Shown here: one piece after another, positions 1-54,332 of the stretch
Layout of the letters: the number at the start of each line of letters is the position of its first letter
Numbering within the stretch: the first letter of the stretch is position 1
Assembly (NCBI GenBank): GCA_026994795.1
Contig: JALWQB010000158.1
Coordinates: forward strand, 1-54,332
From: Deltaproteobacteria bacterium
GTDB taxonomy: Bacteria; Desulfobacterota; Dissulfuribacteria; Dissulfuribacterales; Dissulfuribacteraceae
Length of the DNA stretch: 54,332 nt
Direction: 5' to 3'
The notes under the pieces: model-generated
Seen by the model: the letters and a program-made list of their open reading frames with translations, nothing else
The model's database searches: none
Told to the model about the DNA's origin: nothing
Program-made: the position numbers and the translations under genes

Positions 1-168
1 CCAAGATAAAGTCTGATGCATATGTCATTGAAGTATGCTTTCATCCTTCATCCATTTTTAATTTTTCTAACATACTATAAAAAGGCAAATTCTATAGGCT
101 GTTAAACTTTAAACGCTCTTTAACATCGGAATACTTTACAGTCAAGTGGCTATAATTTGCCATGAAAA

Positions 169-945
169 TTACTTCTGTTTTTCATGTGCCGAGGTGGTGT
201 AGGCGCCATAAATATTTTTAGCAATAGAGACATTTTTATCCCTAAATGACTCAAAGATAATTGGTTCATAGCTTAGAGGCGGGGCATCAAAGCTATATCC
301 CAGGAATGAGATGTCAATTTCAAACAGCTCACCTACAATCTCTGCAAGCCTGTCTGTATAATAGCTTCTATAGTCTTTTTTTCTGTCTTTTGCCTGCCGT
401 TTATGTGGTAAGACAGGTGGATTAATCTCAATAATAGAGCATATCCTTTTAAAGTCTCTATTTAATGTCTCATATCTTCCAACAAAGTTTACTATTGGCC
501 TTCTATGGAGGTCAACGAGGTAATCTGTCTGATATTCCATAGACGTATCTATTATGTAATGATATGGGCGGTTTTCTTTATCCGCCTTCCAGAGGATAAA
601 GTCTTCAAAAGTCTTTACAGTATCTGGGATGATGTGCGCCCTTTCTCTCTTGATGTGATGCCATGAGCTTACCTGAAGGTCCCAAGGGTTCCTTACAAAG
701 GCAAATTTAAAGAGGGAATCAAATGTCTCCTTTGGGAGCATCTCTTTTGCGGCTATTGTCTTTGCATGTCGCGGGATTTTGACCCCGATCCTGTGTCCCC
801 ATAATGAGCTTATGCGATTACACAAAGATGCCCACCAGCATCCTGTATCGCGCCAGCGGTATCTTTGAAGGGCAGACCTTATGCTCGTCCCGCCTGTCTT
901 TGCAATATGAATAAATAAGAATTTATACTTAAGGGAGATGAGCAT
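169..945 (-). CDS. sulfotransferase family protein
   Basis: A 258-residue protein likely to transfer sulfate from PAPS to a carbohydrate or similar acceptor. Two PAPS-binding signatures are visible: IAKTGGTS at residues 14-21 (5'-phosphosulfate loop, in the form seen in the Sulfotransfer_2 family) and FVRNPWD at residues 83-89 (3'-phosphate site, with the conserved Arg). No signal peptide or clear transmembrane segment is seen, so it is probably cytoplasmic. The length fits the family. The start ATG has no strong Shine-Dalgarno sequence. It lies convergent with nothing and 50 bases downstream of serA on the same strand, but a functional link with serine synthesis is not evident. The acceptor cannot be read from the sequence; a role in decorating surface glycans is inference. 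Confidence 0.85.
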   Translation of the reverse strand: MLISLKYKFLFIHIAKTGGTSIRSALQRYRWRDTGCWWASLCNRISSLWGHRIGVKIPRHAKTIAAKEMLPKETFDSLFKFAFVRNPWDLQVSSWHHIKRERAHIIPDTVKTFEDFILWKADKENRPYHYIIDTSMEYQTDYLVDLHRRPIVNFVGRYETLNRDFKRICSIIEINPPVLPHKRQAKDRKKDYRSYYTDRLAEIVGELFEIDISFLGYSFDAPPLSYEPIIFESFRDKNVSIAKNIYGAYTTSAHEKQK

Positions 946-995
946 AAGGCCATCAGAATTATTTGGGTGTAAATATTGAGCCTATCAGCGCACTG

Positions 996-2582
996 CTATA
1001 ATTTTAATGCCCTTGCATGGGTTACGCCATCCTGAGACAGGAGCTTATCAAGCGCTGCCTGTGAGACTGTCTCATCAGTGGTCAATAGTATAACATTGCG
1101 CTTGTGGCCATAGTCCTGACCTACCTGCATCCTTGCAATGTTGATATTGGCGTCGCCAAGCGTAAGGCCAATCCTTCCAATGACCCCGGGTTTGTCTTCA
1201 TTGTATATGAGAAGCATATTGCCCTCTGGCACTGCCTCAAGCCTGAAGTCATTGAGCCTTACAAGGCGGGGCTCTTTTTTGCCGAATATGGTGCCTGAAA
1301 GGACATTTTCAGCATCTCCACCCTTTACCCTTACGGTAATGAGGTTTGTAAAGTCTGAAGATGTCATGCTCCTGGATTCAGTAACCTTGATGCCCCTTTC
1401 TTCTGCAATAATAGGGGCGTTTACAAAATTTATGTCTTCACGAAGGGCAGGGGTCAAAAGCTCTTTTAAAAAGGCTATTGTTACAGGCTTTGTATCAAGC
1501 TGGGCGACATCGCCCTCGTATGATATTTCTACCTCTTCAATAGGCCCTTCTAATATATGGGCGTGAAACGCCCCCATCTTCTCTGAGAGCTTAAGGTATG
1601 GCCCGAGCTGGATAAGGGCCTCTCCAGTAACAGACGGGACATTTACGGCATTTCTGACCTCGCCTGTCAATAGATAGTCGCGTATCTGCCTTGCGACAGC
1701 AACGGCCACATTCTCCTGAGCCTCCTTAGTTGAAGCGCCAAGATGCGGGGTGCAGATAAAATTTTCAAGGCTCAAGAGCTTATTTTCAAGGGTAGTAGGC
1801 TCATTTTCAAAGACATCAAGTGCGGCTGCCTTGAGTTTTCCGCTTTTAAGCGCCTCATACAGGTCTTCTTCATTTATGATGCCCCCCCTCGCGCAATTTA
1901 TGACAACTGCCCCATCTTTCATCTTTAAAAATAGCTCTTTATTCAAAAGTCCCTTTGTCTCAGGGGTAAGGGGGGTATGTATGCTTATATAGTCGGCATT
2001 TTTGAGCACTGAATCAATATCCATAAGCTCTACGCCAATCTTCTCCGCCATATCAGGCCTTATATGCGGGTCAAACGCTATAACCTTCATTTTAAGCCCC
2101 TGGGCAAGCTGCGATACAATGCTCCCTATCCTGCCGATGCCTATTATCCCGAGCGTCTTTCCAGCGACCTCCTGCCCCAAAAACTTCTTCTTCTCCCACT
2201 TTCCATCTTTCATAGAGGCGGTTGCCTGCGGGATGTGGCGCGATACAGCCATTATCATTGCAATGGTGTGTTCAGCAGCGGAGTTTGTGTTGCCCCCGGG
2301 GGTATTCATTACCACGACACCTTGCTTATTGCATGAAGGTATATCCACATTGTCAAGGCCCGTGCCTGCCCTTCCCACTACCTTTAAGCAGTCTGCTGCC
2401 TCAAGCAACTCCTTTGTAACCTTTGTATTGCTCCTTATGATAAGGCCATGAGCGCCTTTTATGGCCTGTTTTAGGTCAGGCAGAGGCAATCCAATACGCT
2501 CTTCTACCTCAATGCCGGCCTCTTTAAGTATTTTGATCCCGTCCTGAGCGATTGGGTCAGTTATAAGAACCTTCATTTTCAT
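996..2582 (-). CDS. serA: D-3-phosphoglycerate dehydrogenase
   Basis: Catalyses the first step of the phosphorylated serine pathway, oxidation of 3-phosphoglycerate with NAD. Length (528 aa) matches the long type I enzyme. In order: split substrate-binding domain (1-100 and ~290-320), NAD-binding domain with GIGRIG at 148-153 and the ARGGIINEEDL segment, the HLGASTKEAQ catalytic-His region, an allosteric substrate-binding (ASB) domain (~325-450), and a C-terminal ACT domain (~455-528, with NEDKPGVIGRIG) that binds serine for feedback inhibition. Two start codons lie six bases apart. A GGGAG Shine-Dalgarno sits directly against the first ATG but six bases before the second (position 2576), so the real protein probably starts at residue 3. 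It appears monocistronic. Confidence 0.97.
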   Translation of the reverse strand: MKMKVLITDPIAQDGIKILKEAGIEVEERIGLPLPDLKQAIKGAHGLIIRSNTKVTKELLEAADCLKVVGRAGTGLDNVDIPSCNKQGVVVMNTPGGNTNSAAEHTIAMIMAVSRHIPQATASMKDGKWEKKKFLGQEVAGKTLGIIGIGRIGSIVSQLAQGLKMKVIAFDPHIRPDMAEKIGVELMDIDSVLKNADYISIHTPLTPETKGLLNKELFLKMKDGAVVINCARGGIINEEDLYEALKSGKLKAAALDVFENEPTTLENKLLSLENFICTPHLGASTKEAQENVAVAVARQIRDYLLTGEVRNAVNVPSVTGEALIQLGPYLKLSEKMGAFHAHILEGPIEEVEISYEGDVAQLDTKPVTIAFLKELLTPALREDINFVNAPIIAEERGIKVTESRSMTSSDFTNLITVRVKGGDAENVLSGTIFGKKEPRLVRLNDFRLEAVPEGNMLLIYNEDKPGVIGRIGLTLGDANINIARMQVGQDYGHKRNVILLTTDETVSQAALDKLLSQDGVTHARALKL

Positions 2583-2786
2583 CTCCCTTATCCTTTCATC
2601 TTTTGTAACTTGTTAAATTAGACTATACTATTAATCTATATTTAATCTATATCTTAAAGATTGTATAAAGAAAAAACAAAAAAGCAATGGCAACTGTCAA
2701 GATTTTAGGCTTTAGAGCCTGATATCCCTTAGGCAACCTGCTGCACTATTTGTATAACATAAAGATAATTATAATGGAATATTCTT

Positions 2787-3917
2787 ATGGAAGAATTTAA
2801 AATTTTAACCCATAAAGGAACTTTTACAATAAGGCCATATCATGCAGGCGATGAGGAAAAGATATTTCCTGCATGGAAGCTGGCCTTTTCAAGTGAAATT
2901 AATACTGACTGGTGGCGGTGGAAATATCTCAAAAACCCTTCAGGCTTCAGGACAATGCTCTGTTTGTCTGATACAGGGGATGTAGCCGTAAACTATGCGG
3001 CGCAGGTATATAACCTGTGGTTTGACGGGATGGAGATAAAGGCGCTGCACCTTACTGACAACTTTTCTCATCCCAATTATCGCTGGGCAATTGGGGGAAA
3101 AAGCGGCCTTTTTGTAAGGACTGGAAAGGTATTTCTCAAGACATATCTTGAAAATATACCTGTTGAGCCATCTTCTGCCCTTTCTACCCCGCTTGAGATT
3201 GCCAGATTTCATTATGGCTTTCCCGGGGTCCGTCATTACAGGTTAGGGACAAAACTTATGCATTATCGTGTGTTCGGCCCAGGGACAGCCTTCTTAAAAA
3301 AGGAGATTTCAATAGATTCAGTAATTAATAATAAGGGTAACGACTGTGATGAGCCAGCCTTTTATACGGAACTGTCTGCAATAACCAGTCGCCTAATCTC
3401 AATGATGGATAAAGGATACATTGACGCAAATCTTAAAAAAGTAGATGCGCTGTGGGACAGGGTAAGTTTAAGGACTTTCAGGTGCGCTGTTAAAAGGGAT
3501 TATGCATTTTATAAATGGCGTTTTTTGACAAGGCCAGATAAAAGCTATATTTTTTTATTTCAACACGCCCTTATAACAAGGCGTCTTAAGGGGCTTATTG
3601 TGCTTGACTGTGAGGTGCAAAAGGGGGATGGGCTTATATTTAAGATTGTTGACATACTGGCTGATGGCGAAGGCTCTTGCAGGGCCATTATTAAAAAGGC
3701 CGTATCTTATATTGAAAAAGAGGCGAGAGAAGGGGCATACCTTGCTGTATGGCTATCTAACAATCATCCTTTTAAGGAGGCATTTCAACAGGAGGGCTTT
3801 GTTGAGGATAAAGAGCCTATAGGGTTCGTCCCGTGCACACGGTTTGATATGCACGGCATAAGGCCAGAAAGGGCTGATGAGCTTATATGGACAATGGCTG
3901 ATGGAGACCTGTTATAA
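2787..3917 (+). CDS. GNAT-family acetyltransferase-like protein
   Basis: A 376-residue protein starting with an N-terminal GNAT-like segment (TIRPYHAGDEEKIFPAWKLAF) that is typical of acyltransferases that open with 'R-x-x-x-x-D'. The layout (about 150 residues, a linker, then a second half with EGSCRAIIKKAVSYIEKEA and a late SNNHPFKEAFQQEGF segment resembling the end of a GNAT fold) suggests two GNAT-like domains in tandem, as in Eis-like or FemAB-like enzymes. WWRWKYLKNP near residues 45-54 and YAFYKWRFLTRP near 235-246 look like equivalent positions of the two halves. Substrate is unknown. It is transcribed divergently from serA and stands alone. Family call moderately sure, function not. 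Confidence 0.6.
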   Translation: MEEFKILTHKGTFTIRPYHAGDEEKIFPAWKLAFSSEINTDWWRWKYLKNPSGFRTMLCLSDTGDVAVNYAAQVYNLWFDGMEIKALHLTDNFSHPNYRWAIGGKSGLFVRTGKVFLKTYLENIPVEPSSALSTPLEIARFHYGFPGVRHYRLGTKLMHYRVFGPGTAFLKKEISIDSVINNKGNDCDEPAFYTELSAITSRLISMMDKGYIDANLKKVDALWDRVSLRTFRCAVKRDYAFYKWRFLTRPDKSYIFLFQHALITRRLKGLIVLDCEVQKGDGLIFKIVDILADGEGSCRAIIKKAVSYIEKEAREGAYLAVWLSNNHPFKEAFQQEGFVEDKEPIGFVPCTRFDMHGIRPERADELIWTMADGDLL

Positions 3918-3947
3918 TTGCAGGGCTTGCGTGAGGTAATCTCTATA

Positions 3948-4066
3948 GGGGGCAAAAATGAATTTTATACGTTATATTAGATGGTTAAGCAATATAAAGC
4001 TCGTTTGTAAAATTCGCTTTTTGAGTAAACACAAATCTCAGATCTTTTGTCCCCTTTCGCCGCCCT
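3948..4066 (+). repeat. R1 element, diverged copy
   Basis: About 120 bases that match other intergenic copies at 5495-5600, 31158-31313 (inverted) and 48325-48403 (inverted). It opens with GGGGGCAAAAATGAATTTTA and ends with the inverse motif TTTTGTCCCCTTTCGCCG, so both terminal inverted repeats are recognisable. It occupies the gap between the GNAT gene and tRNA-Glu; no gene is seen in the rest of that gap (3918-4381). Confidence 0.6.
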
Positions 4067-4381
4067 ACGATATTGGCGATTTTACCCAATCTTTTTTGTT
4101 GTTCGGGGCTTGAAGCGTCTAAGCACGTCTGCGCCCCTCACGCCTCAAATCTTGGACAAATTCGCCGATTGCAAGGTTTAGGTATAAATTTATATCGTTT
4201 AAGCATATCAGGCGTAATATCGCCCTCTACTGCCATGCCCTTTTGTCTCTGAGGGCTATTTTAGCGCGGCAAATGATGGCAAAAAAATAATTTTGAGGGC
4301 TTGCGTTATTGAAGACAATGTGTTATATGGGACAGGCCTTTAATGAGGCTTGATTGGTTTTAATAAAAAGGAGAAAAATGC

Positions 4382-4459
4382 GTCCCCGTCGTCTAGCCCG
4401 GTCCAGGACACTGGCCTTTCACGCCAGCAACACCGGTTCAAATCCGGTCGGGGACGCCA
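4382..4459 (+). tRNA. tRNA-Glu (anticodon TTC)
   Basis: A full cloverleaf can be folded: acceptor stem GTCCCCG pairs with CGGGGAC, the anticodon stem CTGGC/GCCAG closes the loop CTTTCAC with anticodon TTC at 4418-4420, and the T arm is ACCGG-TTCAAAT-CCGGT. The discriminator is G and the CCA end is encoded. It is followed at once by a strong intrinsic terminator. Confidence 0.95.
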
Positions 4460-4467
4460 GATATTTT

Positions 4468-4496
4468 AAGGGGATGGTTGATCCCCTTTTTTTTTT
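4468..4496 (+). terminator. intrinsic terminator after tRNA-Glu
   Basis: An eight-base perfect stem AAGGGGAT/ATCCCCTT with loop GGTTG is followed by eight further T residues. It lies nine bases after the tRNA and separates it from mazG. Confidence 0.85.
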
Positions 4497-4534
4497 GCTT
4501 TATTTAAATTTCTGGATTATTCAGAGTATAAAGT

Positions 4535-5329
4535 ATGTTATCCCCTATTATTAACATCATAAAGGCATTAAGGGCCCCTGATGGATGCCCGTGGGACAGG
4601 GAGCAGACACCTGCTTCCATAAAAAAATATCTTATTGAGGAGTGTTTTGAGCTTATTGACGCCATTGATTCAGGCCATACGGTTGAGATTATGGAAGAGC
4701 TTGGGGACCTCCTTTTTATGCTCATTTTCTTAGGCATGATGTATGAAGAGGCCGAAGAGGGATTTATTAAAGGGGCGATTAACAGTTCATCAGACAAGAT
4801 GATTAGGAGACACCCACATATATTTGGGGAAGAGAAGGTTGTCTCTACTGACCAGATTGTGCGTAACTGGCAAAAGATTAAGGAAAAGGAGGCAAGGCTA
4901 AAGGGGAAAGACCATTCTTCTCTCGGCAATATACCACGGGCTCTTCCTGCCCTTCAGCGTGCGTACAGGATGGGGGAGAGGGCATCAAGGGTTGGTTTTG
5001 ACTGGCCATCTTATAAAGAGGTATTAGAAAAGCTCAATGAGGAAATAACTGAGTTAAAAGAGGCGATTAAAAAGGCTGACAATAGCTTAATAGAAGAAGA
5101 GCTTGGAGATGTGCTCTTTACAATAGCCAATCTCTCAAGGCACTTTGGGCTTAATCCTGAAGAGTGCCTCTTTAAGGCAACAAGACGCTTTGAAAGGCGC
5201 TTTAAGGCAATGGAAGAGAAGCTCAAGACAATGGGCATATCTATCCGTGATGCTGAGATAGGTCTGATGGATGAGGTATGGAAAGAGGTAAAGGATAGAA
5301 AAGATATAAATGATGCTTTAAGGAACTAA
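4535..5329 (+). CDS. mazG: nucleoside triphosphate pyrophosphohydrolase MazG
   Basis: Hydrolyses (d)NTPs to NMP and pyrophosphate; a house-cleaning enzyme that also affects the stringent response. The 264 residues show the duplicated all-alpha MazG fold: first unit with EECFE (35-39) and EELGD (54-58), preceded by the diagnostic APDGCPWDREQT segment; second unit with NEEITELKEAI and EEELGDVLFTI (about 165-200). Both units keep the acidic Mg-binding residues. Length is normal. The start follows the tRNA terminator closely; no strong Shine-Dalgarno is visible, so it may rely on a promoter hidden in the short gap. Confidence 0.95.
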   Translation: MLSPIINIIKALRAPDGCPWDREQTPASIKKYLIEECFELIDAIDSGHTVEIMEELGDLLFMLIFLGMMYEEAEEGFIKGAINSSSDKMIRRHPHIFGEEKVVSTDQIVRNWQKIKEKEARLKGKDHSSLGNIPRALPALQRAYRMGERASRVGFDWPSYKEVLEKLNEEITELKEAIKKADNSLIEEELGDVLFTIANLSRHFGLNPEECLFKATRRFERRFKAMEEKLKTMGISIRDAEIGLMDEVWKEVKDRKDINDALRN

Positions 5330-5494
5330 ACCATTAAAAATTAGGATATCTTATCGGTATTACTCAATATCTTCTAACTCTTTAATTTGTTTTCTATTTG
5401 TGGCAGCAGGTTTGTACTGGAGCGTTTTGGGCAATGAGGCATTGGCCGGAACCAACCAATAAGCCTGCTTGTTATTAGAATAGCCAACTGTAAT

Positions 5495-5600
5495 CTAAAT
5501 CCTGCACGGCAAAAGGGGCAAAAATGAATTCTAAACGTTATATTAGAGGGTTAAGCAATGTAAAGATTGTCTGTAAAATTCACTTGTTGGGTAAAATAAA
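5495..5600 (+). repeat. R1 element, 3'-truncated copy
   Basis: Starts with the family's terminal repeat CTAAATCCTGCACGGCAAAA and continues into the same internal sequence as the copy at 3948, including a GTTAAGCAAT block. The right terminal repeat is not found. It lies in the 345-base gap upstream of mlaE, where no gene is seen. Confidence 0.6.
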
Positions 5601-5674
5601 ATGAAAATCATAGTCCTTTCACTCCTTGAAAAAAGAAAAAGTTATGGCTAAACTAATCTTAACAGGGAGATAAG

Positions 5675-6457
5675 ATGCGTTTTTTTCAATCAATTGGGGA
5701 GAAGACTTTATACTTTATAAATACGCTCGGGGCAATGGCGATCTTTGCCCTAAAGGGCGCGCACAGGGCAATTACCCCGCCATTACAGCCATATAAGATA
5801 CTTCAGCAGGTCTATTTTATAGGGTCAAAGTCCCTTCTCATCATCTTCCTTGTAAGTCTCTTTACAGGCATGGTGCTTGGCCTTCAGGGCTACTATACGC
5901 TTGTCAAGTTTGGATCGGAGGGTCTTCTGGGCGCTGCTGTGGCGCTGTCTCTTATAAGAGAGCTTGGCCCTGCCCTTACTGCAATCATGGTCATTGGAAG
6001 GGCAGGCTCTTCAATGGCGGCGGAGCTTGGCATAATGAGGATATCAGAGCAGATTGACGCACTTGAGACAATGAATATTGACCCAATACGCTTTTTGTTT
6101 ACGCCCCGCCTTGCTGCATCCCTTATCAGCTTTCCAATACTCACGGCATTTTTTGATGTAATAGGGATAACTGGCGGATATGTTACAGGGGTCTTGCTCC
6201 TTGGGATAAACAGGGGCATATATTTTTATCGCATTGAGAATGCAGTTGAGATGCAGGATGTAACAGGGGGGTTTATAAAATCTATACTATTTGGCCTATT
6301 AGTTGCAATAATATGTTGCTATCAGGGCTTTTATATGCATAAACGGCCTGAGGGCTTTGGGGCAAAGGGCGTTAGCATGGCAACGACTTCATCTGTGGTC
6401 ATATCCTGTGTTGTTGTGCTCATAGCAGATTATGTGCTAACATCCCTTTTGCTGTAG
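5675..6457 (+). CDS. mlaE: MlaE-type ABC transporter permease
   Basis: Inner-membrane permease subunit of the Mla/MCE phospholipid transporter. The 260 residues are strongly hydrophobic with several membrane helices, and contain the signature ELGPALTAIMVIGRAGSSMA followed by a conserved EL...E..DALE.M..DP block (about residues 95-140) that contacts the ATPase. Start supported by GGGAG six to seven bases upstream. It is the first gene of a tight five-gene operon: the next ATG follows its stop codon with no gap. The complex maintains outer-membrane lipid asymmetry by moving phospholipids between membranes. Confidence 0.93.
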   Translation: MRFFQSIGEKTLYFINTLGAMAIFALKGAHRAITPPLQPYKILQQVYFIGSKSLLIIFLVSLFTGMVLGLQGYYTLVKFGSEGLLGAAVALSLIRELGPALTAIMVIGRAGSSMAAELGIMRISEQIDALETMNIDPIRFLFTPRLAASLISFPILTAFFDVIGITGGYVTGVLLLGINRGIYFYRIENAVEMQDVTGGFIKSILFGLLVAIICCYQGFYMHKRPEGFGAKGVSMATTSSVVISCVVVLIADYVLTSLLL

Positions 6458-7744
6458 ATGGCGAGTTGCATAGGTATAGAGATGTCATCAGCAGTTCCTT
6501 TAATAGAGTTCAGGGATATAAAAAAGGCATTTGTGGAGAAGGTGGTGTTAAATGGGGTAAACTGCTCCTTTTTTGAAGGAGAGATTACGACCATAATAGG
6601 CAAGAGCGGCGTTGGGAAGAGCGTATTTTTAAAGCATATAGTGGGGCTTCTTGAGCCTGATGCAGGCGAGATACTTATAAATGGTGTGCCCATATCAAAA
6701 AAGACAACTGATGCCATGAGGGAATTTCGTTCAAAGGTAAGCTATATGTTCCAGAGCAATGCCCTGTTTGACTCAATGACTGTCTTTGACAATATTGCCC
6801 TTCCGCTTGTTGAGATGCGCGCCTATTCAAAGGAGGAGATAAGAGAAAGGGTCTTTCTCAGGGCGAGGCAGTTGGAATTGAACGAGGTGCTTGAAAAGTA
6901 TCCTGCTCAGATATCAGGAGGGATGCAAAAAAGGGCGGCGCTTGCAAGGGCGCTTGTTACAAATCCCAAGGTAGTCTTGTTTGACGAGCCCACAGCAGGG
7001 CTTGACCCTTTGAGAAAAAATGCCGTATTCAGCATGGTGCACCATTATCAAAAACGTTTTGGCTTTACAGGGATTATCGTAAGCCATGACATACCAGATG
7101 TATTTTATATATCTGACAGGGTTGCAATACTCAATAACGGCAAGATAATATTTGAAGGCACGCCTATTGAGCTTGAGCAGGCAGACAATCCTGAAATAAA
7201 AATGTTTATTGAGGGTGAATTTGGCCTTATTGACAAGCTCACAGGGCTTTATACTGAGGTGGAGCTTGAAAAGGCAATGCAAAATGCCCTTGAGATTGCA
7301 GGCGTTAAGGGGACAGAGGTTGCCATCGCACTCTTCTCGCTTGGAAATCTTGAAGAGGTTGACGAACATGTAGGACATATTGCAAGTCATAAGATATTTC
7401 AGTGCCTTGCAGGGGCTATAATGGACTTCTTTGGCCAGAATGCAGTGGCAGGACGTACAGGGACTAATGAAATTGTAGCTGTTATTGACGAGATGCAGGA
7501 TAAAAAGGGGAGCGGGGCAGAAGAAATCTTGATGCAGTTTGGAGATATGTTAAGGTCAAGGCCATTTTTAAAAAAGGAATCCTATCCAAGGGTATGCAAA
7601 AATTTTTCAATAAGGGCATCCATTGGTAAATTCAAGAGAAATGTCCCATGCGATGTCATAATAAACGGTCTTAGAAGGCAGCTTGTTGACATCGCCTCTT
7701 TAAAGTGCCCTAAGAATCTCTATAAAGGAGAAAACAGGCAATGA
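6458..7744 (+). CDS. mlaF: MlaF-type ABC ATPase fused to a degenerate GGDEF-like domain
   Basis: ATP-binding subunit of the Mla transporter. Residues 16-255 form the ABC domain: Walker A GKSGVGKS (48-55), Q-loop FQS (98-100), signature ISGGM (152-156), Walker B VVLFDE (172-177), and H-loop His210. MlaF proteins are normally about 250-270 aa, but this one has ~170 extra residues. The extension reads like a diguanylate cyclase fold: DKLTGLY (259-265), a segment ending EVDEHVGH (about 293-307) where GGDEF proteins have the metal-binding Asp block, RTGTNEI (333-339) in place of RYGGDEF, and FSIRASIG (383-390) matching the late VTVSIG strand. The metal Asp residues and the GGDEF motif are lost, so catalysis is unlikely; a sensory or docking role is inferred. 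An alternative ATG at 6482 would remove eight residues. It overlaps mlaD by four bases. Confidence 0.88.
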   Translation: MASCIGIEMSSAVPLIEFRDIKKAFVEKVVLNGVNCSFFEGEITTIIGKSGVGKSVFLKHIVGLLEPDAGEILINGVPISKKTTDAMREFRSKVSYMFQSNALFDSMTVFDNIALPLVEMRAYSKEEIRERVFLRARQLELNEVLEKYPAQISGGMQKRAALARALVTNPKVVLFDEPTAGLDPLRKNAVFSMVHHYQKRFGFTGIIVSHDIPDVFYISDRVAILNNGKIIFEGTPIELEQADNPEIKMFIEGEFGLIDKLTGLYTEVELEKAMQNALEIAGVKGTEVAIALFSLGNLEEVDEHVGHIASHKIFQCLAGAIMDFFGQNAVAGRTGTNEIVAVIDEMQDKKGSGAEEILMQFGDMLRSRPFLKKESYPRVCKNFSIRASIGKFKRNVPCDVIINGLRRQLVDIASLKCPKNLYKGENRQ

Positions 7745-8226
7745 ACAAAAGATACTACGGGATTGAGACTGCTGTTGGCATATTTGTTTTTATTGGTTTG
7801 TTATCAATAGGATACCTCACTATAAAACTTGGAAAAATGGAGCTTGTAGGCTCTGATTACTATACGGTATATGCACAGTTTGATTCCGTATCAGGTCTTA
7901 AAAAAGATTCTAATGTTGAGATAGCAGGTGTGTCTATCGGGCGCGTAGCCTCAATAGAGCTTGACCCAAAGGAAAAGATTGCGATTGTCGGGCTCAAAAT
8001 CAAGAAGGGCATTAAGCTTGAAGACGATTGCATGGCCTCAATAAAGAGTAGGGGCCTTATAGGAGACAAATTTGTAAAGATTACGCCAGGCGGCTCTGAC
8101 ACCTTTCTCAATGCAGGCAATATGATAATAGATACTGAATCAGCAGTTGATATTGAAGACCTGATAGGGAAATATGTCTTTGGGAACGTAGAAGAAAAGG
8201 ATGTAGAGGAGGAAGAGATACAATGA
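7741..8226 (+). CDS. mlaD: MlaD-type MCE domain protein
   Basis: Periplasmic lipid-binding subunit anchored in the inner membrane. Residues 11-31 form one transmembrane helix; residues about 40-118 are the MCE domain, with the typical FDSVSGLKKDSNVEIAGVSIG start and an SRGLIGDKFVKITPGG end. The tail is short and acidic (EEKDVEEEEIQ). At 161 aa it is near the size of E. coli MlaD (183 aa). The ATG overlaps the mlaF stop in an ATGA, and the gene overlaps mlaC in the same way, so translation of the three is coupled. Confidence 0.93.
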   Translation: MNKRYYGIETAVGIFVFIGLLSIGYLTIKLGKMELVGSDYYTVYAQFDSVSGLKKDSNVEIAGVSIGRVASIELDPKEKIAIVGLKIKKGIKLEDDCMASIKSRGLIGDKFVKITPGGSDTFLNAGNMIIDTESAVDIEDLIGKYVFGNVEEKDVEEEEIQ

Positions 8227-8951
8227 GCATAAAAACGCTTTATCCCTTTTATCCATTTATGTGGTTGAGGCCAATATTAATCACAATGGTCATTATTGCC
8301 CTTAATTCTCCATGTATCTTATATGGAGAGAATACCCATGACCCTGATGGCAAGAAAAAAGACCCCCTCCAGAAACCCCAGAAAATAATCTCTATAGCGG
8401 TTCAGGAGGTCTTAATGACCCTCAAAAAATACCCTTGCACAAGGGTGGAAAATATAAAGAATTGTCCCAAGCAAAGGGCAGAGATAAAAAAGATTGCTGA
8501 AAGTTTCATAGATTTTGATCAGGTTGCGAAACTGTCTGTTGGTCGTTATAGGAGACGCTTTTCGCAAGCGCAATGGGATAAGTTTAAAGAACTTTTTAAG
8601 ACCCTTCTCCTGAATACGTACATGAAGAGGCTCCAGGAGTATTCCGGGGAAAGGGTAGTATATGAAAAGGAAAGAATATTCAACAATATAAAGGCTCAGG
8701 TTGACACAAAGGTTATATCTGACACAAAAATAATACCAGTAACCTACAGGTTATTAAAAAAAGATGAAAAATGGAAGGTCTATGATATACTGGTTGAAGG
8801 AGTAAGCCTTTTAAAAAATTACAGAAGACAGTTTTCCAATATTCTCAGGAAGAAAAAGGCGTCATATCTCATAAGGAAGATAGAAAAAAAATTGAAGGAT
8901 AAAAATATACCTTATGGAGGGAAGAAAGATGATCTCAAAAATAATGTATAA
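8223..8951 (+). CDS. mlaC: MlaC-type periplasmic phospholipid-binding protein
   Basis: Soluble lipid shuttle between the outer-membrane MlaA and the inner-membrane MlaFED complex. It has an N-terminal hydrophobic segment (about residues 16-36) fitting a signal peptide, then a Tgt2/MlaC domain with FIDFDQVAKLSVGRYRRRFS, QWDKFKELFKTLLLNTYMKRL and the late DEKWKVYDILVEGVSLLKNY block that is diagnostic for the family. The 242 aa include a basic C-terminal tail (KKKASYLIRKIEKKLKDK) somewhat longer than usual. It overlaps mlaD by four bases, and its 3' end overlaps mlaA. Confidence 0.92.
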   Translation: MSIKTLYPFYPFMWLRPILITMVIIALNSPCILYGENTHDPDGKKKDPLQKPQKIISIAVQEVLMTLKKYPCTRVENIKNCPKQRAEIKKIAESFIDFDQVAKLSVGRYRRRFSQAQWDKFKELFKTLLLNTYMKRLQEYSGERVVYEKERIFNNIKAQVDTKVISDTKIIPVTYRLLKKDEKWKVYDILVEGVSLLKNYRRQFSNILRKKKASYLIRKIEKKLKDKNIPYGGKKDDLKNNV

Positions 8952-9801
8952 TCTCTATAGTAATCCTCAATATCCTGAGAATAGTAAGGATAATATTAAA
9001 AGGGGATATGAAAATAATCATTACAGGATTCACTTGGCAGGCAATGCCCTGATTACAACTTTATTTTTATCGCTTATACTTACATACATAGTCCTTTTGC
9101 CCGTTAATGCCTTATCAAATGACTTAGCGAACTATAATAGCTCATTAAATGCCCAGGATGTTACATTTGAAGAATATGATACGGATGAAGATACGGATGA
9201 GGTCTCAGACCCATTAGAAGGTTTTAACAGGGCAATGTTTACCTTTAATGATAGGCTGTATTTCTGGGTAATAAAGCCTGTAGCTAAATCTTATTCCAGT
9301 ATTGTTCCTCACGTTATTCGAAAAGGAATCAACAATTTTTTCCACAATCTGAATTATCCCATGAGGCTGCTGGGCTCAATTCTCCAGTTAAAGACCCAAA
9401 AAGCTGCAATGGAAACATTTAAGTTTTTTACTAATACAGTCTTTGGATTAGGCGGGCTTATTGATTATTCATTTGAGTTTGATGAGTTTAATATAGATGG
9501 AGAGGATACAGGGCAGGCCCTTGCCTATTATGGAATGGGCAATGGCGCTTATATTATATGGCCATTTCTTGGGCCTATGACATTTAGAGATACCATAGGA
9601 TTCTGTTTTGACTATGCGCTGCAGCCAGTAAGCTATGTTACGCCCCTATATATGTCTTTTGGGGTGCGCTCATTTGACGTAATCAATAAAACAAGCCTTG
9701 AGTTGGGAGACTATGAGGCATTGAAGGAGGGTTCGTTAGATCCATATATCGCCTTTAAAGATGCATACATACAATATAGAAACTCAAGGATAAAAAGATA
9801 A
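8914..9801 (+). CDS. mlaA: MlaA (VacJ) family protein
   Basis: Outer-membrane component that removes surface phospholipids. The family core starts at DPLEGFNRAMFTFND and continues through PHVIRKGINNFFHNL, NTVFGLGGLID and GPMTFRDTIGF to the end. The true start is probably the ATG at 8929 (residue 6): GGAGG at 8916-8920 lies eight bases before it, while the first ATG has no Shine-Dalgarno. Either start overlaps mlaC. MlaA is usually a lipoprotein, but here the hydrophobic N-terminal segment (about residues 48-67) is followed by no lipobox cysteine, and about 45 polar residues precede it. Membrane attachment may differ. Finding mlaA in the same operon as mlaEFDC is an arrangement known outside enterobacteria. 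Confidence 0.9.
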   Translation: MEGRKMISKIMYNLYSNPQYPENSKDNIKRGYENNHYRIHLAGNALITTLFLSLILTYIVLLPVNALSNDLANYNSSLNAQDVTFEEYDTDEDTDEVSDPLEGFNRAMFTFNDRLYFWVIKPVAKSYSSIVPHVIRKGINNFFHNLNYPMRLLGSILQLKTQKAAMETFKFFTNTVFGLGGLIDYSFEFDEFNIDGEDTGQALAYYGMGNGAYIIWPFLGPMTFRDTIGFCFDYALQPVSYVTPLYMSFGVRSFDVINKTSLELGDYEALKEGSLDPYIAFKDAYIQYRNSRIKR

Positions 9802-9819
9802 AGGAGGTTATGAAAGGAG

Positions 9820-10008
9820 ATGAAGGTCAAGGAAATCAGAAAGATAGCCAGAGAGTTAAAGGTAAAGAATTATTCAAGGATGAAAAAAGATGAGTTAATA
9901 AGGTCTATTCAAATCGCTGAAGGCAATACAGATTGTTATAAACGGCTTGCAGAGTGTGGGGAAGAAGAGTGCTTATGGAGAAAAGACTGCCAGGATAATA
10001 CAAAATAA
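9820..10008 (+). CDS. small SAP/Rho_N domain protein with C-terminal cysteine cluster
   Basis: A 62-residue protein. Residues 1-35 (VKEIRKIARELKVKNYSRMK, then KDELIRSIQ) match the SAP-like helix-extended-helix of the Rho N-terminal family, which binds nucleic acids. Residues 38-58 carry four cysteines (C39, C46, C51, C57 approximately) with a CLWRKDC ending, perhaps a metal site. Small proteins of this architecture are common near housekeeping genes in delta-proteobacterial-type genomes; the role is unknown. A second ATG at 9810 in another frame is better placed behind AAGGAGG but opens only a short frame. It may be the last gene of the mla operon (18-base gap). Confidence 0.75.
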   Translation: MKVKEIRKIARELKVKNYSRMKKDELIRSIQIAEGNTDCYKRLAECGEEECLWRKDCQDNTK

Positions 10009-10017
10009 AAGGATAAA

Positions 10018-10929
10018 TTAATAAATAATAGGGGCATAGGATAGGGTATTGGGGCTTAGTTCATATTCCCCCCCAATTAACAATGGAAGATTGTCTTTAC
10101 CATGACCAAACGGCAGATGAAAAACGCACGGAACATCCTTAAAGGAAGACATTTTATCTATTATCACATTATTAAAGGCGTCATTATCGTATCCTTTACA
10201 TAAGAAACTCCCAAAACCAATCCCTTTTACCTTTAAAAATATATTATTAAGTTTAAGCTGCGTAAGCATCCTGTCTATTTTATAAGGCGGGTCGTTAATA
10301 TCCTCCATTATCAATATTGCATCCTCCCACTGTGGCTCAAATGGCGTGCCTAAGGAGGCAGCGATACATGACAAATTACCGCCAACTATCCTGCCCTTAA
10401 CCGTATTACGACCTCTTGACATGCCCCAACCGCTTACAGGATGACAATTAAGGCATGGAAAGGCATTTTCCTGTATCGCCGTTGACATCGCCTCAAGGGA
10501 TACTTTATCAGTCTTATGAAGCGTATTAAGCATTGGCCCATGTATTGAGGTGATTTTATGCTTAAACAGGGCAAGATGTATAAAAGTTACATCACTAAAC
10601 CCAATAATCACTGGAGGCTTCACCGTTTCTCGTAATGATAACATCAATTCAACAAGGCATTCAGCCCACCTCATCGCCCCATAGCCGCCTCTAACTGCCC
10701 ATAAGATATCTATTTGTCTCTCTAATACCACCTCCTTTATATGGTTTATATAATCCACCATCCTGAAAGAATCAGAAAAGGCCAGATATGGCAATTTTTG
10801 AGGGGGTGATGGCTCAATTATGCAATCAGTCTCTATTCTCGCAGATGGAAGATATCTTTTCAATATAATCTCTGCCTCTTTTGATAATGGAGCGGGACCG
10901 GAGGGCCAAAATGGACAAATTTTTATCAT
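10018..10929 (-). CDS. ldcA: LD-carboxypeptidase (S66 family)
   Basis: Cytoplasmic enzyme that trims the terminal D-Ala from the tetrapeptide during murein recycling. The catalytic triad of the S66 family can be placed: nucleophile Ser112 in GFSDVTFIH, Glu209 in ILIMEDINDPPYKIDRM, and His276 in LPFGHGKDN. The preceding AVRGGYGAMRW block and the GGNLSCIAASLGTPFEP block are also family signatures. Length (303 aa) is normal. It is convergent with the mla operon and its stop lies ten bases from the end of the SAP gene. A GGGATGA sequence about ten bases upstream may serve as the ribosome binding site. Confidence 0.92.
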   Translation of the reverse strand: MIKICPFWPSGPAPLSKEAEIILKRYLPSARIETDCIIEPSPPQKLPYLAFSDSFRMVDYINHIKEVVLERQIDILWAVRGGYGAMRWAECLVELMLSLRETVKPPVIIGFSDVTFIHLALFKHKITSIHGPMLNTLHKTDKVSLEAMSTAIQENAFPCLNCHPVSGWGMSRGRNTVKGRIVGGNLSCIAASLGTPFEPQWEDAILIMEDINDPPYKIDRMLTQLKLNNIFLKVKGIGFGSFLCKGYDNDAFNNVIIDKMSSFKDVPCVFHLPFGHGKDNLPLLIGGEYELSPNTLSYAPIIY

Positions 10930-11047
10930 GGATTATCATCCCTTGACTGTTTTATTTTAATTATTAGCTTTTTATTAAATTCGGGTTATACTCTTTATGA
11001 CCTTAATAAGTCATAAGTATTATAAGAGGAGGTAATATAACAGGGCA

Positions 11048-12037
11048 ATGAATGGTGGAAAAGACTATTATCAAATATTAGGAGTGTCAAAAAATGCTAC
11101 TCAAGAAGAGATAAAAAAGGCGTTTAGAAAACTTGCCTTAAAATATCATCCTGACAGGCATAAAGGCGATAAAGAGGCTGAAGAACGCTTTAAGGAGATT
11201 AACGAGGCATATGCTGTGCTTGGAGACCCAGAAAAAAGGAAAAAATATGATCTTTTTGGATCACAAGAATTTCATAGGCACTTTTCGCAAGAGGACATAT
11301 TTAAAGGATTTGATTTTGGGAGCATATTCAGCGACCTTGGGATTGGCGGATTTGGAGGGCTTGGCGGACAAGGAGGCGCAAGGCAAGGCTTTAACATATT
11401 CTTTGGCTCATCCGATGCTCACAGTGGGGCAAATTTGGGATTTGATAATATTTTTAGTCATCTATTTGAGAATAAAGGGTTTACATATCAAAAGCAGGGA
11501 GGAGATTGGGGTCATACTGCCCAAAGGGGACAAGATGTTGTATTAGAACTGCCCCTCACCCTTTTAGATATAAGTAGAGGCGGCAAAAAGATAATTTCTA
11601 TAAGAACCGCTGACTCGCCTGAAAAGATAGCGGTCAATATACCGCCCAATATAGAGATTGGCAAAAAGATAAGGATCGCAGGCAAAGGAGCGCAGGGCCC
11701 CGGCGGTAGAGGCGATCTCTATCTGCTAATTAAACATGACCCCAATGATATATATAAAGTAAATGGTCTTGATTGGGAAATAGAAAAGGAGATACGATTT
11801 TCTGATGCATGTCTCGGGACAACCTTAGATATACCAATATATGATGGAACGACAATAAAATTAAAAGTCCCCCCGCTTACAAAGTGTAGCCAACGTCTCA
11901 GGATTAAGGGTAAAGGACTTAGGGGTAATCTCGGCTCAAGAGGAGATGGATATATAAAGATAAAAATAAGCATCCCAAATACCTTATCTGAAGACCAGAA
12001 AAAAATCATAAAAAAATTAAAGGCTGTTGGATTATGA
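11048..12037 (+). CDS. cbpA: DnaJ-type co-chaperone, CbpA class
   Basis: Hsp40 protein that stimulates DnaK. J domain at residues 4-70 with HPD at 34-36; a Gly/Phe-rich linker (about 75-150, with repeated [11 protein letters not shown]-like text); then two C-terminal substrate-binding domains containing [21 protein letters not shown] and the final [21 protein letters not shown] block. The four-CXXCXGXG zinc finger of true DnaJ is absent, which places it in the CbpA/DjlA-like class B group. The AGGAGG sequence is some 15 bases upstream, longer than ideal, and no better in-frame start is seen. Confidence 0.93.
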
Positions 12038-12458
12038 TAGGCGCTCAGACCTTCATCAAGGTCATATCCCAAAAGGTAGTGGTTAAATTGTAAGTAATGA
12101 CTGTTCCATGTTATACTCTGTAATGAACCAACCAGTTGAGCACAACTTGAAACACGACTCTTTTTATGCAATAATGCGATACTATACCCACTTTACCGCC
12201 CTATTGCATCTCAGGTCTTTCAGTAATAGACTGGAAGGGTGAGGTGTTTACAATAACAAAACACAAAACATTTCCGTAAAATTTTTGTAATATCATGTAG
12301 TTAAATTATATTCTAAGTTTGCATTTTAAGGGAACATCCGATACAAAAGAAAGAGGAAAGTTTTAAGAGACCCGACCATTGATGAGATTAGGACTGAAAT
12401 AGAACAAATAAAAAAATAAAAGCATAACAATCTGGTCAATAGCCACAGGCTATAAGGG
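12038..12458. other. intergenic stretch without a supported gene
   Basis: No gene is convincing in these 421 bases. A short open frame without a start codon near 12329-12417 (ending in PTIDEIRTEIEQIKK) lies before rapZ. It could be the tail of a lost gene, but no family is recognised. The usual rapZ neighbours rpoN, hpf and ptsN are not here. Confidence 0.4.
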
Positions 12459-13370
12459 ATGAACACAGGAACAGTAAAACAAAGAGACAGTAAAAAGAAG
12501 TTACAGGCAGTTGTAATAACAGGGCTTTCAGGCTCAGGAAAGAGCACTGCCCTAAACGCATTTGAAGATATAGGCTATCTTTGCATAGACAACCTGCCTG
12601 TCTCATTGCTGCCGCAGTTCTTTGAGCTTAAAGAGGCATCTACAGAAGGATTGTTAAAGGTTGCCCTTGTCATGGACGCAAGAGAGCCTGATTTTCTCAC
12701 AGGCTATAATGATGTCTTTAAGTCATTAAAGGCAAAGGGCTTTCATCTTGAGATACTGTTTCTGGATGCAAGGGACGAAGTCCTTGTGCAGCGCTTTAAT
12801 CAGACGAGAAGAAGACACCCCATAAAAAAGGATGCCCCTTTATTAGAGGCCATAAGGGAAGAAAGGATGCTTCTTACAGGGTTAAAAGAGGCATCTGACC
12901 GCATTATTGACACATCTGAGTTTAATGTGCACCAGCTTGACCGTGAGATAAAGGCAATTTACGGCCAAAGATACGACCTTGATAAGATGGTTATACACCT
13001 TGTATCCTTTGGCTTTAAATATGGCGTGCCAGCAGAGGCGAACCTTGTGTTTGATGTGCGATTCCTCCCCAATCCCTTTTTTGTCCCTGAGCTAAAGGGG
13101 CTTTCAGGGCTCAATGAAGAGGTAAGCCGTTTTGTCCTTAGCTCTGATGAGGCTACTAAATTCCTTACCCTGTTGCAGGAGTTCCTTTCCTTCCTCATCC
13201 CCTCTTATAAGGGCGAGGGTAAGTCCTATCTTGTAATCGCTATTGGGTGCACAGGGGGTCATCACCGCTCTGTAGCTGTTACAGAGCACATTAAGAGGCT
13301 ATTTACAAGAGAGGGGGAAGAGGTTATCGTAACCCACAGAGACATAAAAAGAGAAGAAGGGGCAAAATAA
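12459..13370 (+). CDS. rapZ: RNase adapter / P-loop nucleotide-binding protein RapZ
   Basis: In enterobacteria RapZ binds small RNAs and guides RNase E to them, controlling amino-sugar synthesis; in other bacteria its role is less clear. The P-loop GLSGSGKS is at residues 22-29, followed by the diagnostic ALNAFEDIGYLCIDNLP segment. Near the C-terminus lies GCTGGHHRSV, the conserved RNA-binding/UDP-GlcNAc-sensing region. Length (303 aa) is slightly above the E. coli protein. The next gene, a PTS EIIA of the mannose family, starts directly after the stop codon, an arrangement typical for rapZ in delta-proteobacterial-type genomes. Confidence 0.95.
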   Translation: MNTGTVKQRDSKKKLQAVVITGLSGSGKSTALNAFEDIGYLCIDNLPVSLLPQFFELKEASTEGLLKVALVMDAREPDFLTGYNDVFKSLKAKGFHLEILFLDARDEVLVQRFNQTRRRHPIKKDAPLLEAIREERMLLTGLKEASDRIIDTSEFNVHQLDREIKAIYGQRYDLDKMVIHLVSFGFKYGVPAEANLVFDVRFLPNPFFVPELKGLSGLNEEVSRFVLSSDEATKFLTLLQEFLSFLIPSYKGEGKSYLVIAIGCTGGHHRSVAVTEHIKRLFTREGEEVIVTHRDIKREEGAK

Positions 13371-13772
13371 ATGGTAGGAGTAGTTATTGCCGCCCACGGC
13401 AACCTCGCCCATGAGTTATTGGAGACAGCAACATTTATCGTAGGCAAGATGCAGGGCATTGTGCCCCTTACTATTGACCCATCACAGGGCGTTGACGAGC
13501 TAAAGGCGCTTATAAGGAACGCAATAAAAAAGGTAGATACAGGCGATGGCGTCCTTATCCTTACTGATATGTTTGGCGGCACCCCTTCAAATATAGCCCT
13601 TACCTTCCTTGAGCAGGAGAAGGTTGATATCGTTACAGGCATAAATCTTCCAATGCTCATTCGCCTTTCACAGTGCAGAAAAGGCAGCTCCCTTGAAAAG
13701 GTTACTGAAGAAGTGGTCTTATACGGGAAAAAGAGCATAAATCAGGCGTCTCAGATATTAAAGAGAAAATAA
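13371..13772 (+). CDS. PTS EIIA component, mannose/sorbose family
   Basis: A 133-residue phosphocarrier domain with the active-site His9 in AAHGNLAHELL and the LTDMFGGTPSN motif at about residues 62-72, both typical of EIIA-Man. The ATG abuts the rapZ stop, so the two are co-translated. No sugar permease is present in this window, so it is more likely a regulatory PTS protein, as inferred for similar rapZ-EIIA pairs. A short insert of polar residues ends the protein (KKSINQASQILKRK). Confidence 0.92.
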   Translation: MVGVVIAAHGNLAHELLETATFIVGKMQGIVPLTIDPSQGVDELKALIRNAIKKVDTGDGVLILTDMFGGTPSNIALTFLEQEKVDIVTGINLPMLIRLSQCRKGSSLEKVTEEVVLYGKKSINQASQILKRK

Positions 13773-13816
13773 TTTGACCAAAGAAGATAGCTTATTCTTA
13801 TTGTAATTTTAAAAAA

Positions 13817-15365
<1,549 letters not shown>

Positions 15366-15383
15366 TAAGGTGCATGTTAAGTC

Positions 15384-18300
15384 GTGTTAAATGATGTAGA
15401 TGATAATGATGTAGATGATGTCATGACCCTATATGGACGGTGTATTGATATGTCCTTAACTCAGAAAAAAGATATAAATGATGAAAAGGCACAAGGGAAG
15501 CCATTCAAGTCAAAGGCGCTTGAAGTAAACCTTGCCGTAACCCGCGTTCAGGAGATAGAGTTTAATGCACGATATGCCCTTTTGACAGAGGCTGTGGAAG
15601 GCTATAAGGGCGTAAGAGATGCGGCAGAGCAGCTTCTTTATGAGCTTCATCACCCGTTTAAGAACTGGAATGTTATTATCGGGGAATACAGGGCATTTAC
15701 ATTAAAGAATTTAAGGGTCTATTTGAGGTGCGCTCAGGCAAAAGAGGTTATTGAGATAGAGCTTGAGCTGTTTTTGAGCCTTATAGTGGATGCGCCAAAG
15801 GAGGCGCATAAGAAAGAGGCGTGCGATGGGCTTCTGGCATTCCTTGAAAAAGTTGCAGAGGAGGCAGCTCCAGGCCTTCTTATTGAGCTTATGCCATGCC
15901 TTGAGCGCACTTTTAATGACCTCATGCTCGCTGGCCCTGACATTGCCCGTTTTCTTGCAGAAAGCCTGCATCCACTCCCAAAGACCATCGGCGTCATATT
16001 AGGGCGCACTGGTAGCTCTACTGAAGAGGCCACCCTCATACCCCACAGCTTTATAAATGCCTCTATAACGATAATAGGCTGGGTAAGAAAATATACCTAT
16101 AATATGTGGCTTTCATGCGATGACCCAATAGAGTGGCTTGAGGCTACATGCAAAAAATACGATATAGCGCTCACTGAGGAGGCATTAAAGGAGATAAGGG
16201 AGGTCCTTTTACCAGTATCTCATAAGACGCTTAGAAAGACCCTTGAGAAGATATTATATCTTACTGATAATAAACCTGATAAGGCCAGTAAGGATAGTGA
16301 AATAGAAAGGCTGAAGGCCCTAATAGGGCTTTCTGGAAATATTGAGATTGTCCGTCATTACAGGAATGCGTCAAAGTCCCTCAGTAAATTTAACGGCCTT
16401 AATTTACTCTTTCTGTTTCACATAATGGAGCTTCCAGGGCTTTATATTATACATGAAGAGACAATAAGGGGCATAAACAGGATACTCATAGGCTACATAA
16501 AAAATGCTGACACAGCGCAGTTAAAGGATATGCTCCCAAGAGACTTTGCCCTTCTTGAGCAGCAGGCAGGCAAGTTCCCGCAGACCGCTCTTCAGTGCAT
16601 AGAGGCGCTTGGCACAGAGATATTGAGGCTTGATGACCCCCAGATAACAGAGTTATTTCTGGGGCTTGTCATAGATTTTGGCTTTGAGACGCCCAATATA
16701 AAGGGTGTTGACAGTGAGTGGCATGTATTGCGAAACCCTGCGCACCTTCAGAACATAAGAGTCTGGCTAAAGCTTATTGGCATGAGGCCATATCAGTGCT
16801 CAAGCCTCCTTTCTGCCCTTCTCATTAACATAAAACTTGGGGGCATTTGCATAAAAGACACTGACCTATTTCAAAAGGATGTCTCACGCCTCTTAAATCA
16901 GGATATAAGGCCAGTATATAACCTTGTAAAACAGCTTTCAAAGCAGTTTCCAGTATATTTTAATGAGATTGGCGCAGAGGGGCTTTTAAGGGATGTATCA
17001 ACTGAGTTAGACGAGATTACCCATCGCAAGGACAGGCTCATACACTTTTTGAGAAAGCAGAGCCATGTTGAGAGCAACAACCTCATTGTTGACTTTATAA
17101 GGGCGATATTGTGCTACTGGTATAGTAGAGACAAGGATGTCTTAAGGTCATACATACCTGATGAGCTTATGGAAGAGCTTCCCTCAAGCGGGCCATTTAT
17201 TGACCCTGTTCACAGGCTCGTCCGTTTTATAAGTGAGGAGTTCAACCTTGAGCCGTTTTCAAGGCGAGTTTCACACCTTGTAAATGTGGATGAAAATGTC
17301 CTTTTAAGAACGCTTGAGAAGGTGCCAGATTGCCCCCCTGATGATAAAAAGAGGTTTTTCCTCCTTATAAAGATGTATCGCCTTGAGACCCTCAAATACA
17401 GGCTGGGCACCCAAGAGATTATTCATCACCTTGAAGGGGCAAGGCGATTTGGGTTTAGCGGCCTTGAGGAGATAATTGAGGCGATAAGCTCAAGGTCAGA
17501 TGATACTGAAGGGTGCCTTGAGGTCATATTAAAGCACCTTGAATCATTAAAGGAGATTATCCTCTCTGATGAGAGGTTTGAAGAGCGTGAAGACATCTAT
17601 TTAAAGCGCCATATAGCAGTTGACATACCCTCAATGTATGGGTGGTATCATGAGAAGAAGTTTGACGCATTGAGCCTTACTTTCAGGCTTGAGAACCTTG
17701 CAAACACCTATTTTGAGCGTCTTATTAACGAGTTTGACCTTCGCTTTATCACATATAGAAGGCTCAAGCTGGTGTTGAGGATATTAAAGCTTTTGTGGCG
17801 GGGCGTTAAGGTTGACGGCATACAGTCAAAGAAGTTTGAGACATACCTTACCCTGTTTGAGCAGGCGCTTCACCTGCGTCAATTCTCATTTGCTCAGTTT
17901 AGAGACATAGTTCAGGGGCTTTTAGAGGGAGTTAAGGATGTAATCTACATCTACTATATAAATCAGCATCAAGAGAACCTGCCTCGCATAATAAAGGGGC
18001 TTTATCCTGACAGGCTCATTGAAAAATACAGGCGATACATAAAGGATTCATCATCAGATAAGGCGCAGATTATCCATAAGATATCAGAGTCTTTTCTAAG
18101 GGACCTTATAGCAGGGACATTTGGCCTTCAGTATCTTGACATATTTATCTCAAGGGTGCACCACATATTTGAAGAAGAGCGCGAGGTCTTATCAGAAAAG
18201 AACCTTGATCTCCTTCTCACCTATGACCCTGAGAGCACTATATGCCCTATCCATACCCCTTATAAGCCCATAAAAGACCTTATTCACCTTGGAAATAAGG

Positions 18301-19742
18301 GATTTAACCTTATTCAGCTCCATGAAGAGGGGCTTCCAGTGCCTGCTGGCATAATCATTACAACAGAGATATTCAGGTGTAAGGACATCTTGGATGAGTT
18401 TCCAAGGGTATTTAGCGAGCTTAAGGAGAGGCTAAAGGATGCGCTTCATCCCATAGAGGATAGGCTTGGAAGGCGTTTTGGGCACCCAAAGGCGCCACTC
18501 TTTCTCTCTGTAAGGAGCGGGGCAGCCATTTCAATGCCAGGCATGATGTCAACTATAATAAATGTCGGGAGCAATATAGCCACTATTGAGGGGCTTTCTG
18601 ACATTACAGGCAAGATGTGGTTTGCATGGGACAATTACAGGCGATTTATACAGTCATGGGCAATGGGGTGCGGGCTTTCAAGGGATGTATTCACAAAACT
18701 TATGATAGAGCATAAGAGGCGTGCAGGGGTTGAGAAAAAGAGGCAGTTTACAGGGGAGCAGATGAGAGAGCTTGCCCTTCTCTACCGTGAGGCAACAGAG
18801 GCGGCTGATATAGAGGTTATTGATGACCCGTGGGATCAGCTTATGCACACTATAAGGCTTGTGCTCAATTCATGGGGCTCTAAGAAGGCAAGGGCATACA
18901 GGGAGATTATGGACATATCTGATAGGTGGGGCACGGCAGTTATTGTGCAGGTAATGACATTCGGGAACATGAGCGAGGAATCAGGGACAGGGGTGGTGTT
19001 TACCACCAATCCAAACTACAAGATGGACCGAATATCTCTTTGGGGAGACTATACCCCAGGAAATCAGGGAGAAGACATTGTAAGCGGCCTTGTAAGCACC
19101 TACCCTATCTCTTTGGAGCAAAAGGAGTTTTTAAATGTGGATGAGCCGTGCCTTGAAGAGGCGTTTCCACAGATATACAAGGCGCTTTTAGGCCATGTAA
19201 GGCGCCTTATAGAGGAGAGGGGCTGGAGCCATCAAGAAATTGAGTTTACCTTTGAATCCCCTGAGGCTTCAGACCTCTATATCCTCCAGACTCGTGATAT
19301 GACGCCAAAGAAAAAACGCTCCTATCCCGTATTCGTAAAGGGGCCTGAGCTTAAAAAGGCATTTCTTGGAAGGGGCATAGGCGTAAGCGGTGGAGCCCTT
19401 TCTGGCCGTATTGCATTTGACCTCTCTGACATAGAGCGCCTTAAAAAAGAAGACCCTGATATGCCTGTCATACTTGTCCGCTCAGACACTGTACCTGATG
19501 ACATAAAAGAGATTTCTCTTGCTGACGGGCTACTCACTGCAAAAGGCGGCCAGACCTCCCATGCCTCAATAGTTGCCCTCCGCCTTGATAAGACCTGCGT
19601 TGTTGGGTTTAAGGGCTTGAGGCTATATGAGCTAAAGAGGCGGGCAAGGATAAATAATTACGAACTTACAAATGGAGATATGATAAGCATTGACGGAAGA
19701 AATGGCGCTGTCTATAAAGGGGCGCATAAGAGGAGGGTATAA
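15384..19742 (+). CDS. giant PEP/pyruvate-binding (PPDK-like) protein
   Basis: A 1452-codon protein. The C-terminal third resembles pyruvate phosphate dikinase: an ATP-grasp domain from about residue 965 (NKGFNLIQLHEEGLPVPAG, SVRSGAAISMPGMMST, TGVVFTTNP, GNQGEDIVSG) and a swivelling phosphohistidine domain with GGQTSHAS, where the phosphorylated residue is His1393. The PEP-binding TIM barrel of PPDK and PEP synthase is absent. The first ~940 residues are rich in charged helical sequence with no recognised domain. Large proteins of this make-up are seen in delta-proteobacterial-type genomes, but the reaction is not established; phosphoryl transfer from ATP to an unknown acceptor is inference. 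The frame opens with GTG at 15384; ATGs at 15423 and 15450 are alternative starts. It directly follows gap. Confidence 0.85.
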   Translation: MLNDVDDNDVDDVMTLYGRCIDMSLTQKKDINDEKAQGKPFKSKALEVNLAVTRVQEIEFNARYALLTEAVEGYKGVRDAAEQLLYELHHPFKNWNVIIGEYRAFTLKNLRVYLRCAQAKEVIEIELELFLSLIVDAPKEAHKKEACDGLLAFLEKVAEEAAPGLLIELMPCLERTFNDLMLAGPDIARFLAESLHPLPKTIGVILGRTGSSTEEATLIPHSFINASITIIGWVRKYTYNMWLSCDDPIEWLEATCKKYDIALTEEALKEIREVLLPVSHKTLRKTLEKILYLTDNKPDKASKDSEIERLKALIGLSGNIEIVRHYRNASKSLSKFNGLNLLFLFHIMELPGLYIIHEETIRGINRILIGYIKNADTAQLKDMLPRDFALLEQQAGKFPQTALQCIEALGTEILRLDDPQITELFLGLVIDFGFETPNIKGVDSEWHVLRNPAHLQNIRVWLKLIGMRPYQCSSLLSALLINIKLGGICIKDTDLFQKDVSRLLNQDIRPVYNLVKQLSKQFPVYFNEIGAEGLLRDVSTELDEITHRKDRLIHFLRKQSHVESNNLIVDFIRAILCYWYSRDKDVLRSYIPDELMEELPSSGPFIDPVHRLVRFISEEFNLEPFSRRVSHLVNVDENVLLRTLEKVPDCPPDDKKRFFLLIKMYRLETLKYRLGTQEIIHHLEGARRFGFSGLEEIIEAISSRSDDTEGCLEVILKHLESLKEIILSDERFEEREDIYLKRHIAVDIPSMYGWYHEKKFDALSLTFRLENLANTYFERLINEFDLRFITYRRLKLVLRILKLLWRGVKVDGIQSKKFETYLTLFEQALHLRQFSFAQFRDIVQGLLEGVKDVIYIYYINQHQENLPRIIKGLYPDRLIEKYRRYIKDSSSDKAQIIHKISESFLRDLIAGTFGLQYLDIFISRVHHIFEEEREVLSEKNLDLLLTYDPESTICPIHTPYKPIKDLIHLGNKGFNLIQLHEEGLPVPAGIIITTEIFRCKDILDEFPRVFSELKERLKDALHPIEDRLGRRFGHPKAPLFLSVRSGAAISMPGMMSTIINVGSNIATIEGLSDITGKMWFAWDNYRRFIQSWAMGCGLSRDVFTKLMIEHKRRAGVEKKRQFTGEQMRELALLYREATEAADIEVIDDPWDQLMHTIRLVLNSWGSKKARAYREIMDISDRWGTAVIVQVMTFGNMSEESGTGVVFTTNPNYKMDRISLWGDYTPGNQGEDIVSGLVSTYPISLEQKEFLNVDEPCLEEAFPQIYKALLGHVRRLIEERGWSHQEIEFTFESPEASDLYILQTRDMTPKKKRSYPVFVKGPELKKAFLGRGIGVSGGALSGRIAFDLSDIERLKKEDPDMPVILVRSDTVPDDIKEISLADGLLTAKGGQTSHASIVALRLDKTCVVGFKGLRLYELKRRARINNYELTNGDMISIDGRNGAVYKGAHKRRV

Positions 19743-20047
19743 GGGCAGGAATGTATGGACCTGCCATTTTGCTATACAAAGAGTCAGAAATTTTTAGAGT
19801 CAGAAAAATTGATTTCAGAATTAACAGAAAGTATGGAGAAAGATGAGATTTGAGGAAGAGTATGGTGTTTGCCAAAAAAGAGGGAGGTCTTATGGACAGT
19901 CGGCAAGATTGTATAGAAGGCATAGAAGGCATATATTAGCCCGCTTTGCAAGGCAGGTCATCCTTGACCGTCCCTAAACGGCATGGTTTTGGAGGGGTTG
20001 TTTTGAGGGTTACACTGGGAAGATGAGGCTCATTGTTCCTCAATACA

Positions 20048-20236
20048 AAAATGAAATGGAAGCATAGGAGTGATTTGGAAGATCGAAAACCGGGTCAAAA
20101 GGAGCCGAGGACGAGTTTTAAGCTATGGCAAGAAGAGGTAATAGTAGAGGTTCGTAGGTTCTTTTATTGCCGATTGATGATTTATTGGAAGTTACAAGGC
20201 GATACATCAAGCCTGATTGCAGCAGGTCGAGTTTAA
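20048..20236 (+). pseudogene. IS481-type transposase remnant
   Basis: A fragment of a transposase, frameshifted once. In one frame: KWKHRSDLEDRKPGQKEPR; after a one-base shift near 20156 it continues as LLPIDDLLEVTRRY followed by IKPDCSRSSL. This succession (K-W-K/R-R, G-P-K-E-P-R, LLPLDD, SRSSLHR) is the linker after the helix-turn-helix in IS481-like transposases. The N-terminal HTH and the DDE catalytic domain are missing. The match ends where the palindromic R4 sequence begins. The rest of the 994-base gap 19743-20736 holds further mobile-DNA remnants and no intact gene. Confidence 0.6.
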
Positions 20237-20250
20237 TCCATTTAATATTT

Positions 20251-20285
20251 GTCAAAGCCACCGCCTCTGGCGGTGGTAATTTGAC
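20251..20285 (+). repeat. R4 palindromic repeat, copy 1
   Basis: A near-perfect palindrome: GTCAAA pairs with TTTGAC, and CCACCGCC pairs with GGCGGTGG around a three-base loop. A related sequence is at 31088-31123. It abuts the transposase remnant. It may be a REP-like or MITE-type element. Confidence 0.55.
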
Positions 20286-20395
20286 TAAAAAGGCGTTTAT
20301 TGCCAAGCTTACAAGAGATAAAAAAATCAGAAACAACATTTTGCTGATGTGTTAAAATTTGTGAACCTTAACAGTAATCCACCTTTAAAAAACTC

Positions 20396-20428
20396 ATTTT
20401 TTGTCTTGACATTGGGGACCACCTCAGT
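20396..20428 (-). repeat. R3 terminal inverted repeat, solo copy
   Basis: Matches the 33-bp terminal repeat of the element at 29446-29629 (core ATTTTTTGTCTTGACATTGG on the plus strand, outer end CCTCAGT). The homology continues inward on the lower-coordinate side (a GGTGGAT block), so this is one end of a broken element. It cuts the integrase remnant next to it. Confidence 0.6.
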
Positions 20429-20579
20429 CAATGTTGTAGTTAAAATAATTGCCAATACGTCTGAGTGCCCTTGAATAGGCATCAATAGTTTTTGGGCTAA
20501 AGCCACTAAGATTGAGTAACTTGACATGTTTCTGATAATACTGATTGAATTTTGGGTCATTGGGCATAGATGTGTTCAT
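20424..20579 (-). pseudogene. tyrosine recombinase N-terminal fragment
   Basis: A 51-codon open frame reading MNTSMPNDPKFNQYYQKHV, then LSGFSPKTIDAYSRALRRIG and NYFNYNID. This is the SAM-like core-binding domain found at the N-terminus of phage-integrase-family recombinases, in particular those that accompany IS91-type elements. The reading frame stops at TGA exactly where the R3 terminal repeat begins, so the gene was cut by that element. The catalytic domain is absent. Fragment call is firm, source element uncertain. Confidence 0.6.
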
Positions 20580-20681
20580 TGCAAGCTTCTTGATGATGAG
20601 AAATTAAGGCAATATCATTGCCTTCAACTATTTATTACAGAAATTTGAGGTTGCAACAGACTAATTTTTGTGTGTAATATC

Positions 20682-20720
20682 AAAAAAGGAAGACTGCCGT
20701 CCCGCTTATGGCAGGGCGGC
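20682..20720 (-). terminator. probable intrinsic terminator downstream of argF
   Basis: On the minus strand a ten-base stem with two mismatches (GCCGCCCTGC / GCGGGACGGC, loop CATAA) lies 16 bases after the argF stop, followed eight bases later by six T residues. The T-run is somewhat distant from the stem. Confidence 0.5.
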
Positions 20721-20736
20721 TTCGTCCAACTACTTT

Positions 20737-21669
20737 TTATAATGACAGCAAATAGGATAGAACGCTGGCATGCAGGTGCATCTTGTTCTCTGCCTGTTCC
20801 CATACATAGGAGTTATTGCCTTCAATAACCTCATCTGTTATCTCTTCGCCCCTGTGGGCAGGAAGGCAGTGTAAGACGATCGCGTCTTTTGGCGCAAGTT
20901 TCATAAGAGATTCATTTAGTTGATATGGGGCAAAGACCTTTTTCCTCTCTTCTGCCTCATCTTCCTGCCCCATGCTTGCCCAAACATCCGTATTTATTAC
21001 ATCTGCCCATTTAACTGCCTGAGCTGGGTCCCTTACAATCTCAATCTTTGCCCCTTCACTTATGGAATCGTTAAGTATTTGAGGATCAGGGTCAAATCCC
21101 TCAGGGCACGCTATCCTCATCTCAAACCCAAGGCGTGCGCTAAGCTCCATCCAAGAGTGGCATACATTGTTCCCGTCTCCAATCCATGCCACCTTAAGGG
21201 CGCTTATAGTGTCTTTATCCTTCCCCTTTACCTCCATAACAGTCATAATATCAGACAGCGCCTGACAGGGGTGATGTTTGTCAGTAAGCCCGTTAATAAT
21301 AGGGACATCTGCCCATTGTGAAAATTCCTCTACTATCTCTTGACCAAATGTCCTTATGACAATGCAGTCAACATATCTTGAAAGCACCCTTGCAGTATCC
21401 TTTATTGGCTCGCCACGCGATAGCTGTAAGGCATCCCTTGACATATATATGACATTGCCTCCAAGCGTGAACATCGCTGCCTCAAAAGAGACCCTTGTCC
21501 TTGTAGATGGCTTTTCAAATAACAGCCCGAGCACCATGCCAGTAGCTGGGAATTGCCTTATACCAGAACGCTTTTGTCTCTTTAACCTGAACCCATCATT
21601 TAAGAGCCTCAAACATTCATCAGTTGTAAGGTCTAATACCCTTAAAAGGTGTTTGGTTTTATCAGTCAT
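20737..21669 (-). CDS. argF: ornithine carbamoyltransferase
   Basis: Makes citrulline from ornithine and carbamoyl phosphate. The carbamoyl-phosphate motif STRTR is at residues 55-59, ornithine-binding and active-site residues are in HCLPAHRGEE near residue 270, and the HPCQALSDIMT block is present. Length (310 aa) is normal. It lies 66 bases downstream of argD in the order argB-argD-argF, so three arginine steps are clustered. A likely terminator follows. Confidence 0.96.
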   Translation of the reverse strand: MTDKTKHLLRVLDLTTDECLRLLNDGFRLKRQKRSGIRQFPATGMVLGLLFEKPSTRTRVSFEAAMFTLGGNVIYMSRDALQLSRGEPIKDTARVLSRYVDCIVIRTFGQEIVEEFSQWADVPIINGLTDKHHPCQALSDIMTVMEVKGKDKDTISALKVAWIGDGNNVCHSWMELSARLGFEMRIACPEGFDPDPQILNDSISEGAKIEIVRDPAQAVKWADVINTDVWASMGQEDEAEERKKVFAPYQLNESLMKLAPKDAIVLHCLPAHRGEEITDEVIEGNNSYVWEQAENKMHLHASVLSYLLSL

Positions 21670-21735
21670 TTTATAAATCCCTTTTTATAATTTATAATGA
21701 GTAACGCTCAAGATTACGAGCTAATAGCATAATAT

Positions 21736-22935
21736 TTACTGTTTTGCCCCTTTTTTATATGTTTTTAATATATCTTCAAGGGCGCTTAAGAAAAAACCTA
21801 TCTCCTCATGCCCGATAATAAGAGGCGGTATAAGCCTTAAAAGCCTGTCTTCTGGGGTAAGGGCAAGGATGCCCCTTTTTATAAGCTCATCTCCTATACC
21901 CTTTAGCGGTTTATTGAACTCAACAGCCAGCATAAGCCCCATGCCCCTTACCTCTTTTATAATGCCTTTAAATCTCTCCTGTAATGACAAAAGCCCATCT
22001 TTAAGAAGCCCTCCTTTCTCCCTTACCTCTGAAAGAAAATCATCTTGCCCAATAATATCCAAGACCTTATGCGCCACCTCGCATACGATTGGGCCCCCTC
22101 CAAATGTAGAGGCATGTGTCCCTTTAGGGAGATATTCCATTACCTCCTCTTTCCCTACCAATGCCCCAATTGGAAGCCCGTTAGAAAGCCCCTTTGCAAG
22201 GCACATTAAATCTGGCTCAATGCCTGCCCATTCATAGGCGAATAGACGGCCAGTCCTTCCAATGCCAGTCTGCACCTCATCAAAACATAACAATATATCA
22301 TATTCATTGCAAAGCCTTCTTGCCTCCTTAATAAACTCAAGATCAAGCGGATATACCCCGCCCTCTCCTTGAACAGGCTCAAGTATTATGCCGCATGTAT
22401 CATAAGATACTGTAAGCATCAGGGCATCTATATCATTTGGGGGTATAAATGTAACATTCATTAGAAGCGGGCCAAAGTGGAGCTGATATTTGGGCTGACC
22501 TGTAACAGAAAGGGCTCCCATAGTGCGCCCATGAAATGACCTTTCAAGCGCTATTATCCCTATAGAGGACGCCCCTTTTTTGATGTGTCCATAGCGCCTC
22601 ATAAGTTTTATGGCTGCCTCAACAGATTCTGCCCCTGAGTTACAAAAGAATACCTTTTGTCCAAAGCTCAATTCACATAGCCTTTTTGCAAGCCTTGCCT
22701 GAGGCATTGTCCAGAAAAGGTTTGATGTATGCCACAGGTTTGATGCCGTCTCCTTAAGCGTGTCCAAAAGGTCATTATGGACATGCCCGAGGTTGCATAC
22801 CGCTATGCCGGCAATAAGGTCTAAAAAACGCCTTCCGTCATCTGAAAACAGCCATACTCCCTCTCCCCTTATAATCTCTATGGGAAGGCGGTTATATGTT
22901 TTGGCAATACAGTCAAATTTATCCATATTATCCAT
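21736..22935 (-). CDS. argD: acetylornithine aminotransferase
   Basis: PLP-dependent class III aminotransferase converting N-acetylglutamate semialdehyde to N-acetylornithine (and often the equivalent lysine intermediate). It shows the [20 protein letters not shown] block, the cofactor-holding [14 protein letters not shown], and the PLP lysine in [14 protein letters not shown]. Length is 399 aa, as usual. The start overlaps the end of argB by eight bases, indicating translational coupling. MDNMDKFD offers two start codons nine bases apart. Confidence 0.95.
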
Positions 22936-23854
22936 CAGTAACCTCCGTTCCTATACCACTGTCTGTAAAGAGCTCAAGAAGTATTGCATGTTCTATTCTT
23001 CCATCTATTATATGTGCCTTTTTTACCCCGCCCTTAATTGCCTTCTTACATGCCTTTAATTTTGGTATCATGCCTCCCTTTGCCACATTAGCATCAATCA
23101 GGGCATCTATATCCTTTATGGACATAGAGCGTATGAGTCTTTCATCACTGTCCCTTACGCCCTCAACATCTGTCAACAGTATGAGCTTTTCCGCCTTTAA
23201 TGAGCCTGCAACAGCCCCTGCTACAAGGTCTGCGTTTATGTTATGTGCAGTGCCGTCTGGCCCTACGCCAACAGGCGCTATTACAGGGACAAACCCAGCA
23301 TTTTCAAGGGCGTATATGACATCAATATTTACCTCTTCAACCCTTCCGACACGGCCAATATCTATAATCTCTGGCGGCCTTTCATCCCCTGAATACTTAT
23401 ATATCTTCATCCTTGATGTCTTAATAAGGTCTCCATCCCTTCCAGAAAGGCCGACCGCCCTGCCTCCAAAACGGTTAATAAGGCCAACTATCTCCTTATT
23501 TACTGTGCCCACAAGCACCATCTCTACAACGCTCATTGTCTCATCATCTGTAACACGCTGCCCGTTTACAAAGGTGGGCTTAATGCCCATCCTTGAAAGG
23601 GTGTTTGTAATCTGAGGGCCCCCGCCATGAACTACCACTGGCCTTATGCCCACATAGCGCATGAGAATTATGTCAAGGACAAAACTCTCCTTAAGGGCGT
23701 CATCCACCATTGCATGGCCGCCATATTTTATGACAACAGTCTTTCCAGCAAACTTCCTTATATAAGGGAGGGCCTCAATTAATATCTTTGCCCTGATGCT
23801 CTTATCTTCAAGCTCTCTTCTTAGTTCCTTTAGGGTTATAGTATCCATATCCAT
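22928..23854 (-). CDS. argB: acetylglutamate kinase
   Basis: Phosphorylates N-acetylglutamate, the second step of arginine synthesis. Signature KYGGHAM (about residue 43), VVHGGGPQI, and the late [20 protein letters not shown] followed by TDVEGV are all present. At 308 aa it includes an N-terminal helix ([20 protein letters not shown]) of the type that allows hexamer formation and arginine feedback inhibition; that regulation is inferred. Two in-frame ATGs lie six bases apart; AAGG is eight bases from the second, which is the better start. Confidence 0.96.
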
Positions 23855-23889
23855 ATCCTTATGCCTTATCCCTTAGGGTTTAGAGTTTT

Positions 23890-25341
23890 CTAAGTATTAT
23901 CACTCAGTTCCTTATTAGATGCCTCCTCTTTTAAAGAGACCTGTAAGGGCAGGATAAAATAGAAATTATTTCCAAGGTGCACAGGCTCATATCCTACAAC
24001 CCCGCCATGCACCTCAACCACCTTTTTGACAAAGTGGAGGCCATGCCCCATGCTGTGGCCATTGTGTCTTGCAGGGTGGGCTCTGAAGCCCTCTTCAAAG
24101 AGCTTATTTGCATATTTTTCAGGTATATGAGGGCCTGTGGTAAATACATTGAATTTTATGCCAGGCTTATTATGCCCAAAGAAGCCTTCAATAATCTCTC
24201 TGCCATACGCCATAAACTTTATATTTTCGCCATGCTCATTTGTTACCTCTTCGCAATACTTTTCGGCGTTTGAAAAAAAGTTTGCATAAACCTGCGAGAT
24301 CAGGCCAACATCCACCATAAGCGGGATATCCTCTGTCTCTGGGATGCCCCCAAGCTGGTTGTCTATCCTTATCCCCTTTCTCTCAAGGCGTGCCCTGTAT
24401 CTTTCAAGCTGCGGGTCAATAACCTCTTTTTTAAAGCGGCACATCTTTTGCCTTAATACAAGGTGGCCCTTTTCAAAGTGGTCGCGTCTTAAGAGGCTCT
24501 CAAGAAAGAGGCTTGTATTGTAATAGTGTTTTTCAAGCTCCCTATACTGGTTCATAAGCTCTGAATAGAGATTAAATATCTGTCCGCTAATATCTTCAAT
24601 CTCATGTATATGCCGGCATCCATAGCTCTTATGTTTTTCTATCTTTTTTAGTATGATATCATAGATTTCATGCGCCTCTATAAGTTTTCGTTTAAGGCTG
24701 TTTAAAAAGAGCTTATATTTCATATTGGGGATGATTACATTGTGTTCAATATCAGCTACAAGGGTATTTACAAACTTTATGTGGTCTTCATTCTGCTTTA
24801 CAAGCATCTTATAGTGGAGGTTATATCCTATCCTGTTTGCGTATTTTCTGAAAAAAAGCTTGTCTTTTTCTTCAAGGCGAGATAGCGGAAAGACCTCAAA
24901 CATCCCTATAATCTCTTCTGATTCCTGTATTGGTTGCTCTGCAAAGAGCCTGCAGTTTCCACGTATTGGCGTAACAAATGAGTCATTTATCTCATAAGGC
25001 TCATCCCGGATCTCTATGCCCTCTGGAGGCGGGTTGCCAGCTACCTCTGTCCCTGAAAGAGAATCGCAGGCAACCTCAAGCCTCTCCTCACTGCCTTGAG
25101 ACAATAGATAGAGGCAGCAGTCAAGCCCCATGAACTCTTTTGGCACAAACACTGCTACCCTGAAAAAATTCTCAATGGTCTCAAATTCTTGGGCAAGGTC
25201 AAAAAATGCCCGAAGGGCGCGCCCCTGAGTTCTGGTAAACTTATACTTTTCATAGTCCTCTTTCTTCTTCCTTATGCGGGCAAGGACTGTTGAAAGGCTT
25301 GATGGCTCATGGCTGTAAAAAGTCATAAAATGACCTCTCAA
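23890..25341 (-). CDS. cytoplasmic sensor histidine kinase
   Basis: A 483-residue two-component-type kinase without transmembrane segments. Residues about 30-190 look like a GAF-type sensor domain. A dimerisation/phosphoacceptor helix carries IEHNVIIPNM, whose His is the likely phosphorylation site (about residue 205). The catalytic HATPase domain has the N-box VYANFFSNAEKYCEE, a partly degenerate G1 region, and GHSMGHGLHFVKKVVEVHGG as the G2 box. The signal and partner regulator are unknown; no response regulator is adjacent. It sits in the arginine gene cluster 35 bases upstream of argB. The first ATG overlaps a stop in the hemD remnant as ATGA; a second ATG follows at residue 6. Confidence 0.85.
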   Translation of the reverse strand: MRGHFMTFYSHEPSSLSTVLARIRKKKEDYEKYKFTRTQGRALRAFFDLAQEFETIENFFRVAVFVPKEFMGLDCCLYLLSQGSEERLEVACDSLSGTEVAGNPPPEGIEIRDEPYEINDSFVTPIRGNCRLFAEQPIQESEEIIGMFEVFPLSRLEEKDKLFFRKYANRIGYNLHYKMLVKQNEDHIKFVNTLVADIEHNVIIPNMKYKLFLNSLKRKLIEAHEIYDIILKKIEKHKSYGCRHIHEIEDISGQIFNLYSELMNQYRELEKHYYNTSLFLESLLRRDHFEKGHLVLRQKMCRFKKEVIDPQLERYRARLERKGIRIDNQLGGIPETEDIPLMVDVGLISQVYANFFSNAEKYCEEVTNEHGENIKFMAYGREIIEGFFGHNKPGIKFNVFTTGPHIPEKYANKLFEEGFRAHPARHNGHSMGHGLHFVKKVVEVHGGVVGYEPVHLGNNFYFILPLQVSLKEEASNKELSDNT

Positions 25342-25914
25342 TCTCTTTTACAAGCGCCTTTATAGCGGCGGTCTTGGGCATTATGTGGCATTATATGGCA
25401 TTTAAGGCCATATTCCTCTATTGTTTTTTTAGTTACAGGGCCAAGGGACGCACCTCTTTTGCCCTTCGGGTATAACATACTTATTTTTGTGCCGTTATAC
25501 GCGGCTTTAGAGCTTATAAGAGCCTTAAATTCTTCAATAAGCCCCTCCTGCTGAAAGCGCTCTGGCATCAGGTCAGGAGTGATGCCGAGCTTATTTAACT
25601 CATTTGCAGTTGCGCTGCCCACACATGCCACCTTTAGCCCTCCAAACACCCTTACATTTTTTCCAATTTGTCTCACCCTCTCATAAAAGAACCCTACGGC
25701 ATTCTGGCTTGTAAATAACGCCTAATTATATTTTCCAATATTTTCTATGGACTCGTCAAGGGTTAAAGTGTCATCAGGAAATTTTTGCTCTATAACAGGA
25801 AATGATATGCACCTTGCCCCAATGGCCTCAAGCATTGAAAACAGTTCGTAAGACATGGCGCGTGGGTGCGTTATGATAATAGAGAGGCCAATTTGTTGTT
25901 GTCATTTCCCATTA
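25307..25914 (-). pseudogene. hemD: decayed uroporphyrinogen-III synthase gene
   Basis: HemD closes the tetrapyrrole ring to uroporphyrinogen III. The pieces are clear but broken. Reading 5' to 3' on the minus strand: GLSIIITHPRAMSYELFSML, then SIENIGKYN followed by an in-frame TAG exactly where HemD proteins have Trp before '(L/A)xFTSxNAV', then ALFTSQNAVGFFYERV, then the intact 112-codon stretch (25676-25338). That stretch jumps from ISMLYPKGKR to GPVTKKTIEEYGL, omitting about 70 residues of the usual middle, and loses frame before the end: one extra C near 25365 hides a KTAAIKALVKEIERSF tail. The N-terminus also needs one base restored near the ATG that overlaps the upstream stop. So there are two frameshifts, one nonsense codon and one large deletion. 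Confidence 0.75.
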
Positions 25915-26763
25915 TGTCCCTGATGTCTTACTTAAACCTTCAATTAATATAGCGGCAAGCATCGGGAGCATTATCTCATGGTGCCCTGTAAAATTAAACC
26001 CCTTTCCGCCCTTAAGCGTTGGTCGGGATACGACATTTGTGTGAGGCCGATACTGGCGTATAAAGTCAAAGTTTGCAGTTGTAATGTTATCAAGCGGATA
26101 ACCAAGGTTTCTTGCTATCGTAATTGCCTTTAAAAATACCTCTGGCAATATGACGGCAGAGCCAAAGTTTACATATACGCCTTGATCAAGGCCTGCAATG
26201 ATTGATGTAAACAGTTTAAAGTCATTGTAGGACGATGCGCCAATGGCGGCGCCGTCTGCGCTCGGGTGCATATGTATTATATCTGTCCCTATTGCTACAT
26301 GGATAGTTACAGGGATATTGAGGCAATAGGCATTATAAATGATACTGAGCTCTTTATAGGGAAGCCCCTCTCTTTCTATTGCCATGCCAACTGCTTCTCC
26401 AAGCCCGATATCCTCTTTATAGGCATGTTGTGCGCAATTATTTAAGAAATCAGCCGTCTCTTTTGCCATGCCAAATGTTCCATCGCCAATAGATGCCCCC
26501 ACATCCTCAGATGTCCTTCCAACTGCCGCAAGCTCAAAGTCGTGGATAAGGCATGCGCCGTTTTGGGCTATTGCGGTTATAATCCCCTGTTTCATAAGGT
26601 GAATTATAATCGGGCTAAGGCCAACCTTTATAACATGAGCGCCCATTCCAAACACAAACGGCCTTTTGTTACGCCTTGCAGATATTATAATCTGCCCAAG
26701 CTCCTTAAGCCCCTTTCCTGCAAGCATATTAGGGACGGTATTGAGAAAGTCGGAAAAGCTCAT
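25912..26763 (-). CDS. deoxyhypusine-synthase-like protein
   Basis: At least 283 residues of the deoxyhypusine synthase superfamily, a Rossmann-like NAD-binding fold. Family blocks: FVFGMGAHVIKVGLSPIII, AQNGACLIHDFELAAVGRTS, IHVAIGTDIIHMHPSADGAA, NFGSAVILPEVFLKA, and FTGHHEIMLPMLAA. Bacteria lack eIF5A, so hypusination is not its role; the bacterial substrate is unknown. The frame stays open far upstream of the first ATG, and its extra residues (IKIDFSGLKRTSLYERPSLV) look like the proper N-terminus of the family. GGGGG at 26897-26901 lies seven bases before an ATA codon at 26889, which may be a rare or mutated start, giving 325 aa. The stop overlaps the start of the hemD remnant. Confidence 0.7.
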   Translation of the reverse strand: MSFSDFLNTVPNMLAGKGLKELGQIIISARRNKRPFVFGMGAHVIKVGLSPIIIHLMKQGIITAIAQNGACLIHDFELAAVGRTSEDVGASIGDGTFGMAKETADFLNNCAQHAYKEDIGLGEAVGMAIEREGLPYKELSIIYNAYCLNIPVTIHVAIGTDIIHMHPSADGAAIGASSYNDFKLFTSIIAGLDQGVYVNFGSAVILPEVFLKAITIARNLGYPLDNITTANFDFIRQYRPHTNVVSRPTLKGGKGFNFTGHHEIMLPMLAAILIEGLSKTSGT

Positions 26764-26918
26764 GCCCTTATATGGGATTGAAGAAAAAGAGTTTATTTCA
26801 ACAAGGCTCGGGCGCTCATATAAAGATGTCCTTTTAAGCCCTGAAAAATCAATCTTAATCTTTTTATCATGGAATTTTTTATTGATTATTTTTAGTCCCC
26901 CTTTTTGCTGTTCAGGAT

Positions 26919-27518
26919 TTAAGTAAGCGTAAGACCCTCTTCTACCAGTTCACAGAATTGATGCTCAAGAAAGAGATGCACTTCCTGTATCCTCGGCGTA
27001 TCCTGAGAGGGGACAGCTATTACAAGGTCAAAATCCCCCTCAAACTTGGCGCCCCCCATGCCTGAGAGTAGCACGGTCTTTGCGCCCCTGACTTTTGCTG
27101 CATTGAGGCCAAGGTGGACATTCCTGCTTGTCCCGCTTGTGCTTATGCCAAGCGCTATGTCAAGTTGTCCTACAATGGCCTCAACCTGTTTTTTAAATAT
27201 CTCATCAAAGCTATAGTCGTTTCCAATGCTTGTAATTATGCTCGTATCAGTTGTGAGGGCAATTGCAGGATAAGGACGCCTTTCAAGCCTGAATCTATTG
27301 ATAAACTCTGCTGCAATATGCTGGGCGTCAGCAGCGCTCCCGCCATTTCCAAATGTTACAAGCTTTCCGCCTTTTTTTATGGCATCTATGCACCAGTGAG
27401 AAAGGGTCTCAATCTTTTTAAAAAGCCCCTCATCCATTGAGGCATCCAAGAGCCCTTTAAGGCTGTCTTTTGATGCAATTATATGATTTTCGTTTTGCAT
27501 AGAGTTCTTAGAGGCCAT
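26919..27518 (-). CDS. gmhA: phosphoheptose isomerase-like SIS domain protein
   Basis: GmhA converts sedoheptulose 7-phosphate to D-glycero-D-manno-heptose 7-phosphate for LPS core. The 199 residues carry the SIS core with FGNGGSAADAQHIAAEF, GISTSGTSRNV and the zinc/active-site end QEVHLFLEHQFCELVE, which is specific for GmhA among SIS proteins. No other heptose gene is next to it. It is in line with the minus-strand cluster: the flavoprotein gene ends 23 bases upstream and the deoxyhypusine-synthase-like frame starts within about 30 bases downstream. A GGGTG about seven bases before the ATG can act as ribosome binding site. Confidence 0.88.
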   Translation of the reverse strand: MASKNSMQNENHIIASKDSLKGLLDASMDEGLFKKIETLSHWCIDAIKKGGKLVTFGNGGSAADAQHIAAEFINRFRLERRPYPAIALTTDTSIITSIGNDYSFDEIFKKQVEAIVGQLDIALGISTSGTSRNVHLGLNAAKVRGAKTVLLSGMGGAKFEGDFDLVIAVPSQDTPRIQEVHLFLEHQFCELVEEGLTLT

Positions 27519-27541
27519 AATTCACCCGTTTCTTTTTTATT

Positions 27542-28153
27542 CTATATAGATATGCCGATATCATTAAGTGAGAGATTGAGCGCAAGCCTTTTTCCTATGG
27601 TCTCTGCCTCTTCCATTATATCTTTATGCCCTTTTACCTCTGCCCTCTTTTCAATCCCGCGGTATAAAAATGCCCTTTTATTTTCACATGATATGGCGTC
27701 AAAAAAGTATTTCATTGTAAGAATCGGGCCATCAAACAGGCTTTTCCCCCGTGTGGCTCCAATACCTATGAATATACCATCTTTTTTCTTTTTATTAACT
27801 TCAGCCTGTTTTAATACATATTTTTTGACCCAGAATGCCTGCATCCTCTCAACTAATGCCTGAGTTTTTGCCGTAATATTATAGAAGAATATGGGAGAGG
27901 CTGCTATAATGCAATCTGCTATAGCGATTGAGCTATAGAGAGGAGATAGGTCGTCTTTTAACGGACACTTTCCATCCTTGTCACATGCACCGCATTCAAT
28001 ACATGGCTCAAAATTAATCTTATATAAATTTACCTTTTGTATATCTGCGCCATGCCCCTTAGCAGCCTCAATCACTGCATCAAGGAAGGTATCAGTATTG
28101 CCCCCTTTTCTTGGAGAACCCATAAAGGCAAGGAGCTTTGTTGTCTCTTTCAT
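27542..28153 (-). CDS. iron-sulfur flavoprotein / NADPH-dependent FMN reductase family
   Basis: A 203-residue flavodoxin-like redox protein. FMN-phosphate loop GSPRKGGNTD at residues 12-21, then the compact cysteine motif CIECGACDKDGKCPLKDD (about 51-68) characteristic of the iron-sulfur flavoprotein branch, then ASPIFFYNITAKTQALVERM, which lines the flavin. The cysteines may bind a 4Fe-4S cluster. Its electron partners are unknown. It is the first gene of the minus-strand cluster that runs down to argF, but no shared function is evident. Confidence 0.85.
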   Translation of the reverse strand: MKETTKLLAFMGSPRKGGNTDTFLDAVIEAAKGHGADIQKVNLYKINFEPCIECGACDKDGKCPLKDDLSPLYSSIAIADCIIAASPIFFYNITAKTQALVERMQAFWVKKYVLKQAEVNKKKKDGIFIGIGATRGKSLFDGPILTMKYFFDAISCENKRAFLYRGIEKRAEVKGHKDIMEEAETIGKRLALNLSLNDIGISI

Positions 28154-28438
28154 AGTCTTTCACCAGCGTATTATTATTTTTCAATATGACCTATTTTCTA
28201 CATTAAAAAATACTACCATATTTTGCAATACCTTTAGCCTCATATTGCCTTATAGGCAAGTGTCTTTTCCCATGTCATCAATTTCAGGATTATGTGATGA
28301 ATATTTTCATTTGGTCCAATAATTATAGCATGATATATTACTAACATTTATTCTTTGGTCAAAACCACACCAAAAATTTTGAATATCAAATAATTATCGG
28401 CTTATATTGGACTTTTGAAAACAACGAGTTATGAATAA

Positions 28439-28543
28439 ATCAAGAATAAAAAATTTCCAATGCCCTTGAAATTATCCGCAAAATGTGTAGGATGGCCTCG
28501 TGATGCAGCGGATCAATGGCTTTCGTCAAGATTGAATGAATAG
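28439..28543 (+). pseudogene. AlpA-like excisionase/regulator C-terminal remnant
   Basis: Thirty-four open codons before a TAG read FPMPLKLSAKCVGWPRDAAD followed by QWLSSRLNE. The pattern FP.P.KL....VGW...(D/E)...W is the C-terminal half of the AlpA/MerR-like helix-turn-helix proteins that control excision of integrated elements. The N-terminal half is missing; an upstream in-frame TAA excludes a longer reading. It is the only recognisable content of the gap 28154-28698. Confidence 0.5.
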
Positions 28544-28698
28544 TAAAATTAACTGTAACAATTTAATTATTGTCTTTTTTTATTTTTAATATTGGTTAGT
28601 TATAGATTAGGGTAATTCCCGCCCTCTCTGCCATTTAGTTCCATCTATAGTTTTAAGGGATATTTTAAAAGTATGTTGTATAATATGGGTCTGTTATA

Positions 28699-29490
28699 AT
28701 GTTTTGCATAAGCCTTATTGAGGACAATATAGAGGGATTTTTTAATAAATTGTCTTGTTTAGCCAATAATTCCCATTGTCTTGTAGAGATACGTTTAGAC
28801 GGCCTGTACCCTATGATCCAGAACAAGAAGGCATCTTCGCCTATCCCTCTCTTATGCTCAATGCTTAGAAAGTCCTCAGTAATCTCCATGAATATGCCAA
28901 TAATTTTTACAAACAGGAAGGAGGATGAGGGTGGACTATTTAAAGGGACAGAAGAAGAGAGGATAAGCTGGCTTATGGAGGTAATAGAGGGAAGAATTGC
29001 CTCTTATGTTGATATAGAACTTAGAACAGAGACTAAATTAAGGGAGATGATTATTAATAGGGCAAAAGAGCTTCAAGTAAACATTATAGTATCTTACCAT
29101 GATTTTAATGGCACCCCCAGAAGCCCCCAATTATTATCTGTGCTTAAAAAGGCTTATGATACAGGGTGTAATATTATAAAAATAGTATGCACTCCTAAGA
29201 ACGTCTATGATATACTCACTGTTATGGTTATCTACAGGGAATTTCAATCTATACTGAAAGGGAGCGAAGGAAGAGACATCAGGCTTATTGCATTTTCAAT
29301 GGGAGAGCTCGGGAAGATAACAAGAGTGATGTCTCTTTTATTGGGAGCGCCCTTTTCATATTGCGCCTATAGTAAGATGGAAGAGACAGCCCGTGGACAG
29401 TTTATATTAGAAGAAATGCAGGAAATTTGCCAGAAGTTATCTATTACTGAGGTTGATCCCAGTATCAAGACAAAAAATGAGGTTTTTTAA
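28699..29490 (+). CDS. aroD: 3-dehydroquinate dehydratase, type I
   Basis: Third step of the shikimate pathway, through a Schiff base. The catalytic His is in IIVSYHDFNGTP (about residue 133) and the Schiff-base Lys in NIIKIVCTP (about residue 159). The family's closing region LIAFSMGELGKITRVMSLLL and the following FSYCAY segment are present. At 263 aa it is a little long: the last ~16 residues (ITEVDPSIKTKNEVF, then stop) are encoded by the left terminal repeat of a mobile element inserted there, so the native C-terminus was replaced. The reading frame starts directly at an ATG with no clear Shine-Dalgarno. aroE is far away at 49.5 kb. Confidence 0.9.
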   Translation: MFCISLIEDNIEGFFNKLSCLANNSHCLVEIRLDGLYPMIQNKKASSPIPLLCSMLRKSSVISMNMPIIFTNRKEDEGGLFKGTEEERISWLMEVIEGRIASYVDIELRTETKLREMIINRAKELQVNIIVSYHDFNGTPRSPQLLSVLKKAYDTGCNIIKIVCTPKNVYDILTVMVIYREFQSILKGSEGRDIRLIAFSMGELGKITRVMSLLLGAPFSYCAYSKMEETARGQFILEEMQEICQKLSITEVDPSIKTKNEVF

Positions 29491-29629
29491 GGTGGATCAT
29501 CTCAAGCTTTGTGGGCGTTGCAATAGACAAAGCAGATTTGGGCCTCGGCGCTGTTTCAGCTACTAAATTAAATAAATATGCTTTACGTATAACCGTATTT
29601 TTTGTCTTGACATTGGGGGCAACCTCAGT
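29446..29629. mobile_element. R3 miniature inverted-repeat element
   Basis: A 184-bp element with 33-bp terminal inverted repeats: ACTGAGGTTGATCCCAGTAT... at 29446-29478 and its inverse, ending in CCTCAGT, at 29597-29629; four mismatches between the ends by eye. It has no coding capacity, so it is MITE-like. Its left end overlaps the 3' end of aroD. Solo ends are at 20396-20428 and 31365-31395. The parent transposase family is not certain (IS3- or IS481-like ends are possible). Confidence 0.7.
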
Positions 29630-29644
29630 TTACCAGTAAGTTGG

Positions 29645-30502
29645 CTATGGATATTTTAACAAGACAATTATACACAATATCATCCATATAATCAGCACAA
29701 TAATAAGGGGTAGGTCAGTCAGGATAACATCAGTAGGAGACTCCCCCTTCCCTTTTAATTCAACTAAATATAGGTATCTGTAAAATCCATAAATAACCAG
29801 CGGAATAGTAACCCATAGCCTTTTCCTCTCAGATATAACAAACAGGCTATAAAAGACTATGGAACATATTTGCGCAGTCAAGATATACTGTTCAAGTAAT
29901 TTTTCAGAATAGTTTACAAGCACCCCCCTTGCATTATGTTGAATGACCTTTAATTCTTGAAGGCGTTTTATTGAGGCAAGGAAGATAGAGAGAGATAAGA
30001 CAGTTATAAGCATCCATGAAGATATCGGGACATTGATGGCCGTTGCCCCTATATATATCCTTATTAAAAAGCCTGATGCTATACAAAATATATCTATTAT
30101 TGGGAAATGCTTAATTTTTATACTGTATAATAGATTAATAACAACATAACTAACTACACCTAAGATAACCGTTAAAGGAAAACCCCTTATAAGATACAAG
30201 GCGCATACAATAAGCAGAAGTCCAACCTTTAATGCCTGTCTTACAGAGATAAGGCCGCTTGCAAGCGGACGGACCTTACATTTTACAGGGTGTCTCCTGT
30301 CTGAATCAAGGTCTAATATATCATTAAATATGTAGATTATAGAGCTTACGAATGAAAATAAAATAAATGCCTTTAATGCAAGCAAGATGGAAGCGACATC
30401 TAAAAATCTTTCAGCAAATAGTAACGGGGCAAAGATAAATAGATTTTTAATCCATTGTTTGACGCGTATAAGGCTTATATATGGCTTAAAAGATGATAAC
30501 AT
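29645..30502 (-). CDS. UbiA-family prenyltransferase, decaprenyl-phosphate phosphoribosyltransferase-like
   Basis: A 285-residue polytopic membrane protein with about eight or nine helices. The first Asp-rich motif is NDILDLDSDRRHPVKCKVRP, the form typical of decaprenyl-phosphate phosphoribosyltransferase rather than of ubiquinone or menaquinone enzymes; the second lies around SIKIKHFPIIDI. That enzyme moves 5-phosphoribose from PRPP to a polyprenyl phosphate, the first step to polyprenyl-phosphate arabinose for surface glycans. QWIKNLFIFAPL near the N-terminus also fits. No partner oxidoreductase genes are in the window, so function is inferred from family only. Confidence 0.82.
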   Translation of the reverse strand: MLSSFKPYISLIRVKQWIKNLFIFAPLLFAERFLDVASILLALKAFILFSFVSSIIYIFNDILDLDSDRRHPVKCKVRPLASGLISVRQALKVGLLLIVCALYLIRGFPLTVILGVVSYVVINLLYSIKIKHFPIIDIFCIASGFLIRIYIGATAINVPISSWMLITVLSLSIFLASIKRLQELKVIQHNARGVLVNYSEKLLEQYILTAQICSIVFYSLFVISERKRLWVTIPLVIYGFYRYLYLVELKGKGESPTDVILTDLPLIIVLIIWMILCIIVLLKYP

Positions 30503-30549
30503 TAAACTAATAGACTAATAAAGTCGCGTAATTGTTATTAGCAATAGGT

Positions 30550-30669
30550 TTATGATATTTTTTCTATAAAATTAATACGCTGTATAAAATCACCAACTTC
30601 CATTTCAGGGCAAACTAAGGGATTTAACATAAATATAAGCTCCTTCAACGCATCGTCTCTTTTAACCAT
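30550..30669 (-). CDS. possible 39-residue protein
   Basis: A small open frame MVKRDDALKELIFMLNPLVC... ending RINFIEKIS. It lies 94 bases downstream of the next minus-strand gene. No clear Shine-Dalgarno and no recognised family; it could be a remnant. Recorded because its composition is protein-like. Confidence 0.25.
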   Translation of the reverse strand: MVKRDDALKELIFMLNPLVCPEMEVGDFIQRINFIEKIS

Positions 30670-30763
30670 TGGTCATCTTTGGAACTGGCTCTTTAAGTTA
30701 TTTTTTCAGTAACTTCAATACATTTTTATTCGCTATTTTAACTGCGAAACTTTAGTAATAAAT

Positions 30764-31117
30764 TTATTCTTCAAAATCAAGAGTGTTTTCCTTAATGATA
30801 TCTTTTACATTCTCAATAGTATATAAGACATCGTGAACAGTGATATCAGGATGATCCTCACAAAAATCATCTATTGCAGTAAGTATCCTTTCAGTAAGTT
30901 CTTCAAAATCATTTAATGTAAGAGAAGAAGCAGGCTCTAAGGCAAGGAGGCTATCAAGGTCAATGCCATGAAATTTCAACAATTCGTCTTTTATTTTTTG
31001 AAGCCTCCTGACCCTTCCAAGACCTGACCTTTTTCTCTTTTTTAAGGGCACTACCTTAGCCATAAAATCTTTCTCCGGTTTTATTTGGTCAAAACCGCCG
31101 CCTTTAGCAGTGGTCAA
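30764..31117 (-). CDS. small hypothetical protein, basic N-terminus and acidic C-terminus
   Basis: No family is recognised. The likely start is the ATG at 31063 (residue 19 of the open frame), with GGAG nine bases upstream; the preceding codons run through the palindromic R4 repeat and are probably not translated. The resulting ~99-residue protein begins MAKVVPLKKRKRSGLGRVRR, a strongly basic stretch, and is helical and acidic after that (LTLNDFEELTERILTAIDDF, then CEDHPDITVHDVLYTIENV). A nucleic-acid- or ribosome-associated role is possible but not shown. Confidence 0.55.
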   Translation of the reverse strand: MTTAKGGGFDQIKPEKDFMAKVVPLKKRKRSGLGRVRRLQKIKDELLKFHGIDLDSLLALEPASSLTLNDFEELTERILTAIDDFCEDHPDITVHDVLYTIENVKDIIKENTLDFEE

Positions 31118-31123
31118 TTTGAC
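31088..31123. repeat. R4 palindromic repeat, copy 2
   Basis: Shares GTCAAA...TTTGAC ends and a GC-rich imperfect stem with the copy at 20251-20285. It lies just upstream of the likely start of the 99-residue protein gene and may affect its expression. Confidence 0.5.
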
Positions 31124-31157
31124 TTTTATAGATTGTAGAGGTTATAAAATATTTACA

Positions 31158-31313
31158 CTAAATCCTGCAATCCCGAAGGGCGGCAAAAGGGGGCAAAAAA
31201 CTGAAAGTCGTATTCACTTAAAAAGTAAATTTTACAAACAGGTTTCATATTAGCTAACCCTTTATTTATTCGTTTAAATTTATTTTTGCCCCCTTTTGCC
31301 ATGCAGGTTTTAG
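31158..31313. mobile_element. R1 miniature inverted-repeat element, complete copy
   Basis: About 156 bp bounded by inverted repeats: left CTAAATCCTGCA...GGCAAAAGGGGGCAAAAA (with a 12-base insert) and right TTTTTGCCCCCTTTTGCC followed by ATGCAGGTTTTAG. The inner part contains the family's GTTAGC(T/C)AATAT block. No coding capacity. Diverged or truncated copies are at 3948, 5495 and 48325. Confidence 0.65.
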
Positions 31314-31364
31314 GTGCTATTTTTACTGAGATACTTAGTAATTAATATAAATAAGCAAAATATT

Positions 31365-31395
31365 TGAGGCGGCCCCCAATGTCAAGACAAAAAAT
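31365..31395 (+). repeat. R3 terminal repeat, solo copy
   Basis: CCCCAATGTCAAGACAAAAA with the outer TGAGG end, matching the ends of the element at 29446-29629. No partner end is found nearby. A 66-codon minus-strand frame runs across it but is not recognisable as a protein. Confidence 0.55.
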
Positions 31396-31669
31396 ATAGT
31401 GAACCTCAAAAACTGGACAGAGTAATAAGGCAAGAACGTTCATTGTGCCATTCCTAATATATTCAAATTCTTTCAGCATCTTTGCAGTCTCATCAGTTTG
31501 AATATCAGGAGTCAGTCGTTTGAGTATTTGTATCCCGGACATTCGTCAAAAAAGAAAAGATGTTGCAGAGGATTCATATACAACTCCGCTCTATTTTGAG
31601 AAAGAAATCTATGTCAGTTATATGGGGGAAATAACGCAATTGATGCGGTTTAAGATAGTTTTTTAAAAA

Positions 31670-31800
31670 ACATTCATGGCAACTTATTTATTGACACCCC
31701 GCCAAATAAAAAATAAATAATTAGAGAGTGTCAATCTCGTACAATCGAATAAGTGGCATTTTTTGTAAGGGGTTAGCCACTCATATCTGTGCGATTTGGC
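31670..31800 (-). repeat. R2b repeat, copy 1
   Basis: About 130 bases closely matching, in inverted orientation, 52651-52783. Shared blocks include GTGGCATTTTTTGTA and GGGGTTAGCCACTCATA. Both copies adjoin broken Rpn-type nuclease genes. The remainder of the gap 31118-32160 holds a short unassigned frame (about 31520-31665) and no intact gene. Confidence 0.65.
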
Positions 31801-31812
31801 GCGGAGGAGAAG

Positions 31813-31965
31813 ATGAAAAGAGAGGCTGAGGCAAGAAAAAGGGCAGAAGAGAAGATGAAAAGGGTGATGAGTAAGCTTGCCATAAAGATGCTTGAGGCCA
31901 ATGAGCCTATAGATAGGATCGTTGAAGAGACTGGTCTTAGTGATGAGGAGATAAAGAGGTTGTAG
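31813..31965 (+). pseudogene. Rpn-type nuclease, C-terminal tail remnant
   Basis: Fifty codons rich in Lys, Arg and Glu ending ANEPIDRIVEETGLSDEEIK and then RL-stop. This is the standard tail of the Rpn/PD-(D/E)XK transposase-like nuclease family (a helix followed by '..I...TGLS.EEI..L'). The nuclease domain is gone; the 5' side is occupied by the R2b repeat. Confidence 0.55.
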
Positions 31966-32094
31966 ATGGGGAGAAAAGGGAAGTGGGGGAGAATGGGAGA
32001 GTTAAGAAGGCTCTATTTGTGATAAATTTAAGATGAAGATTTAGTAAAAGAATTTAACAGAGGCGGTAATGCTTGTATTAGAGGCTAATAATTG
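31939..32094 (+). repeat. R5 direct repeat, copy 1
   Basis: 156 bases nearly identical to 40193-40348. It consists of the last eight codons of the Rpn tail, a purine-rich stretch (GGGGAGAAAAGGGAAGTGGG) and an AT-rich spacer ending TAATAATTG. In the second copy an Rpn gene starts exactly at the end of the repeat. Confidence 0.8.
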
Positions 32095-32160
32095 TAAGAG
32101 ATTATTTAATAAAGACTAAAAATAATCTTTAAAGAATAAAGAGATGGAGGGCGTTTAAAA

Positions 32161-34851
32161 ATGAAAAAAATTATGCTTTTTTCTATTTTGTGCGGGATTT
32201 TCTGGCTGATTGCTCCCTTTAATGCAGGTGCAGGGGATGAGGGCACATTGAAGTGGAGCTATGAGACGGAGGGAACGGTAGATTCCTCATCTGCGATAGG
32301 CGTAGACGAAACGATAGATGTTGGGTTAGATGGCCTTTACGCCATATATTCAAACTCAATGGGCATTGCAGATTCCCCATGGCCAATGGGGGGACATGGT
32401 GTGAGGCGCATAGGCAGGGCGCCTCAGACACTCTTCGCAACAGAAAAACCCATTGGTACCAATACATACTCCCTGAGCCCCACTTCTACAATGTCCATAA
32501 AGGTAATGCCGGGCCAGAAGATGGTCTTTACAGTAGCGGCGGGCGGAGCAGGCGCAGCAGCAGTGGATGAAGAATATATATGGAGCGTGTCAGATGGGCT
32601 TTTAATTGAGGGAGATGATGGCGATAAGGCGACTATCCATAACGGCGCATCCATTGCGGTAAGGGCTCCTCGCAGGCCTGGGGTCTATAGCGTGGCGGTC
32701 TATGACGGAGAGGCAATATCGTCTGCAAAGATTGAGGTAGTAAGCATGGAGGCGGTCATAATATCCCTTGAGCTTTCAGGAGATACCTCATCAATGGCAG
32801 TTGGTGAGAAGAGGGGGTTCAGCCTTATTGGAGTAAGGCCTGACGGTAAGAGGGTAAACCTTACAGGAAAGGCAAGGTGGAGTTCTACTGATAGCTCTGT
32901 CTTGAGACAGCTTGATAGTGGGGTGTTTGAGGCAGTTGCATCAGGTGATGGGGTCATAAAAGCCTCGTATGGGGCAAGGGAGGCATCGGTCAATATCAAG
33001 GTTGTTGATAAGGGCATTTTAGGCATAAGGGTAGAGCCATCCATTATTCAGCTTTCAACAGGGAGCAGTCAGAGGCTCAGGATAAAGGGCCTAATAGCAG
33101 GCGGGGGCGCTGAAAGAGAGCTTGCGACAGGCGAATGCGCGTTAACCCCTGATAATACTGATGCGCTTTCTGTTGCAAGCGATGGCCTTCTTAATGCCCT
33201 TATGCCCGGGCAAGGGCTTTTGACTATTGAGTGCAGCGGAAAGAGCGCAGTTATCCCCTATCTCATAGCCCCAAAACTCCCGCTCACAGTAACGCCTGCA
33301 TCCATGACCGTGGCGGCAGGCGAGGGCGGAAGGTTTACGGTAAGGGGCGGTGCGCCTCCATACACCGCAGTTGCCCGCATCGGCACAGTTGAAATGAGCC
33401 ATGAGACCATTGATTACACATCCACGCTGGTAGCTGGAAGCGATGTAATCACTGTAACAGACAGCCTTGGAAATGAGTTTGAGGTTGAGATTACCATGGC
33501 CTCACCCCTTCTGGTAACGCCCCTTGCAGTTGACCTTGAGCTGGGCGGTAAGGTTAAGCTAAAGGCATCAGGGGGGAGCGGCTCATTTTCATGGTCCGTC
33601 AGCGCAGGGACAATCTCTTCAACCACAGAAAGCGAGGTAGAATACACTGCCCCGTCTGTAGAGGGGGCATATTATGTTACTGTGCAGGATGACTTAGGTC
33701 AGTCAAAGACAGTAACAGTAAATGTTGCCCTCGGGCTTTTGGCTACGCCTGAGCAGTTTTATATATCTCCTGGTGAAAAAAAGGAATTTAAGGTAACAGG
33801 CGGTGCGCCTCCGTATGATGTCTCAGTGTCGGCAGGGAGCGTGAAGATGCTTTCAGACGGCGCATATGAATATGAGGCGCCAGATATCTCTGGTAAATAT
33901 TTTATAACTGTTACAGACAGCTATGGAGATACTGTAATGATAGATGTAAGGGCCGGGGCGCCCCTTACGGTAACGCCAGAAGAGCTTTTCCTTGACCTTG
34001 GCGAAGAGGCGGAGATTATGGTAACAGGCGGGTTTGGCAAATACAGGGCAGAGGCGGATGCAGGGGATGTGAGCGTTGAGGCTAATACCATTACCTATAA
34101 GGCGCCGTCAGTCAAGGGGAATTACCTTATCCATGTTATAGACGAGGCAGGCGGCATTCAGGAGGTGTCAGTGCAGGTAAGCTCAGATAAGCTATTCGTA
34201 AACAGGGCAAGGCTGTATCTGCTTCCGAGTGAGTCAGCTGATGTCATGGTATTTGGAGGCACAGAGCCATACACATGGACGATAGATGGAGAAGGCGTAA
34301 TAGAGGAAGAGAAGGAGGGGGCAGGGGAAGATGGCAATGCCTCAAGCACGGCGCAGGTCCGTTACACCGCCCCTCAGCTTACAGGCAATTATGCCCTGAA
34401 GGTAACAGATGGAGAGGGCAGAGAGGCAACATGTGATATAGTGGTCTATACAGGGGCGCTAAAGACCATCCCTGAGATGCTCATATTGGAGCCGGGGGAG
34501 ACTGCTCAAGTGCAGGCGGTCATGGGGCTTTCGCCCTATGAGTGGGCGGTCTCGTCATCAGGTCCTGATGCCCTTTCAGATACTGAAGGTAAAAAGATTA
34601 CATACACAGCCCCTGCATCCGATGTGGATTCAGACATTATAATCATTGAAGACGCTACGGGCCACAGGCAGACAGTGAGGGTAGTTATAAGCAGTGAGGA
34701 GATAGAAGATATTGTGGAGCTATATGCAGGCAGCGACAAGAGGCTTTCAGAGGATGAGATGGAACGCGCCATAGGGGACTTTATGGAAGATGCAGGATGG
34801 TTGAGCGTAGAGGAGATGTACAGGCTCATAGAGCTATTCCTTACCCCATAA
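32161..34851 (+). CDS. secreted Ig-like repeat protein (896 aa)
   Basis: A probable cell-surface or extracellular protein. Signal peptide at residues 1-24 (ends AGA). Residues 28-95 are a shortened PQQ/beta-propeller-like remnant (LKWSYETEG...LYAIYSNS). About 198-373 are two Big_2-like domains (SLELSGDTSSMAVGE). From about 374 there are six repeats of 75-90 residues, each opening with 'L.VTP...L..G' and containing 'TGG.PPY/YT.P...G.Y...V.D..G'. They start near 374, 450, 525, 601, 677 and 766. The last 45 residues (YAGSDKRLSEDEMERAIGDF, then DAGWLSVEEMYRLIE) are a module shared with the other giant proteins here and look like a degenerate dockerin/EF-hand. Function unknown; adhesion or surface-layer assembly is inference. 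No transporter or sortase signal is seen. Confidence 0.85.
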   Translation: MKKIMLFSILCGIFWLIAPFNAGAGDEGTLKWSYETEGTVDSSSAIGVDETIDVGLDGLYAIYSNSMGIADSPWPMGGHGVRRIGRAPQTLFATEKPIGTNTYSLSPTSTMSIKVMPGQKMVFTVAAGGAGAAAVDEEYIWSVSDGLLIEGDDGDKATIHNGASIAVRAPRRPGVYSVAVYDGEAISSAKIEVVSMEAVIISLELSGDTSSMAVGEKRGFSLIGVRPDGKRVNLTGKARWSSTDSSVLRQLDSGVFEAVASGDGVIKASYGAREASVNIKVVDKGILGIRVEPSIIQLSTGSSQRLRIKGLIAGGGAERELATGECALTPDNTDALSVASDGLLNALMPGQGLLTIECSGKSAVIPYLIAPKLPLTVTPASMTVAAGEGGRFTVRGGAPPYTAVARIGTVEMSHETIDYTSTLVAGSDVITVTDSLGNEFEVEITMASPLLVTPLAVDLELGGKVKLKASGGSGSFSWSVSAGTISSTTESEVEYTAPSVEGAYYVTVQDDLGQSKTVTVNVALGLLATPEQFYISPGEKKEFKVTGGAPPYDVSVSAGSVKMLSDGAYEYEAPDISGKYFITVTDSYGDTVMIDVRAGAPLTVTPEELFLDLGEEAEIMVTGGFGKYRAEADAGDVSVEANTITYKAPSVKGNYLIHVIDEAGGIQEVSVQVSSDKLFVNRARLYLLPSESADVMVFGGTEPYTWTIDGEGVIEEEKEGAGEDGNASSTAQVRYTAPQLTGNYALKVTDGEGREATCDIVVYTGALKTIPEMLILEPGETAQVQAVMGLSPYEWAVSSSGPDALSDTEGKKITYTAPASDVDSDIIIIEDATGHRQTVRVVISSEEIEDIVELYAGSDKRLSEDEMERAIGDFMEDAGWLSVEEMYRLIELFLTP

Positions 34852-34866
34852 CATATTATTAGCATT

Positions 34867-35238
34867 AAAAAAGATGTCTTTCATCTTTTGCGTTTTATAG
34901 ATTGGGCATTAAGGCTTCCTGATGGATTAGATAAGGAGTTATGGCAAGAATTCAATAAATTAGAGGAGGTAAAGAATATGCCGTATATTTCAGGATATGA
35001 AAAATTTCTGATGAAGAAAGGGCTTAAGGAAGGGCTTCAAAAAGGACTACAGAAAGGACTACATGAGATGGTTTTAGAGGCGTTGGAGACAAAATTCGGT
35101 ATGGCGCATGGGGCGTTGGAAGAAAGGATAACATCTTTAAAGGACAAGGCAAAATTAAAACATATACTGCGGATAATCATAAAGGCGTCTGATATTAAAG
35201 AAGTGGAGCGGATAATTACAGAGGGACAGAGCGCTTAA
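34867..35238 (+). pseudogene. Rpn-type nuclease, C-terminal fragment
   Basis: Matches the last ~118 codons of the gene at 40424-41320 (FIDWALRLPDGLDKELW, ISGYEKFLMKKGLKEGLQKG, and an end KASDIKEVERIITEGQSA), with a near-identical nucleotide sequence continuing into the downstream spacer. The nuclease domain is absent. The fragment is in frame with the stop codon of the Ig-like gene just upstream. An artificial start (TTG at 34888) gives a 116-residue frame; expression is doubtful. Confidence 0.7.
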
Positions 35239-35324
35239 TGCCATGATAGGGGCCTGGTTGTCAGGTTTGTTCCTTTTTAGGTTATTAGAGAAGAACAAAA
35301 AACTAACTTATGTCCTTACAATAA

Positions 35325-35393
35325 TAAGGGAAAAGGAGGTATTTTAAGGATGAAAAAAGGAGGCGTGTTGAAAATGAGAAAACGAGGCGTATT
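35325..35393 (+). repeat. leader cassette L, copy 1
   Basis: A ~70-base segment holding the ribosome binding site AAGGAGG and the first codons of the 1615-residue protein. Near-identical at 41406-41477, diverged at 53328-53399. Each copy precedes a different surface-protein gene. Confidence 0.75.
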
Positions 35394-38300
35394 AAGTCTT
35401 GCGGGGCGTTCAGGAGGATTGGAGACATTGGTACGGTTGCGCTTGCGGTCTCTTGCGCTGGATTTTGCAATTGTTCTTATTTTTACTTTCTTTGAAGGCA
35501 TAATATGTCTGCTTCCTCTTAATTGGGGCTTTGCATCAGATGACATATTAAAGTGGCATTTTGAAACACATGGACAGATTTATTTTGCGCCTGTATTTGC
35601 AAAGGATGGCACCATTTATGTTAATGGTGGAGTTGATAATACCTTATATGCCCTTGAGCCCTCGGGAAAGATCAAGTGGGCAAAAGAAAATTCATGGCAA
35701 CGGTCTGTTGTAGGCACTGATGGGACTGTGTATATCGTTTTTCAGGGTGAACTTCATGCGTTAAATCCTGATGGAACTGAAAAATGGGTATTTGTAGGGA
35801 CGGATGGGGATGAATATATATCTATTGGGTCATTAATCAGCACTGTAGATAATTCAGGAAATATTTATGTTTTGTCATATTTTGATGGTAATCAGGGGAT
35901 AATGGCCATAAGTCCTGATGGGACTAAAAAATGGTTTTTGCCTTATGACGATGTGTACAATGTTCAAGATTCAGTCAAAGGACCAGGGGGAAGTTTATAT
36001 CTTCTTCTATATGATAAAATGGGCATTAGGCTTATTGCTATTACTGAGGATGGGAAAAAGGAGTGGGAGATTGTATTAGAATCAGAGTATGTTAGTTCAC
36101 AACATCCTATGTCAGTAGCCTCTGATGGCACGATTTATCTTTTGTCCTCACAAAAAACATTAAGAGCCTTCTCACCTGATGGAAAAAAGAAATGGGAGTT
36201 TCAAAAGGATAATGAATGGTTAAATAGTTTTACTTTAGCGCCTAACGGACTTTTGTATGTTGGCGGGGCCAATAAGCTTTATGTGGTTAATCCTGATGGA
36301 GCTATAGAACAGGAACTTGATATTAATGATGGGTGGATTTCCATTATAACTGCCTCAAAAGATATGCTGTATGTTGTGTTGGGACATTACGATGATGATG
36401 CTCAAAGATACTATACCCTTCAGGCTATTACGCAGGATGGTCAGAAGAGATGGGAGGTGCGCCTTTCTGACAATACAAAGAGTTATGACATGACTATCGG
36501 ATATGATGGCACAATATTATTTAATGGAGGCAGATACCTTTATGCTATCAGCCCTGATGGCAATATAAAATGGAGATTTACTACAAAAGGCTCTATAACA
36601 ACCCCCCCTGCTGTTATTGAAGATGGCACTGTCTATGTAGCAGGGCGTGATAATCGTCTCTATGCATTAGATAGTAATGGAGGGGAAAAATGGGAGTTTG
36701 ATAATTGTGGTTGGGTTGACTCTCTATTGATAGCCTCTGACGGCACAGGGTATTGTAGCTGTCCCTTTAAGGCCGTAAACCCCGATGGTTCAGAAAAATG
36801 GCGTATAAAAGATATAAGGAGTTGTCCTGTAGATGTTGCATTAAGCGATGAAGGGACGATATATGTCACTGAACATAACGGTCTTTTTGCAATAGACCCA
36901 GAGGGTACGCTGAAATGGAATTTTGAGCTACAAACTGCTCGTACAACCCCTGCAATAGGCCCTGATGGTACTGTCTATGCGATTGATAATATAGAGGCCA
37001 AGCTATATGCATTTAATAAAGATGGCTCTATAAAATGGAAGAAAAATTTTGATGATTTGTATAGTGTTTCTTCTCTTACGGTCTCATCTGATGGGACAAT
37101 ATATATTTATGCTAATGGGAGCTTCATGGCTCTCTATTCTGACGGCTCAACTAAATGGTCTATTGATAGCATTTATGTAAGGTATGATTTAAGACCTTTA
37201 ATAGGCTCTGACGGTATTATATATGTTCCAGACTATAATAAATTGTATGCAGTCAATGACGATGGTAATATTAAGTGGGAGGTTGATATACAGTCTATAA
37301 ATACAGTTCCTGTTGAAGGCCCTGATGGGTTGATATACATAGGGACTGAAGACGGCTATCTTTATGCTGTAAGCCCTGCAGGAGAGGTAAAATGGAAATT
37401 GAGGTTAGGTAAAAAGCCCATTACTGCGCCTGCGTTTGGTCCTGATAGGACGATTTATGTAGGCTCAGAAGATGGAAATCTTTATGCTATAAATCCTGAC
37501 AGTTCCCTAAATGGGAAGACCATAGAGGTTGAACATTCTCCTCAGATAGAAAACATTGGGGCTGAAGTAGGCGCTATATCCAAGGAAAATTCCCCGTCTG
37601 AAACATCATCCTGTACCATCACCTTCACCCCCACCAACCCTAAAGTCAACCAGTCCATAACTTTCACCGCAGACATGGATACATCCCTCCCTGACCCAAA
37701 GTCTAACCTCTCATGGGCATTTGGAGACGGCAATAGAGGGCCAGGGTTTGGTCTTGCAGCACACGCCTATACAGATGCAGGGGAATATGATGTGGTATTT
37801 TCCTTTACTGATGGCGATGGCGTGAAGCAAAGTTGTACTGTAACAGTAGTTGTTAAAGAAACGGAGTCTGTAGAAGAGGAAACAGAGCCCTCTTCTCCCC
37901 TCACCCTTAACCCGTCTTGTGTCTATGCCCTTCCGGGAGAGGAAGTAGAGCTTGAAATAGGGGGAGGTTCAGGGGAATATTCCTTCTTGTCAACTGGCGG
38001 GAGCCTCTTCTGGACAGAGGGCTCAGGGGATAGCCTTTCTTTCATCCCTGATACAGAAGATAAGTTTTATATCTGGCTTACTGACGGCGAGGATATGGTA
38101 TATTCTTGCGTTGACGCAAGTTCTGGAGGCGGGTTTACTGTCCTTTCTATAAGCCCTTCTAATGTTATTTTAAGCGAGGATGAGTCCGTGAGGGTGAGTA
38201 TCAGGGCATATAGAAAGGACGGGACATGGGAGGAGGTGTCTGAGCCTGATGCTTATACTGTGTCTCCAGAGGATAAAAAGGACTGCGTAAAATATGCAGA

Positions 38301-40197
38301 CGGGGTCATTACTGGCGTATCTTCTGGAAATGTGAGCATAAGGTTTGAATATGAGGGTCTTTCTGCAGAGGCATCTGTTTTGGTCAAGGAGGCGACAAAG
38401 ATGCTTGCTGCCGAGCCGAGCGTAATCAGCCTTGATAAGGGCTCTCAGGCGTATTTCAGTATATTTGAGGTAAGCCATAATGGCATAAGGCAGGATATAA
38501 CGGATGAGGCAGCGCTTTCCATTCAGGATACATCCATTGCAGGGCTTGGAGATGATGGGGCGAGCATTCTTGGAAAAGATGTTGGCATTACCGTATTAGA
38601 GGCGAGTTATGGGGATATGAAGGTATCTATCCCTGTTAGCGTGCTTTCTTCGCAGCCCCTTGGCGTAATGCCCACTGCGATCACCCTTGAGCCAGATGAA
38701 AAGTGGACTATACGGCCTTATGGCGGAAGCCCGCCATACAAGGTTGTGGCAGAGACAGGCAAGGTGTCGGCGTCAAAGGGCGCGGTCTTTGTCTATAGCC
38801 CTGCTGAAGGCAGCGGAAAAGACACTATAACAGTAACGGATGCAGCAGGCGATAAGGTTACCTGCACGGTGCAGGTTGTTGAGCCATTGAGGATAACGCC
38901 TTCAGAGATTGCTATAAGGGCAAGCGGCGCCAGCCACTTCAGGGCGATAGGCGGTGATGGTTCATATAAGTGGCAGGTTACTCAGGGGGAATTGAGCGTA
39001 TTTGAGGGTGAAGAGACGGAATATACGCCGCCCAAAAGGATTGGAAGGCAGGTGATAACCGTGTTTGACAGCTCGGGTCACTCAGCAGAGGCTATGGTCT
39101 GGGTAGGAAAGGGGCTTTCAGTAAGCCCGGGCTCAGTGTTTCTTACCCCGGGCGATGAGGCGGAGCTATCTATCCTTGGGGGCATCTCCCCTTATGATAT
39201 AACAGTTACAGCAGGGGCGTATCGGTTTAATGGAGAGGGCTCAATCATCTATACTGCCCCTGATGTAAAGGGCGCTTATACGATAACAGTAGGAGACAGC
39301 GCAGGCGATATTGCGACAGTGGATGTAAAGGTAAGGCTTCCGCTTGTGGTTACCCCAGAGAGCATTGTTGCTACCCCTGAGACTACAGTGAAGTTAGCTG
39401 CCCTTGGCGGTGAAGGCGAGATTACATGGAAGGCGCAGAGGGGGGAGCTGTCCGCCATAACAGGAGAAGAGGTAGAGTGGACTGCCCCGTCCAATACTGG
39501 CTCATTCAATATAATCGCCACTGATTCAACATCTGCTATTGCAGTCATCTCAGTGGATGTGGTGTCTGAGGGGTTGAGGGTCGTGCCGTCAAGCATCCAT
39601 GTTGAGCCGGGGCAAAGTGCGCGCCTTCAAGCAGCGCTTGGAAAAGGTCCTTACAGGTGGTATGTTGAATCTGGCGATGGTGATATAGACTATGATGAGG
39701 AAGATAGTGAGCACGCTGCATATACCGCCCCTCAGGTAAAGGGCGCTTATGATGTCAAGGTGGTGGATGCGGCTGGTAATGAGGCAGGGGCAAAAATATA
39801 TGTCTATACAAGGGGCATAACAGTAAGCCCTGCCAATCTCTATGTCGCCAATGGCGAAAAGGGCGCTATCCGTGTATTTGGCGGCACAGGCGATTATACC
39901 CTGTGGACAGGTGTTGGCAGCATTTCTTCTGCTGCATTAAGCGATGGGGGGCAGGCGGACTATACCCCTCCTGAGAATTATGAAGGCACGGATACGGTAT
40001 TTATTATGGACAGCGCAGGCAATCAGGGAGTATGTCATATAGAGATTGTTGGGGCTACGGATGTGTTTTCCATGTATGCAGGCGCTGACAGCAAGGTGGA
40101 TGCTGTTGAGATGCAGACTGCCATTACGGATTATGTTCAGGGAGACGCATGGCTTACGCCTGATGTTATGTTCAGGCTGATTGAGGCGTATAAGTGA
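35350..40197 (+). CDS. secreted PQQ-propeller / PKD / Ig-like repeat protein (1615 aa)
   Basis: A giant extracellular protein. A hydrophobic export segment lies at about residues 33-60 behind an unusually long basic leader. Residues ~70-720 are PQQ-like beta-propeller blades, each with 'DGTIYV....LYA..PDG..KW'. A PKD domain follows (~745-835, with WAFGDGNRGPGFGLAAHAY), then Big_2-like domains and six Ig-like repeats starting near 1103, 1179, 1255, 1331, 1408 and 1490, and the shared C-terminal EF-hand-like module (YAGADSKVDAVEMQTAITDY). AAGGAGG lies nine bases before the ATG. The stop codon is not original: it comes from the R5 repeat that replaces the last codons (compare EAYTGD at the end of the paralogous fragment at 42132). 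Ligand-binding or adhesive function is inferred only. Confidence 0.87.
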   Translation: MKKGGVLKMRKRGVLSLAGRSGGLETLVRLRLRSLALDFAIVLIFTFFEGIICLLPLNWGFASDDILKWHFETHGQIYFAPVFAKDGTIYVNGGVDNTLYALEPSGKIKWAKENSWQRSVVGTDGTVYIVFQGELHALNPDGTEKWVFVGTDGDEYISIGSLISTVDNSGNIYVLSYFDGNQGIMAISPDGTKKWFLPYDDVYNVQDSVKGPGGSLYLLLYDKMGIRLIAITEDGKKEWEIVLESEYVSSQHPMSVASDGTIYLLSSQKTLRAFSPDGKKKWEFQKDNEWLNSFTLAPNGLLYVGGANKLYVVNPDGAIEQELDINDGWISIITASKDMLYVVLGHYDDDAQRYYTLQAITQDGQKRWEVRLSDNTKSYDMTIGYDGTILFNGGRYLYAISPDGNIKWRFTTKGSITTPPAVIEDGTVYVAGRDNRLYALDSNGGEKWEFDNCGWVDSLLIASDGTGYCSCPFKAVNPDGSEKWRIKDIRSCPVDVALSDEGTIYVTEHNGLFAIDPEGTLKWNFELQTARTTPAIGPDGTVYAIDNIEAKLYAFNKDGSIKWKKNFDDLYSVSSLTVSSDGTIYIYANGSFMALYSDGSTKWSIDSIYVRYDLRPLIGSDGIIYVPDYNKLYAVNDDGNIKWEVDIQSINTVPVEGPDGLIYIGTEDGYLYAVSPAGEVKWKLRLGKKPITAPAFGPDRTIYVGSEDGNLYAINPDSSLNGKTIEVEHSPQIENIGAEVGAISKENSPSETSSCTITFTPTNPKVNQSITFTADMDTSLPDPKSNLSWAFGDGNRGPGFGLAAHAYTDAGEYDVVFSFTDGDGVKQSCTVTVVVKETESVEEETEPSSPLTLNPSCVYALPGEEVELEIGGGSGEYSFLSTGGSLFWTEGSGDSLSFIPDTEDKFYIWLTDGEDMVYSCVDASSGGGFTVLSISPSNVILSEDESVRVSIRAYRKDGTWEEVSEPDAYTVSPEDKKDCVKYADGVITGVSSGNVSIRFEYEGLSAEASVLVKEATKMLAAEPSVISLDKGSQAYFSIFEVSHNGIRQDITDEAALSIQDTSIAGLGDDGASILGKDVGITVLEASYGDMKVSIPVSVLSSQPLGVMPTAITLEPDEKWTIRPYGGSPPYKVVAETGKVSASKGAVFVYSPAEGSGKDTITVTDAAGDKVTCTVQVVEPLRITPSEIAIRASGASHFRAIGGDGSYKWQVTQGELSVFEGEETEYTPPKRIGRQVITVFDSSGHSAEAMVWVGKGLSVSPGSVFLTPGDEAELSILGGISPYDITVTAGAYRFNGEGSIIYTAPDVKGAYTITVGDSAGDIATVDVKVRLPLVVTPESIVATPETTVKLAALGGEGEITWKAQRGELSAITGEEVEWTAPSNTGSFNIIATDSTSAIAVISVDVVSEGLRVVPSSIHVEPGQSARLQAALGKGPYRWYVESGDGDIDYDEEDSEHAAYTAPQVKGAYDVKVVDAAGNEAGAKIYVYTRGITVSPANLYVANGEKGAIRVFGGTGDYTLWTGVGSISSAALSDGGQADYTPPENYEGTDTVFIMDSAGNQGVCHIEIVGATDVFSMYAGADSKVDAVEMQTAITDYVQGDAWLTPDVMFRLIEAYK

Positions 40198-40348
40198 TGA
40201 GGAGATAAAGAGGTTGTAGATGGGGAGAAAAGGGAAGTGGGGGAGAATGGGAGAGTTAAGAAGGCTCTATTTGTGATAAAATTGAGATGAAGATTTAGTA
40301 AAAGAATTTAACAGAGGCGGTAATGCTTGTATTAGAGGCTAATAATTG
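40193..40348 (+). repeat. R5 direct repeat, copy 2
   Basis: Near-identical to 31939-32094. Its first bases supply the TGA stop of the 1615-residue gene, and the next base after the repeat begins the 40349 ATG of the Rpn gene. It marks a recombination junction between a surface-protein gene and an Rpn gene. Confidence 0.8.
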
Positions 40349-40423
40349 ATGGGTGATGCAAAAGGGACGAGAGACGACTTTGACTCTCCGTGGAAAGAGG
40401 TGCTGGAGACGCTCTTCAAGTAG

Positions 40424-41320
40424 ATGATGGATTTTTTGTTCCCTCAAGTCTCTGAGAAGATTGACTGGTCACGGGGATACAGGTCTGAGGATATAGAGTT
40501 TCAGAAGATCACAGGCGATGCGGAGACAGGCCGTAGATATGCGGACAAGCTCATGAGGGTTTACAAAAAGGCAGACGGAGAAGAGGCGCTGATCTTTATT
40601 CATGTTGAGGTGCAGGGTCAGAAGGAAGAGGGGTTTTCGGAGCGGATGTTTCTTTGCAACTATCGGATATATGACAGGTTTCAGAAGCCAGTGATAAGCA
40701 TTGCGATTTTAACGGATGAAAACAAGGACTGGAGGCCGTCAGGCTTTGGCTATGGCATTGATGGAGCAAGGATGCATTTGAATTTTCCAGCGGTAAAACT
40801 TGTGGATTTTGCTGGGCGCTGGAAAGAGCTGCAGGATAGCGAGAATATCTTCAGCTTATGCGTAATGGCGCAGTTGAAGGCAATGGAGACGAAGAAGGGC
40901 TATGAGCGCAAGAGGTGGAAGATGTATCTTTTGCGGCTGATGTCACAGAAGGGACATGATAGAGAAGATGTCTTTCATCTTTTGCGTTTTATAGATTGGG
41001 TATTAAGGCTTCCTGATGGATTAGATAAGGAGTTATGGGAAGAATTCAATAAATTAGAGGAGGTAAAAAAGATGCCGTATCTTTCAGGATATGAAAAGTT
41101 TTTGATGGAGAAAGGGCTTAAGGAAGGACTTCAGAAAGGACTCCATGAAATGGTTTTAGAGGCGTTGGAGGCAAAATTCGGCATGGAGCATGGGGCGTTG
41201 AAGGAAAGGATAACATCTTTAAAGGACAAGGCAAAATTAAAGCATATATTGCGGATAATCATAAAGGCGTCTGATATTAAAGAAGTGGAGCAGATGATTA
41301 CAGAGGCGCAGAGTGCATAA
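40424..41320 (+). CDS. Rpn-type PD-(D/E)XK nuclease family protein
   Basis: Member of the recombination-promoting nuclease/transposase-like family, which cuts DNA and increases RecA-independent recombination in E. coli (RpnA). The core has the sequence YRSEDIEFQKITGD (Asp near residue 25), HVEVQGQKEEGF (the E-x-Q/K part of PD-(D/E)XK, about residues 66-77) and RIYDRF, then a helical C-terminal domain with GLKEGLQKGLHE. The true gene appears to begin at 40349 (GDAKGTRDDFDSPWKEVLE), but TAG at 40421-40423 interrupts the frame after codon 24, in the place of an acidic residue in relatives. Translation from the ATG at 40424 would still give the catalytic part (298 aa), lacking about 24 N-terminal residues. 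It lies between surface-protein genes. Confidence 0.8.
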   Translation: MMDFLFPQVSEKIDWSRGYRSEDIEFQKITGDAETGRRYADKLMRVYKKADGEEALIFIHVEVQGQKEEGFSERMFLCNYRIYDRFQKPVISIAILTDENKDWRPSGFGYGIDGARMHLNFPAVKLVDFAGRWKELQDSENIFSLCVMAQLKAMETKKGYERKRWKMYLLRLMSQKGHDREDVFHLLRFIDWVLRLPDGLDKELWEEFNKLEEVKKMPYLSGYEKFLMEKGLKEGLQKGLHEMVLEALEAKFGMEHGALKERITSLKDKAKLKHILRIIIKASDIKEVEQMITEAQSA

Positions 41321-41434
41321 TGCCATGATAGGGGCCTGCTTGTCTGGTTCATCCCCTTTTTTAGCTTATGAGAGAAGAACAAAAAAAATAGCGGATGTCC
41401 TTTCAAAAATAAGGGGAAAGGAGGTATTTTAAGG

Positions 41435-42132
41435 ATGAAAAAAGGAGGCGTGTTGAAAATGGGAAAACGAGGCGTATTGTGGTTACCCCAGAGACCATTG
41501 TTACCACCCCTGAGACTACAGTGAAGTTAGCTGCCCTTGGGGGTGAAGGCGAGATTACATGGAAGGCGCAGAGGGGAGAGCTTTCCGCCATAACTGGAGC
41601 AGAGGTAGAGTGGACTGCCCTGTCCAATACTGGCTCATTCAATATAATCGCCACGGATTCAACATCTGCTATGGCAGTCATCTCAGTGGATGTGGTCTCT
41701 GAGGGGTTGAGGATTGTGCCGTCAAGCATCCATGTTGAGCCAAGGCATGTTGCGCGCCTTCAAGCAGCGCTTGGAAAAGGGCCTTACAGGTGGTATATAG
41801 AATCAGGCGATGGGGACATAGCCTATGATGAGGAAGATAGTGAGGAGGCTACATATACCGCCCCTCAGGTAAAGGGCGCTTATGATGTCAGGGTAGTGGA
41901 TGCGGCTGGTAATGAGGCAACCGCCAAAATATATGTCTATACAAGGGGCATAACAGTAAGCCCTGCCAATCTCTATGTCGCCAATGGCGAGAAGGGCGCT
42001 ATGTATGCAGGCGCTGACAGCAAGGTGGATGATATTGAGATGCAGACTGCCATTACGGATTATCTTCAGGGAGACGCATGGCTTACGCCTGATGTTATGT
42101 TCAGGCTGATTGAGGCGTATACAGGGGATTAA
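41435..42132 (+). pseudogene. deletion derivative of the Ig-like repeat gene
   Basis: Begins with leader cassette L (start codon at 41435) joined at about 41478 to the part of a gene like 35350-40197 that encodes its last Ig repeats. The two parts are in different frames, so the leader cannot drive the repeat part; the repeat frame opens with GTG at 41479 (217 codons). Compared with 39343-40197, 69 codons are missing after ANGEKGA, fusing the sixth repeat in frame to the C-terminal module (MYAGADSKVDDIEMQTAITD). It retains an end GD that the longer paralogue has lost. No signal peptide, so probably not functional. Confidence 0.75.
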
Positions 42133-42175
42133 AGCCCTTTTTAAAAGATCAAAATAAAAAATAGGAGGTGTTTTT

Positions 42176-42643
42176 ATGAGAAATTCCCTTATGAAAAACG
42201 GGATGCTTTCCATCTTGTGTCTGTGCCTTTGTCTGTGTATGACAGGCATTGCCAGCGCGGGCGGAAAGGCGAAGGTGGTGGTCAATGACCAGATGGTTGA
42301 AAAAGGCGAGGAAGTCGGGGCATTAGTGATCCTTGACGGTGATGGCAGCTATGATGTATATGCTGCCCTTACAGGCGGCGTCTTTGGGGAGCAGTTGATG
42401 ATTTTTCAAGAGGATGGAGGCATGGTGCCGTTTAATGGCGATTTTGCCTCTCTTCCAAGATTGAGGACAAATCTGAATCTTGGTTCTTTGAGCGTAGAGG
42501 ACAAGATAATCACCTTGATCCCCAAGGTCCCATTGGTTGATACATCCAGCTTAAGAGGGACTTATACGTTTATAGTTGCCTTGTGCACGCCCGGTCAACT
42601 GGATTTCCCCGTGTTTGATCAGCTTTCAGTGGAAATAAAGTAA
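42176..42643 (+). CDS. small secreted protein upstream of the VWA/Ig gene
   Basis: 155 residues with a clear signal peptide (basic MRNSLMKNG, a leucine/cysteine-rich core, cleavage probably after ASA at residue 27). The mature part is small and soluble, with no family recognised; its pattern GALVILDGDGSYDVYAALTG and the later GTYTFIVALC resemble beta-strands of an Ig- or cohesin-like fold, but this is a guess. A GGAGG lies eight bases upstream of the ATG. The next gene begins 12 bases after its stop, so the two are likely expressed together and may act as partners outside the cell. Confidence 0.7.
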   Translation: MRNSLMKNGMLSILCLCLCLCMTGIASAGGKAKVVVNDQMVEKGEEVGALVILDGDGSYDVYAALTGGVFGEQLMIFQEDGGMVPFNGDFASLPRLRTNLNLGSLSVEDKIITLIPKVPLVDTSSLRGTYTFIVALCTPGQLDFPVFDQLSVEIK

Positions 42644-42655
42644 GGAGGTGAGAGC

Positions 42656-45600
42656 ATGAAAGTATTTAGTGTAGTTAGATTATGCGCGGTCATGTTCCTT
42701 GCTGCTTTTTTCAGCGTGGCCTATTTTAATAATGCGTTTGCCACTGCTCAGGGAAGCGCGAGCAGCGGTTATAATGTGAAGTGCGACCCTGGCCCAATTG
42801 TTCATGACAACAATGACGGGACATCTACGGTTAAGGCGACCTTCAATCTGTTTAACGGCTCAATGAAGTCCGCAGACCTTGGTGCAGGGGACTTTGTGGT
42901 TTATGACGATGATCAGCCAGTGGTGGCAAACATCGTTACCCCGTCCGCCTCGGGCAAGAAGGTGGCGGATGTGATCTTCTGTCTTGATATTTCAGGGAGC
43001 ATGTCCGATGAAATCAATGCTGTAAAGAATAATATCAATAAGTTTGTAGATTACTTTAAAAATAAGCATAATTATGACGTGAGGCTTGGACTTATCACCT
43101 TTGGACAGAGTGCGAGTCCGTATCTGCGCGAGAGGAATAGCGGGCAGTTTTATTCATCTGTAGAGGACTTTAAAAATGAAGTGGCTACGCTTACTGCCAA
43201 TGGCTGGAGAGAAGAGTGGTTTGAGGCCGTAGGTCTTGCCTCACAGTATTCATTTCGTCCTGATGCGGCAAGGGTAATAATTCTGATTACTGATGAGCCC
43301 GGGGATGCGACATCTGATTATCCCAATGTGGAAAAGGCCATTCAGGTAGCCAAGAGTAATGGGGCAAAGGTGTTTGGCATATCTTATAATAACCTTGCCA
43401 CTGTGAAAAAAGTAGTGGATGAGACAAATGGAGAGCTTTATAATATATATGATTCATTTGAAGACATCCTGCAGAAAATCGCTGATTCTGTGTCAAATAC
43501 CTATACAGTGAGCTTCATTACTGCTGATCCTCCAGGAATACATACAATGAAGGTGGAGATATCCCAGAATGGAAATTACTGTACGGCCAACTTCAAGATT
43601 GGCGCTAATCCAACTATCGCTCTTACAACAATCACTCAGGATGCGGTTCAAAATGGCCTTTCGCCCAATACCAATACATTTGATATAGAGGCGGAGATTA
43701 AGGATGACGGCAGTATAAGCTCTGCTGAGATAATCATTACAGGCGGCAATGTATCTCAGATGTCTCCAACAGGGGCTGATATCTATACCTACACTGCTAC
43801 AGGGCTTAATTCTGTTGGTGATTGCGTGGAGTTCTCCATAAAGGCCGTGGACGATGAAGGCAGGGCGGTTACCAAGGGTCCATGGAAGATTTGCGTATCC
43901 AACAGCGCTCCGACTATCGGCACGATTTCGCCAACGAGTTATGATTATGGTCAGGATGTGTCTGTGTCAGCGGATGTATCTGACCCTGATGGTGATGCCA
44001 TTACGGTTACTATGAAGTATCGCAAGAAGGGGACAATGGCATGGCAGTCTGTCGCTATGAGCCAGAACGGTTCTGCCTATGAGGCCACAATTCCAGGCGC
44101 TGACGCTGGCTTTGACGGCCTTGATGTGGAGATAGAGGCAGTGGATTCAAACGGGGCGGTGTCCACAGGGAGCCAGTCGCTCAGCGTGAATACCATACCT
44201 GTCAGCATAGTGAGCGTTACGAGATTGATAGATACCCTTGACCCAGGCCCATTCACCATCTATGCAGTTGTTGCTGGTCTTGACGTGAGCGCTGGAGGTA
44301 CAGTGGATTTATCTTATACAATAAATGGCGGTTCATCTCAGACAACATCTATGACCCTTACTGTTACAGGCACATCTGCATCTATTCAGTCAAATTCCAA
44401 TATCTATGTAGCTGATATACCCAAGGCGTCTGCTGGCGATGAGGTATGCTATAAAGTAGTAGCCTCTAATCCAACAGATACGGAGGAGTCTCAGGAGTAC
44501 TGTTACAATATATTAGAGCCTGTCGCTCCATTGGGCATAACGCCTTCATCAGTGAGGATGTGCGTAACTGACGACCCAATAGAGTTTATTGCAGCAGGGG
44601 GCCATGGCACATATTCATGGCAGTCATTAAATGGCCAGCTCTCCAGTACCCTTCAAGACAAGGTAACATATACTCCTCAGCTTGCAGGGCTTGATAAGAT
44701 AAGCGTTCAAGATATAAAGGGATTTACAGCGACTTCAGTCATTGAGGTCCTCCCCGCCCTTGCCATCAGCCCTGATGTGGATGGGAAGCGTTTCTCACCG
44801 TCTTCCACTGTGGCGTTGACTGTTACGGGTTGTGAGCCTCCCTATACATGGCAGGTTGATGGAGCGGCCTCATTTAAAGAGTCAGGAAATGATAATGAGC
44901 AGGTGACCATTGAGCTTGGCGCAGATCCTGCAACTATTACCGCTACCGCTACAGATGCAGGGGGAAGGAAGGTATCCGTAACATTTACTAACAACGGCGT
45001 CCTCTCTATTTCCCCATCAGGCGAGGCAACCCTGAATCTTGGCGCAGAGCAGAAATTTACTGCATCAGGGGGTCAGGAGCCATATAGCTGGCAGGTAGTA
45101 GGCGGCGACCTTGATACCCAGTCAGGGACAGAGGTAACATATAAGGCGCCTGAGGCAGCAGGCGTATATCATCTTACTGTAACTGACGCCAATGGCGATT
45201 ATTCATCAGTAACCATCAAGGTTGGCGAACCGCTCAGGGTAACGCCTCATTCAGTCAGGATCATGAGGGGTGAGACCGCTCAATTTCAGGTAGTAAGCGG
45301 CGCTGCGCCCTATAAGTGGGAGGCAGAATACGGGAGACTTTCTTCCGTAACTGGTGATAAAGTTACCTATACCCCAGAAGACACGCTTGGCCTATATGTT
45401 ATAAACGTATATGACAACGCTGGTTCAGTAGTGAAAGTAACAGTGGAGGTCTCAGAGGGGCTGGTAGTAACCCCTTCAACTGCAACAGTTGAGACTGGCC
45501 AGACACAGGAAATTACTGTAACTGGCGGAACAGGTTCCTATACATGGAGCGCTCTGAGGGGGAAGGTTGTTCCCATTACAGGAGACAAGGTAACATATAC

Positions 45601-47974
45601 CGCCCCTGATGACCTTGGGGACGGGAAAGATGAGGTAACTGTAAGAGATGATGCAGGCAATGAGGCAAAGGTAACTATCAGTGTTGTGGAATCAGTAGAG
45701 AAACTTAACGAACTGACCATAACCCCGCAGGAGGTTACTCTTACTCTTGGTGCAAGCCAGACCTTTGTTGTCCATAATGCCAAGGATGCATCGCTTCTTA
45801 AATGGACTGCTACGAGCGGTGAGATTACATCTGATGGGGTTTATACAGCGCCTGAAAAGGCTGGAACATATACTGTTACGGCAACAGACCTTGCAAACGG
45901 CAGACAGGCAAGCGCTACAGTGACAGTAAAGTCTGAGTTGACGCTCACGCCAACCAGTGCGTCATTGAATACTGATGAGACCAAGGATTTCCATGTAAGT
46001 GGCGGTTCTACCCCTTATCTATGGAAGATCATAGGCGAAGGCGACTTGAGCAGCGATACGGGGGAAACTGTTACCTATACCCCCTCTTCAAAGACAGGGA
46101 CTGTAAAACTTATAGTCATGGATGCTTCTGGTGTTACTGCCAGCGCTGAGATAACGGTGATGGGGGCTATGAAGATATCTCCTGCAAGCGTTACCCTTGC
46201 CCCTGGTATGAGTCAGACATTCTCTGTTTTTGGCGGAAGCGGGACTTATACATGGAGCGCCAATAAGGGTCAGATAGACAATTCAGGCCACTATTCAGCC
46301 CCATCAGACATAGGGACGGATATAATTACCGTGGCTGATGATGCTGGAAATGAGGCAACTGCCACAGTAACTGTAGGGAATATTCCTGTAGTTACGCCTG
46401 CTAAGGCATGGCTTGACCTTGGAGGCTCAAGGGAATTTACTGTAACGGGCGGAACAGGCCCATTTACATGGACAGTGAGCGCGGGGGATCTAAGCTCTAC
46501 TACAGGCAATAGCGTTATTTTCACTGCGCCTGATGTTTCTCAAGAAATAACAGTAACGGTTACGGATAGTCTTGGACAAAAGTCTGAGGCAACTGTTTAT
46601 GTTGACCTCCCGATGCAGGCTACTAACGAGGAGGTTTACATTGAGCCTGATGAGACGATTGAGATTGCGGTAACAGGCGGAGTGCCTCCATTTGAGTGGA
46701 CCGCTACTAAAGGTAAAGTAGGACAGGTTAAGACTGATGAGGAAGGCTATAATACCTACACAGCAGGCCATGTTCAGATTGATGACACCATTACCGTGAG
46801 AGACAGGAAAGGCAATACCATAGATATAACAGTGCATATCATTAAAAAGCTGCTCGTAAGTCCAAGCGTGAGATATATGAAGAGGGAATCTACAAAAACC
46901 TTTACAGTAACAGGCGGAGTGCCTCCTTATTCGGCAATTGTGCTGGAAGGCGATGGAGATATAGAGCAATCCGCAGACTGTGATGATGATAGTGAATCCT
47001 GCGTTTTTTCTTTTACATCAGGAAGCGTTTCAGATGAGGATGTAGTTATTCAATTTACAGATAATGCTGAACAGGAATATACAGTTCATGCCTATGTGGA
47101 GAGGAAGTTGATAATACAACCTGCCGCAAAATCTGTACAACGGGGTGAAACCTTTAACTTTAATGTGTTTGGAGGTTATGGCGGCTATATAGCGACTTCC
47201 AGTTCAGGAGCGGATGTATATGTTGACCCTGAGACAGGAAGAGGAAGCTATACAGCTCCAAGACAAACAGGAGAAGATATTATCACTGTGTTAGATGCAT
47301 CTGACCAGACGGTTACTGCAAAGATAGAGATAGTGAGAGGCACGCCGATGATTTCACCAACACAAGCCCTTATGACCCCAGGTGAGACCAAGACATTTAT
47401 GGTGAGTATGGGTGCGGGGTCATATGAGTGGCATTTTGAGGGAGGTCTCTATACCTGTATGGATGAAGAATGTTCAGTGGTTCAGGTGACTGCTCCATCA
47501 CAGGAAGGGACTTATGAACTCTCAGTAGAGGATGGTTCAGGTCAAACAGCAAAGACCCCAGCATCTATAGAGGTTAAACTTCCCCTTATGATAACCCCTG
47601 CCTCCTTTGTTGTATATAAGGGTGAGTCGTCAAGGTTGAGGGTCTCTGCTGTAGGTGGCGCTCCTCCATATGATTTTGTAGTAAAAGATGTAACCGAGGT
47701 TACAAGAGGAGATGACTACATAGTGGTAAATCCGAATACGCAGGTTGAGGTCGGCACAGAATACGAGGTGCTTTGCAGGGATAGCAGTGATGAGATCGCT
47801 ACTATGAAGATAGTGGTGAGCCGACTGCCGGGTGATATAAACGGAGACGGCATGCTGGACGATTCAGAGATGGAGCTTGTCATACGCAGCTATCTTGAAG
47901 GTGGCGCTGTAGGAGGAATTACTGTAGATGACCCAACACTTGTCTATAAGCATGCTGAAGTGTATGCTCATTAA
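42656..47974 (+). CDS. secreted VWA-domain protein with about 14 Ig-like repeats (1772 aa)
   Basis: Signal peptide at residues 1-31 (ends AFA). A von Willebrand A domain covers about 100-290, with the complete MIDAS start DISGSMS (about 110) and later TFGQSA and ITDEPGDA segments, so metal-dependent ligand binding is likely. Cadherin/PKD-like sequences follow (about 300-620), then about 14 repeats of 72-85 residues opening with 'L.(I/V)(S/T)P.....L..G', starting near 626, 700, 782, 861, 936, 1019, 1095, 1171, 1243, 1320, 1399, 1484, 1561 and 1641. The C-terminus (1725-1772) has a full dockerin/EF-hand calcium loop, DINGDGMLDDSE. Start supported by AAGGAGGTGAG. A surface adhesin role is inferred. 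It is intact, unlike most neighbours in this island. Confidence 0.88.
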   Translation: MKVFSVVRLCAVMFLAAFFSVAYFNNAFATAQGSASSGYNVKCDPGPIVHDNNDGTSTVKATFNLFNGSMKSADLGAGDFVVYDDDQPVVANIVTPSASGKKVADVIFCLDISGSMSDEINAVKNNINKFVDYFKNKHNYDVRLGLITFGQSASPYLRERNSGQFYSSVEDFKNEVATLTANGWREEWFEAVGLASQYSFRPDAARVIILITDEPGDATSDYPNVEKAIQVAKSNGAKVFGISYNNLATVKKVVDETNGELYNIYDSFEDILQKIADSVSNTYTVSFITADPPGIHTMKVEISQNGNYCTANFKIGANPTIALTTITQDAVQNGLSPNTNTFDIEAEIKDDGSISSAEIIITGGNVSQMSPTGADIYTYTATGLNSVGDCVEFSIKAVDDEGRAVTKGPWKICVSNSAPTIGTISPTSYDYGQDVSVSADVSDPDGDAITVTMKYRKKGTMAWQSVAMSQNGSAYEATIPGADAGFDGLDVEIEAVDSNGAVSTGSQSLSVNTIPVSIVSVTRLIDTLDPGPFTIYAVVAGLDVSAGGTVDLSYTINGGSSQTTSMTLTVTGTSASIQSNSNIYVADIPKASAGDEVCYKVVASNPTDTEESQEYCYNILEPVAPLGITPSSVRMCVTDDPIEFIAAGGHGTYSWQSLNGQLSSTLQDKVTYTPQLAGLDKISVQDIKGFTATSVIEVLPALAISPDVDGKRFSPSSTVALTVTGCEPPYTWQVDGAASFKESGNDNEQVTIELGADPATITATATDAGGRKVSVTFTNNGVLSISPSGEATLNLGAEQKFTASGGQEPYSWQVVGGDLDTQSGTEVTYKAPEAAGVYHLTVTDANGDYSSVTIKVGEPLRVTPHSVRIMRGETAQFQVVSGAAPYKWEAEYGRLSSVTGDKVTYTPEDTLGLYVINVYDNAGSVVKVTVEVSEGLVVTPSTATVETGQTQEITVTGGTGSYTWSALRGKVVPITGDKVTYTAPDDLGDGKDEVTVRDDAGNEAKVTISVVESVEKLNELTITPQEVTLTLGASQTFVVHNAKDASLLKWTATSGEITSDGVYTAPEKAGTYTVTATDLANGRQASATVTVKSELTLTPTSASLNTDETKDFHVSGGSTPYLWKIIGEGDLSSDTGETVTYTPSSKTGTVKLIVMDASGVTASAEITVMGAMKISPASVTLAPGMSQTFSVFGGSGTYTWSANKGQIDNSGHYSAPSDIGTDIITVADDAGNEATATVTVGNIPVVTPAKAWLDLGGSREFTVTGGTGPFTWTVSAGDLSSTTGNSVIFTAPDVSQEITVTVTDSLGQKSEATVYVDLPMQATNEEVYIEPDETIEIAVTGGVPPFEWTATKGKVGQVKTDEEGYNTYTAGHVQIDDTITVRDRKGNTIDITVHIIKKLLVSPSVRYMKRESTKTFTVTGGVPPYSAIVLEGDGDIEQSADCDDDSESCVFSFTSGSVSDEDVVIQFTDNAEQEYTVHAYVERKLIIQPAAKSVQRGETFNFNVFGGYGGYIATSSSGADVYVDPETGRGSYTAPRQTGEDIITVLDASDQTVTAKIEIVRGTPMISPTQALMTPGETKTFMVSMGAGSYEWHFEGGLYTCMDEECSVVQVTAPSQEGTYELSVEDGSGQTAKTPASIEVKLPLMITPASFVVYKGESSRLRVSAVGGAPPYDFVVKDVTEVTRGDDYIVVNPNTQVEVGTEYEVLCRDSSDEIATMKIVVSRLPGDINGDGMLDDSEMELVIRSYLEGGAVGGITVDDPTLVYKHAEVYAH

Positions 47975-48029
47975 TAGGCTGATAGGGAGAGGCTGCTAAA
48001 TGGATGCTTCTCCCTATAAAAAATGTATT

Positions 48030-48058
48030 AGCGGAGGGTAGTCCCCTCCGCTTTTTTT
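48030..48058 (+). terminator. intrinsic terminator after the VWA gene
   Basis: Nine-base stem AGCGGAGGG/CCCTCCGCT with a short loop, followed by six T residues, 56 bases after the stop codon. Confidence 0.85.
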
Positions 48059-48210
48059 ATAGTATAAGATATTGACATTTAAATTAAGAAAAAGAAGCAT
48101 AGAAAAATATGTCCCTAAAGGTAGCAGACAGGCAGGCGCTAATATTTATTTATTCGTCATAAATCTTTCCACAAGGTAATAGAATTCAGGTATGGTAAAC
48201 TTGTTAAAGG

Positions 48211-48287
48211 CACTTTCATTTTTAGAAACCATCATTGATGGAAAGGGTGAAGTGTGGCCAAATCGCACTTTTATTTTTCACGGGAAA
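48211..48287 (-). repeat. R2a repeat, copy 1
   Basis: About 77 bases that match 52560-52638 in inverted orientation; shared core AGTGTGGCCAAATCGCACTT and TTTTTCACGGGAAA. The match is almost identical for 65 bases. No gene is seen in the gap 47975-48380. Confidence 0.65.
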
Positions 48288-48324
48288 TATTTCTAAACAG
48301 ATAATAATGCGAATTGATGAACGA

Positions 48325-48403
48325 TACGCATTTTCATATTGGCTAACACCATATTTATTCAGTTAAAATTCATTTTTGTCCTATTTTCCCGTGTAGGATT
48401 TAG
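48325..48403 (-). repeat. R1 element fragment at the end of a glycosyltransferase gene
   Basis: On the minus strand it begins CTAAATCCTACACGGGAAAA and runs into the family's AAAAATGAATTTTAA and GTTAGCCAATATGAAA blocks. Its terminal repeat is translated as the last codons and TAG stop of the glycosyltransferase gene. Confidence 0.65.
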
Positions 48404-49457
48404 ATGATATGTAATAGTTGTCAAACCATTTTTCTATCCTCTTCACTACCTTACTAAAAGAAAACTGCCTGGCGACCTCCCTGCCCCTTTTCCCGAGTTG
48501 AACTCTTAGCCTTGGATTACATACTAAGGTATAGAGCATTGAAAACGCCTTATCTTCATCATGTGGCGGGAAAAACAGGGCATAGTCGTCCTTTTTATCC
48601 CAAGATGTATATGAGCTTATTGAAGAGACGCAACATGCCATAGAACATGCCATTGCCTCCGCTACAGGCAGGCCAAAGCCCTCTCCATCATTTGAGGGTG
48701 AAAACAATATGTGGCTTGAGCGAAATAACGCCCCTACCTCCAGAGGTAAAAGCCCTGTAAGATATTTATCCGCCCTGAATATTCTGGCCTCTTCATCTGC
48801 GGTATCTATTGATGAGACCCTTATTATCTCTACGCTATTCTTACACCTTTCTTTCAGCCTCCTTAACACCCTTAATCCAAAGGGAACTTCCTTTATGGAG
48901 ATATTAAATGGGGCAACAAATACTACCTTTATCGGGGTATCATCACTGATATAAGATCGTCTATGGCTATCAGGGTCGGGAGGAAAGAAGTGGTCAAACT
49001 CTATTCCCTGACCAATCGTATATGGAGACACAGGGGGTGAAAACCTCTTGATGATTTTTTTTGAAAGCCACTCTCCAACTGTCCAAATAGGAAGAGGCAG
49101 GCTATAACACCTCTTTATGCCTTTTATAAAGGGGAGAGCCTCTTTGTATTCCGCCTCAATCCCCTGACAAAAATGCACTATCTTATTATTATCAACAAGA
49201 GGATTGTCCCAGAGGGCATTTACTGCCTCATAATAGCTCGTTACAATAAGGTCATAGGAATTAAGCTCGCCTATGTCCCTTACCTTTTTAAATGGTATGG
49301 GATAGCCATACCAGCCTTCAATATCTGATAAAGATACCGCCTCTGCCTTAAAGCCCCTTTTGCTTAAGTGCCTTACATGGTCAAACAGTATCTTCGCCCC
49401 GCCTGAAAGCCCTGTGCACCAGAGAAAATAGGCAATTTTTAGGTCGCTTATATCCAT
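48381..49457 (-). CDS. glycosyltransferase family 4 (GT-B fold)
   Basis: 358 residues. The N-terminal half shows CTGLSGGAKILFDHVRHLSK, the sugar-acceptor-side opening of GT4 enzymes; the C-terminal half has IKVVFVAPF at the start of the second Rossmann domain and the nucleotide-sugar motif FSPSNDGEGFGLPVAEAMAC (E-x7-E pattern, residues about 260-280). It probably adds a sugar to a surface polysaccharide; the donor is unknown. The C-terminal residues SKSYTGK are encoded by the terminal repeat of an R1 element, so the original 3' end has been replaced. It is on the same strand as aroE and lies 38 bases downstream of it. Confidence 0.88.
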   Translation of the reverse strand: MDISDLKIAYFLWCTGLSGGAKILFDHVRHLSKRGFKAEAVSLSDIEGWYGYPIPFKKVRDIGELNSYDLIVTSYYEAVNALWDNPLVDNNKIVHFCQGIEAEYKEALPFIKGIKRCYSLPLPIWTVGEWLSKKIIKRFSPPVSPYTIGQGIEFDHFFPPDPDSHRRSYISDDTPIKVVFVAPFNISIKEVPFGLRVLRRLKERCKNSVEIIRVSSIDTADEEARIFRADKYLTGLLPLEVGALFRSSHILFSPSNDGEGFGLPVAEAMACSMACCVSSISSYTSWDKKDDYALFFPPHDEDKAFSMLYTLVCNPRLRVQLGKRGREVARQFSFSKVVKRIEKWFDNYYISSKSYTGK

Positions 49458-49495
49458 TTTATAAGTAATTTCTTATTGCCATCGGCGCCTATTCT

Positions 49496-50302
49496 TTATG
49501 AGCGCTTATTATTAAGGGCGTCCTTCATGCAGGCTAAAGGGGCATTAAGACCTGTCCATAACTCAAACTGGCGCACACCCTGATATAACAGCATCTTAAG
49601 GCCGTCTATCGTGGTCTTTCCAAGCTCTGAGGCCAGCTTAAGAAGAGGCGTATTAAGCGGTGAATATACAATATCCATGACGCAGCTCGCCCCTTCAATT
49701 ACCCATCGTGAGACTGGGATTGTAGTATCAGAGCCCATACCGCAAGTAGTTGTATTTACAATAATGTCAAAAGACATATCTCGTGGGATATCAAGCCCTG
49801 AAAAAGAGACATCAAAGCGCCCTGAAAGCGCCTCTGCCTTCTCCACTGTCCTGTTCGCCACATGAACATCTGCCCCCTGTCTTTTGCATCCTGCTATAAT
49901 CGCCCTTGAGGCCCCGCCCGCCCCAATGATAAGCACCTTTTTTTGAGAAAGGGGCATAACCTCTTCAATAGCCCTTACCGCCCCTTCCCAGTCAGTATTT
50001 CTCCCTATAAGGCGTCCATTACGGTTAATAATCGTATTAACCGCCCCTATATGAATGGCCATATCATCCAGCTCATCCACAAGATTAAGCGCTGCCTCTT
50101 TATGAGGGACAGTTACAGATACCCCCTTTATTCCAAGCGCCCTTATGCCCCTTACAGCCCCTTGAAGGTCAGTAGTGTCAAAGGCAAGATATATTGCATT
50201 TAACCCAAGCTCCTTAAAGGCTGCATTGTGCATGGCGGGGCTAAGGCTGTGCGCCACTGGATTGCCTATTATCCCATATACATCTTTTATAGCGCCTTTC
50301 AT
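49496..50302 (-). CDS. aroE: shikimate dehydrogenase
   Basis: NADPH-dependent reduction of 3-dehydroshikimate. The substrate-binding opening YGIIGNPVAHSLSPAMHNAA, the catalytic Lys in VTVPHKEAA, the NADP loop IGAGGASRAI and the NRT motif after it are all visible. Length (268 aa) is normal. Its ATG overlaps the stop codon of the upstream aconitase-like gene in an ATGA, so the two are translationally coupled although they belong to different pathways. Confidence 0.95.
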   Translation of the reverse strand: MKGAIKDVYGIIGNPVAHSLSPAMHNAAFKELGLNAIYLAFDTTDLQGAVRGIRALGIKGVSVTVPHKEAALNLVDELDDMAIHIGAVNTIINRNGRLIGRNTDWEGAVRAIEEVMPLSQKKVLIIGAGGASRAIIAGCKRQGADVHVANRTVEKAEALSGRFDVSFSGLDIPRDMSFDIIVNTTTCGMGSDTTIPVSRWVIEGASCVMDIVYSPLNTPLLKLASELGKTTIDGLKMLLYQGVRQFELWTGLNAPLACMKDALNNKRS

Positions 50303-52242
50303 ACCCTGTCTCTTACCCAGTTTAAAAGGCCGCCCTTTACAAGTATCTCTCTATCCCTTTCAGAAAGCTCGCATAGCGCCTCTATTGAATCTCCATTAGA
50401 GGTTAAGAGGCTAATTTCCTCTTTACCTGTCATAATGGCCTCTTTAATGCCCTTAATCCTGACCTTTGAGCCCTGAGAGAGTTTGTCGTAATCAGAAGGG
50501 TCTTTAAATGTCATTGGGATTATTCCAAAATTTATAAGATTTGCCTTATGTATCCTTGCAAACCCCTTCACGAGCTTTACCCTTACCCCAAGGTATCTTG
50601 GCGCAAGCGCTGCATGTTCCCTTGAAGAGCCCTGTCCATAATTCTCGCCTCCAACAATCATCCAGCGCCGCCCATCATGAGCCCCCTCTTTTGCGCGCCT
50701 TGAAAACTCAGGGTCAATGGCGCTAAAGCAATATTCGCTTATTGCAGGGCAGTTGCTCCTTAACGGCAGGATTTTTGAGCCTGCCGGCATTATATGGTCA
50801 GTTGTAATATTATCTCCGACCTTAAGTATTACAGTAAGCTCAATATCGTCTGTAAGGGGGTCAAAATTGGGAAGCGGCTTTATATTAGGCCCTCTTATTA
50901 TCTCAACCTTAGAGCCTTGAGGCTGGGGGGGCGCAATGCCAACATCATTTATTATATATCTGTCGGGGTCTATAAGCTCAACTGGCTCATCGCCAATGGA
51001 GCGGGGGTCGGTTATCCTGCCAGTAATGGCGGATGCAACTGCCGTTTCAGGGCTTACCAGATAGACCTTGTCAGGCACTGTGCCAGAGCGCCCGGGGAAA
51101 TTCCTTGTAAATGTCCTGAGGCTTATGGCGTCAGATGGCGGGGCCTGCCCCATGCCAATACATCCAAGGCAACCTGACTGATGAATCCTTGCCCCTGCAT
51201 GTATAAGCGTTGATAAAAGACCGTGGGATGCAGCCATCTCAAGCACCTGCCTGCTCCCAGGGTTTATCTCAAAACTTACATTTTCATGCACCCTTTTGCC
51301 TTCCAGCGCCTTTGCAACCACCTGAATATCCCTGAAAGACGAATTGGCGCATGAGCCAACAATCACCTGCGCTACCTCGCTTCCCTCTATCTCTCTTACC
51401 TTTACAACATTATCAGGAGAAGATGGACAAGCCGCCATTGGCTCAAGGGAAGAGAGGTCAAGCTCTATCACCTCATCATACTCAACATCGCTTTCAGCAA
51501 GGAACTCCTCATAGCAGTCCTCCCTTTGCTGCGCAATCAAGAACCTCTTTGTCATCTCATCAGAGGGGAATACCGTTGATGTGGCGCCAAGCTCTGTGCC
51601 GAGATTGGCAATCGCAGCCCTGTCCGGCACTGTCAAATGGGAAAGCCCTGGGCCAAAATACTCCATAACCTTTCCTACCCCCCCTTTTACGCTCAATCTC
51701 CGCAATATCTCAAGTATTACATCCTTTGGAGAGACCCATGGAGAGAGGCTTCCTGTAAGATAAACACCGACAATTTGCGGCATACGCAGGTGAAAAGGCT
51801 CGCCTGCCATTGCAAGCGCCACATCCATACCGCCTGCCCCAATTGCAAGCATACCGCAACCGCCGGCAGTGGGGGTATGGCTGTCAGAGCCAAGCAGGGT
51901 CTTTCCCGGCGCTGCAAACCGTTCAAGATGCACCTGATGACATATGCCATTACCGGGGCGAGAAAAATAAATCCCGTATTTTGCAGCTACAGTCTGTAAA
52001 AAACGATGGTCATCCGCATTCTTAAAGTCTGTCTGAAGAAGATTGTGGTCAACATAACTTACAGAAAGGCTCGTCTTTACCCTGTCAATGCCAATTGCCT
52101 CAAACTCCAGATATGCCATAGTCCCTGTGGCGTCCTGAGTAAGCGTCTGGTCAATCTTTATTGCAATAGGGGTATTGGGTATCAAATCACCCTCTACCAA
52201 ATGCCTCTCTATAATCTTTCCTGTTACAGTGCCCTTTGCCAT
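50299..52242 (-). CDS. aconitate hydratase family protein (~650-aa putative type)
   Basis: A 647-residue aconitase-superfamily protein, shorter than AcnA or AcnB and related in layout to isopropylmalate isomerase. Cluster cysteines are in VIVGSCANSSF (about residue 294) and HQSGCLGCIGMGQ (about 355-358). The substrate blocks LLGSDSHTPTAGGCGMLAIG and, in the swivel domain, GGENYGQGSSREHAALAPRY are present. Start supported by a GGAGA sequence seven to eight bases before ATG. It may serve the citric acid cycle as the organism's aconitase; a homoaconitase-like role cannot be excluded. Confidence 0.9.
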   Translation of the reverse strand: MAKGTVTGKIIERHLVEGDLIPNTPIAIKIDQTLTQDATGTMAYLEFEAIGIDRVKTSLSVSYVDHNLLQTDFKNADDHRFLQTVAAKYGIYFSRPGNGICHQVHLERFAAPGKTLLGSDSHTPTAGGCGMLAIGAGGMDVALAMAGEPFHLRMPQIVGVYLTGSLSPWVSPKDVILEILRRLSVKGGVGKVMEYFGPGLSHLTVPDRAAIANLGTELGATSTVFPSDEMTKRFLIAQQREDCYEEFLAESDVEYDEVIELDLSSLEPMAACPSSPDNVVKVREIEGSEVAQVIVGSCANSSFRDIQVVAKALEGKRVHENVSFEINPGSRQVLEMAASHGLLSTLIHAGARIHQSGCLGCIGMGQAPPSDAISLRTFTRNFPGRSGTVPDKVYLVSPETAVASAITGRITDPRSIGDEPVELIDPDRYIINDVGIAPPQPQGSKVEIIRGPNIKPLPNFDPLTDDIELTVILKVGDNITTDHIMPAGSKILPLRSNCPAISEYCFSAIDPEFSRRAKEGAHDGRRWMIVGGENYGQGSSREHAALAPRYLGVRVKLVKGFARIHKANLINFGIIPMTFKDPSDYDKLSQGSKVRIKGIKEAIMTGKEEISLLTSNGDSIEALCELSERDREILVKGGLLNWVRDRV

Positions 52243-52392
52243 AGTGTCTCCTTTCCTGTCTTTTGTCTCCTATAATGCAAACACTCTTAAAAGATAACTT
52301 CTATTTAATTTTATGACAATATAGAACTTGACTGTTCAGACATTAGGATTTATATAGGGGGTCATATAAGGCATGATAAGATATATTATTAT

Positions 52393-52482
52393 GGAGGGAT
52401 GGCCGAGTGGTTTAAGGCGGCGGCCTTGAAAGCCGTTGTACCCGCAAGGGTACCGTGGGTTCGAATCCTACTCCCTCCGCCA
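52393..52482 (+). tRNA. tRNA-Ser (anticodon TGA)
   Basis: Acceptor GGAGGGA pairs with TCCCTCC; anticodon stem GCGGC/GCCGT closes the loop CTTGAAA with TGA; a long variable arm (GTACCCGCAAGGGTAC) marks a class II tRNA; T arm GTGGG-TTCGAAT-CCTAC. CCA is encoded. Confidence 0.95.
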
Positions 52483-52494
52483 ACCTATGATTTC

Positions 52495-52531
52495 AATAAG
52501 ACCGTCTAAGTTTTAGATGGTCTTATTTTTT
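52495..52531 (+). terminator. intrinsic terminator after tRNA-Ser
   Basis: Fifteen-base stem with a single wobble (AATAAGACCGTCTAA / TTAGATGGTCTTATT), three-base loop, then further T residues. Confidence 0.85.
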
Positions 52532-52559
52532 GTCTAAAAATCAAGGGGTTATCTTCCTT

Positions 52560-52783
52560 TTTCCCGTGAAAAATAAAAGTGCGATTTGGCCACACTTCAC
52601 CCCTTCCATCAATGATGGTTTCTAAAAATGAAAAATGTGTTATAAACATGGCCAAATCGCATATGTATGAGTGGCTAACCCCGTACAAAAAATGCCACTA
52701 TTCGTTTGTGCGAAATTGGCACTCTCAAATTATTTATCTTTCATCAGACGGGGTGTCAATAGATAATTGACATGAATGTTTAA
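52560..52783 (+). repeat. R2 composite repeat (R2a + R2b)
   Basis: The first part (52560-52638) matches 48211-48287 and the second part (52651-52783) matches 31670-31800, both inverted. The element contains an internal inverted pair around GTGCGATTTGGCCA / TGGCCAAATCGCA. Open frames inside it are short and resemble no known protein. It lies next to tRNA-Ser and before a broken nuclease gene. Confidence 0.65.
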
Positions 52784-53048
52784 GGCAAGGATCAGGGCCA
52801 AGGGAGGCAAAGAGAAGTTGGTGCTGATAGAGCTTCAGAAGGCCAAACTGCCATCGGACATAATGCGTTTTAGAAGATATTTAGGCAGACAATATGCCAA
52901 TGAAGACAATGTAATGGAAGAAGGTGGGGAGAAGAAGGCATTACCCATAATAACCATCTATTTTTTGGGATATGCCATATCTGGCCTTGAAGACATTCCG
53001 ATAATTCGCATAGTCCGTCAGTATGAGGAGGAGATAAGGAGGTTGTAG
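52776..53048 (+). pseudogene. Rpn/PD-(D/E)XK-type nuclease, internal fragment
   Basis: Ninety codons reading KARIRAKGGKEKLVLIELQK (the E-x-Q-K active-site strand of PD-(D/E)XK enzymes), MRFRRYLGRQYANED and IITIYFLGYAISG, then ending abruptly in EEEIRRL and stop. The N-terminal part before the active-site strand is missing, and a large C-terminal part has been replaced by a short tail that resembles the other Rpn tails here. It belongs to a different subfamily from the gene at 40424. The purine-rich sequence after the stop is related to the R5 repeats. Confidence 0.6.
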
Positions 53049-53218
53049 AAGGGGAGAGGGGAAGGAAAGGATATGGGGGATGTGGGAAAGTGGGAAAGGG
53101 AGAAGGGGAGAGTTAAGAAGGCTTTTGGGTTTGATGGCGTAAGAGTTTGGTTGTTTTTTATTCGTTATCTCTTATTAGTTTTTCGTTGGATTTTGTACTG
53201 ATGGCTGCTGCTTGAGGC

Positions 53219-53337
53219 ATTGGGATTTGTGGTGTAAAGATTTAGAGCATAAGGAATTACGACTTTAGGATTTATGGCATTCAGGATTTGGGGTATAATG
53301 ATTTGTGGTATTAAGCAAGGATTTAGGCCATAAGGAA
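53219..53337 (+). repeat. degenerate short tandem repeats before a leader cassette
   Basis: About six imperfect copies of a 17-23 base unit with consensus near GGATTT(A/G)TGG(C/T)AT. They fill the region (about 300 bases, 53049-53352) between the nuclease fragment and the leader cassette; the first part (53050-53110) is purine-rich. No gene is seen. Confidence 0.45.
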
Positions 53338-53352
53338 AGGAGGTATTTTGAG

Positions 53353-53870
53353 ATGAGGATGGAGAAAAGAGGCTTATTGGGCATGTGGAAACGAGGCGCA
53401 GCAAGAGGCGCAGCAAGTCTTTTTGCTCGGTGTCCCGTGTTGGGGACTGTGGTCAGGCTGCTGCGCTTACGGGGTCTGGCAGTGAGAATTTTGCCGGGGC
53501 ATGTGTCGTGGCAAGGGCGCCATGAGCAGGGTCATGGGCTCCGTTGATACCAACAGTGACGGGAAGATAGATAGGGATGATAGAATGGAGTGGCAGGCCG
53601 CCGTTGATTACTGCGCCGCCCTTACCTATGCTGGCTTTTCCGACTGGCGTCTTCCAAGCGCTTTTGAGCTTGAGACCATAGTTGATAACGGCAGATACGC
53701 CCCTGCCATAGACACCTCGACATTTTCCTGCGAGTCGTCCAATTACTGGTCGTCTACGTCCAACGCGGCCATCCCGATGGCGCGTGGGATGTCATTTCCG
53801 CCATGGCTACGCCGATTGGCATGATAAGGACTATTCCGGTTACGTGCGTTGCGTGCGTGGCGGACTATAG
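53353..53870 (+). pseudogene. DUF1566 (C-type-lectin-like) protein gene, probable DGR target, frameshifted
   Basis: Begins with leader cassette L (AAGGAGG then MRMEKRGLLGM), shared with the giant surface genes. The domain part reads MEWQAAVDYCAALTYAGFSD, WRLPSAFELETIVDNGRY, SCESSNYWSSTSNA, as in DUF1566/FGE-like C-type lectin folds. At least three frameshifts are needed: leader to domain (between about 53470 and 53540), a shift near 53775 to reach DGAWDV, and one near 53795 to reach RHGYADWHDKDYSGYVRCVR followed by GGL and TAG at 53868. The ending YVRCVRGG is typical of targets of diversity-generating retroelements. In the last frame, 13 of the 15 codons from 53799 to 53843 end in C or T, the pattern left when AAC/AAT template codons are mutated at A. 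Confidence 0.6.
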
Positions 53871-53903
53871 ATTATTTTGATATTTGAATATTTGGTAATT
53901 TTT

Positions 53904-54011
53904 ATGGCAAGATATGAGCGCCTTCCCATATTTAGGCAAATGATGGAGCTTGCAGTATATATATTTTTTCAGGGTGGGCAGATTTTACGAATGTTTGGTG
54001 TTTTAAGATAA
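53904..54011 (+). pseudogene. avd: truncated DGR accessory protein (Avd-like) gene
   Basis: Starts 33 bases after the DUF1566 stop and reads MARYERLPIFRQMMELAVYI, close to the opening of the Avd four-helix-bundle protein (M..YEHLPIYK.A.DL.VY), which binds the reverse transcriptase in diversity-generating retroelements. Homology ends after about 20 residues; the frame stops at codon 36. Position and order (target, then avd) match the standard DGR layout. Confidence 0.5.
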
Positions 54012-54016
54012 GATAG

Positions 54017-54112
54017 ATGGCAAAAGTATGCTATATTATAGCTGGTCCAAATGGAGCTGGCAAAACAACTGTTGCGAAAGAATTTCTTCTAATTGAAGCC
54101 AAATGCCTATAG
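54017..54112 (+). pseudogene. truncated zeta-toxin-like P-loop protein
   Basis: A 31-residue frame MAKVCYIIAGPNGAGKTTVA followed by KEFLLIEAKCL and TAG. AGPNGAGKTT is the Walker A motif in the context used by zeta-toxin family kinases, which phosphorylate UDP-N-acetylglucosamine. The rest of the domain is missing and the following 130 bases do not continue it. Confidence 0.5.
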
Positions 54113-54248
54113 TAGATGAATGGATAGTTTTTGTTAGCCTCTGAAAAAGAGAGCTTAGAAGGGCGATAGGAAGGCTGGGTGAAAGGACAAAATGAAAAAC
54201 GGCCTGATAGACTGATAGGAAAATTTAACGAGGCAAGGAGGCGTTGTT

Positions 54249-54332
54249 ATGCAAATAATTACTTTAAAAATAAACGATACTGTAAGTGATAAATTTTTAT
54301 GGCTTTTGAGTCATTTTAATAAACAAGAACTT
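54249..54332 (+). CDS. small antitoxin-like protein (5' part, runs off the window)
   Basis: GGAGG lies seven bases upstream of the ATG. The 28 codons visible read MQIITLKINDTVSDKFLWLL, then SHFNKQEL. This resembles the opening of short type II antitoxin-like proteins that pair with a RelE/ParE-type toxin. The rest is outside the window. Confidence 0.45.
   Translation, partial: MQIITLKINDTVSDKFLWLLSHFNKQEL

Follow-up and report, generated by a model that had tools for sequence, protein, structure and literature searches.

Does the broken gene near the end of the window (by which we mean the whole 54,332-nucleotide stretch of DNA analyzed) carry the variable region (VR) of a diversity-generating retroelement (DGR), and is the machinery that would have rewritten it still present in the genome? 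The gene at 53353-53870 was matched by the Lcl_C/DUF1566 profile (PF07603, E 6.7e-18) in a Pfam profile search, in agreement with the original prediction of a DUF1566/C-type-lectin-like gene, and has its VR at the 3' end. Lcl_C, which is C-type-lectin-like, is among the known target domains of DGRs, and DUF1566 is the commonest Pfam domain among DGR targets (PMC6642488). The genome assembly (2.29 Mb, 275 contigs, 96% complete) contains four related intact Lcl_C genes on two contigs, C68 (target a, a 292-codon frame; target b, 958 codons) and C113 (target a, 267 codons; target b, 938 codons), and a DNA search of the genome found no further VR copy beyond these four and that of the window. Alignment to the intact target a of C68 (C68a) resolved the window gene into the following parts:

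53330 to 53520, plus strand: leader with the ribosome-binding region, then the N-terminal coding sequence of the decayed target gene from its start at 53353, 94% identical to C68a (12 mismatches in 191).
53541 to 53740, plus strand: remaining Lcl_C/DUF1566 domain upstream of the VR, from the profile match and the alignment to C68a.
53741 to 53863, plus strand: VR, its frame broken by two single-base gaps; the positions at which it differs from paralogues carry A in homologous DGR templates.
53847 to 53868, plus strand: 3' end of the VR, block GTGCGTGGCGGACTAT, the same in 5/5 VR copies in the alignment.
53868 to 53870, plus strand: original stop codon of the target gene by sequence, no longer read in the frame of the Lcl_C part that precedes it.

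Relative to C68a the window gene has three lesions: a big internal deletion (about 53500 to 53573), with most of the segment preceding 53541 gone, and the loss of one base after 53766 and another after 53793, both within the VR. The window copy is a dead pseudogene, as its frameshift had led the original prediction to consider possible. The 3' end of the VR resembles an initiation-of-mutagenic-homing (IMH) sequence in that it is kept in all copies with divergence beyond it, and from this position and conservation we predict that GTGCGTGGCGGACTAT is a sequence of the IMH type.

The suspicion of a DGR had arisen from codon composition. Re-reading of the frame from 53799 (CGC CAT GGC TAC GCC GAT TGG CAT GAT AAG GAC TAT TCC GGT TAC) confirmed that 13 of its 15 codons are NNC or NNT, and both of the invariant-looking ends that had been described, NYWSSTSNA and YVRCVRGG, are present. 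However, the run on its own is weak evidence and was dropped as proof of a DGR, because at least 13 NNY codons occur in 2.2% of the 15-codon frames of the window.

Comparison of the paralogues was far more informative. Between the window copy and C68a, 10, 11 and 2 sites in the VR differ at codon positions 1, 2 and 3, respectively, as against 1, 1 and 2 in the 33 codons just upstream, and six codons are changed at both of their first two positions. Divergence in the flanks is low throughout (6% in the leader, 7% in Lcl_C upstream, 6% after the VR and 3% in the remnant of avd, a DGR accessory gene, described below). Between C68a and C68b the VR differences number 6, 13 and 2 at positions 1, 2 and 3, and those upstream 6, 6 and 11, so that third positions differ at 2/42 sites in the VR versus 11/33 just upstream (p 0.002); such a marked likeness of third positions within the VR, compared with the sequence beside it, is what copying of both VRs from a single template would produce. 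A proxy for that template was taken from another genome of the phylum (G186), where it was fetched by similarity to C68a and not by the varied sites, and the codon alignment of VRs and template was made by hand. The A sites of the G186 template account for 21 of the 23 VR differences between the window copy and C68a; at codon positions 1 and 2, 21/42 A sites versus 0/41 non-A sites differ (p 2e-8), and across all five VR copies varied sites comprise 35/43 at A versus 4/41 at non-A (p 1e-11). Templates from three other intact cassettes (L066, L086 and L083) gave the same direction at codon positions 1 and 2, with p from 7e-5 to 4e-7, whereas L081 and L078 were dropped as sources of proxies when an ungapped scan found no template in them. 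The adenine-specific variation that had been proposed was thus borne out, and the genome's own paralogues, read against the G186 proxy, provided the near-copies with differences confined to template adenines that had been named as the check. On sequence comparison, this template-adenine bias of the VR differences is the DGR signature.

A rival reading is that no DGR was involved and that the pattern arose from ordinary point mutation and from selection for diversity at the residues with which the lectin-like domain binds its ligand. Lcl_C does show variation at these residues in many genomes where no nearby DGR was found, and the own genome yielded no reverse transcriptase (RT). Because Lcl_C generally varies at binding residues, the third-position test is a stronger guard against selection than the template test. 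In a control set of 2116 other Lcl_C pairs, 63% of changed codons have a different third base, compared with 20% in the own pairs and 0 of 25 changed codons in two Lcl_C pairs with a DGR in cis. In the VR the first two codon positions change and the third hardly does, six codons are doubly changed between flanks that differ by 3-7%, and an avd stub adjoins the gene; all of this speaks against selection without a DGR, a reading that we disfavor and regard as very improbable. A DGR origin of the VR is therefore well supported by the comparisons made here. The VR of C113b shows some third-position and non-A changes and may be older or less recently rewritten. In two same-order Lcl_C genes, L202 (G027:C66) and L203 (G039:C38), we observed a DGR-like pattern in which 17 codons are changed and the third base in 3 of them; the RT in G027 gave only a group II-like match, and G039 gave no RT match.

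Sequence downstream of the VR pointed to a DGR by a separate route. In all three of the genome's own loci, an open start resembling intact Avd (MARYEHLPIY...) lies just 3' of the VR:

53904 to 53972, plus strand: 5' stub of avd, MARYERLPIFRQMMELAVYIF, followed by unrelated sequence, found by tblastn with intact L081/L078 Avd.
Stub starts, by likeness to intact Avd: window 53904, MARYERLPIFRQMMELAVYIF; C68 982, MARYEHLPIFRKMMELAVYIF; C113 7080, MTRYERLLIVMRMMEIALYM.
54019 to 54110, plus strand: 5' part of a decayed Zeta_toxin-like gene, after the avd stub as in C68 (7 mismatches in 92).

The L081 and L078 Avd proteins used as queries match PF22296 (bAvd); they recovered the C68 stub at E 3e-5 (60% over 30 aa), the window stub at E 1e-3 and the C113 stub at E 2.3, which is weak on its own. 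The stub begins 35 bases after the VR end in the window, 35 in C68 and 43 in C113, and its position and strand agree with those of avd in intact cassettes. By this likeness in sequence and placement the stub, a 5' end only, would independently tie the window locus to a DGR. Truncated avd 5' ends were also observed shortly after an Lcl_C gene in two Sulfurimonas metagenome-assembled genomes (L106:10381-10479 and L118:4785-4856), and the target and avd-stub layout may therefore recur.

Intact cassettes combining avd and RT with Lcl_C targets were present at L078, L066, L083 and L086 from public genomes, in G186 and, on a viral contig, in L132; the cassette of L081 has another gene order, with avd ahead of target a. 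Relatives with intact DGRs mostly show the order target, avd, template repeat (TR), RT, target, as in G186:C17 of the same phylum (target a, avd, TR, RT, target b). The order here is target, avd stub, target; everything from inside avd to target b is missing, and in C68 the Zeta_toxin-like gene (PF06414, E 2e-8) lies in between. The DGR core therefore looks deleted from the own locus on the evidence of gene order. A side observation on the foreign RTs is that three DGR RTs carry a C-terminal match to MutS domain I (PF01624): L081:8511-9896 (E 9.6e-6), L078:2556-3971 (E 4e-9) and, on the minus strand, L243:5709-7232 (E 3e-7). The RTs of L066 and L132 gave no match to this domain, and a limited literature search found no description of an RT-MutS domain I fusion.

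Two further features were noted upstream of the decayed target. A 90-aa open reading frame at 52776-53048 is a fragment of a gene that is intact at C68 4692-5729 (90% over 82 aa), and the end of the window thus seems to be pieced together from decayed parts of the C68 locus. A tRNA-Ser (tga) gene lies at 52393-52482, about 0.9 kb upstream of the target; tRNA genes are common insertion sites of mobile islands. The original prediction had also linked the gene, through its leader, to the giant Ig-like genes of the window. The common leader stood, with about 75% identity to 35324-35389 and 41415-41474 (E about 1e-5), although the likeness stops after the ribosome-binding region and the initial codons; the link of hypervariation to that family is weak, since it consists of the leader, Lcl_C was absent from the giant proteins scanned with Pfam and no VR was found in the giant Ig-like genes.

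The proposal of a live DGR elsewhere in the genome was not supported by searches of the assembly. No DGR-clade RT was detected in the 96%-complete own assembly with either PF00078 (RVT_1) or a six-sequence DGR RT profile, the latter of which did recover DGR RTs in the same-order genomes G019 and G036. The bAvd profile found no avd in the own assembly beyond the stubs; a search of both strands with the VR anchor, allowing up to 3 mismatches, returned only the five VRs, and a DNA search of the assembly likewise gave no template. Outside sources were also considered and rejected. RTs of relatives are nearly all group II intron-like, and the DGR-type RTs of G019 and G036 show no linkage to an Lcl_C target, the targets in G019 looking FGE-type. 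Among viral contigs the VR anchor matched three, in which a motif scan revealed no VR, RT or avd, and no viral contig was matched by the IMH-like string. Lcl_C genes are present in G001 and G002 of the same family, but these genomes gave no DNA match to the cassette, which suggests, on these comparisons, its acquisition in the own lineage. The absence of RT, one of the outcomes that the original prediction had named as counting against it, argues against current activity in the assembly, not against a DGR origin of the VR.

The window copy and C68a have in common both the avd stub and the junction to the Zeta_toxin-like gene and thus would descend from one copy already without the core, their VRs having diverged afterwards. 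If the DGR is extinct in the lineage, rewriting took place before duplication or soon after it, and the present VRs are fixed relics that gene conversion has partly shuffled. We give this about an even chance: it fits the assembly without RT, template or avd, the same-family G001 and G002 without a related cassette by DNA, the non-A changes in C113b and the leftover targets kept by RT-less Treponema denticola isolates (PMC4891356), but it has to accommodate the low flank divergence between window and C68a, which makes the rewriting recent relative to the duplication, and a window VR that none of the five VRs could have donated unchanged. The DGR may instead be complete and live, in cis or in trans, with its RT and template lost during assembly or binning, as could happen if they sit on a plasmid or phage or at a hypervariable break, which we judge a real prospect, if somewhat short of even. 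In its favor are the divergence of the window and C68a VRs after core loss, an assembly of 275 contigs at 96% completeness in which C68 ends 69 bases ahead of its target a, and the broken loci of Thiohalocapsa PB-PSB1, some of which have intact variants in long reads while others are diversified in trans (PMC10907252); against it stand a window copy that is itself a pseudogene and an assembly with no direct trace of RT, template or a second avd.

Taken together, it is highly probable that the feature is a dead DGR target copy with a history of ancestral cassette, core loss, duplication, later rewriting in trans and decay. The ancestor would have held target a (Lcl_C with a 3' VR), avd, template, RT and target b, a longer secreted protein containing Lcl_C, and mutagenic retrohoming would have put the template into the VRs, randomizing template-A sites and leaving the rest fixed. 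A deletion between the targets that took the 3' end of avd together with template and RT would then have left target a, avd stub and target b, a unit subsequently duplicated (C68, C113, window); that loss preceded duplication is suggested by the one shared junction. Because the window copy and C68a share stub and junction yet show 21 adenine-type VR differences, the VRs were most likely still being rewritten in trans once the core had gone, by a now lost or unassembled DGR that resided elsewhere in the cell or was carried by a mobile element, although gene conversion from an unseen VR is an alternative. The window copy would have decayed last. In C68b and C113b, Lcl_C near the N-terminus is accompanied by three PKD domains and by a Peptidase_C13 match that is weak but over the cut-off, and C113b has a Peptidase_C14 (caspase) match just under it. 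We propose tentatively, as less likely than not, that an unassembled mobile element with a working RT and template rewrites the orphan targets in trans; as two of the intact targets are secreted proteins with the variable lectin-like domain N-terminal to PKD repeats and a C13/caspase-like peptidase, recognition driven by the retroelement would then steer an extracellular protease. Continued rewriting after core loss at the locus would add a case of DGR activity in trans.

The locus can be set beside three sets of known systems. Like the DUF1566/Lcl_C cassettes of G186:C17, L078, L066, L083, L086 and L132, it has an Lcl_C target with NNY codons at varied sites, the same VR layout and conserved 3' end, a second target (in these cassettes after the RT) and, at the spot directly after the target where they have avd, an avd-like 5' stub; unlike them, it is without RT, template and most of avd, and two of its intact targets (938-958 aa) have Lcl_C near the N-terminus, which places the VR within the gene. 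Isolates of Treponema denticola have orphan and truncated targets with no RT or TR (PMC4891356) and share with our genome targets left without the core, truncated genes among them, but the organism and target set are different and an avd stub marks the deletion point here. Thiohalocapsa PB-PSB1 (PMC10907252) shares incomplete loci with VRs still diversified, some best explained in trans, and sensor domains joined to peptidase effectors; there, however, RT and template are in the same genome, whereas none were found here. A global DGR survey states that remote targets go undetected (PMC8144416), and RT-first surveys miss such orphan loci. DGR activity can nevertheless be recognized from orphan targets without an RT by combining a foreign homologous template, paralogue comparison and an avd stub. 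Orphan and remote DGR targets are of an already known kind, and what is new here is the avd stub next to the window VR.
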